38,442 nucleotides of DNA from Candidatus Cloacimonadota bacterium (GTDB lineage: Bacteria > Cloacimonadota > Cloacimonadia > Cloacimonadales > Cloacimonadaceae), in NCBI GenBank assembly GCA_028706475.1, contig JAQWBI010000018.1, positions 1 through 38,442 of the forward strand. The letters are read 5' to 3'. The notes beneath the pieces were generated by a model. That model saw only the letters and a program-made list of their open reading frames with translations. It did no database searches and was not told where the DNA came from. Shown here piece by piece: positions 1-38,442 of this stretch (positions are counted from its first letter, which is position 1; every line of letters begins with the position of its first letter). Made by a program: the position numbers and the translations under genes.

Positions 1-115
1 TTATCTATATGGATAACAAGTGTTTAAAACCAATGAAACTCATCTTCCCTCCCATCCTTTGCGATGCCTTCAGAAATGACTATCTTATCATCAATGACCC
101 TGTATACTTTAAAGG

Positions 116-217
116 GTTACCACTCAACATTTTAGTTGACATTTTAGTTGACATTTTAGTTGACATGATGTTTTCCTGAAATACAAATGATTGAAATACA
201 AATGATTGAGTGGTAAC
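116..217. repeat. 12-bp inverted repeat enclosing tandem repeats
   Basis: GTTACCACTCAA at 116-127 is the exact reverse complement of TTGAGTGGTAAC at 206-217. Between the arms lie two tandem arrays: about 3.3 copies of ACATTTTAGTTG (127-166) and two copies of GAAATACAAATGATT (178-207), the second of which runs into the right arm. The arrangement resembles the remains of a small non-coding element, but no target-site duplication was identified. Confidence 0.7.
127..166. repeat. 12-bp unit tandem repeat, about 3.3 copies
   Basis: The unit ACATTTTAGTTG occurs three times in a row without mismatch (127-138, 139-150, 151-162), followed by ACAT of a fourth copy. It lies in gene-free DNA. Confidence 0.9.
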
Positions 218-243
218 TAATACAAATGATATAAGTGATCATA

Positions 244-397
244 GTTGCAAATAGTATCACTTTCTAGTATCACTTTCGTTGCAAATCGCCGTTTTCATTG
301 AGTCCCCAGTATCACCCTTTTTGCAAATCAGTTTCAACCCTTTTAACAAATTCATTGTCAGGGTTATTGCAAATCTAGTATCATCTTTTTTGCAAAT
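244..397. repeat. Interspersed octamer field
   Basis: Two short words recur in alternation. TTGCAAAT is at 244, 279, 321, 367 and 390. AGTATCAC, or AGTATCAT at the last site, is at 253, 266, 309 and 377. A tandem pair TAGTATCACTTTC lies at 252-264 and 265-277. Spacing is irregular, so this is not a CRISPR array. It could be a cluster of protein-binding sites or worn copies of a simple repeat. Confidence 0.65.
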
Positions 398-433
398 ATA
401 ATATCCATAAGTACAAGTCCCCTCCTGAACCCA

Positions 434-636
434 ATGGCTAGATTTGACTATACTGCCCTAATAAGATCTCAGGCGCAAAGTCCTCATTCCGATGCCTTGG
501 AATTGTTTTGTAAGTGACTGCGATTGAGTTCAACTATGAGTTCGACTGGAAGGTCAATCCGGATGACTTCAATTTCGGCAACCTGACCGCTATTCTGCTA
601 TCAGAAGATGAACGTCTGTTCTTTACTCAAAGCTGA
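434..636 (+). pseudogene. Two coding-like scraps, unidentified
   Basis: An ATG at 434 opens a 27-codon frame that stops at TGA (515-517). From 520 another frame reads on for 38 codons to TGA at 634, with acidic, aromatic-rich composition (for example YEFDWKVNPDDFNFGNL). The absence of stops and plausible protein-like composition suggest one gene broken by a frameshift. I do not recognise the family. It may belong with the phage remnant at 34 kb, but nothing links them directly. Confidence 0.25.
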
Positions 637-692
637 TGAATAAAGTGCCAGGAAGGCGGACTCAGCACCTTGCTTAGTGGTGCCTTATCAAT

Positions 693-718
693 TGCCTGGC
701 ACAACTGCCTGGCACAAC
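693..718. repeat. 13-bp tandem duplication
   Basis: TGCCTGGCACAAC is present twice, head to tail, with no mismatch (693-705 and 706-718). The reverse complement of its core, GTGCCAGG, occurs upstream at 645-652, so a hairpin is possible. Confidence 0.8.
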
Positions 719-1067
719 CGATAACTACGATTGCTGGGAACGCTTACTGTTAATAGAGATACATGAGGTATGCACCCTCACACATTGCTCATCAGTGTTC
801 AGTTCCTTTATTGATTTGCTTGCCGATGTGATTAGTCAGATCAGGATGCCAGTACTGTGACAATGTCTAAAACCAGTCCTATTTAATTCCCAAACATATA
901 ATACTTCGAGCCCTATGTGATACGAGATATTGATTTGAAGGTTTGGGTGTGAACTTGTAGCATTGAGACGGCAGAGGATGTAGGTGATAGAATTCCATTG
1001 ACATAAAGAGCAAATCTGAAAGCTTGGAAAAAATATTATTTTACGTAGCAGTACAAAAGGAGTACAC

Positions 1068-2402
1068 ATGCCGTATATTTCTAATACTGATAGAGATAGA
1101 CGGGAGATGTTTGCCAAAATAGGTGTCCAAAGTTTTGACGAACTTATCCAGGCTATTCCCGAGAAATTCCGCCTAAAGGGTGCTTTGAAAATGGATAAAG
1201 CGTTCTCTGAAATGGAGATCACGAACAAAATCAAGAGTCAGACCTGCAACAATCTTTGCACTCAATCCGCCAATTCCTTCCTTGGTGCGGGAGTCTATGA
1301 TCATTTCATTCCTGCAGCGGTTGACAGCATCGTATCCCGTCCGGAATTTTTTACCGCCTACACGCCTTATCAGGCAGAAGTTAGCCAGGGCACACTGCAA
1401 TTTATATATGAATATCAGACCATGATATGCGAGCTTACCGGCATGGAGATTGCCAATGCTTCGATGTACGACGGAGCCAGCGCCGTTGCCGAAGCCATCC
1501 TGATGGCAGTGCGTAAAAATAAGCTGTTAAAAGCCTTGCTACCTGCCACTCTGAACCCGGAATATGTAAAGGTAGTCAAAGCCTATACTGAAGGAACGGG
1601 TGTGGAACTGGTTACGATCCCTGCCAAAGACGGCCTTACCGATCTTGCAGCTTTAAAGCAGATGCTGGATGGTAGTGTGGGTTCAGTAGTGCTGCAAAGC
1701 CCAAATTTCAATGGCAATATCGAAGATGCCAAGTCCATCTCGGAAGCCGTACACACTAATGAGAAGTGCCTGTTGATAGCGGCTGTGGATCCCATCTCAT
1801 TGGCGATACTAAATTCACCTTCCGAATACGATGCCGACATCGTGGTGGGGGAAGGTCAAGCCTTGGGCAACAGCATGTATATGGGCGGCCCGCTCTTTGG
1901 CTTCTTTGCCACAAAGCTGGAGATGAATCGTCAGATGCCCGGTAGAATCGTGGGCGGCACTGTGGACAAGGAAGGCAAGCGTGCTTATGCCCTTACTCTG
2001 CAAGCCCGTGAACAGCATATCCGCAGGGCAAAGGCTACTTCAAACATCTGTTCCAATCAGTCTCTTTGCACTTTGGCTGCTACGGTATATCTGAGCTTGA
2101 TGGGTCGTGAAGGCCTGCGAGAAGTTGCCATTCAAAGCACTCAGAAAGCGCACTATCTCGCCGAGGAGCTGTGCAAGATACAAGGCATTGATCTGAAATA
2201 TGCTGCGGCTCCATTCTTCAAAGAATTTGTGATTACTACTCCCATCGCAGCGGCAGAAATTAATGAAAGGATGCTGCCTCGCGGGATATATGCCGGTGTG
2301 GAAGTGGGCAAAAACGAACTGATGCTTGCTGTTACAGAAAAGAAGACGAAAGCCCAAATTGATGACTTTATAAAAGCGATGCAGGAGGTCTGCCATGCCT
2401 AA
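1068..2402 (+). CDS. gcvPA: Glycine dehydrogenase (decarboxylating), subunit 1
   Basis: This is the N-terminal half of the split P-protein of the glycine cleavage system. With subunit 2 it decarboxylates glycine and passes the aminomethyl group to lipoyl GcvH in the cytoplasm. The 444-residue length is usual for the split form. Family-typical stretches include the start MPYISNTDRDRREM, the YTPYQAEVSQGTLQFIYEYQ segment and the MYDGASAVAEAILMA segment. The start is set by AAAAGGAG just upstream. The last 8 bases overlap gcvPB, implying translational coupling. Neither gcvT nor gcvH is in the window, so the rest of the complex must be encoded elsewhere. No glycine riboswitch was seen upstream. 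Confidence 0.95.
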   Translation: MPYISNTDRDRREMFAKIGVQSFDELIQAIPEKFRLKGALKMDKAFSEMEITNKIKSQTCNNLCTQSANSFLGAGVYDHFIPAAVDSIVSRPEFFTAYTPYQAEVSQGTLQFIYEYQTMICELTGMEIANASMYDGASAVAEAILMAVRKNKLLKALLPATLNPEYVKVVKAYTEGTGVELVTIPAKDGLTDLAALKQMLDGSVGSVVLQSPNFNGNIEDAKSISEAVHTNEKCLLIAAVDPISLAILNSPSEYDADIVVGEGQALGNSMYMGGPLFGFFATKLEMNRQMPGRIVGGTVDKEGKRAYALTLQAREQHIRRAKATSNICSNQSLCTLAATVYLSLMGREGLREVAIQSTQKAHYLAEELCKIQGIDLKYAAAPFFKEFVITTPIAAAEINERMLPRGIYAGVEVGKNELMLAVTEKKTKAQIDDFIKAMQEVCHA

Positions 2403-3849
2403 GACTGTTTTTGAATACTCATCTGCCGGTCGCAAGGGCGTGAGCTTGCCCTCTCGCGAGATCGATACCCCCCTAGAGAAATTAATCCCTGCCAAATATC
2501 ATCGGGAAAAAGCAGCCAGACTGCCGGAACTAAGTGAACTGGATGTGATGCGTCATTACATCAAGCTTTCTCAGCAGAACCACTTTATCGAAAAAGGCTT
2601 GTATCCTTTGGGTAGCTGCACGATGAAGTATAATCCAAAAGTCCATGAGACTCTGGTGCGCCACAGTTGTTTTGCGAACATTCATCCTTATCAGCATGAG
2701 AGTACTCTGCAGGGCGCACTTGAGTTGCTCTATGAGCTTCAGGAGGATCTTGCTGAGATATCCGGTATGGCGAAAGTAACCTTGCAGCCAGGAGCCGGTG
2801 CGCAAGGGGAATTTACCGGAATCAAGATTGTCTCTGCCTATCACAAGGCAAAGGGCAATACTCACAAAACCAAGATCATCATCCCGGACAGCGCGCATGG
2901 CACCAATCCTGCCACGTGTCATCTAGTCGGATTTGATGTAGTGGAACTGAAGTCCAATGCTGATGGCCGTTGTGACCTAGCCCGTTTGCGCGAGTTGGTG
3001 GATGAGAATACTGCGGGCTTTATGCTTACCAATCCCAATACTCTGGGTTTATTTGAAACTCAGATCGAGGAGATTGCCGAGATCATGCACAGTGTAGATG
3101 CCTTGATCTATATGGACGGGGCAAATCTGAACGCGCTTTTGGGCATTGTACAGCCGGGTAAGATTGGTTTTGACATCATGCATTTCAACCTGCACAAGAC
3201 CTTCTCCACGCCTCATGGAGGCGGCGGTCCGGGTGCGGGTCCTGTGGGCGTGGTTGAAAAACTGATACCCTATCTGCCGGTTCCCACCATCAGTCATGAT
3301 GATGCCGGTTATCATTTTGATTATACTCACGAAAGCACATCAATCGGGAAAGTCCATACCTTCTACGGTAACTTTGCCATTTTGGTGAGGGCCTACATCT
3401 ACATCAAGATGTTGGGTGCGGAAGGCTTGCGCAGAGTAAGCGAAAATGCGATTATCAACGCCAATTATCTGATGGCGATATTAAAAGATTATTACCACAT
3501 TCAGCATCAGGAATATTGCATGCATGAGTTTGTGGCAGATGGAAGCTGGCAGAAGAAAGAACATGGCGTATCAACTCTGGATATTGCCAAACGCTTGCTG
3601 GATAAAGGTTTCCATGCTCCAACTGTATATTTCCCGCTGATCATTCCGGAAGCTTTGATGATCGAGCCTACCGAAACCGAGAGTCTGGAATCGCTTGATG
3701 CTTTTGCTCAGGCTATGATAGAAATAGCACAGGAAACACAGCAGAATCCTGAATTACTACATGAAGCGCCAATTACCACACCGGTGAGACGGGTGGACGA
3801 TGTACGCGCCGTGAAAGAACTCGATCCCATATTCAAGATCGAGAAATAA
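2395..3849 (+). CDS. gcvPB: Glycine dehydrogenase (decarboxylating), subunit 2
   Basis: This is the C-terminal, PLP-carrying half of the split P-protein. It binds pyridoxal phosphate through the lysine of the motif NLHKTFSTPHGGGGPG (Lys268 by my count). Other family blocks are PLGSCTMKYNPK near residue 72, the AGAQGEFTGI block and DSAHGTNPA. The length of 484 residues is normal. The ATG sits inside the end of gcvPA (8-base overlap), so the two subunits are probably made in equal amounts. It ends 15 bases before the OmpH-like gene. Glycine breakdown fits an amino-acid-fermenting anaerobe. Confidence 0.96.
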   Translation: MPKTVFEYSSAGRKGVSLPSREIDTPLEKLIPAKYHREKAARLPELSELDVMRHYIKLSQQNHFIEKGLYPLGSCTMKYNPKVHETLVRHSCFANIHPYQHESTLQGALELLYELQEDLAEISGMAKVTLQPGAGAQGEFTGIKIVSAYHKAKGNTHKTKIIIPDSAHGTNPATCHLVGFDVVELKSNADGRCDLARLRELVDENTAGFMLTNPNTLGLFETQIEEIAEIMHSVDALIYMDGANLNALLGIVQPGKIGFDIMHFNLHKTFSTPHGGGGPGAGPVGVVEKLIPYLPVPTISHDDAGYHFDYTHESTSIGKVHTFYGNFAILVRAYIYIKMLGAEGLRRVSENAIINANYLMAILKDYYHIQHQEYCMHEFVADGSWQKKEHGVSTLDIAKRLLDKGFHAPTVYFPLIIPEALMIEPTETESLESLDAFAQAMIEIAQETQQNPELLHEAPITTPVRRVDDVRAVKELDPIFKIEK

Positions 3850-3864
3850 GCTAAAGGAGTTTGA

Positions 3865-4518
3865 ATGAAAAAGCTATTTATACTGATCCTTGCCCTGGTA
3901 GCCCTCAGCGGCCTTTGTGCCCAAAATGTGAAGCTGGGCTATGTGAATACCGACCGCATTCTCATGGATAGCAATGAAGCAGCGGAAATTGCCAGATTGT
4001 TCCAGCTGGACCGTCAGAACTGGAGCAACCAGATCCGGGGATTGGATGAAGAAATCAAGCAAATGGAGCGCGATTTTGAGATCCGTCGTCTGTCTATCAG
4101 CGAAGCCAATAAACGTGAGCTACAAAGCCAAATCGACAGCAAGAAAGAAGAAGCCGGACGCTTGCTGGAAGAGTATTTTGGAGAAAATGGAAGAGCCGAA
4201 CAGCGTTACCGTGAGCTCATCGATCCGCTCACCAATAAGATACACGACATTATTACCAGGATTGCCGAAGACGAGAAATATACCATGATTCTGGACGTGA
4301 GCATGGGTGTGGTGCTGTATGCCGCTCCATCTATCGATCTTACCGATCAGATCCTGCAGGAATTGAACAAGGATACCATCGCACCTGGAGAAGGCACAGA
4401 TGAACCCATACCGGATAAGGAAGAGACCAAAGATCCTTTGGGTAATCAGATGGATGATGGATTTGGAGGATTTACGGACGATTTTGGCATGGAAAATACT
4501 GAAGACAAGAAACCCTGA
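3865..4518 (+). CDS. OmpH/Skp-family periplasmic chaperone
   Basis: The predicted product is a periplasmic holdase for outer-membrane proteins. Residues 1-20 form a signal peptide (MKKLFILILALVALSGLCAQ). The core starts with the family motif KLGYVNTDRILMDSNEA and continues as a long charged helical arm at about residues 45-110, typical of the Skp tentacles. The C-terminal domain DEKYTMILDVSMGVVLYAAPSIDLTDQI is also typical. An extra acidic tail rich in D, E, G and P (from about residue 170) is unusual. The gene precedes lpxD by 2 bases, the same order as skp-lpxD in Escherichia coli. A BamA gene, which often lies upstream, is absent here. RBS: AAAGGAG. Confidence 0.88.
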   Translation: MKKLFILILALVALSGLCAQNVKLGYVNTDRILMDSNEAAEIARLFQLDRQNWSNQIRGLDEEIKQMERDFEIRRLSISEANKRELQSQIDSKKEEAGRLLEEYFGENGRAEQRYRELIDPLTNKIHDIITRIAEDEKYTMILDVSMGVVLYAAPSIDLTDQILQELNKDTIAPGEGTDEPIPDKEETKDPLGNQMDDGFGGFTDDFGMENTEDKKP

Positions 4519-4520
4519 TC

Positions 4521-5555
4521 ATGAAAAGATTTAAGCAACATATAGGCGCAACGGAAGTAATAGCGGCTACTCAAGGCTTGTGGGAGGGATACCAGGATAT
4601 AGAGTTGGATAGTGTATGTGAAGCAAGCGAGGCACTTCCCGGTTCTGTGATCTTTTGTGAACAGGAACGCTTGGTGGATGCAGTTAATGCTTCTCCGGCG
4701 GGCTTGATTATCACGAATCCTGCTTTTGCTCCCCGCTTTCAGGGCAGAAGCCTTTTGATCTGTGATAAACCGTATATCGGTTTCATGAGCTTGGTGGCTT
4801 ATTGGTTGAAGCTGGATGCCGGAGTAATGGAATACTCTATTCATCCAAGTGCAATCATCGATTCAAGCGCTCGGTTTGAGGGCGAAGTCTCAATCGGCGC
4901 ATATAGCGTTGTGGGTGCCAATGTCACTTTGGGCAAGGGTGTTCGCATCGGTGCCGGTTGTCATATTGGTGAAAACGTTTGCATAGGCAGTGCCAGTGTG
5001 TTGCACGATAGAGTGTGCCTGTATGCTGATACAGAGATTGGCAAGAATTGCGAGATTCACAGCGGTGCTGTATTGGGTGCAGATGGCTTTGGCTATCTGG
5101 TTTTGGAAGGTCGCCAGACCAAGATACCCCAGGTAGGCAATGTGGTGATTCACGATGATGTGGAGATTGGTGCAAACAGCACTATCGATCGGGCTACCTT
5201 GGGCTCCACAGTAGTGGGTAAGGGTACTAAGATCGACAATCTGGTGCAAGTAGGCCACAATTGCGTGATCGGGCAAAACAGCGTGCTTTGCGCACAGGTT
5301 GGCCTTGCTGGCAGCACGATTGTGGGAGACTACGTGTATCTGGCCGGTCAGGTTGGAGCGGCTGGACACCTCAGCATCGGAGATGGAGCAATGGTGGGAG
5401 CGCAAAGCGGCATAGCCGGTAGTATACCTGCTGGAGCGCGTTACTTTGGCACTCCCGCTGCGGATGCCAATCAAATGAAACGCGTTTATGTGGCTCAGAA
5501 GTATCTGCCAGATATGTATCGGGATTACCAAAAAAGACTCAAGGATGAAAAGTAA
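4521..5555 (+). CDS. lpxD: UDP-3-O-acylglucosamine N-acyltransferase
   Basis: LpxD adds the second hydroxyacyl chain (from acyl-ACP) to UDP-3-O-acylglucosamine, the third step of lipid A synthesis. The 344 residues comprise an N-terminal uridine-binding domain (about 1-100) and a left-handed beta-helix of hexapeptide repeats (about 105-310) with many I-G-x-x-x-x turns. The catalytic histidine is expected in QVGHNCVIG (His246). A short C-terminal helix follows (VAQKYLPDMYRDYQKRLKDEK region). It overlaps the next gene by one base (TAATG), so coupling with lpxC-fabZ is likely. Confidence 0.95.
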   Translation: MKRFKQHIGATEVIAATQGLWEGYQDIELDSVCEASEALPGSVIFCEQERLVDAVNASPAGLIITNPAFAPRFQGRSLLICDKPYIGFMSLVAYWLKLDAGVMEYSIHPSAIIDSSARFEGEVSIGAYSVVGANVTLGKGVRIGAGCHIGENVCIGSASVLHDRVCLYADTEIGKNCEIHSGAVLGADGFGYLVLEGRQTKIPQVGNVVIHDDVEIGANSTIDRATLGSTVVGKGTKIDNLVQVGHNCVIGQNSVLCAQVGLAGSTIVGDYVYLAGQVGAAGHLSIGDGAMVGAQSGIAGSIPAGARYFGTPAADANQMKRVYVAQKYLPDMYRDYQKRLKDEK

Positions 5556-6952
5556 TGAAAGAATATAAACAGACTATTGGTTCTGAAGTATCCTACACCG
5601 GGATCGGTTTACACAGCGGAGAAGTCTCCACGATCCGCTTCAAACCAGCCGGTTGTGATGATGGCATTGTGTTTATCAGGATAGATTTACCAAATCGTCC
5701 TGAAATACCAGCAGATATCGATCATGTGGTGGATATTTCCCGGGGCACAACCATCGGAGTTGGAGACGCTACTGTAGGCACCATCGAACATGTCCTCTCT
5801 GCCATCAAGGGCTTGAATCTGGATAATGTCCGCATCGAAATCGACGGGCCAGAAGCGCCGGTGGCAGATGGTAGTCCCATTGTGTTCTTCAATCTGTTGA
5901 AGCAAGCCGGGAAGGTTCAACAGGATAGCGAACGCGTCTATTTTGAGATCGAGGGTCCCATCAGTTTTTCCGCACCAAGGGAAAATGTGGACGTGGTAAT
6001 AGTGCCTTCCAATGAGCTGAAAATCACTTTCATGATAGATTATAAACATCCCTATCTGGGTACTCAATATACCTGGCTACCAAATCTCGATGTGTATGAA
6101 AAGGAGTTTGCCGGAGCCAGAACTTTCTGCTTTATCAAAGAGATCTTGCAGCTCAAAGAAATGGGGCTGATCAAGGGTGGTTCTCTGGAAAACGCCTTGG
6201 TGATTGCGGAACCCGGCATTAGCGACGAGGAACTGAAACACTTACAGGATGTATTTGGCTATCACAATAAGGTGACCGTGTCCGAAGAAGGCATCCTGAA
6301 CAGCCATCCGCTCCGCTATTACAACGAATTTGTACGCCACAAAGTATGTGATCTTTTGGGAGACATCATGCTATTGGGAGTGCCCATCAAAGGGCATATC
6401 CTAGCTGCGCGCAGCGGGCACAAAACCAATGTGGAACTGGTAAAAAAACTACGTCAGATCCAGAAAAAGCAAGAGCTTCAGATGATATACCAGAAGGCTA
6501 AAAGCAAAGAAGTGGTGTTCGACATCAACGCCATCATGCGGATCATCCCGCATCGCTATCCCTTCCTGCTGGTAGATAAGATTCTGGAATTCATTCCCGG
6601 TGAAAGCATTGTGGGAATGAAGAATGTAACCATCAATGAACCTTTTTTCCAGGGGCATTTCCCTGGACATCCCATCATGCCCGGTGTGCTGATCATCGAA
6701 GGTATGGCACAGGCGGGAGGCATCATGTTGCTCAATCAACTGGACAATCCACAGGATTATGTGGCGTACTTTGCTTCCATAGACAACGTGAAGTTCCGCA
6801 AGCCGGTGATGCCCGGGGATACACTTCGTTACGAGCTTACAGTGATATCTCTGAAACGGTCTTTGGCAAAAATGCACGGGGATACTTATGTGAATGGGGA
6901 AAAGGTTACAGAAGGCGACTTTATGGCAATGATTACGAAGAGGAATGTATGA
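5555..6952 (+). CDS. lpxC-fabZ: Bifunctional LpxC deacetylase / FabZ dehydratase
   Basis: This is a fusion of two enzymes. Residues 1-310 are LpxC, the zinc deacetylase that commits UDP-3-O-acyl-GlcNAc to lipid A. Metal ligands are visible as His79 (TIEHVLSAI), His262 and Asp266 (RHKVCDLLGD), and a catalytic His289 lies in SGHKTN. From about residue 325 follows FabZ, the 3-hydroxyacyl-ACP dehydratase, with catalytic His368 (GHFPGHPIMPG) and Glu382 (IIEGMAQ). A similar fusion is known in Bacteroidetes and relatives. The fusion places two enzymes that compete for 3-hydroxyacyl-ACP-derived flux on one chain. It begins at TAATG with lpxD and shares ATGA with lpxA. Confidence 0.96.
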   Translation: MKEYKQTIGSEVSYTGIGLHSGEVSTIRFKPAGCDDGIVFIRIDLPNRPEIPADIDHVVDISRGTTIGVGDATVGTIEHVLSAIKGLNLDNVRIEIDGPEAPVADGSPIVFFNLLKQAGKVQQDSERVYFEIEGPISFSAPRENVDVVIVPSNELKITFMIDYKHPYLGTQYTWLPNLDVYEKEFAGARTFCFIKEILQLKEMGLIKGGSLENALVIAEPGISDEELKHLQDVFGYHNKVTVSEEGILNSHPLRYYNEFVRHKVCDLLGDIMLLGVPIKGHILAARSGHKTNVELVKKLRQIQKKQELQMIYQKAKSKEVVFDINAIMRIIPHRYPFLLVDKILEFIPGESIVGMKNVTINEPFFQGHFPGHPIMPGVLIIEGMAQAGGIMLLNQLDNPQDYVAYFASIDNVKFRKPVMPGDTLRYELTVISLKRSLAKMHGDTYVNGEKVTEGDFMAMITKRNV

Positions 6953-7719
6953 GCAAGATTCATCCCACAACGATAATAAAAGAAGGAGCCACCATAGGTG
7001 CAAACTGTGAGATAGGACCATATTGTGTGATCGGGGAGCATGTGGTGATCGGAGATGACAATATCCTGCAAAACAACGTGATATTGGACGGACACACCAC
7101 CATCGGCAAGGGCAATAAGATATTTTCATTTGCAGTTTTGGGCACAGACCCTCAAGACCTGAAATTCGCCGGAGAGCCCAGTCGGCTGAGAATTGGTGAC
7201 CACAATACCATACGTGAGTTTGCAACCATCAATCGCAGCAATCAGATGGAAGAAGATACGGTGGTGGGTTCCCGCAATCTGATCATGGAATATGTGCATA
7301 TTGCGCACAATTGCCAGATTGGAAACAACTGCATTATCTCCAATGTGGTTCAGCTGGCGGGACATGTGCATGTGCACGATTTCGCCACCATCGGCGGTGT
7401 AACAGCTGTTCATCAGTTTGTACACATTGGAACCCAAGCTTTTGTGGGTGGAGCTTCCGCCGTTAAAAAGGACATTGTGCCCTTCTCCCGCGGACAGGGA
7501 AATCCCTATCTTACTGTGGGTTTAAACAGCGTTGGTCTGATGCGCAAAGGCTTCTCCAATGAAGCCATCGCCAGCATCAAAGAGATCTACAACCTCTTTT
7601 ACCGCAGCAAGCTGAACACCACCCAGGCTTTGGAAAAAGCCGAAAGCATGGATCTGGATGAGTATCAGAAAGTCTTTGTGGACTTTGTGAAGACTGCCGA
7701 TAGAGGCATTTCGAACTAG
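6949..7719 (+). CDS. lpxA: UDP-N-acetylglucosamine O-acyltransferase
   Basis: LpxA transfers a 3-hydroxyacyl chain to the 3-OH of UDP-GlcNAc, the first, reversible step of lipid A synthesis. The 256-residue protein starts with IHPTTIIKEGATIGANCEIG and is built of hexapeptide repeats. The catalytic histidine is His120 in HIAHNCQIG. The segment DLKFAGEPSRLRIGDHNTIR and the C-terminal helical region (GLMRKGFSNEAIASIKEIY) are typical of the family. It is the last gene of the lipid A run; a perfect hairpin lies 17 bases downstream. Confidence 0.97.
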   Translation: MSKIHPTTIIKEGATIGANCEIGPYCVIGEHVVIGDDNILQNNVILDGHTTIGKGNKIFSFAVLGTDPQDLKFAGEPSRLRIGDHNTIREFATINRSNQMEEDTVVGSRNLIMEYVHIAHNCQIGNNCIISNVVQLAGHVHVHDFATIGGVTAVHQFVHIGTQAFVGGASAVKKDIVPFSRGQGNPYLTVGLNSVGLMRKGFSNEAIASIKEIYNLFYRSKLNTTQALEKAESMDLDEYQKVFVDFVKTADRGISN

Positions 7720-7736
7720 TGTCATGTCAGGTTTGG

Positions 7737-7760
7737 TGTGGCAATCTCCGTATTGCCACA
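7737..7760 (+). terminator. Perfect hairpin after lpxA
   Basis: TGTGGCAAT (7737-7745) and ATTGCCACA (7752-7760) form a 9-bp perfect stem with a 6-base loop, 17 bases after the lpxA stop. No run of T follows, so intrinsic termination is uncertain. The stem could instead protect the 3' end of the mRNA. Confidence 0.45.
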
Positions 7761-7987
7761 GCGACCGAAGGAAGCTTTTGAATCAATCTCAAGTTTGGCA
7801 GTCCAGTAGCAAAACGACATTCATGCCTTGACGAGTCACTAGGCGATATTGCACCATCATATTCCACTTGGCTTATGCCGGTTTTTCTGATAGAAAACAT
7901 AACTCTGAAGCGTAGAATCTTTAGCGGAACTTGACAAAATACTGCAGGCTAAATACCGTGCCATTTATCTGAACAATTGGAGTCGAA

Positions 7988-9088
7988 ATGGAAATAATGC
8001 TTTCCGCCCTTACTCAGTTTCAGCTCTCACAGCTGATTATGATCGTTGTGGGTATTGTATTGATATGGCTGGCAATTAGCAAGAAATACGAGCCGGCATT
8101 GCTATTGCCGATAGGCTTTGGAACCATCCTGGCAAACATCCCGATGTCTGCGGCAATCGGAGAGCATGGACCCTTGACAGTTTTGTTTAAAGCGGGTATC
8201 GATACAGAGCTTTTTCCTTTGCTTATCTTCATCGCTATCGGAGCAATGATCGATTTTACACCCTTACTCAAGAATCCGTTTATGTTGCTTTTTGGCGCTG
8301 CTGCGCAATTTGGTATCTTTGTGACCATCGTGGTGGCGGCGGCATGGGGTTTCGACATCAAGGAAGCTGCTTCTATCGGCATCATCGGAGCTGCGGACGG
8401 GCCTACGTCGATATATGTGGCAAACCGCTTTGCTCCCAAGCTCTTGGGACCGATCTCCGTGGCAGCATACTCCTATATGGCTCTGGTTCCCATCATCCAA
8501 CCCCCGGTTATCCGGGCTCTTACTACCCAGAAAGAGCGGAAGATCCGCATGGATTACCATAGCGGAGATGTGCCTCAAACTCTGAAGATACTATTCCCGA
8601 TTGCCATCACCATCGTGGCGGGAATCTTTGTCCCCGCATCTTTGGCTTTGATCGGATTTCTGATGTTCGGCAATCTGCTGCGTGAATGCAAGGTATTGGA
8701 TAGTCTGTCCAAAAGCGCTCAGAATGAACTGGGCAACATCGTTACCATCCTTTTGGGCATCACCATTGCCAGCAAGATGCAGGGAGAGTCTTTCTTGCGT
8801 CCGGAAACTCTGCTGATCATTGTATTGGGCTTGGTTGCGTTTATCTTCGATACTGCTGGTGGAGTGCTGTTTGCAAAGTTTTTGAACCTGATTCGCAAGG
8901 ATAAGGTGAATCCGATGATCGGTGCCTGTGGTATATCAGCGTTTCCGATGAGTGCCCGGGTGATCCATCAGATGGGTCAAAAAGAGGATCCTTTCAACTT
9001 TCTGCTGATGCCGGCGGTTAGCGTAAACGTTGGCGGACAGATCAGTTCCGTGATCGCCGGAGGCATCATTCTGTCCCTCCTCGCATAG
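7988..9088 (+). CDS. Na+-translocating decarboxylase, beta subunit
   Basis: This is the membrane subunit that couples decarboxylation of a carboxybiotin intermediate to Na+ export (oxaloacetate, methylmalonyl-CoA or glutaconyl-CoA decarboxylases). The 366 residues are mostly hydrophobic helices. Family residues are visible: Asp137 in GAADGPTSIY, Tyr161 in AAYSYMALVP, and Asn347 in NVGGQISSVIAGG. These match positions known to be important for Na+ in the Klebsiella OadB protein. The carboxyltransferase alpha, biotin carrier and small gamma subunits are not nearby, so the true substrate cannot be told. A TTGACA at 7931-7936 is a possible -35, with no convincing -10. Cytidine deaminase follows after 9 bases. 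Confidence 0.92.
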   Translation: MEIMLSALTQFQLSQLIMIVVGIVLIWLAISKKYEPALLLPIGFGTILANIPMSAAIGEHGPLTVLFKAGIDTELFPLLIFIAIGAMIDFTPLLKNPFMLLFGAAAQFGIFVTIVVAAAWGFDIKEAASIGIIGAADGPTSIYVANRFAPKLLGPISVAAYSYMALVPIIQPPVIRALTTQKERKIRMDYHSGDVPQTLKILFPIAITIVAGIFVPASLALIGFLMFGNLLRECKVLDSLSKSAQNELGNIVTILLGITIASKMQGESFLRPETLLIIVLGLVAFIFDTAGGVLFAKFLNLIRKDKVNPMIGACGISAFPMSARVIHQMGQKEDPFNFLLMPAVSVNVGGQISSVIAGGIILSLLA

Positions 9089-9097
9089 GAGAAAACT

Positions 9098-9481
9098 ATG
9101 AATAGCGAACTTAAGGAACTACTGGAGAAGGCCAGAGAAGCTGCGAAAACTGCTTATGCGCCCTATTCGGGATATAAAGTTGGCAGTGCGGTCAAATGTG
9201 CTGATGGCAGTATCTTCTGTGGCTGCAATGTCGAGAATGCTTCCTTTTCACTTACCATCTGTGCCGAACGTACGGCGATCTTTAAAGCGATCAGCGAAGG
9301 ACATCGAGACTTCAAAGCTATAGCAATCTATGTGGATAGCGACAAAACTTTCCCTCCTTGTGGTGCCTGCCGTCAGGTGATTAGCGAATTCGCCCCGGAT
9401 ATCCCCATACTATATGCAAACTGGAACGAAACCATAGAGAGCACTATGGACAAGCTCTTGCCAGGAGCTTTTCGACTGTGA
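9098..9481 (+). CDS. cdd: Cytidine deaminase
   Basis: It deaminates cytidine and deoxycytidine to uridine forms (pyrimidine salvage) in the cytoplasm. At 127 residues it is the short, homotetrameric type. Zinc and catalytic residues are visible: Cys55 and Glu57 in the TICAERTA motif, and Cys88 and Cys91 in PPCGACRQ. The substrate-binding NVENASF block is present. The RBS AGGAG precedes the ATG. The end overlaps the following radical SAM gene by one base (TGATG). Linkage with a Na+-decarboxylase subunit has no obvious metabolic meaning. Confidence 0.96.
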   Translation: MNSELKELLEKAREAAKTAYAPYSGYKVGSAVKCADGSIFCGCNVENASFSLTICAERTAIFKAISEGHRDFKAIAIYVDSDKTFPPCGACRQVISEFAPDIPILYANWNETIESTMDKLLPGAFRL

Positions 9482-10413
9482 TGAATGAAGCTCTGCTGAG
9501 TGGCTGTAGAATATGCCCCAGAGAATGTGGTGTAAATCGCTATAAACACAAGGGCTTTTGTCAGGCTCCAGTAGAACTCAAGATCAATCTGGCTCAGTTG
9601 CATTATGGTGAAGAACCGCCAATATCCGGAACTAATGGCAGCGGAACGGTATTTTTCTCTCATTGCAATCTGCGCTGTGTATTCTGTCAGAATTATGTGA
9701 TAAGCCGGGAAGGGCATGGACATATCATCAGCGAAACAGAGCTGGTGGATGTTTTTTTGGATCTTGAAAAACAAGGTGCACACAACTTGAATCTGGTAAC
9801 ACCCACTCAGTATAGCCCGCAGATTAAGAGCGCATTGGAACTGGCCAAGCAAAAGGGACTAGGGATTCCGGTATTGTGGAATAGCAGTGCTTACGAAAAA
9901 GTGGATACCCTGCAAAGCCTGGAGGGCTTGGTGGATATCTATCTGCCGGATTACAAGTATGCTCATGGAATATATGCCGGAAAATACTCTCATGCTGCAG
10001 ATTATCCGGAGGTGGCATTCACTGCTCTCAAAGAAATGTATCGCCAGGTCGGACATCTTCGTCTGAACGCTAACTCATTGGCAGAGAGTGGAATGATGAT
10101 CCGATTATTGGTTTTACCTCACGGGCTGGCAGGAACAAAAATGAGTTTGAAAAAGATTTTCTACGAATTTGGCCCAAATATGGCACTTAGCTTAATGGCA
10201 CAGTATTATCCTGCAGCGGATGCACCTCAGTATCCGGAATTGAGCAGGGGAGTTCTGTCCAACGAGTATCAAGAACTAGTGGAGCTTGCTTCCGAACTCG
10301 GTTTCCAGCGAGTGTATGTGCAACAGCTTTCCAGTGATGATCTCTGGACTCCGAAGTTTCAGATAGAGGATAATACAGTGTCACAGACCATAAGCCAAGG
10401 AAAACATGGATGA
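9481..10413 (+). CDS. PflX-like radical SAM protein (COG1313 type)
   Basis: The radical SAM cluster motif is CNLRCVFC (Cys62, Cys66, Cys69). It is preceded by an N-terminal cysteine set CRICPRECGVNRYKHKGFC (Cys9, 12, 16, 27), which marks the PflX/pyruvate-formate-lyase-activase-related family. The length of about 310 residues is usual. The reaction of this family is not established; activation of a glycyl radical enzyme is often assumed, but no such enzyme is in the window. I chose the ATG at 9481, overlapping the cdd stop; a GTG at 9478 is also possible. The last four bases overlap the amidase gene (ATGA). Confidence 0.88.
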   Translation: MNEALLSGCRICPRECGVNRYKHKGFCQAPVELKINLAQLHYGEEPPISGTNGSGTVFFSHCNLRCVFCQNYVISREGHGHIISETELVDVFLDLEKQGAHNLNLVTPTQYSPQIKSALELAKQKGLGIPVLWNSSAYEKVDTLQSLEGLVDIYLPDYKYAHGIYAGKYSHAADYPEVAFTALKEMYRQVGHLRLNANSLAESGMMIRLLVLPHGLAGTKMSLKKIFYEFGPNMALSLMAQYYPAADAPQYPELSRGVLSNEYQELVELASELGFQRVYVQQLSSDDLWTPKFQIEDNTVSQTISQGKHG

Positions 10414-11525
10414 ATAAACTATACTGTACGATGCTGATTCTGTTCGCTTACACCCTCATGTGGGGGCTTAGGATACAAGTGCAGGGAGAAAGTACCCGAT
10501 ACAATATCCCTGAAACAGAGATCGATAAAGTACAGTATTTGGCCATCAAAGATCTAAGCTCCATCTTCAGTTGTATCCAAAAGCATGAACGAACCGACCA
10601 GCGGCTCTACTTGCACATCTACGGTGAGACCTTCATCTTTCTGGAGGGAACCCGGTATTACAGTTACAAGATCGATACATTCAACATGCAATATCCCCTG
10701 AAGCGTATTGGCAAGCATTATTACCTTCCCCGTATCTTCTTTACGGAGCATCTGCCCATACATTTTCCGGGTGAGCATGTATATAAAGACTCCATTTTGC
10801 AGATTCATAAGCCCGTGGATCACAGTGTACATGTGATCGTGCTGGATCCCGGTCATGGCGGGAAAGATCCCGGTGCAGTGGGCAAGATTCTGAAGGCACG
10901 AGAAAAAGACATCAATCTGAGTGTGGCCATGAAGCTGAAACACATGCTGGAGACAGAACTGGGTGTAAGAGTGATGATGTCGCGTTCGGACGATCGTTTT
11001 GTCTCTCTGGGAGATAGAACCAAGTTTGCCAATGAGAACAAGGCTGATCTCTTTGTGAGTATTCATACCAATGCCTCAAAAAGCAGTGCTTCCAAAGGGA
11101 CTGAGACATATTACCTCTCTACGGCTATGACTAGCGACGCCCGTGCGGTGGAAGCCTTGGAAAACCAAGTTGTTGAGATGTATGAGGGAGGTGCCTCCGC
11201 TCGTAGCAAATATGACGACCTGGATTTCATCCTCAGCGACCTTAGCCAGACAGAACACTTGGAAAGCAGTAACGAATTGGCTAGTAGTGTCCAGCAAAAC
11301 CTGATCGCAGGCACTCAGGCTTATGACCGGGGAGTAAAACAAGCAAACTTTTATGTTCTGAGAGGTGCATTTATGCCCTCTGTCTTAATCGAACTTGGCT
11401 TCATATCAAACCCGGATGAAGAACGCTTATTGGTAAATGATGAGTACCAACAGCGTCTGGCCCGGACCATATTTGAGGGAATAAAACGCTTTAAATTCAG
11501 ATACGACAGGATTCGTAACACATGA
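10410..11525 (+). CDS. N-acetylmuramoyl-L-alanine amidase (Amidase_3)
   Basis: It is a zinc amidase that cleaves the lactyl-peptide bond of peptidoglycan, probably during cell separation. A hydrophobic N-terminus (about residues 5-22) suggests export to the periplasm. An N-terminal region to about residue 140 has no motif I can name with confidence. The catalytic domain follows, with zinc ligands His149 (DPGHGGKDPG), Glu165 (AREKDIN) and His219 (SIHTNAS), and the catalytic Glu328 in IELGFISN. The length of 371 residues fits the AmiC type. It overlaps both neighbours by four bases, so it is probably co-translated with the histidine kinase. Confidence 0.92.
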   Translation: MNKLYCTMLILFAYTLMWGLRIQVQGESTRYNIPETEIDKVQYLAIKDLSSIFSCIQKHERTDQRLYLHIYGETFIFLEGTRYYSYKIDTFNMQYPLKRIGKHYYLPRIFFTEHLPIHFPGEHVYKDSILQIHKPVDHSVHVIVLDPGHGGKDPGAVGKILKAREKDINLSVAMKLKHMLETELGVRVMMSRSDDRFVSLGDRTKFANENKADLFVSIHTNASKSSASKGTETYYLSTAMTSDARAVEALENQVVEMYEGGASARSKYDDLDFILSDLSQTEHLESSNELASSVQQNLIAGTQAYDRGVKQANFYVLRGAFMPSVLIELGFISNPDEERLLVNDEYQQRLARTIFEGIKRFKFRYDRIRNT

Positions 11526-12292
11526 CTAGTGCAAACAAAAAGAAGTCAATCAAAGAAGAGTTGGATACCGGACTGGATATGAATTTGGATCCGGTAGCAA
11601 TCGCAAAGAACGCTTTTATTAGCAACATCAGCCACGAGATTCGCACTCCCATGAATGCCATCATGGGTTTTGCTCAGATGCTGAAAAGCACAGAGCTAAA
11701 TCCTCAGCAGTCTGATTATCTGGATGTAATCCTGGATAGCGGAAAGAAGCTTCTCCTGCTGATTGGAAACCTGCTGGATCTATCTAATCTGCAAATGGGC
11801 AAAACCAATTTGCATCCAGTTGATTGTGATCTGGACAAGATGATCGATCGGATTTGGGCTCAATTCCGTCCACTGATAGCGGAGAAGAACCTGAAGCCGA
11901 TCCTGGATGTTCAACATGATCTCCCTATTGCCATAGTAGATGAGGAAAAACTGGAACGATTGCTATCCTTTATCCTCACAAATGCTATCAAATTCACAGA
12001 AACCGGATCAGTAACTCTGCGAATACGGTTGATGGACATGTCCAGCGAATATCCCTGGCTGGATATTGAGGTTGAAGATACTGGTTGTGGGATTGAACCA
12101 GATCGGCTTCGATACATCTTTCAGGTTTTTGAGCAGGCTGATAACAGCATCACAAGGTCTTATCCCGGTCTGGGGCTGGGCTTGGGATTGTCCGGCAAGA
12201 TAGTGGAGCTTCTGGGCGGAGAGATCAGCGCAACATCCACTGTGAACATTGGTAGCTGTTTCCATCTGAAGATACCGGTGGAACTGCATTAA
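11522..12292 (+). CDS. Soluble sensor-like histidine kinase
   Basis: The product has a HisKA dimerisation/phosphoacceptor domain with His38 in NISHEIRTPMNAIMGF and a HATPase_c domain with N box (Asn154 in LTNAIKFTETGSV), G1 (VEDTGCGIEPD), F box (IFQVFEQAD) and G2 (GLGLGLGLSGKIV). Only about 28 residues precede the H box, with no membrane segment and no PAS, GAF or HAMP domain, so the input is unknown. No response regulator is encoded in the window. It lies between an amidase (ATGA overlap) and a PDZ-radical SAM gene (TAATG overlap), which hints at a cell-envelope role. Confidence 0.92.
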   Translation: MTSANKKKSIKEELDTGLDMNLDPVAIAKNAFISNISHEIRTPMNAIMGFAQMLKSTELNPQQSDYLDVILDSGKKLLLLIGNLLDLSNLQMGKTNLHPVDCDLDKMIDRIWAQFRPLIAEKNLKPILDVQHDLPIAIVDEEKLERLLSFILTNAIKFTETGSVTLRIRLMDMSSEYPWLDIEVEDTGCGIEPDRLRYIFQVFEQADNSITRSYPGLGLGLGLSGKIVELLGGEISATSTVNIGSCFHLKIPVELH

Positions 12293-13566
12293 TGCCTCTG
12301 GCAATCCGATCCATTGAACCGGGTAGTTTAGCGGATGAAGCTGGCTTGCAAGCCGGTGAAATCATTCTGGAGATCAATGGTTTAGCTATCCGCGATTTCC
12401 TGGAGCTGGAATTTTATGCTTCGGATTATCATCTGAGTTTTCTGCTGGAAGACACAGCAGGAATCCAGAAAGCAGTAAGTATCTACCGAGAGAACACTCG
12501 TCCTTTGGGCATCACCCCTTTTGAATACAAGCACCGTAATTGCAATAACCACTGCATCTTTTGCTTTATCGACCAAATGCCCCCTAAAATGCGCAAGACC
12601 CTTTATGTAAAGGATGATGACTACATCTTTTCCTTTGTGTTTGGCAATTACATTACTCTCACAAACTTGAAGGAAGAGGATCTCAAGCGTATTTGTGATC
12701 AGCATATCAGCCCCCTGTACGTATCCTTACACAGCACAAACAATGCCTTGCGGCAGAAGATGATCCGTTCTGACAAACCGATGGATGCCATGAAGATACT
12801 ACGTCGATTGGCACAGTGCGGCATCAGCTTTCACATTCAGTTTGTATGCGTTCCCGGTTATAATGATAAGGATGAACTGCGTAGCAGCATCCGTGACCTG
12901 ATGGACCCGGATTTGAATATAGAGTCCATCGGAGTAGTCCCGGTAGGGCTTACCAAATACCGGGAGGGCTTGTGTGAGCTAAGTACCTTTGACTCTGCTA
13001 CAGCAGTAGAGACCCTGGATATAATCGCAGACCTCAGAGCCCAATACGACAGCGGGATCATCTTTGCCGCGGATGAATTCTACTCTTTGGCAAATCGCGA
13101 AGTTTCCGAAGATGACTTTTATATGGATTATCCCCAATTGGAGAATGGCATCGGGATGCTTCGCTATACCAGGACAAACTTCAGCAAGCGTAAACGGGCA
13201 TTCTTGAAGGAATTGCGCCAGAGTGATTCCGCTTATCTCTTTGCGTGTTCTCAAAGCGCTGAAAGATGGATCAGGCAGATCGTGAAAGACCTGGCAAAAC
13301 GCCTCCCAGATCGCAGTTTGGTGCTTCAGGCGATCCGTAACGATTTCTTCGGAGAGCATGTGACGGTAGCTGGCTTGCTTACTGCACAGGACATCATCCA
13401 GCAGATAAATCCCAAACCAAACTCCACGATTGTATTGCCATCCTGCATCTTCAATCATGAGGGATATACTTTGGACGGCAAGACGATAGCGGATCTGCAG
13501 CGAGCCCTCGGCAGCAAAATCCTGGTCGTCGATCCCCTTTGGGACAATTGGCAGCGTTATAACTAA
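12292..13566 (+). CDS. PDZ-radical SAM protein with DUF512
   Basis: The 424-residue protein has an N-terminal PDZ-like domain (EPGSLADEAGLQAGEIILEING, residues about 6-60, split by conserved glycines). A radical SAM-like cysteine motif CNNHCIFC follows (Cys84, Cys88, Cys91), leading into FIDQMPPKMRKTLYVKDDDY. The C-terminal DUF512 domain ends with VLPSCIFNHEGYTLDG. The family (COG1625) is widespread in anaerobes and has no established reaction. The start overlaps the kinase stop (TAATG). The gene is followed by a 74-base gap before ribH, so it may close a transcription unit. Confidence 0.9.
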   Translation: MPLAIRSIEPGSLADEAGLQAGEIILEINGLAIRDFLELEFYASDYHLSFLLEDTAGIQKAVSIYRENTRPLGITPFEYKHRNCNNHCIFCFIDQMPPKMRKTLYVKDDDYIFSFVFGNYITLTNLKEEDLKRICDQHISPLYVSLHSTNNALRQKMIRSDKPMDAMKILRRLAQCGISFHIQFVCVPGYNDKDELRSSIRDLMDPDLNIESIGVVPVGLTKYREGLCELSTFDSATAVETLDIIADLRAQYDSGIIFAADEFYSLANREVSEDDFYMDYPQLENGIGMLRYTRTNFSKRKRAFLKELRQSDSAYLFACSQSAERWIRQIVKDLAKRLPDRSLVLQAIRNDFFGEHVTVAGLLTAQDIIQQINPKPNSTIVLPSCIFNHEGYTLDGKTIADLQRALGSKILVVDPLWDNWQRYN

Positions 13567-13640
13567 AGATTTTGCTTGAATGATTTACGCCATTATTTAT
13601 CTTGACTTCCATCGATCAATATAGGTTAAAGGAGCTATCG

Positions 13641-14120
13641 ATGCGTACAATACAAGGAAATCTGGTTTCCAAAGGCTATCGCTTTAGCATTGTAGTAAGC
13701 AGGTTCAATGAGGCTATCAGCAGTAAACTGCTGGAAGGAGCTCTTGACTGTCTGCGCCGTAGTGAAGTGCGTGAAGATGACATCACGGTGATCTGGGTTC
13801 CCGGAGCTTTCGAGATTCCTCTACTGGCTCAAAAAGCCGCCGAAGATCCCCATACAGATGCGGTTATCTGCCTTGGCGCGGTGATTCGTGGTGGTACACC
13901 CCATTTTGAGTATGTGTCTTCCGAAGTTAGCAAAGGTGTGGCGCAGGTGGCTTTACACAGCGGTAAACCGGTGATATTCGGAGTTCTAACCACAGACAGC
14001 GTGGATCAGGCCATTGAACGTGCCGGCACAAAATCCGGAAACAAAGGCTTTAGCGCGGCGCTGAGTGCAGTGGAGATGGTTAGCTTGTTGAGGGAGATGC
14101 AAAATGGGCCAGCGTCGTAA
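13641..14120 (+). CDS. ribH: 6,7-dimethyl-8-ribityllumazine synthase
   Basis: Lumazine synthase condenses 5-amino-6-ribitylaminouracil with 3,4-dihydroxybutanone phosphate, the penultimate step of riboflavin synthesis. Family motifs: [40 protein letters not shown] with the conserved His88, and [17 protein letters not shown] longer frame is open from a TTG at 13602, but AAAGGAG at 13628-13634 places the start at ATG 13641, giving a normal 159 residues. No other rib gene and no FMN riboswitch was seen. The 3' end overlaps nusB by 17 bases, a common ribH-nusB linkage. Confidence 0.96.
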
Positions 14121-14574
14121 AGCGCGCGAATTTGCCGTTCAGTGCATATACGCACTGGATTTTGCCGATGTTGCAGCCGATTTTCGGGAATATGGCTTTC
14201 TGAACGAGTATCCTGAAGTGCTGCGGCAATTGACTTCAGCTGAAAACATCAGCCCCAGCTCGCCCTTATATGCTTTTGCGGATGAATTGGTAAAGAACAC
14301 TATTATCAACATCGAAGACATCGAAGCTGAAATCGATAAATACACCGAACATTGGTCTCTGGAATCTATCGCACATTTGGATAAAAGCATCCTGCTTGTG
14401 GCGGTGTATGAACTGATGTTTACTGATACTCCTGCTCCGGTTATCATCAATGAAAGCATTGAGATAGCCAAGAAGTTCTGTAGTGAACACACCGGTAAGT
14501 TCATCAACGGAATCCTGGATGCCATCAACAAAGGGATACCTCATAGTATTCCGGGAAGGCAATTGCCCACCTGA
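14104..14574 (+). CDS. nusB: Transcription antitermination factor NusB
   Basis: NusB binds boxA RNA with NusE/S10 and supports antitermination of rRNA transcription. The 156-residue all-helical protein begins with [19 protein letters not shown] and ends with the family block [19 protein letters not shown]...[27 protein letters not shown] (shown in pieces). The gene overlaps ribH by 17 bases and precedes a glycosyltransferase by 5 bases, so it seems to be carried in a larger operon. Confidence 0.95.
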
Positions 14575-14579
14575 TTAAG

Positions 14580-15467
14580 ATGAAGATTAGCTGCAGTATC
14601 GGCGTTTTCGCCCACAATGAAGAAGCAAATATCCTGCATTTGCTTAAGGCTCTTCATCAGCAAAAGCTGAATCAGGCAGAGATAAAGGAGATTATCGTAG
14701 TCTCCAGCGCCAGCACGGATAAAACCGACGATCTGGTAAGGCAATATGCTTTGAATCACTCTGATGTCACACTATACACACAGCCAAAACGGGAAGGTAA
14801 ATCCAATGCCATTAATCTGTTCATAGAGCACTCTTCCGAACCGATTCTCGTGGTGATCTCCGGAGATGTGATCCCCGCCGAACACACGATTGAGCTCCTG
14901 GTTAGTGCGTTTGACGATCCTGATGTGGGGGCAAGCGGTGGCAGACCGATGCCCATCAATAGCGACCGCAACTTTATTGGTTACTGCGTAAACCTGCTCT
15001 GGCGGATGCATCACAGAATGGCGCTGATCTCACCCAAACTTGGTGAAATGATAGCTTTCCGTAGGTTGATGAAAAGTATCCCACGGGAATCTGCGGTTGA
15101 TGAAGCCAGCATTGAAGCCATCGTGAAGCAGCATGGCCTGCACTTGCGCTATATTCCTCAAGCTGAGATCATCAACAAGGGTCCTGAGACCTTCAGGGAT
15201 TTTGTAAAACAACGCCGTCGCATTCAAAACGGACATTTATGGCTAATGAAGCATCAGAATTATCAAGTGATATCCCAGGACAAAGCTACCTTGTTTACCA
15301 TCCTGAAAGAGGAAATGGCGGAAAGACCCACAGAAATACTCAGACTGGCAGGAGCAGTAATTTTGGAAGTGTTTTGCCGTCTCTTGGGTTCTTGGGATTT
15401 TTATATCAAAGGCAAAAATCCCTTTGCCTGGGATATCTCAACCAGCACAAAGAAGCTAAAAGCATAA
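14580..15467 (+). CDS. Family 2 glycosyltransferase
   Basis: The N-terminal GT-A fold shows the nucleotide-sugar entry FAHNEEANILHLLKAL, the IIVVSSASTDKTDDLV strand-turn and a degenerate DxD region (VISGDVIPAEHT). The 295-residue length matches a compact GT2 enzyme. The C-terminal part from about residue 190 (FRDFVKQRRRIQNGHLWLMKHQ) resembles the extended acceptor region of processive or lipid-linked transferases. No clear membrane span is seen, though residues about 250-275 are moderately hydrophobic. Acceptor and sugar are unknown. It is followed after 9 bases by a radical SAM gene and probably shares its pathway. Confidence 0.88.
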   Translation: MKISCSIGVFAHNEEANILHLLKALHQQKLNQAEIKEIIVVSSASTDKTDDLVRQYALNHSDVTLYTQPKREGKSNAINLFIEHSSEPILVVISGDVIPAEHTIELLVSAFDDPDVGASGGRPMPINSDRNFIGYCVNLLWRMHHRMALISPKLGEMIAFRRLMKSIPRESAVDEASIEAIVKQHGLHLRYIPQAEIINKGPETFRDFVKQRRRIQNGHLWLMKHQNYQVISQDKATLFTILKEEMAERPTEILRLAGAVILEVFCRLLGSWDFYIKGKNPFAWDISTSTKKLKA

Positions 15468-15476
15468 GGGAACGGC

Positions 15477-16559
15477 ATGATATTTATAATGATTCGCATC
15501 ATCGGATACTGGCTAATGAAGCATCTTGGCTTCCCCCGTATTCTGCCTATGAACTACACTGTGAGCCTGCTTTATTCCTGCAATTCACGTTGCAGCACCT
15601 GCAGGATTTGGAAGAAAAAGGCAGATAACCTAAGTCCTGAGGAGTATGCGAAGATTTTCCGCAGTGTGGGCAGAAGCCCATATTGGATTACATTCAGTGG
15701 AGGAGAACCCTTCCTGCGTCGGGACATAGTGGAGGTGGTTACCACCATTTACAAAGTCTCCCGGCCCCGCATTATCAACATCCCTACCAATGGTCTTCTG
15801 GTGAGTACGATCGTTGAAAAAGTAGAAGCAATTGCCCGGGCTTGCCCCAAAGCTCAGATCATCATAAATGTATCGATCGACGGCATTGAGGCTCAACACG
15901 ATGATATCCGCAACGTTCCCGGGAATTACAAGAAAGCTATATCGACCTTCAGTAAACTTAAAGGCCTCAATCTGCCAAATCTACAGGTCGGGATTCACAC
16001 AGTGATATCCCGCTACAATGTGGAGAACTTCTATTCCATCGCCAACGAACTGATGCGTTTGCAACCGGATAGCTATATCACCGAGATTGCCGAAGAACGG
16101 GTGGAACTGGATACCATTGGCTTGGACATCACACCCGGCAAAGTTGCATACAAATCTGCTATAGACTACCTGATCCACCGCATCAAAAACGAGAAATACC
16201 GTGGTATGAGTAAGATTACCATGGCATTCCGCATCGAATACTACAATTTCGTAAAGGCTATCATGCGGGATGAAAAACAGATTATTCCCTGTTACTCGGG
16301 AATAGCTTCGTGTCAGATATCTCCGGATGGCGATGTCTGGAGCTGTTGCGTGAAAGCAAAGTCTCTGGGCAACCTGCGAGAAGCAAAGTACAAATTTCCC
16401 AAAGTGTGGTATGGCCAAAAAGCCAGAAAAGACAGGCTCAGCATCCATCGCAAGGAATGCTGGTGTCCCCTGGCAAATGCCTCTTACACAAATATGTTGA
16501 TGGATATCCCCACATTGCTGCGGGTAAGCTACCGCAGTTTCATTCATTGGTGGAGTTGA
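15477..16559 (+). CDS. Radical SAM protein with SPASM-like C-terminus
   Basis: The N-terminal motif CNSRCSTC (Cys35, Cys39, Cys42) binds the SAM-cleaving cluster, and TFSGGEPFLRRD is the usual GGE block. The C-terminal region has a second cysteine set (CYSGIASCQISPDGDVWSCC and later ECWCPLANA), typical of SPASM or twitch auxiliary clusters in peptide- or sugar-modifying enzymes. Length 360 residues. Substrate unknown. No small precursor peptide was seen nearby, so a carbohydrate or lipid substrate in step with the adjacent glycosyltransferase is an equal possibility. The start lacks a strong RBS; an ATG a few codons downstream (MIRIIGYW) is an alternative. Confidence 0.88.
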   Translation: MIFIMIRIIGYWLMKHLGFPRILPMNYTVSLLYSCNSRCSTCRIWKKKADNLSPEEYAKIFRSVGRSPYWITFSGGEPFLRRDIVEVVTTIYKVSRPRIINIPTNGLLVSTIVEKVEAIARACPKAQIIINVSIDGIEAQHDDIRNVPGNYKKAISTFSKLKGLNLPNLQVGIHTVISRYNVENFYSIANELMRLQPDSYITEIAEERVELDTIGLDITPGKVAYKSAIDYLIHRIKNEKYRGMSKITMAFRIEYYNFVKAIMRDEKQIIPCYSGIASCQISPDGDVWSCCVKAKSLGNLREAKYKFPKVWYGQKARKDRLSIHRKECWCPLANASYTNMLMDIPTLLRVSYRSFIHWWS

Positions 16560-16560
16560 T

Positions 16561-17970
16561 ATGATAGCCGTGCAAAGCTTGCGGGACAATCCTCCCAATT
16601 CTTTCATAGACAAATACTTCAGCCAGGATGGACGTTTCGGGTGGGTTTTGATGATGTGGCATCCTGAAAAAAGCGAGCAACTGGAAGAAATAGGAGCCGA
16701 CCTCAAGCTAAACGTCCGTAATTCCGAAGTGAACACTATTAGCAGAGTAGAGGTGGAGAAATGGCTGAAAAGCTTCATCGGCGAGCTTCATTGGAAGATG
16801 CATGCCCGGTTACGCCGTTTGAACCTTTCCGAAAAAGGGCTCTCCATTTTCTTTGCTGTCATCTTTGACCACGAGATATTTTACGTCCAGTTTGGCAGGC
16901 TTTTCTGCGCTATCTCGGATGGCAAGAAACTGCGTGTATGCGGTACGGATTATCGTCATTACCAGATGCAAAGCCTGGAAAAGCTAAATCTGTTGGGTTT
17001 TGCCGATAAAGACATACCCATCAAAGTACAGCGTATCTTTGTCGCCGAAAACAATCGCTTTCTAGTACTCAGCGGGAATCTCTGCAACCAAGTATTTGAG
17101 AACCACGGCGATCTCGCAAGCTTGAACCACTATGTTGAGTCCTTTGGCGGTTCTGAAAATCCAATGTGGTTGATCATCGAGGGCAAAGCTCATCTCATTA
17201 AGCCCAGACGAAGAAAAATGTCCCGCCTGCAGATCAGTACCTGGGTCATTATTATACTCACAACCATTGCCATCATCTATATGCTTTTTGGTAATCGCTT
17301 TCTGGATCAGGTCTTGCACCGTACCAGGATTACCATGAAACGCAATGCGGCTTTGAGATTGGGCCAGATCCCAAACAATCTCACCATGGACACACATAAC
17401 CTGATTAAATATCTGGATCGCATAGTAAACCTGCCCGCTAGAGACATTGAGCTGGACATCCTTTGGACTTCCACTCTGGATTATCAGGTTACCATAGCCC
17501 CAGTCTTTAGTGTGGACAACATTTATCTGGCATCCGAAAATAGTCTGATTGCCTTCAATAAAAAAAGCCGCAAACTCGTTTGGAAAAAGTATTTTGATCA
17601 TAGGATCAGTTCTGCGTTTTTTACTGAACATACCCTTCTGATATGTCTTGAGGGAGATAAAGCCTTTGGCTTCAAGGAAGATGGCAGTCAAAGCTGGCAA
17701 CAGGATTTAAACAGCCCCGTCACGGATTTTGGTATATTGGAACCAAGCAGCATCAGCCCCGAGGATGATCCCCGCCTGAATCGTTCCATCACTATTGTGC
17801 CTTCGTCCCGCCACATCACAGTCGTGGACGCTCAAAGAGGTGAGAACCTTTCCACTATCTCCTTCAAAGAAGATATCCTCAGTCTTTCTGCTTACGACAA
17901 TTTTGCCGGTTGTTTCTATGCAATAGTAAATGATGGGCTCATCTGCATTAAGCTCAAGATAGCCAATTAG
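16561..17970 (+). CDS. Single-span membrane protein, beta-propeller-like C-terminus
   Basis: I cannot assign a function. The 469 residues divide into a soluble N-terminal part (1-220), one membrane span (about 228-246, STWVIIILTTIAIIYMLFG) preceded by a basic stretch KPRRRKM, and a C-terminal part (about 265-469). The C-terminal half repeats short blocks like VDNIYLASENSLIAFNKKSRKLVWKK (given here only as the type), the style of PQQ-like beta-propellers. The positive-inside rule puts the N-domain in the cytoplasm and the propeller outside. The N-domain faintly resembles a PP2C phosphatase without its metal aspartates (FGRLFCAISDG, LVLSGNLCNQVF), which is only a suggestion. One base separates it from the radical SAM gene. 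Confidence 0.75.
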   Translation: MIAVQSLRDNPPNSFIDKYFSQDGRFGWVLMMWHPEKSEQLEEIGADLKLNVRNSEVNTISRVEVEKWLKSFIGELHWKMHARLRRLNLSEKGLSIFFAVIFDHEIFYVQFGRLFCAISDGKKLRVCGTDYRHYQMQSLEKLNLLGFADKDIPIKVQRIFVAENNRFLVLSGNLCNQVFENHGDLASLNHYVESFGGSENPMWLIIEGKAHLIKPRRRKMSRLQISTWVIIILTTIAIIYMLFGNRFLDQVLHRTRITMKRNAALRLGQIPNNLTMDTHNLIKYLDRIVNLPARDIELDILWTSTLDYQVTIAPVFSVDNIYLASENSLIAFNKKSRKLVWKKYFDHRISSAFFTEHTLLICLEGDKAFGFKEDGSQSWQQDLNSPVTDFGILEPSSISPEDDPRLNRSITIVPSSRHITVVDAQRGENLSTISFKEDILSLSAYDNFAGCFYAIVNDGLICIKLKIAN

Positions 17971-17982
17971 AGGTAAATCAAG

Positions 17983-18675
17983 ATGCATTCTTTTCCCCAC
18001 CATACAACCGCCAGATTTGCGTTGATTATACTTATTATGGCTATCTCCAGCTATATCCTGGCTGTGGTGGAGAGTCCCATCAAGACAAGCTTTGCCCGTC
18101 TGCAGTATGATGGGGGGGGAGATTGGTACAACGATCCTGAAGTGCTGCCAAATCTCACCAGATTTGTAAATAAGCATCTTCACTCCAACATACCCATCGA
18201 CCAAAACATTGTGAAAGCCGACGATACCAAGCTCTTTGACTATCCTTTTGTGTACCTCACCGGTCACGGAAACATCCGTTTCAGCGATATAGAGATAGCA
18301 AACCTGAGAAGCTGGATGCTGCGCGGAGGTTTTCTATATGCTGATGATGATTATGGTATGGACAGCGCATTCCGCCGGGAGATTAAACGCGTCTTTCCCG
18401 AACGTGAGCTTATTGAACTGGATGCGAGCCATCCCCTTTTCAATTCCTATTTCGATTTTTCTGGTGGATTACCGAAGATTCACGAACACGATGATAATCC
18501 ACCGCAAGCTTTTGCCATGTTCGACGATTACGGACGCATGATGATGCTTTACACTTATGAAACCAATATCAGCGATGGCTGGGCGGATCCCGATACTCAT
18601 GGCGATCCCGATGATTTACGGGAAATAGCACTCAGCTTTGGCTTGAACATAATCCACTACATCATGGTAAAGTGA
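17983..18675 (+). CDS. DUF4159-family exported protein
   Basis: The 230-residue protein has an N-terminal signal or anchor (about residues 8-25). The DUF4159 pattern follows: FARLQYDGGGDWYNDP, FVYLTGHGNIRFSD, LRSWMLRGGFLYADDDYG and the late ELDASHPLFNSYF block. The fold is thought to resemble glutamine-amidotransferase-like domains, with no known activity. Family members are often near membrane-bound or surface-associated gene sets. It lies 12 bases after the propeller protein and 1 base before the LpxH-like gene. A role in the cell envelope is an inference from position only. Confidence 0.85.
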   Translation: MHSFPHHTTARFALIILIMAISSYILAVVESPIKTSFARLQYDGGGDWYNDPEVLPNLTRFVNKHLHSNIPIDQNIVKADDTKLFDYPFVYLTGHGNIRFSDIEIANLRSWMLRGGFLYADDDYGMDSAFRREIKRVFPERELIELDASHPLFNSYFDFSGGLPKIHEHDDNPPQAFAMFDDYGRMMMLYTYETNISDGWADPDTHGDPDDLREIALSFGLNIIHYIMVK

Positions 18676-18676
18676 C

Positions 18677-19423
18677 ATGAATATCTGCGTGATCTCAGAT
18701 CTCCATTTCAAATTCACACCTCCCACTGTTGATGATGTGGAAAACAGCCGTATAGTGCTGGATTTTCTGGATCAAGCCCAGGGTAAATACGATTTATTGG
18801 TATTAAACGGAGATGTCTTTGACCTTTGGTACGATTGGAAGTACTGCATCATCAAACAGTATTTTCCGATATTGGTAAAGCTTTACGAACTCTCCTGCTC
18901 CGGTTGCCGCATAGTTCAGATTAGCGGAAATCACGATTTTTGGTTTGCCGATTTTCTGCCTGAGTATCTGAATGTGGAATTGGTGGATGAATCATTTTCT
19001 TTGGAAAGTGACGGTAAAAAGATCCACATCTGTCATGGTGATACTCATACTGTGAATGATATGCGTTACAAGCTCTTCCGCCGCGTGATCAGATTACCTT
19101 TGATGAAGCGGATGTTTGGCTGGCTGCACCCTGATCTTGCCTTGGGATTGGGCAGTAGATTGTCCCGCAGCAGCAGAGCGCGCAAGGATCCCGTCTCCTT
19201 GCGGAAACTGAAAAACTTCGGTTTGGAAAGCTACGCAAAAGAGCTGATCCTGCTTAAAAAGGCGGACTATGTGGTGATGGGGCACAGCCACGACCCTCTC
19301 TTTAAGGAGATCGATGGCGGATACTACGTAAACAGCGGAGACTGGATCAAACACCACAGTTTTGTGGAGATCATCTCCGGCAAGATAGAACTAAAGCAGT
19401 TTAATATGATAAAAGGAGACTAA
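18677..19423 (+). CDS. LpxH-like metallophosphoesterase
   Basis: The calcineurin-like dimetal site is complete: SDLHF (Asp8, His10), NGDVFDLW (Asp46), SGNHDFWF (Asn85, His86), HGDTH and MGHSHDP. The FDLWYDWK and NHDFWF blocks are typical of UDP-2,3-diacylglucosamine pyrophosphatases, which release lipid X plus UMP in lipid A synthesis. The window also encodes LpxA, LpxC and LpxD, which supports that role. A related phosphoesterase activity cannot be excluded from sequence alone. Length 248 residues is normal. The cyclophilin gene follows after 2 bases. Confidence 0.85.
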   Translation: MNICVISDLHFKFTPPTVDDVENSRIVLDFLDQAQGKYDLLVLNGDVFDLWYDWKYCIIKQYFPILVKLYELSCSGCRIVQISGNHDFWFADFLPEYLNVELVDESFSLESDGKKIHICHGDTHTVNDMRYKLFRRVIRLPLMKRMFGWLHPDLALGLGSRLSRSSRARKDPVSLRKLKNFGLESYAKELILLKKADYVVMGHSHDPLFKEIDGGYYVNSGDWIKHHSFVEIISGKIELKQFNMIKGD

Positions 19424-19425
19424 GC

Positions 19426-20286
19426 ATGACATTTAAGCGAAACTACCTCGCGCTGATCCTGATTCCTGTGATTCTGGTGTTGGGACTCACTATGCTTTAT
19501 ACTCAAAACAGAGATCAAGCAAATGATACCACAAAGGAGACACCTGTGATTGAAACCCCGAAAAACACTCTAAAAGTAAACCTGCAAACATCTTATGGAA
19601 TGATCGAACTTGAACTGTGGCCGGATATAGCTCCCAAAACGGTTGAAAACTTCGTGAAGCTGGGACGGGAAGGATTCTATACCGGCACATACTTCCACCG
19701 CGTGATTCCGGATTTCATGATTCAAGGCGGAGATCCCAATACCAAGGACGATAACCGGATGAACGATGGTCAGGGCGGTCCCGGATACATGTTTGAAGAC
19801 GAATGTTATGGCGAAGGCGTGGAACTTACCGGCGCCATCACCACTACAGATCAAGCCGAAACGATCTGGACTCAGATTATCGTGCCTCACATGCAAAAGA
19901 ACCGCACCCCCAATCCCGAATTGGCAGAGATCGTAAAAGCATGTCAGAAAGCTCAAGCATTGGATCCCATCATGGCTCATCCGGTTGAGTACTACAAAGA
20001 ACTGGGCAGAGTGGAAGAAAAGATCTATTCCAAAGTATTGAAAGCATCAGCGGACTACGGCACCATCGCCATGGCAAACAGCGGTCCCAATACCAATGGA
20101 AGCCAGTTCTTTATCGTAACCAAAAAGGACGGCACTCCCCGGTTGAACGGTAAACACACTGTATTTGGCAAGGTTATCGGAGGCATGAACATCGTGCATA
20201 CCATCGAAAACTTGAAGAGAGACAGCCGAGACAATCCTCTGGAAGAAAACCAGGCCTTTATCAACGGAGTAGTATTCCCCAAATAA
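19426..20286 (+). CDS. Membrane-anchored cyclophilin with insertion
   Basis: This peptidyl-prolyl cis-trans isomerase has an N-terminal hydrophobic segment (residues about 8-25) that should export or anchor it on the periplasmic side. The cyclophilin core is clear: APKTVENFVKLGREGFY, FHRVIPDFMIQGGDP, MANSGPNTNGSQFFI and HTVFGKVIGGMNIV. Between FEDE (ending at residue 126) and YGTIAMANSGP (from 211) lie 84 residues where most cyclophilins have about a dozen. The extra part is charged and looks helical. It may be a substrate-holding module. The gene directly follows the LpxH-like gene. Confidence 0.93.
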   Translation: MTFKRNYLALILIPVILVLGLTMLYTQNRDQANDTTKETPVIETPKNTLKVNLQTSYGMIELELWPDIAPKTVENFVKLGREGFYTGTYFHRVIPDFMIQGGDPNTKDDNRMNDGQGGPGYMFEDECYGEGVELTGAITTTDQAETIWTQIIVPHMQKNRTPNPELAEIVKACQKAQALDPIMAHPVEYYKELGRVEEKIYSKVLKASADYGTIAMANSGPNTNGSQFFIVTKKDGTPRLNGKHTVFGKVIGGMNIVHTIENLKRDSRDNPLEENQAFINGVVFPK

Positions 20287-20297
20287 AGGAAAACATT

Positions 20298-20741
20298 ATG
20301 GCTCGAACCAACGAATCTGCCCTGCAACAAGAAATAATGGCATGGATCCGGCAAAACCAATATGTGTACCTGGCAACCTGCGATAAACAACAGCCCAGAG
20401 TACGCCCTGTGGTTCTATTCACCATGGAAGACCGCTATTTCTTAGCTACTTTCACAGGAGATTCCAAGGTCGCTCAGATCCAAAGCAACAAACTGGTGGA
20501 AGTATGCGTACCTTTGAGTGAAGATGGCCATACCGGCTATATTCGTCTGAAGGGACGCGCTTCGATTGTAAATAATGCAGCGCTCAAGGCAGAAGCTTCA
20601 GAGCGCTGCTATTTCTTTGACGAATACTTCAATGGCTATGATGATCCGGATTTCACCCTCATCGAGTTCGATCCGGATTATGCAGAATACCTCCGTCCCG
20701 GAGAAACTTACTGTCAAAGCTGCACTCTAAAGCGCTACTGA
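20298..20741 (+). CDS. Pyridoxamine 5'-phosphate oxidase-family protein
   Basis: The 147-residue protein has the split-barrel flavin-binding pattern: IRQNQYVYLATCDKQQPRVRPV at the N-terminus, then FLATFTGDSKVAQIQSN and YIRLKGRASIV. Members bind FMN, F420 or haem and include many uncharacterised reductases; true PNP oxidase activity is unlikely at this size. The C-terminus (GETYCQSCTLKRY) is specific to part of the family. RBS AAAGGA is 6 bases before the ATG. Confidence 0.85.
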   Translation: MARTNESALQQEIMAWIRQNQYVYLATCDKQQPRVRPVVLFTMEDRYFLATFTGDSKVAQIQSNKLVEVCVPLSEDGHTGYIRLKGRASIVNNAALKAEASERCYFFDEYFNGYDDPDFTLIEFDPDYAEYLRPGETYCQSCTLKRY

Positions 20742-20758
20742 GTAGATTGGATCAACTG

Positions 20759-20944
20759 ATGATATTTGAATACAAAGACGAACATTTGGGCAGAAACTAC
20801 ATCGTGATCAGCAAAATAAGGGAAGTCACCAAGGCTCTGGGAGAGATTGTGATCACCTTCGACAACGGGGATAAACGCGTTCTAAGTGTGGAAAATCCGG
20901 ATGCGACCCTTACTAAATTGCTGGATGCCCTTCGCGCTAAGTAG
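20759..20944 (+). CDS. Small conserved-looking protein, unknown
   Basis: A 61-residue protein with alternating beta-strand-like segments (IFEYKDEHLGRNYIVISKI, EIVITFDNGDKRVLSV) and a short C-terminal helix. I do not recognise it. It is in line with the flavin-family gene (17 bases after its stop) and precedes a convergent terminator region. A TTG at 20747 would add four residues; neither start has a clear RBS. It is the last gene of the plus-strand run. Confidence 0.5.
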   Translation: MIFEYKDEHLGRNYIVISKIREVTKALGEIVITFDNGDKRVLSVENPDATLTKLLDALRAK

Positions 20945-20963
20945 TATATAGTTCCAAGTACTC

Positions 20964-21099
20964 TGTAGATGAATCCTGGCGCTTTCTCCGGGCATTCCCT
21001 GTAGCTTAAGGAGAGATAAAGCTGATATTATCCAGTTATCATCGGGTGCTCACTCGATAATAACAGCTTTATATCCCGATCGGTACGAGTTCATCTACA
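20964..21099. repeat. Nested palindromic element at convergence point
   Basis: Outer arms TGTAGATGAA (20964-20973) and TTCATCTACA (21090-21099) are exact complements. Inside them ATAAAGCTG (21016-21024) pairs with CAGCTTTAT (21064-21072), and TTATCATCG (21036-21044) pairs with CGATAATAA (21055-21063) with one mismatch around the loop GGTGCTCACT. It lies between the convergent plus and minus runs. A related core is found at 37699-37721. It may be a transcription barrier, a structured RNA or a mobile palindrome. Confidence 0.6.
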
Positions 21100-21143
21100 A
21101 GGGGAGATGTCTGAGGCTTTGTAGCATTTGCCTTTCTGAATAT

Positions 21144-21171
21144 AAAAAACCCGAGACTTTGGCCCCAGGTT
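21144..21171 (-). terminator. Rho-independent terminator of ppnP
   Basis: On the minus strand AACCTGGG pairs with CTCGGGTT (with G-T wobbles) around an 8-base loop, and six T follow. It begins 21 bases after the ppnP stop. Confidence 0.65.
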
Positions 21172-21192
21172 ACAGTATCTGTGAATAATGCT

Positions 21193-21474
21193 TTATTCGT
21201 AGCGGCAGAGATATGCAGTTTGATCTTTTACTTTCAGTTGGAATTTTTGATTGGCTGCCACGATAAAGGTCTCGTTTGGAGTGTATTCTTTCCAATTGCT
21301 GGCACCCGGAAGTTTCACAATCAAGGTACCGCTGATAACCGTCATGTATTCGATGGTGGAGGTTCCGAATTCATACTCTCCGATGTCCATCACGCCGATG
21401 GTGGAATTGCCCAGACTGTTGTTTAAAGCAATTGACTTTACCTTTCCTTCGAAATACTCATTCGTCTTCAACAT
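21193..21474 (-). CDS. ppnP: Pyrimidine/purine nucleoside phosphorylase
   Basis: PpnP (former DUF1255/YaiE) phosphorolyses a broad range of nucleosides to free base and ribose 1-phosphate. The 93-residue cupin shows the family signature EYFEGKVKSIAL, GVMDIGEYEFGTST, MTVISGTLIVKLPG and FQLKVKDQTAYLCRYE almost throughout. It stands alone between two terminators. With cytidine deaminase in the same window it points to nucleoside salvage. RBS: TAGGAGTAAG just before the ATG. Confidence 0.95.
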   Translation of the reverse strand: MLKTNEYFEGKVKSIALNNSLGNSTIGVMDIGEYEFGTSTIEYMTVISGTLIVKLPGASNWKEYTPNETFIVAANQKFQLKVKDQTAYLCRYE

Positions 21475-21580
21475 TTCTTACTCCTAGTATTCATTCTTAT
21501 AAATCCAGCTTTTGCATGTGTCCCTTTTAGGTCAAGGGGAAAAACGGGTTGAAAAGGGCTTGGGCTATATGACTAGAAGA

Positions 21581-21605
21581 ACGAGGCGCTGTGCGAGCGC
21601 CTCGT
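21581..21605 (-). terminator. Strong hairpin after the secreted-protein operon
   Basis: ACGAGGCGCT (21581-21590) and AGCGCCTCGT (21596-21605) form a perfect 10-bp GC-rich stem with a 5-base loop, about 50 bases after the stop of the 556-residue gene. The minus strand continues TTCTTCTAG, a weak T tract. The symmetric stem could also serve transcription from the other side. Confidence 0.65.
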
Positions 21606-21656
21606 AATGTGCGATAACAGAATTTCGAATATTAGAGAAGCATCAGAGTGAAAATC

Positions 21657-23327
21657 CTACTCTGCCGTGATTTTGAAAAATGCTTTGCTTTCCGCCGGAT
21701 CCGCCACATAAGACGTTCCGCTGATACTTTTGAAATGAGTGTAATCCATACTTGGATCGTTAGTTTTGTATATGTTATATTTGCGTGCATAAGGGATGGG
21801 ATTCCAGCTCAGATGCGGAGCGCCGGTAATTGCGTCTTTCACGATCTGAACTTCGGGGGTTGGATAGCTATAATCTGCGTCACCGATCCAGAAATTGTTC
21901 AGCATATAATCGTTATCGTCGTTGTTTATCTGTGAACCGGCAAAAAAGGCGATGCGAATATGACCAGTATGTTCTGCCAGAGAAATAGAGATGGTCTCGC
22001 CGGCCATTGGGATATTGTTCAGCACATATTCTGAACCAGTGTTATTGTACTCCCTTACAATATCTGCCATTTCCCAGGTGAATCCATCTCCGATCAAGAT
22101 AGCAAACTGATCGTCTGTAGCGCTGTAATTTGGGGGAGTTCCTTCGGGAGTCTGACCATATCTTAGTATCGCAGCGTCTATCTTCATCACATAGTTTTCT
22201 GAGGGGATGTTGAACATCGGTGATACCAAATATCCGCTGACAGACCCCCAGATGTTTATCCTGGCGGCTTTATCGGTTCCGGAATAGTTTAGCCAGTCAT
22301 CGCTATCCCATTGGCTGCCGTTCAGAGTTCCAAACGTGATGGGATCGCTCAATGTACCAGCGTAGTGAGTCCAACCCACAGGTGGAAAATCCCCGTCGAA
22401 TGTTTCCAAGTGAGGGTATAGCACTATTGCCGGATCAGCTTCTGTGGTGAACGACCATACCGGGCAGTTGATAGCCGGAGCAATATCGTTTTGCGGTATC
22501 ACTCTCCAGTAGTACTGAGTATCATAGTTCAGTCTATCAGGCAGTGTGTATCTGGTTTCGCTCACACTCTGGGCGTTGATGATGTTTGAGGGAGGATTGT
22601 CTGTGCCAAACCAGAGCATATATCCAGTGGGCATTCCGCCATTGTGTTCCCATTTCAGCATGGTATCGATGGGGACGTCTATGGCCGCGTCTGCGGGTAT
22701 AATTGCTGTGGCAGGAGGTGGCGGGGCATCGGGAGTGCTCATTAGCCAGATATTAGGGCGATAATCCCGCTTGCGGGTTCCGCTGCTGGTAGAGAAAGAA
22801 GTACCGTTCTTGTACACAGCACTATAGAATGAAGTTTCGGTAGTGCGGAAACTTGGTGGGCCGGATACTTTTACTCCATCACGATCTTCCCACAGGATTT
22901 CCAGATGCCAACCATTTGCGGGATTAAAGGTATAGGGTGTTTGAAGAGTAATTTCCTGCCAGCCGGGGCCGTTCCAGGATACTGTCCCGTCATATACCAG
23001 AGTATGGTATGCGGGGTTTTGGTAATTACCATTTGAATATTGGTCATCGTAGTAAACGCCCATGTAAACCTTCTGGCTGTCGGTTATGTAGTTTGTCTTC
23101 TCATTATCCACGTAGAAGGCGATTCTTTCGATAGTCTGTTGTGTGGTGAATCCGGCAGCTTGCAATTCATCTGCTTTGTAGAAGAATTTGCTCCAACCGT
23201 AATTCGCATAACCATATAACGGCACTTTGTTTTGAGTGTCGTCATCAGTGCCGATTATATAATCTCCGGCACAGAGGAAGGACAGGCTTAAGGCAAAGCC
23301 CAGGATCAGTATAATTGTCTTTTGCAT
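21657..23327 (-). CDS. Secreted multidomain protein with Fn3-like regions
   Basis: The 556-residue product starts with a signal peptide (MQKTIILILGFALSLSFLCAG). Residues about 22-200 form a beta-rich domain (PLYGYANYGWSKFFYKADEL region). A proline hinge APPPPATA leads to a fibronectin type III-like domain (AAIDVPIDTMLKWEHNGG, YDTQYYWRVIPQND). Then comes a choice-of-anchor-J-like jelly roll (HLETFDGDFPPVGWTHYAG) and a last Fn3-like part ending AFFKITAE. It lacks the C-terminal sorting domain seen in its neighbour, so it may be periplasmic or exported by another route. It begins 9 bases after the 1086-residue gene and is probably the last gene of the same operon. Confidence 0.85.
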   Translation of the reverse strand: MQKTIILILGFALSLSFLCAGDYIIGTDDDTQNKVPLYGYANYGWSKFFYKADELQAAGFTTQQTIERIAFYVDNEKTNYITDSQKVYMGVYYDDQYSNGNYQNPAYHTLVYDGTVSWNGPGWQEITLQTPYTFNPANGWHLEILWEDRDGVKVSGPPSFRTTETSFYSAVYKNGTSFSTSSGTRKRDYRPNIWLMSTPDAPPPPATAIIPADAAIDVPIDTMLKWEHNGGMPTGYMLWFGTDNPPSNIINAQSVSETRYTLPDRLNYDTQYYWRVIPQNDIAPAINCPVWSFTTEADPAIVLYPHLETFDGDFPPVGWTHYAGTLSDPITFGTLNGSQWDSDDWLNYSGTDKAARINIWGSVSGYLVSPMFNIPSENYVMKIDAAILRYGQTPEGTPPNYSATDDQFAILIGDGFTWEMADIVREYNNTGSEYVLNNIPMAGETISISLAEHTGHIRIAFFAGSQINNDDNDYMLNNFWIGDADYSYPTPEVQIVKDAITGAPHLSWNPIPYARKYNIYKTNDPSMDYTHFKSISGTSYVADPAESKAFFKITAE

Positions 23328-23336
23328 GTTGTCCCC

Positions 23337-26300
23337 TTATTTGATCATAGTTAGTTTTCGGATCTGAGTAGTTTGATGACTGCTGAAACGGACGTAGTAC
23401 ACTCCACTTGCTACACCCTTTTTATTGTCATCTGTGCCATCCCAAACCACGGTGTGCATGCCTGCGTTCTTATTCTCGTTCATCAGTACTTTTACTTTCT
23501 GCCCCTTGATGTTATATATTTCTACGCGTACATCTCCGGGATCAGAAAGAGTGAATGCAATATTTGTAGTAGGATTAAAAGGATTTGGATACACATTGGT
23601 GATACCGGCGGATATCACCGGACTGTTGGCATCGCCAATAGCCGAAGTGCTGATATCCCACCAGTTCATCAGGTCTTGAATCCATTCCATGCGGTGATTG
23701 GGATTGCTGAGCTGGGAGAAGTCGAAGCTAAAATACAGGGTTCTAAAAGAGGGAGTTTCTACGGCAGTTGCGGCTATTCCGTGATAAAGATAGGCTTGGC
23801 CGCCGATAGGTCCGTCTTCAAAAGCATAAATGTATTCTGCGCCGATTTCGGGATAAGGAACTGAGTTATAATAGGGATCACCGGCTGCATCATTGGGGAA
23901 GATGCAATCTGGAGAATTCGCATAAACCGGGTATTCCATGTCCACGGTTCCCACAGGAGTACCAGGCAAAGCCAGAATGGTTCCGCTCACATAGGTATAA
24001 CTGTCTGGACCGCCCAGGCCATTTGTGCCTCCTCCAAAACCAGAAGCCACATAGGATGTGCGGAAATATCCACTCATCAAACGCCTGATGCTGCTGGAAT
24101 TCGGGTGGGCATGTTGGGAAGAAGCTAAGCCGTCTGAAGCAAACCAGAGATTGCGGGGATCCTGATCTGTGCCGCTATCCAGATAGCTGCTGAGCTGAGT
24201 GGCGAAGTAGTGCATTTTCTCATTTGCTGACCCTGTGTTGGCATAAGCTATAATTCCCTGGTATGAATCCGGTATCTCGTAGTTTGAATATTCTTCCCAA
24301 TTGTAGATATCGTAATCGATGTTCAATTCTGTAAGCAGGTTTTCATATATCGGCAGCTCGATGCGGTTATAATCCTGTGTGCCGCTGTAGGCTATCAGCA
24401 CCTTTGAATCAGCCGTAGGCAGGACTTTAAAGCTGTAGCATTGGCCGGGGGCTTCTACAGGCAGGGTGGAAGTATTTCCCACGCCATCCGTAGCTTCAAA
24501 GTAATAGGATACTGTGCTGCCCAGGGGGATATTCATGATGTTGAAATAGTATTCACTGCCAATCACAGTGTCTGCTTCTACACTTGTCCAGCCTTCGCCG
24601 GTATTGTAGTGCATTTCGGCATTGATAGGAGCAGTCATATCTATGATGGTGGCAATCAGTTCCTGATGTTGCATGAAGGTATTGCCTTTGGCTTTGTGAG
24701 TTATGATGGGGTCTTGATCATCCTCACCGGAGTAAAAGACGATGGCCAAGCCGTCGTGAAGCAAGTTACCAGCAGGTTCCACACCCATATAGGTGTTGTC
24801 TTGCACGATCTCTCGGAGGTATGGAAGACCGCTGTTGGCAGCTCGATTTTGGATGGCAACGGTGGAACTGGCTCCAAAGTCATGCGGAATGCTGGCACCT
24901 GTCTGTCCAGTGGCAACAGTGTGATACTGCATCTTGATTTCACCGTTCTCGTGCAAGATTACCTGGAATTTCAAGAGTTCTTCAGCTCCGCTACCAGCGC
25001 GGAATCTAAGGTTGTTCCATTGCACCACGGTATAGCGGTTGGGCGCAGTACCAAAAGTTTCAAAAAAGACGTTGCCCACACCTTCATCGGCTTCCAGATC
25101 ATCCCAATATACGGCAATCAACGCCGGCATCTGAACGTAACCTGGAATGGGATACATATAGTTGAACATGTTGCCGTCACTGTCCCATCCGTCATCTGGG
25201 TATTCAGTTTGCCAGTTGTTGGGTGCTAAAAGGATCTCACCATTGATATCGATGTAAGCGGTTGTGAAGTTCTCACCATAAAATGGGAAGCTGAAGCCCA
25301 GGGGTACAGCTTCACTGAAGTTATCATCTCCGGAAAAAGAGTTTACACCGAACATAATGGATGAAGCTCCGGTTTCGCTAATCTCAATCCAGTCGTAGTC
25401 TGGTCCCAAGGGATCATTGCTGTCCAGATAACGGTAACCAAAGGTGTCCGGACCTCCACTGGTGAAGCGGTAAACAATCGTAGTATAAGCTACAAAGACG
25501 TTGTTATCTGGGTTCGAGTCTTCAGTACCGATAGTAAACTCAAAGCGCAATTCTTCTTCATCGGCAGGGATAAAGCTGTTTGACATGCTTAGGATGGCGC
25601 TACCGCCGGGACTGAGCTCCATCATATGGCTTAGAGCATCGCTGTGCAGCAATTCATTGGCGGAGGAATAGACCTCCAAATCTACATCAATATAGTCGTT
25701 GAAGGCTGTCCATCCGCCATTGCTTACTTCTATTACCGGGATCATGGGGAGGTTCTGGTATTCTATGACACGAGGGGAAATAACCTCAGAGAAGTAAAGA
25801 TCAACCGCTGGATCTTCCAATACTATCACCTCGAGTGTATCTATGGCGATCAAACCGGTATAACCGTCGTTCAGAGTGAATACCAACGCTTCGTTGCCCA
25901 CAAAATCGTTTGAACTTAAGTGTACGTTCAAACCGGAGATTGTTACGTCTATATTGTCGCTGGGTTCAGAACTCAAGCTTACCATGCTGATGTCTGAGCA
26001 TGTTATGTAATCACTGAAATCCATTGTGAGGGAGTCACTGAGAAACATCGATACGGATTCCGGAAGATTCAACTCCGGATCTATGGCGATTTCCTGACCT
26101 ATCCTTACATCGTCCAAGAGGATACCATAGGTGCTGCATTCCCAGAAGAAACCAATGTAGATATTCATTCCAATATAGCTACTCAAGGATACTTCTGCGT
26201 ATTCATAGGAATTGCCCAGATCATTCAAATTCAGGAGCAGTGTGCTCATGGCACCAGGCTGGGCCAGAGTGGTGGATACATATACCTTCAGGTCCTCTGT

Positions 26301-26597
26301 TCCATACCAGGCGCGTGTGTAAAACTCGAGATTGTCGCCCGCATTAACGCTAATCTGGGGAGTAATCAGCCAGTCAGCGTTCTGGTTGGGCAGATAGTTG
26401 TCCACAAAAGCAGCGCGGCTGCCTGTGTGTGCGTTGGCGTGTTCAAAATTTCTCCATGTCAAACCGTCGCCGTCGTCAAACACGCTCCAGCCTTGAGGAA
26501 GAGTAGTAATCCCTTCGAAGCCTTCATCTATGTGCCATTGCGCCATCAGGATGGTGGAACACATTAGAATCAGGATAGTTCCTATAATAGCTTTCAT
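23337..26597 (-). CDS. Giant secreted protein with type IX-type sorting domain
   Basis: The 1086-residue protein has a signal peptide (MKAIIGTILILMCSTILMAQ) and an N-terminal choice-of-anchor-J-like domain (EGITTLPQGWSVFDDGDGL, DWLITPQISVNAGD). Middle regions are beta-rich; one resembles nidogen-like segments (PLGFSFPFYGENFTTAYID). A segment from about 730 (SKVLIAYSGTQDYNRIELP) looks like an alpha/beta domain. The C-terminus (about 1005-1086) begins YPNPFNPTTNIAFTL and ends KLTMIK with GVASGVYYVRF, the Por/type IX secretion (FlgD-like) sorting type. I see no catalytic motif. It is probably displayed on the surface or released, and is the second gene of the regulator-led operon. Confidence 0.88.
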   Translation of the reverse strand: MKAIIGTILILMCSTILMAQWHIDEGFEGITTLPQGWSVFDDGDGLTWRNFEHANAHTGSRAAFVDNYLPNQNADWLITPQISVNAGDNLEFYTRAWYGTEDLKVYVSTTLAQPGAMSTLLLNLNDLGNSYEYAEVSLSSYIGMNIYIGFFWECSTYGILLDDVRIGQEIAIDPELNLPESVSMFLSDSLTMDFSDYITCSDISMVSLSSEPSDNIDVTISGLNVHLSSNDFVGNEALVFTLNDGYTGLIAIDTLEVIVLEDPAVDLYFSEVISPRVIEYQNLPMIPVIEVSNGGWTAFNDYIDVDLEVYSSANELLHSDALSHMMELSPGGSAILSMSNSFIPADEEELRFEFTIGTEDSNPDNNVFVAYTTIVYRFTSGGPDTFGYRYLDSNDPLGPDYDWIEISETGASSIMFGVNSFSGDDNFSEAVPLGFSFPFYGENFTTAYIDINGEILLAPNNWQTEYPDDGWDSDGNMFNYMYPIPGYVQMPALIAVYWDDLEADEGVGNVFFETFGTAPNRYTVVQWNNLRFRAGSGAEELLKFQVILHENGEIKMQYHTVATGQTGASIPHDFGASSTVAIQNRAANSGLPYLREIVQDNTYMGVEPAGNLLHDGLAIVFYSGEDDQDPIITHKAKGNTFMQHQELIATIIDMTAPINAEMHYNTGEGWTSVEADTVIGSEYYFNIMNIPLGSTVSYYFEATDGVGNTSTLPVEAPGQCYSFKVLPTADSKVLIAYSGTQDYNRIELPIYENLLTELNIDYDIYNWEEYSNYEIPDSYQGIIAYANTGSANEKMHYFATQLSSYLDSGTDQDPRNLWFASDGLASSQHAHPNSSSIRRLMSGYFRTSYVASGFGGGTNGLGGPDSYTYVSGTILALPGTPVGTVDMEYPVYANSPDCIFPNDAAGDPYYNSVPYPEIGAEYIYAFEDGPIGGQAYLYHGIAATAVETPSFRTLYFSFDFSQLSNPNHRMEWIQDLMNWWDISTSAIGDANSPVISAGITNVYPNPFNPTTNIAFTLSDPGDVRVEIYNIKGQKVKVLMNENKNAGMHTVVWDGTDDNKKGVASGVYYVRFSSHQTTQIRKLTMIK

Positions 26598-26611
26598 CTT
26601 TATACCTCTCG

Positions 26612-27985
26612 TTAGTTGAAACTCAGTTGGGGTTGTTCAATTTGAACGAACCATTCATTTATGCCGGCCACATCTCCTCCAAGGGGACGATTGTCACCCC
26701 AATAAAAGGAGAGAAGCCCACGGGATTTCTGTTTGTAGGAGTTGTCGATATTGGCCAAAGATATGTTGGGATTGGTGCCAAGGCAGATCAGCGCTACTTT
26801 CCTGCCGTCAATTCCTCCGCTGATAATCGCTTTACCCAGCAGCTCTTCATTACTTGCAGCAGAATAGGTCTTGATCTCGTTGTTCTTGATCTGAAGCAGG
26901 GGTTTATCGATCTTCTCACCGAAGGCATAGGCTACATCACCACGGATCTCGCCGTTCATGGACATGGGTTGAGGTACCATCAACACCTCTCCTCCGGGAT
27001 AATTGATTACTGGACATTGATACTTACTGTTTGTGAAAGAACCGGTTTCCGCATATACTCCTTTCAACAAGAATCGCAGTGAAGAATCGTTGCCCTTCAC
27101 ATCCAGATATTGGCATCCAGAAAGCTTTTCACACATCTGGATGGTGTTCCTGCTCAAGCTCTCGTAATCTATGTCGAGCGCTTTCCAAAACTGCAGTTCG
27201 CTTTCGATCGCTTTATCCGATAGAGTGTCGTTCAATAAGCCCGGCATCATCGCTACTCTGATCTTCTTCTGTTGGATTATCTGAGTGCTTTTGCTGAAGT
27301 GAGATTGCCGTAGTTTTTGCTTTTCTGGGTTCGACAGGGGGATGTATCTGGTTTCGCCGTTTAGATTCAGATAGGCGTCGCTGCTGCGAAGTAAGCGGTT
27401 GAAATTATCGTAATCCGCATTGAAGGCAGGTAAACTGTAGTTTTCGTATTTATTGCGAATCATCTCTTCATCCTGATATAGCAGGGAACAGCGGATGCTC
27501 AATCTACCGGCTTCTGCCAGTATCTTCTCAACTAATGGGAAGTTGAACTTTCCCGTAACGATTAGTAGCTTTTGGCGCGGTTTGAGCTTCAGGGATTCCT
27601 GTAATATGCGGGATGCGATCAGTGAAAGGGGGAGCTTGTATTCACTCTCCAGGATGCTTTGAATTACACTGCGGCCGTTGATGGTGCCGTCACTCAAATG
27701 CTCGCCCAAAGCAAAGTCCAATATATAGTTCTTTGCCGTAGCCCTGTAATATACCTCTTTTCCGTTATCTACCATATCATCAACAATCTGGATAAATCCC
27801 TCATCCAATAGCTTGGTGAGATTGTAATGAACTTTCTGTTTACTGACCCCGAATGCTGTGGCCAATTGCTGACAGGTGGCAGCAGAAGCAATGAGAGCGC
27901 GGATCATACTGAATTTGAGGTCATTGGCCAACTCCATCACCTGTGAGTGTCGAGAAACAATTTGAATGTTTTTGATTAAAGTCAC
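26612..27985 (-). CDS. Winged-helix regulator fused to M29-like domain
   Basis: Residues about 17-85 form an ArsR-like winged helix (LIASAATCQQLATAFGVSKQ, HYNLTKLLDEGFIQIVDD). The rest (about 115-457) follows the layout of M29 aminopeptidase T: LKLKPRQKLLIVTG, PVINYPGGEVLMVPQP, NGEIRGDVAY, LGTNPNIS. Of the M29 metal-binding positions I can match only the Glu of GGEV. The places where M29 enzymes have later Glu, His and His-x-Asp ligands read VALICLGTN, LLSFYWG and INEWFVQ. So the domain is probably a dead enzyme used to sense a peptide or amino acid. The start is GTG with AGGAG upstream. It leads an operon with two secreted proteins, and a palindrome lies 16 bases before the start. Confidence 0.82.
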   Translation of the reverse strand: MTLIKNIQIVSRHSQVMELANDLKFSMIRALIASAATCQQLATAFGVSKQKVHYNLTKLLDEGFIQIVDDMVDNGKEVYYRATAKNYILDFALGEHLSDGTINGRSVIQSILESEYKLPLSLIASRILQESLKLKPRQKLLIVTGKFNFPLVEKILAEAGRLSIRCSLLYQDEEMIRNKYENYSLPAFNADYDNFNRLLRSSDAYLNLNGETRYIPLSNPEKQKLRQSHFSKSTQIIQQKKIRVAMMPGLLNDTLSDKAIESELQFWKALDIDYESLSRNTIQMCEKLSGCQYLDVKGNDSSLRFLLKGVYAETGSFTNSKYQCPVINYPGGEVLMVPQPMSMNGEIRGDVAYAFGEKIDKPLLQIKNNEIKTYSAASNEELLGKAIISGGIDGRKVALICLGTNPNISLANIDNSYKQKSRGLLSFYWGDNRPLGGDVAGINEWFVQIEQPQLSFN

Positions 27986-28000
27986 TGAAAACTCCTATAT

Positions 28001-28020
28001 GCGTAATTCAATAAATACGC
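28001..28020. promoter_or_regulatory. Operator-like palindrome before the regulator gene
   Basis: GCGTAATT and AAATACGC form 8-base arms with one mismatch and a 4-base spacer, centred about 26 bases upstream of the GTG start of the winged-helix gene. Its size and place suit a dimeric ArsR-like autoregulator. A second perfect palindrome, ATGCTT-TT-AAGCAT, lies at 28052-28065. Binding is inferred only. Confidence 0.4.
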
Positions 28021-28181
28021 TGTTCATGGTACTGTAACTATACTGTATATGATGCTTTTAAGCATGCATATCCGAGATTACGAACTATGCTGAAGTTGTC
28101 AAGAACTTTTTGACTAAATTTACATGATGTCCGGTAAATGGTCTTCTGAACGTACCCGTAAAGCTGATCCATTGAATCCTG

Positions 28182-28800
28182 ATGGGGATCAAGACTATTA
28201 TTGAAAACGGAAGTGAGGATTTGAAAGCAGAGTGTCTCGAAGAATCAACAAAATGCATCCAGGAAGTGGACATGAAAGACCTGAAAGTTCCGCATGACTT
28301 TAACTACGAAATGACCGGTAGCGTTGAAGTGATGTCCTCTACAAACGACTTTGTGACAGTGCTTGGAAGCGGTGTATTCTGGAACACTCAACCGGAACAA
28401 ATCCATGGTGAACCTGTCCCGATCAGTTTTGAGCTAACATTGATAGAGTCAATCGATCAGAGTACCTTGCCTATCTGGGGATTTTGGAATCCCTATCTGA
28501 TGGTGAACCGGGTATTAGGGCACGAGAGGTTATCCTCCCACAATACATGCAGATGCGGCACTGTTTGGAATGGATGATGATACCACCAACCTCTCGGAAA
28601 ACAGATATTACAAGTCTGCGACAAACTTACCCTGGGCACTGGATTTGCCCATACGATGGAATTATCCCATAGAACACAAAGAGATCAGTCAATCCTATTA
28701 CAGATTTGCACCTTGGGCCAAAAGCGGCGGCAGCACCTATCAGGATTGGTATGATCTCGAAAACGGAGACATAAATCCCGCATTTATCTACGATAGATAA
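28182..28800 (+). pseudogene. Broken LruC-domain (DUF4842) protein gene
   Basis: Three frames in turn read through the C-terminal LruC pattern found in secreted Bacteroidetes-type proteins. The first, from 28182, ends its match at WGFWNPYLMVN. The second gives RAREVILPQYMQ. The third gives DAALFGMDDDTTNLSENRYY and then NNYPIEHKEI-like and FAPWAKSGG sequence, ending TYQDWYDLENGDINPAFIYD. Joining them needs two single-base shifts, near 28510 and 28550. The N-terminal part of the gene is gone. It is divergent from the regulator operon and may be a lost member of the same set of secreted proteins. Confidence 0.65.
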
Positions 28801-28818
28801 GAGTCCTTGAGAGCTATA

Positions 28819-28852
28819 CATAGAACCCCAGTTATGAAGCCGGGGTTCTATG
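28819..28852. terminator. Perfect hairpin between convergent units
   Basis: CATAGAACCCC (28819-28829) and GGGGTTCTATG (28842-28852) pair over 11 bases with a 12-base loop. The site lies just after the LruC remnant on the plus strand and 32 bases after the stop of the hydrolase gene on the minus strand. A short TTT follows on the plus strand. It probably acts in both directions. Confidence 0.6.
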
Positions 28853-28884
28853 TTTAAAATGGATGGTTAGTTTTGTTGGGGAAA

Positions 28885-29682
28885 TCAGACTCTCAATGAA
28901 CTGATGGGAACTTCCCATTCCCGGGTATCGTGATCCAGCAAGAGGATGCCGTTTCTAGCTTTCAAGCGTTCATAAATATCTTGCTTGGCCTTGAAAGTAT
29001 CCTGACGACACACATCATAGGCTGAGGTTATTGCTAATGAAGTGTGAAACTGAGTGGCAATAATGTCACCGGCATAGATGTAGAAAGCATCCGGACTGTC
29101 GATCTGTATGTATTGACTTCCAACTGTATGACCACCGCATTTCACACAGCTGATTCCCGGATATATCTCCACTTCACTATCGATCAATTCGATGTTGCCG
29201 TGATCTTCCAGAAGCTTCATCTGATGTTCAAACTGATATGCAGCCTTATTCAATCCGTCGGGGGTCCTGGCAATGTTCCATTCATCCTTCTGGATCCAGT
29301 ATTTGGCTTTGGGGAAGGTAAGTGCGTCATGATTTCCAAATCCAGTTACAATTCCGCCGGCATGGTCGAAATGAAGATGTGTCATTATCACGTCTGTGAT
29401 ATCCTTGTCTGTATAGCCCAATTCAGCTAGCGATGCCAGCAGGGCAAATTCGCTGGGCTGATAAATCTCACGTTGTTTGTGATTCAACCTGTTACCCAAT
29501 CCGGTATCTATCAGGATTCGCTTTTGACCTTTAACTATCAGCAGCAGATTCAAGTCCATCTTTTGGCGTCGTCTATCGTCGGATTTTATTTTATCTTTCC
29601 ATATGGCATAGGGTAGTACACCCATCAGTGCACCACCATCAGACCAATAGTTTCCGGCGTAAACCTTGAAGACTTTATTCAC
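28885..29682 (-). CDS. Metallo-beta-lactamase-fold hydrolase
   Basis: The dimetal motif THLHFDHAGG supplies His102, His104, Asp106 and His107. Further ligands are visible in KCGGHTVGSQ, YAGDIIAT and LLDHDTREW. The 265-residue length and the DTGLGNRL segment resemble lactonase-like (AttM-type) members; the substrate cannot be told. The gene starts with GTG that overlaps the jag stop by one base (TAGTG), so it is coupled to the rpmH-jag cluster. In many bacteria mnmE occupies this place instead. Confidence 0.88.
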   Translation of the reverse strand: MNKVFKVYAGNYWSDGGALMGVLPYAIWKDKIKSDDRRRQKMDLNLLLIVKGQKRILIDTGLGNRLNHKQREIYQPSEFALLASLAELGYTDKDITDVIMTHLHFDHAGGIVTGFGNHDALTFPKAKYWIQKDEWNIARTPDGLNKAAYQFEHQMKLLEDHGNIELIDSEVEIYPGISCVKCGGHTVGSQYIQIDSPDAFYIYAGDIIATQFHTSLAITSAYDVCRQDTFKAKQDIYERLKARNGILLLDHDTREWEVPISSLRV

Positions 29683-30563
29683 TACTTATCGCCGTTTTCG
29701 GTTTTGGGACGAGGTTTGCGATTGCGGTAATCTGGCTTTCGAGGACTGCGCTTCTTCGGTACAGAAGGAATGGGATCTGTCTCAGCGCTAGTGCTTTTAT
29801 CGGGAGAGTTCTGATCGGTATCACGCTTCTTCTGTGGAGCTCTGTGGTGTCTAGGACTGGGTTTTGCTTTGTTCTCATCTGGCTTTGCTTCGCCTGATTC
29901 GTTTTTAGCTTTACCGTTTTGCTGCAGAACTTCACTTTCTTTCATTTTGGCAGAGAAGACCACTATGCGTTTGTTTTCGCCCTCACCAATGGTAAGGGTT
30001 TTCAGGCCTTTGTCTTTTTCGATATGGCGATGGATTATACGGCGTTCTCCGGGGCTCATGGGCTCCAGGGTTAGTGAATTGCCACTGGTCTTGATCTGAT
30101 TGATGCGAGGCAGAAACTTGCTGAGGAACTGGGATTCGCGGCGCTGGCGATAACCATCGGCATCCAGATAGATGCGATCAATCGTACGATCTCCCTCAAA
30201 AACTCTATTGATCAGGTATTGAATAGTCTCCAGCATAGTTCCGTTTTTCCCGATAATGAATCCGGTCTCCACGATGCCATTTACGGTCAGAAAGAGGGTT
30301 TTCCCTTCCTTTTTGGATGTGATGTCTGAGAAGCTAATTCCCATTTTGCATAGTAAAGATTCAGTAAAGAGTCGTATTCTATCCTCATTCTCGGGTAGTT
30401 GAAAGCGAACCAACGCTGATTTGTTTGCAAACAGGCCAAAGAATCCCTTGCTTGGTTTTTTTAGAATTTCGTATTTTAGCTCGTGATCTTTTATATTGTG
30501 CTCACGGCGAAAAGTGCGGATGATCTCTTCAACGGAGACACCGCTTTTATCGATTGTGGTCAT
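29682..30563 (-). CDS. jag: Jag/KhpB-type RNA-binding protein
   Basis: Domain order is Jag_N (residues about 5-55, with KPSKGFFGLFANKSALVRF), KH (about 70-140, VETGFIIGKNGTMLETIQYL) and R3H (about 155-210, MSPGERRIIHRHIEKD). A long, highly charged, low-complexity tail of about 75 residues follows (EAKPDENKAKPSPRHHRAPQ and more), probably disordered and RNA-binding. KhpB proteins form RNA-binding complexes with KhpA and affect cell elongation. It lies 4 bases after yidC, the usual order. Confidence 0.93.
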   Translation of the reverse strand: MTTIDKSGVSVEEIIRTFRREHNIKDHELKYEILKKPSKGFFGLFANKSALVRFQLPENEDRIRLFTESLLCKMGISFSDITSKKEGKTLFLTVNGIVETGFIIGKNGTMLETIQYLINRVFEGDRTIDRIYLDADGYRQRRESQFLSKFLPRINQIKTSGNSLTLEPMSPGERRIIHRHIEKDKGLKTLTIGEGENKRIVVFSAKMKESEVLQQNGKAKNESGEAKPDENKAKPSPRHHRAPQKKRDTDQNSPDKSTSAETDPIPSVPKKRSPRKPDYRNRKPRPKTENGDK

Positions 30564-30567
30564 TAAA

Positions 30568-32199
30568 CTATTCCTTATTTTTGTTGAGTTTTAGCAGATA
30601 ATACTGCTGAATAACCGAGAAGATATTGAACACTGTCCAGTACAGCACCAATCCGGCAGGCATACTACGGAAGATGAAGAACATCATGATCGGCATAATC
30701 CACGTCATCATTTTTTGTGATGATTGCGCTGCCTTTTGCTTGTCGTCCATTTCTTCAGGGTTCCCCTTGGGGGGTTTCATCATCAAGGATTGGATTACCA
30801 TAAAGACACCCATGATGATGGGAAGTATCAGATAAGGATCCGGCTCGGAGAGATCCTTTAACCATAGGACAAAACCTGCATTACGCATATCGATTGAATA
30901 GCGCAATACGTTGTAAAGCGATATAAAGATAGGCATTTGCAGAAGTAGTGGCAGACATCCGGACAGGGGATTTGCTCCTGCTTCTTTGTACAACTTGCTT
31001 ATCTCCAATTGTAAAGTTTTTGGGTCATCCTTGTATTTCTTTTGCAGATACTGCATCTGTGGCTGAATCTTCTGCATCTTCAGAGAAGCCTGCATACTCT
31101 TGTGGGTAAGAGGGTGTAAAAGCACCTTAATGATCAGGGCAAAGATAATGATCACCACACCATAATTCTTGATGTAGGTATGAAGCCAACTCAGGAACCA
31201 AGCAAAGATGTTTGCCAACCAGCGCAGCCAATTGGCTCCGCGTTCCGCAATGTTTTCCATCTGTCTGCCGTATGTTTTCAGGATATTGGCATCTGCAGGA
31301 CCGGCATAGAGTACAAAGCTCTGTTGCCAGTTTGCCTTGGCATCTTTGCTGAAGCTATCGATGGCAAAACCCGGATTCCCGGTATCTTCGTTTAGGCTAG
31401 TGGAAAAGCTTTTGCATAGCGGAGGTTCATTCTCTTTGATAGCGAGAGTGAAATACTTGCTGCGAACTGCTGCCCAGGCAAAACTGCTGTAACTGCCCTG
31501 CGGCGGATTTTTGCGTAATTTGGAGAGCGGTACTTTTAGGATTTCGTTGTCAGCATACAGATAGAAGCGGTAATCCTGAGCCTTTGTTTTTGTGTTGTTC
31601 TCACTATCCGCGATGCCGGCAGACATATCCAGCCTGATACCGTTCACACTGCCGAATCCGTCGATACTAAAGTCTGTTTTTATGCCGTATTGATCGTCCA
31701 ACCGATAGGTTCTGCGAATTGTAGCTCCATTCTGACTATTCAGAGTGAAGGTGACGGCCTTTTCAGAGGGATCCACAGCATAGCTAAAGCTATACTTGCT
31801 AAGATCAATGTTCTCTCCACTGCTGTACAAAATGCCGTTCAAAATCTGAGTGTCTTCGGGAATTAAATTCACCAATTTATCGGAGCCAAACTCAAAGTGC
31901 TTGAGTTCTATGGAACTAATTACTGCACCGCGATTACTGAACTTCACAATGAAATTCTCGTTTTCCAAGGTGATGATCTGGTTTTCAGTGTTCTGGGCGA
32001 ACAAACTGTCCGCATTCACAGCTGGTAAAACGGTATCCGACAGGCTGTCAGGACTGGCGTTTACTGGACTTTCCGGAACCACTTCCTCGTTTTGGACAGC
32101 TAACTTGGCGTTGTCGCGTTGCGGTTTCCACACAAAATGATCAAAAACCAAGTATAGAACCAACATCATCAGAAGAGCAGTAATAGTTCGTTTATCCAA
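30568..32199 (-). CDS. yidC: Membrane protein insertase YidC
   Basis: YidC inserts and folds proteins in the inner membrane, alone or with SecYEG. The 543-residue length is that of the Gram-negative type: N-terminal span (ITALLMMLVLYLVFDHFVW), a large periplasmic beta domain (about 60-340), then the conserved core from about 355 (NYGVVIIIFALIIKVLLHPL, SLKMQKIQPQMQYLQKKYKD, KEAGANPLSGCLPLLLQMPI and SMPAGLVLYWTVFNIFSVIQ). It sits between yidD and jag, the standard neighbours. Confidence 0.97.
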   Translation of the reverse strand: MDKRTITALLMMLVLYLVFDHFVWKPQRDNAKLAVQNEEVVPESPVNASPDSLSDTVLPAVNADSLFAQNTENQIITLENENFIVKFSNRGAVISSIELKHFEFGSDKLVNLIPEDTQILNGILYSSGENIDLSKYSFSYAVDPSEKAVTFTLNSQNGATIRRTYRLDDQYGIKTDFSIDGFGSVNGIRLDMSAGIADSENNTKTKAQDYRFYLYADNEILKVPLSKLRKNPPQGSYSSFAWAAVRSKYFTLAIKENEPPLCKSFSTSLNEDTGNPGFAIDSFSKDAKANWQQSFVLYAGPADANILKTYGRQMENIAERGANWLRWLANIFAWFLSWLHTYIKNYGVVIIIFALIIKVLLHPLTHKSMQASLKMQKIQPQMQYLQKKYKDDPKTLQLEISKLYKEAGANPLSGCLPLLLQMPIFISLYNVLRYSIDMRNAGFVLWLKDLSEPDPYLILPIIMGVFMVIQSLMMKPPKGNPEEMDDKQKAAQSSQKMMTWIMPIMMFFIFRSMPAGLVLYWTVFNIFSVIQQYYLLKLNKNKE

Positions 32200-32208
32200 T
32201 TTGACTCC

Positions 32209-32451
32209 TTATGGCAATGGGTCGTATCCACCCTTGCAAAATGGGTTGCAACGCAGAATCCGCCATACACTCAGATAGAGAGCTTTGGTAGGATTGAAAC
32301 GTTGAAATGCCTGTAGGGCATAAGTGGAACAACTGGGACTATAGCGGCAGGATTTTGGTAAATAGGGAGATATGGCAATCTGATAAAAGCGAATAAAGAG
32401 AATCATAACTCGGGAGGGCAGATTCAAAATTGCTTCTGGGTTTATATGCAT
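32209..32451 (-). CDS. yidD: Membrane protein insertion efficiency factor YidD
   Basis: This small membrane-associated protein helps YidC-dependent insertion. The 80 residues carry the family core: FIRFYQIAISPYLPKSCRYS, PSCSTYALQAF and RCNPFCKGGYDPLP, with three conserved cysteines. It overlaps the end of rnpA by 10 bases and precedes yidC by 9. Confidence 0.96.
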   Translation of the reverse strand: MHINPEAILNLPSRVMILFIRFYQIAISPYLPKSCRYSPSCSTYALQAFQRFNPTKALYLSVWRILRCNPFCKGGYDPLP

Positions 32452-32756
32452 TTTATCGTATCTCCGAGATGCTCACAGAGTTCCTGCCAAGAAAGATCCG
32501 CTGCTCCACGTCTGGCAATGAAGTTCATCTTGCAGGATGCGGGCAGAGAATGCTGGTGTTCCCGAAACCATGCTCTCATACGGCGTTTGAGCCTGTTCCG
32601 GGAGGCCGCATTCGACACTTTTTTGCTGATCGTGATGCCCAATGCCGGTCCATCTGGGTCCGGCAATACGGGCACGAGAAAATATCGGGATCGAATCGCT
32701 TTTTCCGCGCGAGTAAATTCCATATACTCCTGATGAGCTTTGACCCAACGGATCAT
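32442..32756 (-). CDS. rnpA: Ribonuclease P protein component
   Basis: RnpA supports the RNase P RNA in trimming tRNA 5' ends. The family core is visible as RSRYFLVPVLPD, ITISKKVSNAASRNRLKRRM and RAWFREHQ. At 104 residues it is slightly short. I chose the ATG three bases after the rpmH stop because the YMEFTRAEK region aligns with the usual first helix and strand. An internal ATG (MEFTRAEK) with AGGAG close in front is an alternative. Overlap with yidD suggests coupling. Confidence 0.93.
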   Translation of the reverse strand: MIRWVKAHQEYMEFTRAEKAIRSRYFLVPVLPDPDGPALGITISKKVSNAASRNRLKRRMRAWFREHQHSLPASCKMNFIARRGAADLSWQELCEHLGDTIKCI

Positions 32757-32759
32757 TAC

Positions 32760-32894
32760 TTATACGCAGAGCGACTTTCTTCCTTTGGCTCTGCGACGAG
32801 CTAATACTTTGCGGCCGTTTTTGGTAGCCATGCGACTACGAAAGCCGTGAGTATTTTTGCGGGATCTGTTTGATGGCTGATAAGTCCTTTTCAT
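32760..32894 (-). CDS. rpmH: 50S ribosomal protein L34
   Basis: A 44-residue, highly basic protein that reads [20 protein letters not shown] and then [20 protein letters not shown], a full-length L34. It has a strong RBS (AAAGGAG) upstream and is the first gene of rpmH-rnpA-yidD-yidC-jag. The usual dnaA neighbour is not present; upstream lies the groES-trxA unit instead. It ends in a short tail SLCV. Confidence 0.97.
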
Positions 32895-32988
32895 TTATGT
32901 GGTCTCCTTTGGATTTCATCTGATACTCTTTCAGTAGAAACCAGATTTTTCTCTACAGCTAATCAGTCAAGTGTTTTCGCAAATAGAC

Positions 32989-33016
32989 ACGGGCGAAAGC
33001 ATGAACTTCCGCCCGT
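32989..33016 (-). terminator. Hairpin after trxA
   Basis: ACGGGCGAAAG (32989-32999) and CTTCCGCCCGT (33006-33016) form an 11-bp stem with one mismatch and a 6-base loop, about 20 bases after the trxA stop. There is no T run, so strength is uncertain. Confidence 0.45.
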
Positions 33017-33034
33017 ACGTGATATCATGCTCTC

Positions 33035-33355
33035 TTACAAAAGCGCATTTAGTTTATCCATTATCTTTCCCTTCTGTACCAATCCTACCAGCTGGTCATT
33101 TACTGTGCCTGCTTTAAAAATCAGTAAGGTCGGGATGGACATGATGGAATACTTCCCGGCAATTTCCGGGCTTTCATCGATGTTTACTTTGCAGATCTTC
33201 ACTTTGCCGTCCACTTCGTCGGCAAGCTTCTGAATGATTGGCAATAAGGCTTTACAGGGACCGCACCAGGGAGCCCAAAAATCTACTAATACCGGGATCT
33301 CGGACTTTAAGACTTCGGCCTCAAAGGTATCAGTCTTTACTTCTACTATTGCCAT
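33035..33355 (-). CDS. trxA: Thioredoxin
   Basis: A 106-residue single-domain thioredoxin. The redox site is VDFWAPWCGPCKA (Cys31, Cys34); the cis-proline loop is SIPTLLIFKAG. It reduces disulfides in cytoplasmic proteins. It follows groES by 6 bases and so should share the heat-shock promoter and CIRCE operator, an uncommon pairing that ties thiol repair to protein-folding stress. Confidence 0.96.
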   Translation of the reverse strand: MAIVEVKTDTFEAEVLKSEIPVLVDFWAPWCGPCKALLPIIQKLADEVDGKVKICKVNIDESPEIAGKYSIMSIPTLLIFKAGTVNDQLVGLVQKGKIMDKLNALL

Positions 33356-33361
33356 AATAAA

Positions 33362-33631
33362 CTACTCGACTACAGCCAAAATGTCGCTCTTGGATAAAAT
33401 GAGATACTTCTCGCCGTCAAGCTCGATCTCGGTGCCGGCATACTTGCCATATAGCACCTTTTCACCTACTTTTACTATCTTTTGCAGGTCTTCGTCTGTA
33501 CCCACGGCAATAATCTCTGCTATCTGCGGTTTCTCTTTGGCAGTATCCGGTATGATGATCCCGCCGATCTTCTTCTCTTCAGAGGTGGCTGTTTTCACCA
33601 CCACATGGTCTTCGATAGGTCTCAGTTTCAT
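33362..33631 (-). CDS. groES: Co-chaperonin GroES
   Basis: GroES caps the GroEL chamber during protein folding. The 89-residue protein has [20 protein letters not shown], the mobile loop region ([20 protein letters not shown]) and [20 protein letters not shown]. An in-frame ATG four codons upstream exists, but GGAGG ahead of the ATG at 33631 decides the start. groEL does not follow; trxA does. A CIRCE operator lies about 60 bases upstream. Confidence 0.96.
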
Positions 33632-33690
33632 AATAACCTCCATAGTTTTACGTATGATTCCTAAGAATTATGATAGTCAGTTTCTTGTTC

Positions 33691-33717
33691 TTAGCAAACA
33701 CTTTTTTGGAGTGCTAA
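33691..33717 (-). promoter_or_regulatory. CIRCE operator of groES-trxA
   Basis: On the minus strand the left arm is TTAGCACTC, exactly the CIRCE consensus. After a 9-base spacer comes GTTTGCTAA, matching the consensus right arm GAGTGCTAA at 7 of 9 positions. The spacing is the canonical 9. CIRCE is bound by the repressor HrcA, so this pair is expected to be heat-inducible. A TTGACA (33727 down to 33722) just upstream can serve as -35. HrcA itself is not in the window. Confidence 0.82.
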
Positions 33718-34092
33718 TTTTTGTCAAGGCCAAAGCGACGAAATTCCTGCATGTCTTGATTATCTCCCTTATTTGTCAGGATATTGAGGTATCAGGAAGC
33801 AGTGAAAACTGCTTTAAGCCCTCACCCCAAACTTCAAATCGCACTCACTTGGACAAATGTGGATAATTGTTTATCTGGTTTGGAGATAGATTAGACTACG
33901 TTTGGACTTGGGCATAGCCTGTTTTAGACGTATTTGGACGTCTTTTTATCACTGTATCTTCAAATTTAGGCCGATTTTAGACTGGACTTGGACATCCGAA
34001 GGGTTGGCCGACATCAGTCGAGTTTAAATTGGCGCAGCTGAAGTGACATATTCTTGATATGATGTTCATCCAAATCCTGATCCGAGTCCATA

Positions 34093-34311
34093 TTGTTGAC
34101 GTTTCCGTCTAAACTATGCTTTATGTCCATCGTCGAGATGGCCAAGGTGCTCTTCCCGGAGGGACAGGATACTCCAACCCTGATATCCAAGTTCCTCACC
34201 TATCCTGATGGCTATATCGATGCCTATGATGCTCTTGCAGGATGCCTGGAACACTTCTCCGAATATGATGTCGGTAGGAACAGAGTGAAAGTCCGGAGAT
34301 TCATATTCTAA
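34093..34311 (+). pseudogene. Likely phage terminase large-subunit C-terminal fragment
   Basis: A 72-residue open frame without a proper beginning reads SKFLTYPDGYIDAYDALAGC and then LEHFSEYDVGRNRVKVRRF. The acidic DAYDALA segment recalls the end of the nuclease domain of phage terminase large subunits. Its TAA overlaps the ATG of the portal-like frame (TAATG), the normal terminase-portal order. The homology is my recollection of the pattern and should be tested. Confidence 0.4.
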
Positions 34312-34800
34312 TGAACTACTATGATAAGCTCATGCCTGAGCAACTTGTAAGTAAAGCTGCCGAGACTAAGAAAGTAGTGTCCCAGCCTACTCCATGAGCA
34401 ATCTGCTCAATCTCCTGGATACCGATGAGTATCACTCGGGTTGTGTGGATGCCCTGTCAATGGCAACCGTGATGGAGTTCGACTGCAAGAACAGCTAGGT
34501 TAAGTCCTGGATGGAAGCTGTGGAGTTTCCTGCCTGTGAAGACCAGACGACTATCCTGGCGGAGCTGATGAAGTTCTATCTGGCGTGCGGTAATGGCTTT
34601 CTGATCAAGATTCGGAACGCTCAAGGTCAGTAGATGGGGCTGGAACGCATGCTGCCCAGTGAAGTGCAGATCGTAGAGAACTATGACGAGTTTGGCTTCT
34701 TTCGCCCTAACTATATCCAGGTGAAGAATAACCAGAAGAAGGACTTTGCTTACGAGGACATCATCCACGTAAAGAAGTCCACTTCTGGGGGATATTGCCT
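34311..34800 (+). pseudogene. Broken phage portal protein gene
   Basis: The first frame (ATG at 34311) gives KLMPEQLVSKAAETKK and stops at TGA 34395-34397. The frame starting at 34394 continues NLLNLLDTDEYHSGCVDAL, meets TAG at 34496 and TAG at 34631, and reads on through FYLACGNGFLIKIRNAQGQ, MLPSEVQIVENYDEFGFF and YEDIIHVKKSTSGGY. This is the layout of PBSX-type phage portal proteins, cut off before its C-terminal half. With the terminase-like fragment it marks a decayed prophage head module. Confidence 0.6.
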
Positions 34801-34962
34801 CCCTCGGCAATGCATTCAACATCCATGCAATAGGCGGCTTTTATTTCCGTTTCCATTCTATGTCATTTTTTTGTCGAGCAACCCAGACTCTTTCGCTCCT
34901 ATAGTGAAAGCTGCTTTTAGCTGCTTGTTACTCAGAAAAGCTTCAAGATGAAGCTTCTAAAC

Positions 34963-34998
34963 CCAAAAAAAAGCCTGCCCAATTATGCGGACAGGCTT
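34963..34998 (-). terminator. Rho-independent terminator of the AOR operon
   Basis: On the minus strand AAGCCTGTCC pairs with GGGCAGGCTT (one mismatch) around an 8-base loop and is followed by a run of T ending in GGGT. It starts about 20 bases after the AOR stop. A second small hairpin (34938-34956) lies just beyond. Confidence 0.85.
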
Positions 34999-35018
34999 GG
35001 AGAAGAGTAAATTTTGTC

Positions 35019-37151
35019 TTACAGGAAGCGCTTTACAACTTCCACTACTTCAGGCAGATCCATGCCGATGTTTTTCAGATGTTCCAAAGTGGGCACACCT
35101 TCCTTGGTCCAGCCTTTACGTTCATACACAGCATCTACGAGTTGTTGATATTGATCTTCGCGATATTGGCGGGTGATTTCCATCTTCTCAGCAGTAGATT
35201 TGCCTGTGGGATCCACGCCAATCTTGTTTTTCAGCAAGTTGTCGTAGCGTTCAATGCGGGAAAGGTATTCTTCCTCGGTAACTGGGCCTACGGCGCGATA
35301 GGGGGGAATATCATCCTGGCGGCGACCTCCGCCCATCCTCATGCAAAAGACTTTCTGGAAGTTGTAAACCCGTTCGCTTTGACGTATCAGCTCGTGTTTA
35401 TCCATCGGTTTTCCCGTGATTGCTTTGTAGATATCCACATAGTTTTGAACGTGTTCAGGTACCTTTGCCGGTTCGTCGGTTTGAGCGTTATCAGCAGGTT
35501 CGATGTCGTTCCAGGGAAGCTTGCACAATCCCTGCAAGCCAAACCAGGTACGGAACATGGGGAAATAGTGCAGGGCTTCGGCTTTATCTTTGAAAGTGGG
35601 AATATGGTTATTCACCATATCCATGAAGATCAGCCAGGCTTCATCGTGTTGCGGGCCTTTCAGAGCCAAGGTATATCCGCCTTGCTGCGCCAAAGATTCT
35701 TTACTCATGTATTGAGAATATTCCAGTCCCTTGGCTTCCATACCGATGTCTTGCAAGAATTTGGGATCGGCGCCATACTTTTCGGCAAAGATCTTCTTCA
35801 TCCTGCGTACACCCTGACCCACGATCATACCAAAACCTTCACCCCGAGCCATCTGATGCAAGAGCTCCAATGCATCGTCGGCATTTCCCCAAGAGAGATC
35901 CAAGCCCCCGGTGCGTTCTTTGTTCAAGATGCCGTTTTCGTAGCATTCCATTGCAAATGCCACACTGGTGCCAAAAGAAATGGTATCCACACCGTAAGTA
36001 TCGCAATAGAAATTGATTTCCACCACATCTTTAGGATCCCACACACAGATGTTTGAGCCGCAACCGCCGGCAGTTTCGTATTCCGGGCCATCAACCGTAA
36101 CCGACTGTCCCTTGTAAGGACCAGTGCGGGGTTTAAAATTGTCTACGGCTTTGCAGCAGGATAGTGAGCAACCATACCAACAGCCGTCTGCCATACCTTG
36201 GGTAAAGAGCTTGGTAAACTCTCGAGAATGAAGACCCTCGGCTTCAGGCATTTGGCCATACTTGAAGTTCTTGATGGGCAAAAGGTCATAATCGTTCATG
36301 ATTTCCATCAGGTGAGCGGTACCAACCTGATGCATGCGGCACTGGGTAGCGTCTCCGGCTTCAATCTCTTTGTGCAGCTTCAGACCTGTCTTGCGTAGAG
36401 TGGGTAGGTCAGCCGGATTGTTGGTATCTACTTTTAGTCCGGAATACTTCACCACCAAAGCCTTGATCTTTTTGTGTCTGAAAGCAGTTCCTGTGCCACC
36501 ACGTCCGGCTTGTTTGAGACGGGCAACTTTGCGGCGCTTGTCCCAGAACGAGAAGTTCAAACAGGTTATGAGTACATTGTCCGCTGCACGTCCGGAAGAT
36601 ACCACGGATATAGTCTGCAACCTGTCTTCGCCATCGGCAAATTCCTTATGCAGAGATTCCGCTAGCAAGTGGCTGTTGATCTCTTCGTCGGGAGCGGTCA
36701 AGATCTTCACGACGCCTTTGTCGCCATCAATAAATACAATAACTTCTTCATCGGCAATGCCTTGAAGTTCCAGGGCATCGAAGCCGGCAAACTTACAATA
36801 GGGGCCAAAGTGTCCACCCACATTGCAATCCACGGGAATACCCGTTAATGGTGAGATAGTGGTAACAATGGACTTTCCGCTGCCGGGATACGAGGTATTG
36901 CCACACAAGGGGCCAAAAGCGATGCAAACTTCGTTTTCGGGATCATCCCATTTGGTGGTGTCTTTCACGCCATGCCACATCAGATAAAGGTCAAAACCCT
37001 TGCCTCCCACGAACTTATCTATCATCATGTCTGAAACAGGTTTTTCTTTGATCTCTCCGGTGCCTACGTTTACATAAAGCGTACGGCGATTGTATCCTTT
37101 ATCGATGGGTTTCAATGTGTAACTGTATTCAGCTAATACTCTGCGATTCAT
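35019..37151 (-). CDS. Aldehyde:ferredoxin oxidoreductase family enzyme
   Basis: This tungstopterin or molybdopterin enzyme oxidises aldehydes to acids with ferredoxin, or the reverse. The N-terminal AFOR domain shows RRTLYVNVGTGEI, DKFVGGKGFDLYLMW, GPLCGNTSYPGSGK and VGGHFGPYCKFAGFDALELQ. The iron-sulfur cysteines are probably those of CWYGCSLSCC plus the one in GLQGLCKLPW. EYETAGGCGSN and LKGPQHDEAW are further family blocks. At 710 residues it is about 100 longer than archaeal AOR. It follows a four-cluster ferredoxin gene by 9 bases, its likely electron partner. In an amino-acid fermenter it could remove aldehydes or recycle reductant. The true substrate is unknown. Confidence 0.93.
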   Translation of the reverse strand: MNRRVLAEYSYTLKPIDKGYNRRTLYVNVGTGEIKEKPVSDMMIDKFVGGKGFDLYLMWHGVKDTTKWDDPENEVCIAFGPLCGNTSYPGSGKSIVTTISPLTGIPVDCNVGGHFGPYCKFAGFDALELQGIADEEVIVFIDGDKGVVKILTAPDEEINSHLLAESLHKEFADGEDRLQTISVVSSGRAADNVLITCLNFSFWDKRRKVARLKQAGRGGTGTAFRHKKIKALVVKYSGLKVDTNNPADLPTLRKTGLKLHKEIEAGDATQCRMHQVGTAHLMEIMNDYDLLPIKNFKYGQMPEAEGLHSREFTKLFTQGMADGCWYGCSLSCCKAVDNFKPRTGPYKGQSVTVDGPEYETAGGCGSNICVWDPKDVVEINFYCDTYGVDTISFGTSVAFAMECYENGILNKERTGGLDLSWGNADDALELLHQMARGEGFGMIVGQGVRRMKKIFAEKYGADPKFLQDIGMEAKGLEYSQYMSKESLAQQGGYTLALKGPQHDEAWLIFMDMVNNHIPTFKDKAEALHYFPMFRTWFGLQGLCKLPWNDIEPADNAQTDEPAKVPEHVQNYVDIYKAITGKPMDKHELIRQSERVYNFQKVFCMRMGGGRRQDDIPPYRAVGPVTEEEYLSRIERYDNLLKNKIGVDPTGKSTAEKMEITRQYREDQYQQLVDAVYERKGWTKEGVPTLEHLKNIGMDLPEVVEVVKRFL

Positions 37152-37160
37152 GTCTTCTCC

Positions 37161-37544
37161 TTATGCCTCTGTTATTTCCAGGGCTTCTGCTGGGCAGGTT
37201 TTCACGCACGCGCCACAAGCAATGCACTTGAAGGGATTATGCTTGCTCAAAACCGTACGCATGCTGTTTGTAGGGCATACTGCCACACACATTAAGCATC
37301 CTATGCAAAGGTTGCGGGAGAGCATCACCACACCTTGTTTGCTTACCGCGAGTGCCATCGTAGGGCATGCCTCCACACAAGTCTGGCATTGATTGCATAC
37401 ATTCATTTCGGGAGGATTCGTCTCGTCATGAATTTGGATGCAGGAAAGCTCGGATTTGTCTTCTTTGAAATAGAGACTGGAACAAGTGCTCTCGCACGCA
37501 TGGCAAGAGATACACTTCTCCGGATAAGTCTTCAGCATTTTCAT
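37161..37544 (-). CDS. Four-cluster polyferredoxin, AOR partner
   Basis: The 127-residue protein has four cysteine sets, each able to contribute to a [4Fe-4S] cluster: CISCHACESTC, CNQCQTCVEAC, CIGCLMCVAVC and CIACGACVKTC. Three are followed by proline as in bacterial ferredoxins. The first is not and has an extra cysteine nearby (SELSC), so its cluster may be unusual. Length and order match the HycB/AorB-type electron-transfer subunits. It is the first gene of the pair with AOR. No signal peptide, so cytoplasmic. Confidence 0.92.
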   Translation of the reverse strand: MKMLKTYPEKCISCHACESTCSSLYFKEDKSELSCIQIHDETNPPEMNVCNQCQTCVEACPTMALAVSKQGVVMLSRNLCIGCLMCVAVCPTNSMRTVLSKHNPFKCIACGACVKTCPAEALEITEA

Positions 37545-38116
37545 CGCCTTATACTCCTATATATCATATGACTATCATTCTGGTGACAACTTTATGCCAT
37601 CGTGCTTTATGGTCAATCACAATTTAATTACCCGCTGCGGAAACTGAGCCAAGCTCTCTACTTTAACGCTTGCCGATCGAGATATAATCGGGTAATACTC
37701 GGGTATTCACTCGATGATAACCCGATGATATCTGCTTAAGCACAGCTTTACGCAAAGGGAGGGAAGCCTAAGAGATGTATGTGGATGGGGGATATTTCCG
37801 TCATCTGCACTCAAACCATGAGACTGTTCACTTTGACCTGATCTATTTCCAATGAGTTAGCGCATGAGTTAGGTGAAAAAGTGGGCGAAACGACTAAAAT
37901 ATGCTTTCGAAACCGAATTGACAAGAAGGCCAGTATGCCATCTTTTCTCAAAAACCACCTTTTATGTCTCCTCGGGATTTTTAGGGCCAATACGAGCGTT
38001 TCTGAGAGCCTAAAACGTGACAAAAAGAATGTCTATTAAATTGTAAGAAAATGCTTTACAGATTTCATGGTATAGATACTTTGGCACCCAAAATAACATG
38101 CTTTTGAGGTGTCAAA
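37545..38116. other. Gene-free stretch with a palindromic element
   Basis: No convincing gene lies here. The stretch should contain the promoter of the ferredoxin-AOR operon (minus strand), but no clear -35/-10 pair was identified. It holds the palindromic element at 37681-37732 and a near-direct repeat ATGAGTTAG (37853, 37864). An AT-rich lead precedes the partial gene at 38117. Confidence 0.55.
37681..37732. repeat. Palindromic element related to that at 21 kb
   Basis: GATATAATCGGGT (37681-37693) pairs with ACCCGATGATATC (37720-37732) with one mismatch, leaving a 26-base loop. The core at 37699-37721 has TCGGGT, then ATTCACTCGAT, then GATAAC, differing at only three positions from 21042-21064. 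The shared core suggests a family of small dispersed elements. Confidence 0.55.
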
Positions 38117-38442
38117 ATGAAGAACAAATCGAACCGGAAATCTGCCGTTGACGTGAGCTTGAACCAGGAAGAGATTGTAGTTTCATTGAATATCCCTGTC
38201 AGATTCAGTATTCCTAAAACAAAAGCCAATATCAAGTTCATTATCGTATTCTTGAGATTGCTGTTTTGTAGAGATGGCTCCAGGTTGTGCACTTTTCAGG
38301 ATATTGCCACGATGGTTGGTTATACAGACCGTAGAAATGTAAACAACTACTGGAGGGAGTTTGAGCAACATGGCTTTGATATCTTGGCCTTTCTGAGCCG
38401 GAAAGTCGATCTCAAGGAGTGCATACCGTTGATAGAAGACTT
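38117..38442 (+). CDS. Partial gene, possible DNA-binding protein
   Basis: The frame opens at ATG 38117 and runs past the window edge, so at least 108 residues. It starts MKNKSNRKSAVDVSLNQEE and contains FLRLLFCRDGSRLCTFQDIA, TMVGYTDRRNVNNYWREFEQ and HGFDILAFLSRKVDLKECIP. The middle part reads like a helix-turn-helix segment. I do not recognise the family; a transposase or replication-type protein of a mobile element is possible, and the surrounding gene-free repeat-rich DNA would fit. The RBS is weak (GAGGTG). The stop lies outside the window. Confidence 0.6.
   Translation, partial: MKNKSNRKSAVDVSLNQEEIVVSLNIPVRFSIPKTKANIKFIIVFLRLLFCRDGSRLCTFQDIATMVGYTDRRNVNNYWREFEQHGFDILAFLSRKVDLKECIPLIED

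Follow-up and report, generated by a model that had tools for sequence, protein, structure and literature searches.

An M29-fold domain with an incomplete metal site joined to a winged helix: a putative autorepressor of a secreted-protein operon in Cloacimonadota

Analysis of a 38,442-nucleotide stretch of Cloacimonadota DNA (the window) identified a protein that joins an ArsR-like winged helix to an M29 aminopeptidase fold in which four of the five metal-ligand columns are lost. The gene of this protein, hereafter the regulator, leads a three-gene operon that continues with P0002 (cargo 1) and P0003 (cargo 2), all on the minus strand. Judged from sequence comparison, the regulator is probably a one-component autorepressor of the regulator-P0002-P0003 operon, and it may use the former M29 cleft as its sensor. 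The features of the locus are as follows.

26612..27985, minus strand: the regulator, 457 aa, with a GTG start at 27985 preceded by AGGAG.
27716..27985, minus strand: ArsR-like winged helix-turn-helix, aa 1-90, assigned from Pfam HTH_20 at aa 19-65, the structural model and Foldseek.
aa 91-117 of the regulator: linker between the winged helix and the M29-fold domain.
26612..27634, minus strand: domain with the M29 fold and an incomplete metal site, aa ~118-457, assigned from Pfam, alignment and Foldseek.
23337..26597, minus strand: cargo 1 (P0002), 1086 aa, 14 bp after the regulator.
21657..23327, minus strand: cargo 2 (P0003), 556 aa, secreted-type, 9 bp after cargo 1.
28096..28116, minus strand: candidate operator TAGTCAAAAAGTTCTTGACAA, a 21-bp palindrome with a 17-bp core at 28098-28114.

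The open reading frame at 26612-27985 had been pointed out in a preliminary description of this DNA. The frame is real and is kept across dozens of genomes, and its strand is minus, not plus. Both domains proposed in that description were recovered by a family search with the full protein. The winged helix scores above the Pfam cut-off as HTH_20 (PF12840, 31.8 bits against 27), and the C-terminal domain does so as Peptidase_M29 (PF02073, 33.3 bits against 27); no NCBIfam family exceeded its cut-off. The closest solved proteins by sequence are AmpS (1zjc, E=6.6e-5) and the archaeal ArsR homologue PH1932 (1uly). An AlphaFold model computed with 45 homologues (mean pLDDT 86.0, pTM 0.71) retains the M29 fold, and the best Foldseek matches of this part, which span about 350-400 columns, are AmpT (2ayi, E 7.7e-19), PepS (4icr), NicX (7cn3), AmpS (1zjc), CgnE (6zsu), and CgnB. 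For the winged-helix part, the matches are the ArsR-type 1uly, SmtB, CzrA, and HlyU-type repressors. The Pfam, sequence, and structure matches together show that the two-domain reading is correct. The conserved metal site of ArsR/SmtB metalloregulators is absent from the winged helix, the one Cys at the place of that site (C38) being Gly in many relatives from family f10, and the regulator scores 22.1 bits against the metalloregulator profile NF033788, below the NCBIfam cut-off of 55.

Regulator matches are present in 66 of the 125 genomes of the phylum Cloacimonadota. A close clade (clade 1, 43-77% identity) covers families f1 and f10 and also occurs in two f13 genomes, and a divergent clade 2 (22-28% identity) is found in f13 only. 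The domain pair, for which a search had been suggested, extends beyond the phylum as well: a GTDB-wide scan found it in Eisenbacteria-type and Effluviviaceae genomes (L120, L122, L123, L125-L127, L131, and L132). The same scan returned one stand-alone M29 protein with intact ligands, from a Thermoplasmatota archaeon (L133), and no relative of the regulator was found on viral contigs. Each of the three groups with a helix-turn-helix is fully supported in the M29 tree, where branches are long. We considered a single origin of the fusion and do not claim it, because the tree does not resolve how the three groups relate to one another and to stand-alone M29 proteins.

The five metal-ligand columns (E, E, H, H, and D; here E1, E2, H1, H2, and D) were read from a MAFFT alignment that included five M29 proteins with all five ligands (L064, L069, L133, L134, and L137). 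The ligands of AmpS are E253, E319, H348, H381, and D383, with a weak Y355, and the conserved catalytic residues of M29 are EEHYHD (PMC7023490). The Tyr column is uninformative, as it varies even in the true M29 rows used. In the window regulator, E1 is kept as E333, and the other four positions are occupied by L399 (E2), S426 (H1), E444 (H2), and F446 (D). It had been proposed that the Glu of GGEV is the only ligand retained and that most ligand positions are replaced, and the column read-out agrees. Neither outcome that would have contradicted the proposal, a full set of ligands or a C-terminal domain unlike M29, was seen. Among the 38 sequences of clade 1, window protein included, the E1 column holds 36 E and 2 D; E2 holds 33 L, 2 T, and one each of M, S, and F; H1 holds 21 S and 17 T; H2 holds 37 E and 1 N; and the D column holds 18 F, 12 Q, 3 Y, 2 S, 2 I, and 1 H. 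The second His is thus replaced by a conserved Glu, which leaves two acids (E333 and E444) in the former site. All five ligands are gone in clade 2 (M/L, S, S/T, I/V, and Q, in the same order) and in the Eisenbacteria-type relatives (K, G, T, S, and G). Given these losses, the domain is not expected to act as an M29 peptidase. The genomes also encode M29 proteins that keep the ligands. One example is a 677-aa protein (G000:C1:187686-189719; L070:3687-5720) with its M29 domain at the C-terminus and a further N-terminal half; most genomes of the phylum have homologues of it, ~680-715 aa long.

P0002 begins with a signal-peptide-like N-terminus, followed by a region that resembles the cleaved-adhesin domains K3 and K1 of Lys-gingipain, and the remainder is a string of beta domains that ends in a T9SS sorting tail (Por_Secre_tail, 36.2 bits against a cut-off of 27; TIGR04183, 41.3 against 23). 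A catalytic domain was sought in this protein and none was found. P0003 matched no Pfam or NCBIfam family. The genome encodes T9SS machinery (SprA_N, E 9.8e-18) and has 62 Por_Secre_tail matches, so a T9SS-type neighbour is not rare in itself; the functional link between the regulator and P0002 is drawn from the constancy of the gene pair, not from the tail alone. A P0002 homologue occurs in 50 of the 125 genomes, 47 of which also carry the regulator, and the two genes are adjacent on the same strand in all 47 (regulator first in 46, reversed in G048). P0003 directly follows P0002 in most f1 genomes. In G001, the operon copy of P0003 (G001:C1:71638-73298) is broken by two in-frame stops, and a paralogue elsewhere has the candidate operator. 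Further genes of the window, at 35019-37151 and 28885-32199, are ordinary and include an aldehyde ferredoxin oxidoreductase, YidC, Jag/KhpB, and a lactonase-like protein of the metallo-beta-lactamase fold.

The 21-bp palindrome is common to about 29 close relatives, and the columns outside it carry almost no information. The site alignment has 31 rows, two of which (L110 and L112) are spurious: their best-match sites have 4 mismatches and lie 198-259 bp away, and they represent the same genes as L039 and L036, where a PWM scan placed better sites nearer the ATG. On average, 7.0 of 10 pairs are symmetric about its centre, compared with 2.0-4.2 about other centres. Pattern searches of the 2.06-Mb genome found a single copy when as many as 3 mismatches of 20 were allowed, and a relaxed symmetric pattern likewise gave one site. 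The end of the core lies 112 bp before the regulator start codon. The right half of TAGTCAAAAAGTTCTTGACAA holds a -35-like TTGACA (28097-28102), which is followed after 16 bp by a weakly conserved -10-like TAnnnT; a standard promoter scan returned no sigma-70-type promoter at the operator site. In f10, another family of the order, the palindrome reads TGGTC(N11)GACCA and sits 18-24 bp ahead of the ATG. G108 has similar palindromes upstream of its operon, whose first gene is a T9SS gene, and no recognisable site was found in G048, where the cargo precedes the regulator. Several f10 genomes have a second near-perfect palindrome, TTGTCCAAAATATTTGGACTA, within the start of the regulator (L041:4428, L037:5403, and L046:1635). 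We did not retain it as a further operator; it lies inside the coding region and probably mirrors the protein sequence, perhaps just as the code for the conserved IFGLSKQ motif.

A scan with GTCAAAAANNTCTTGAC over 50 family genomes found 25 exact sites, mostly before the regulator, and a control pattern gave 1 site. Extra exact sites in G001, G003, G004, and G009, of which G001, G004, and G009 are related genomes, precede P0003 paralogues at other loci, so that the regulator's own site predicts another target within this cargo family. The extra site in G026 shows no clear relation. Three genomes, all of genus g7, carry P0002 without the regulator (G018, G026, and G027). Remnants of both regulator ends and a decaying site, GTAAAAAAGTTCTTGGC, are seen in G018. 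In the sites of G026 (CGAAAAATTCCCTTGAC) and G027 (GAAAATAATCCTTGACAA), the TTGACA half is retained but the GTCAA half has disappeared, as expected of a promoter-overlapping operator once its repressor is gone. Taken with the operon, the palindrome, and its extra copies, this half-site loss points to an autorepressor, with three genomes of one genus being few. The one-component regulator role proposed in the preliminary description gains support from the conserved palindrome, from its decay or half loss where the gene is lost, and from the conserved operon.

The gene context of the distant groups also involves secreted proteins. The clade 2 regulator stands between genes for secreted proteins on the same strand. 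A T9SS-type tail is found on the upstream gene or its neighbour wherever the upstream gene is on the contig, and the downstream gene encodes a large secreted protein in most loci, with Pfam C25 (gingipain-type) in L048, L049, L054, L062, and L063. An S8 subtilase is near the regulator in L050, and more large secreted proteins lie upstream of it in several genomes. A dead peptidase beside secreted proteases would fit peptide sensing. In the Eisenbacteria-type genomes, the regulator is followed by two ~940-aa proteins with MAM and FlgD_ig tails, enolase lies divergent upstream, and aa 690-1086 of P0002 share homology with these cargos (E about 1e-23). A palindromic operator was sought in both groups and none was found. 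In clade 2 the search covered mainly the gap before the regulators, where there is a GC-rich stem-loop that looks more like a hairpin between cistrons. The Eisenbacteria-type group shares a promoter-like stretch that is conserved but not clearly symmetric. The repressor model is thus tested for the close clade only. Two further observations concern these loci: clusters of large secreted C25-type (gingipain-like) protease genes surround the f13 clade 2 regulator in L198-L205 and L048-L063, and the promoter-like stretch ahead of the regulator in L120-L132, which faces away from enolase, reads TTGACG...TAAAATGACCGCGCTGGAAAATTAGACCGG.

Collectively, the data suggest the following mechanism. A regulator dimer would bind the palindrome, which overlaps the -35-like hexamer or, in f10, lies just before the start codon, and the bound protein would block transcription of the regulator, cargo 1, and cargo 2. 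We regard dimer binding with autorepression as quite probable, and these two positions of the site favour repression. A small ligand would then enter the former active-site cleft and cause release of the DNA, so that the surface proteins would be made when their signal is present. An effector bound in this cleft appears fairly likely; a short peptide or an amino acid would be the best candidate, an identity that we rate at slightly under an even chance. We infer the effector from the conserved former active-site segments, from E333 and E444, and from the precedent of CgnB and CgnE. It may be speculated that E333 and E444 could hold its free amino terminus.

The alternative that survives best, though unlikely, is that the M29 domain is a dimerisation scaffold without a ligand, DNA binding being set by protein level, another protein, or a metal. 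ArsR-type repressors work as dimers. The M29 enzymes are dimers too, the dimer interface of CgnB/CgnE is extensive (PMC10070186), and the replaced metal ligands of the regulator would suit a scaffold. However, a scaffold has no need to keep the former active-site segments, yet their conservation averages 3.40, compared with a domain mean of 2.97 (permutation p 0.008), which is weak evidence because the segments were picked after the alignment was seen; P330, G331, G332, W429, G430, and E444 vary little or not at all among the 38 sequences. Somewhat less likely still is a sensor for a non-peptide small molecule, for example an aromatic or N-heterocyclic one. NicX, which binds dihydroxypyridine, is among the closest folds (7cn3, 7cup) and shows that the fold can bind small molecules other than peptides. 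But NicX uses a metal in this shared fold, the corresponding His and Asp columns of the M29 alignment are replaced in the regulator, and the neighbouring genes encode secreted surface proteins (proteases in clade 2) rather than aromatic catabolism. A role as activator of the operon, to which the upstream site and the ability of winged-helix proteins to activate would lend themselves, is improbable, as the cargo and the TTGACA element persist where the regulator is lost, and overlap with a -35-like hexamer or a place 18-24 bp before the ATG are poor positions for activation. Continued enzymatic activity, with a site rebuilt on E333 and E444, is very improbable, however well these columns are kept in clade 1 (36 and 37 of 38), given that the residues of true M29 are replaced at E2, H1, H2, and D and that clade 2 and the Eisenbacteria-type relatives lack E1 and a Glu at H2.

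If the regulator is an autorepressor with a ligand-binding former cleft, it provides an autorepressor and operator open to testing in a phylum where few regulators have been characterised, and the regulator-loss genomes let the operator claim be checked from sequence alone. More tentatively, peptide-sensing one-component regulators may exist in at least two phyla with type-IX-like secreted proteins, the ex-aminopeptidase reporting products of extracellular proteolysis and controlling adhesins and gingipain-type proteases. This offers a lead on how T9SS bacteria might tie the expression of surface proteins and secreted proteases to peptides.

Enzyme-derived sensor domains in one-component regulators are already known, and the M29 peptidase fold as a sensor would be the new element. 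Searches of the open-access literature for regulator-peptidase fusions gave nothing relevant and no description of M29 joined to a DNA-binding domain, which does not prove absence. PepA of E. coli is an M17 aminopeptidase that also regulates carAB. Like the regulator, it places an aminopeptidase fold in transcription control, but PepA is catalytically competent and has no separate winged helix. The ArsR/SmtB-type repressors (SmtB, CzrA, HlyU, and PH1932, 1uly) share the DNA-binding fold and a palindrome at a promoter-like element, whereas the regulator lacks their conserved metal or thiol site and has a large additional C-terminal putative sensor domain. NicX, a 2,5-dihydroxypyridine dioxygenase, has the fold of the regulator domain with another function, and it is a metal enzyme, unlike the regulator, which lacks the matching ligand columns. 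With the M29 aminopeptidases (AmpT 2ayi, PepS 4icr, AmpS 1zjc; PF02073), the C-terminal domain shares both fold and sequence profile; it differs in its lost ligand columns and the added N-terminal DNA-binding domain and, in the close clade, in the absence of the last C-terminal beta hairpin. CgnB and CgnE of crocagin synthesis derive from M29 and bind peptides. Neither displayed aminopeptidase activity, and the metal is lost from CgnE (PMC10070186). They (6zsv, 6zsu) are M29-derived like the regulator domain, with a structural match at only 10-11% identity, but they lack a DNA-binding domain and work in peptide natural-product synthesis.
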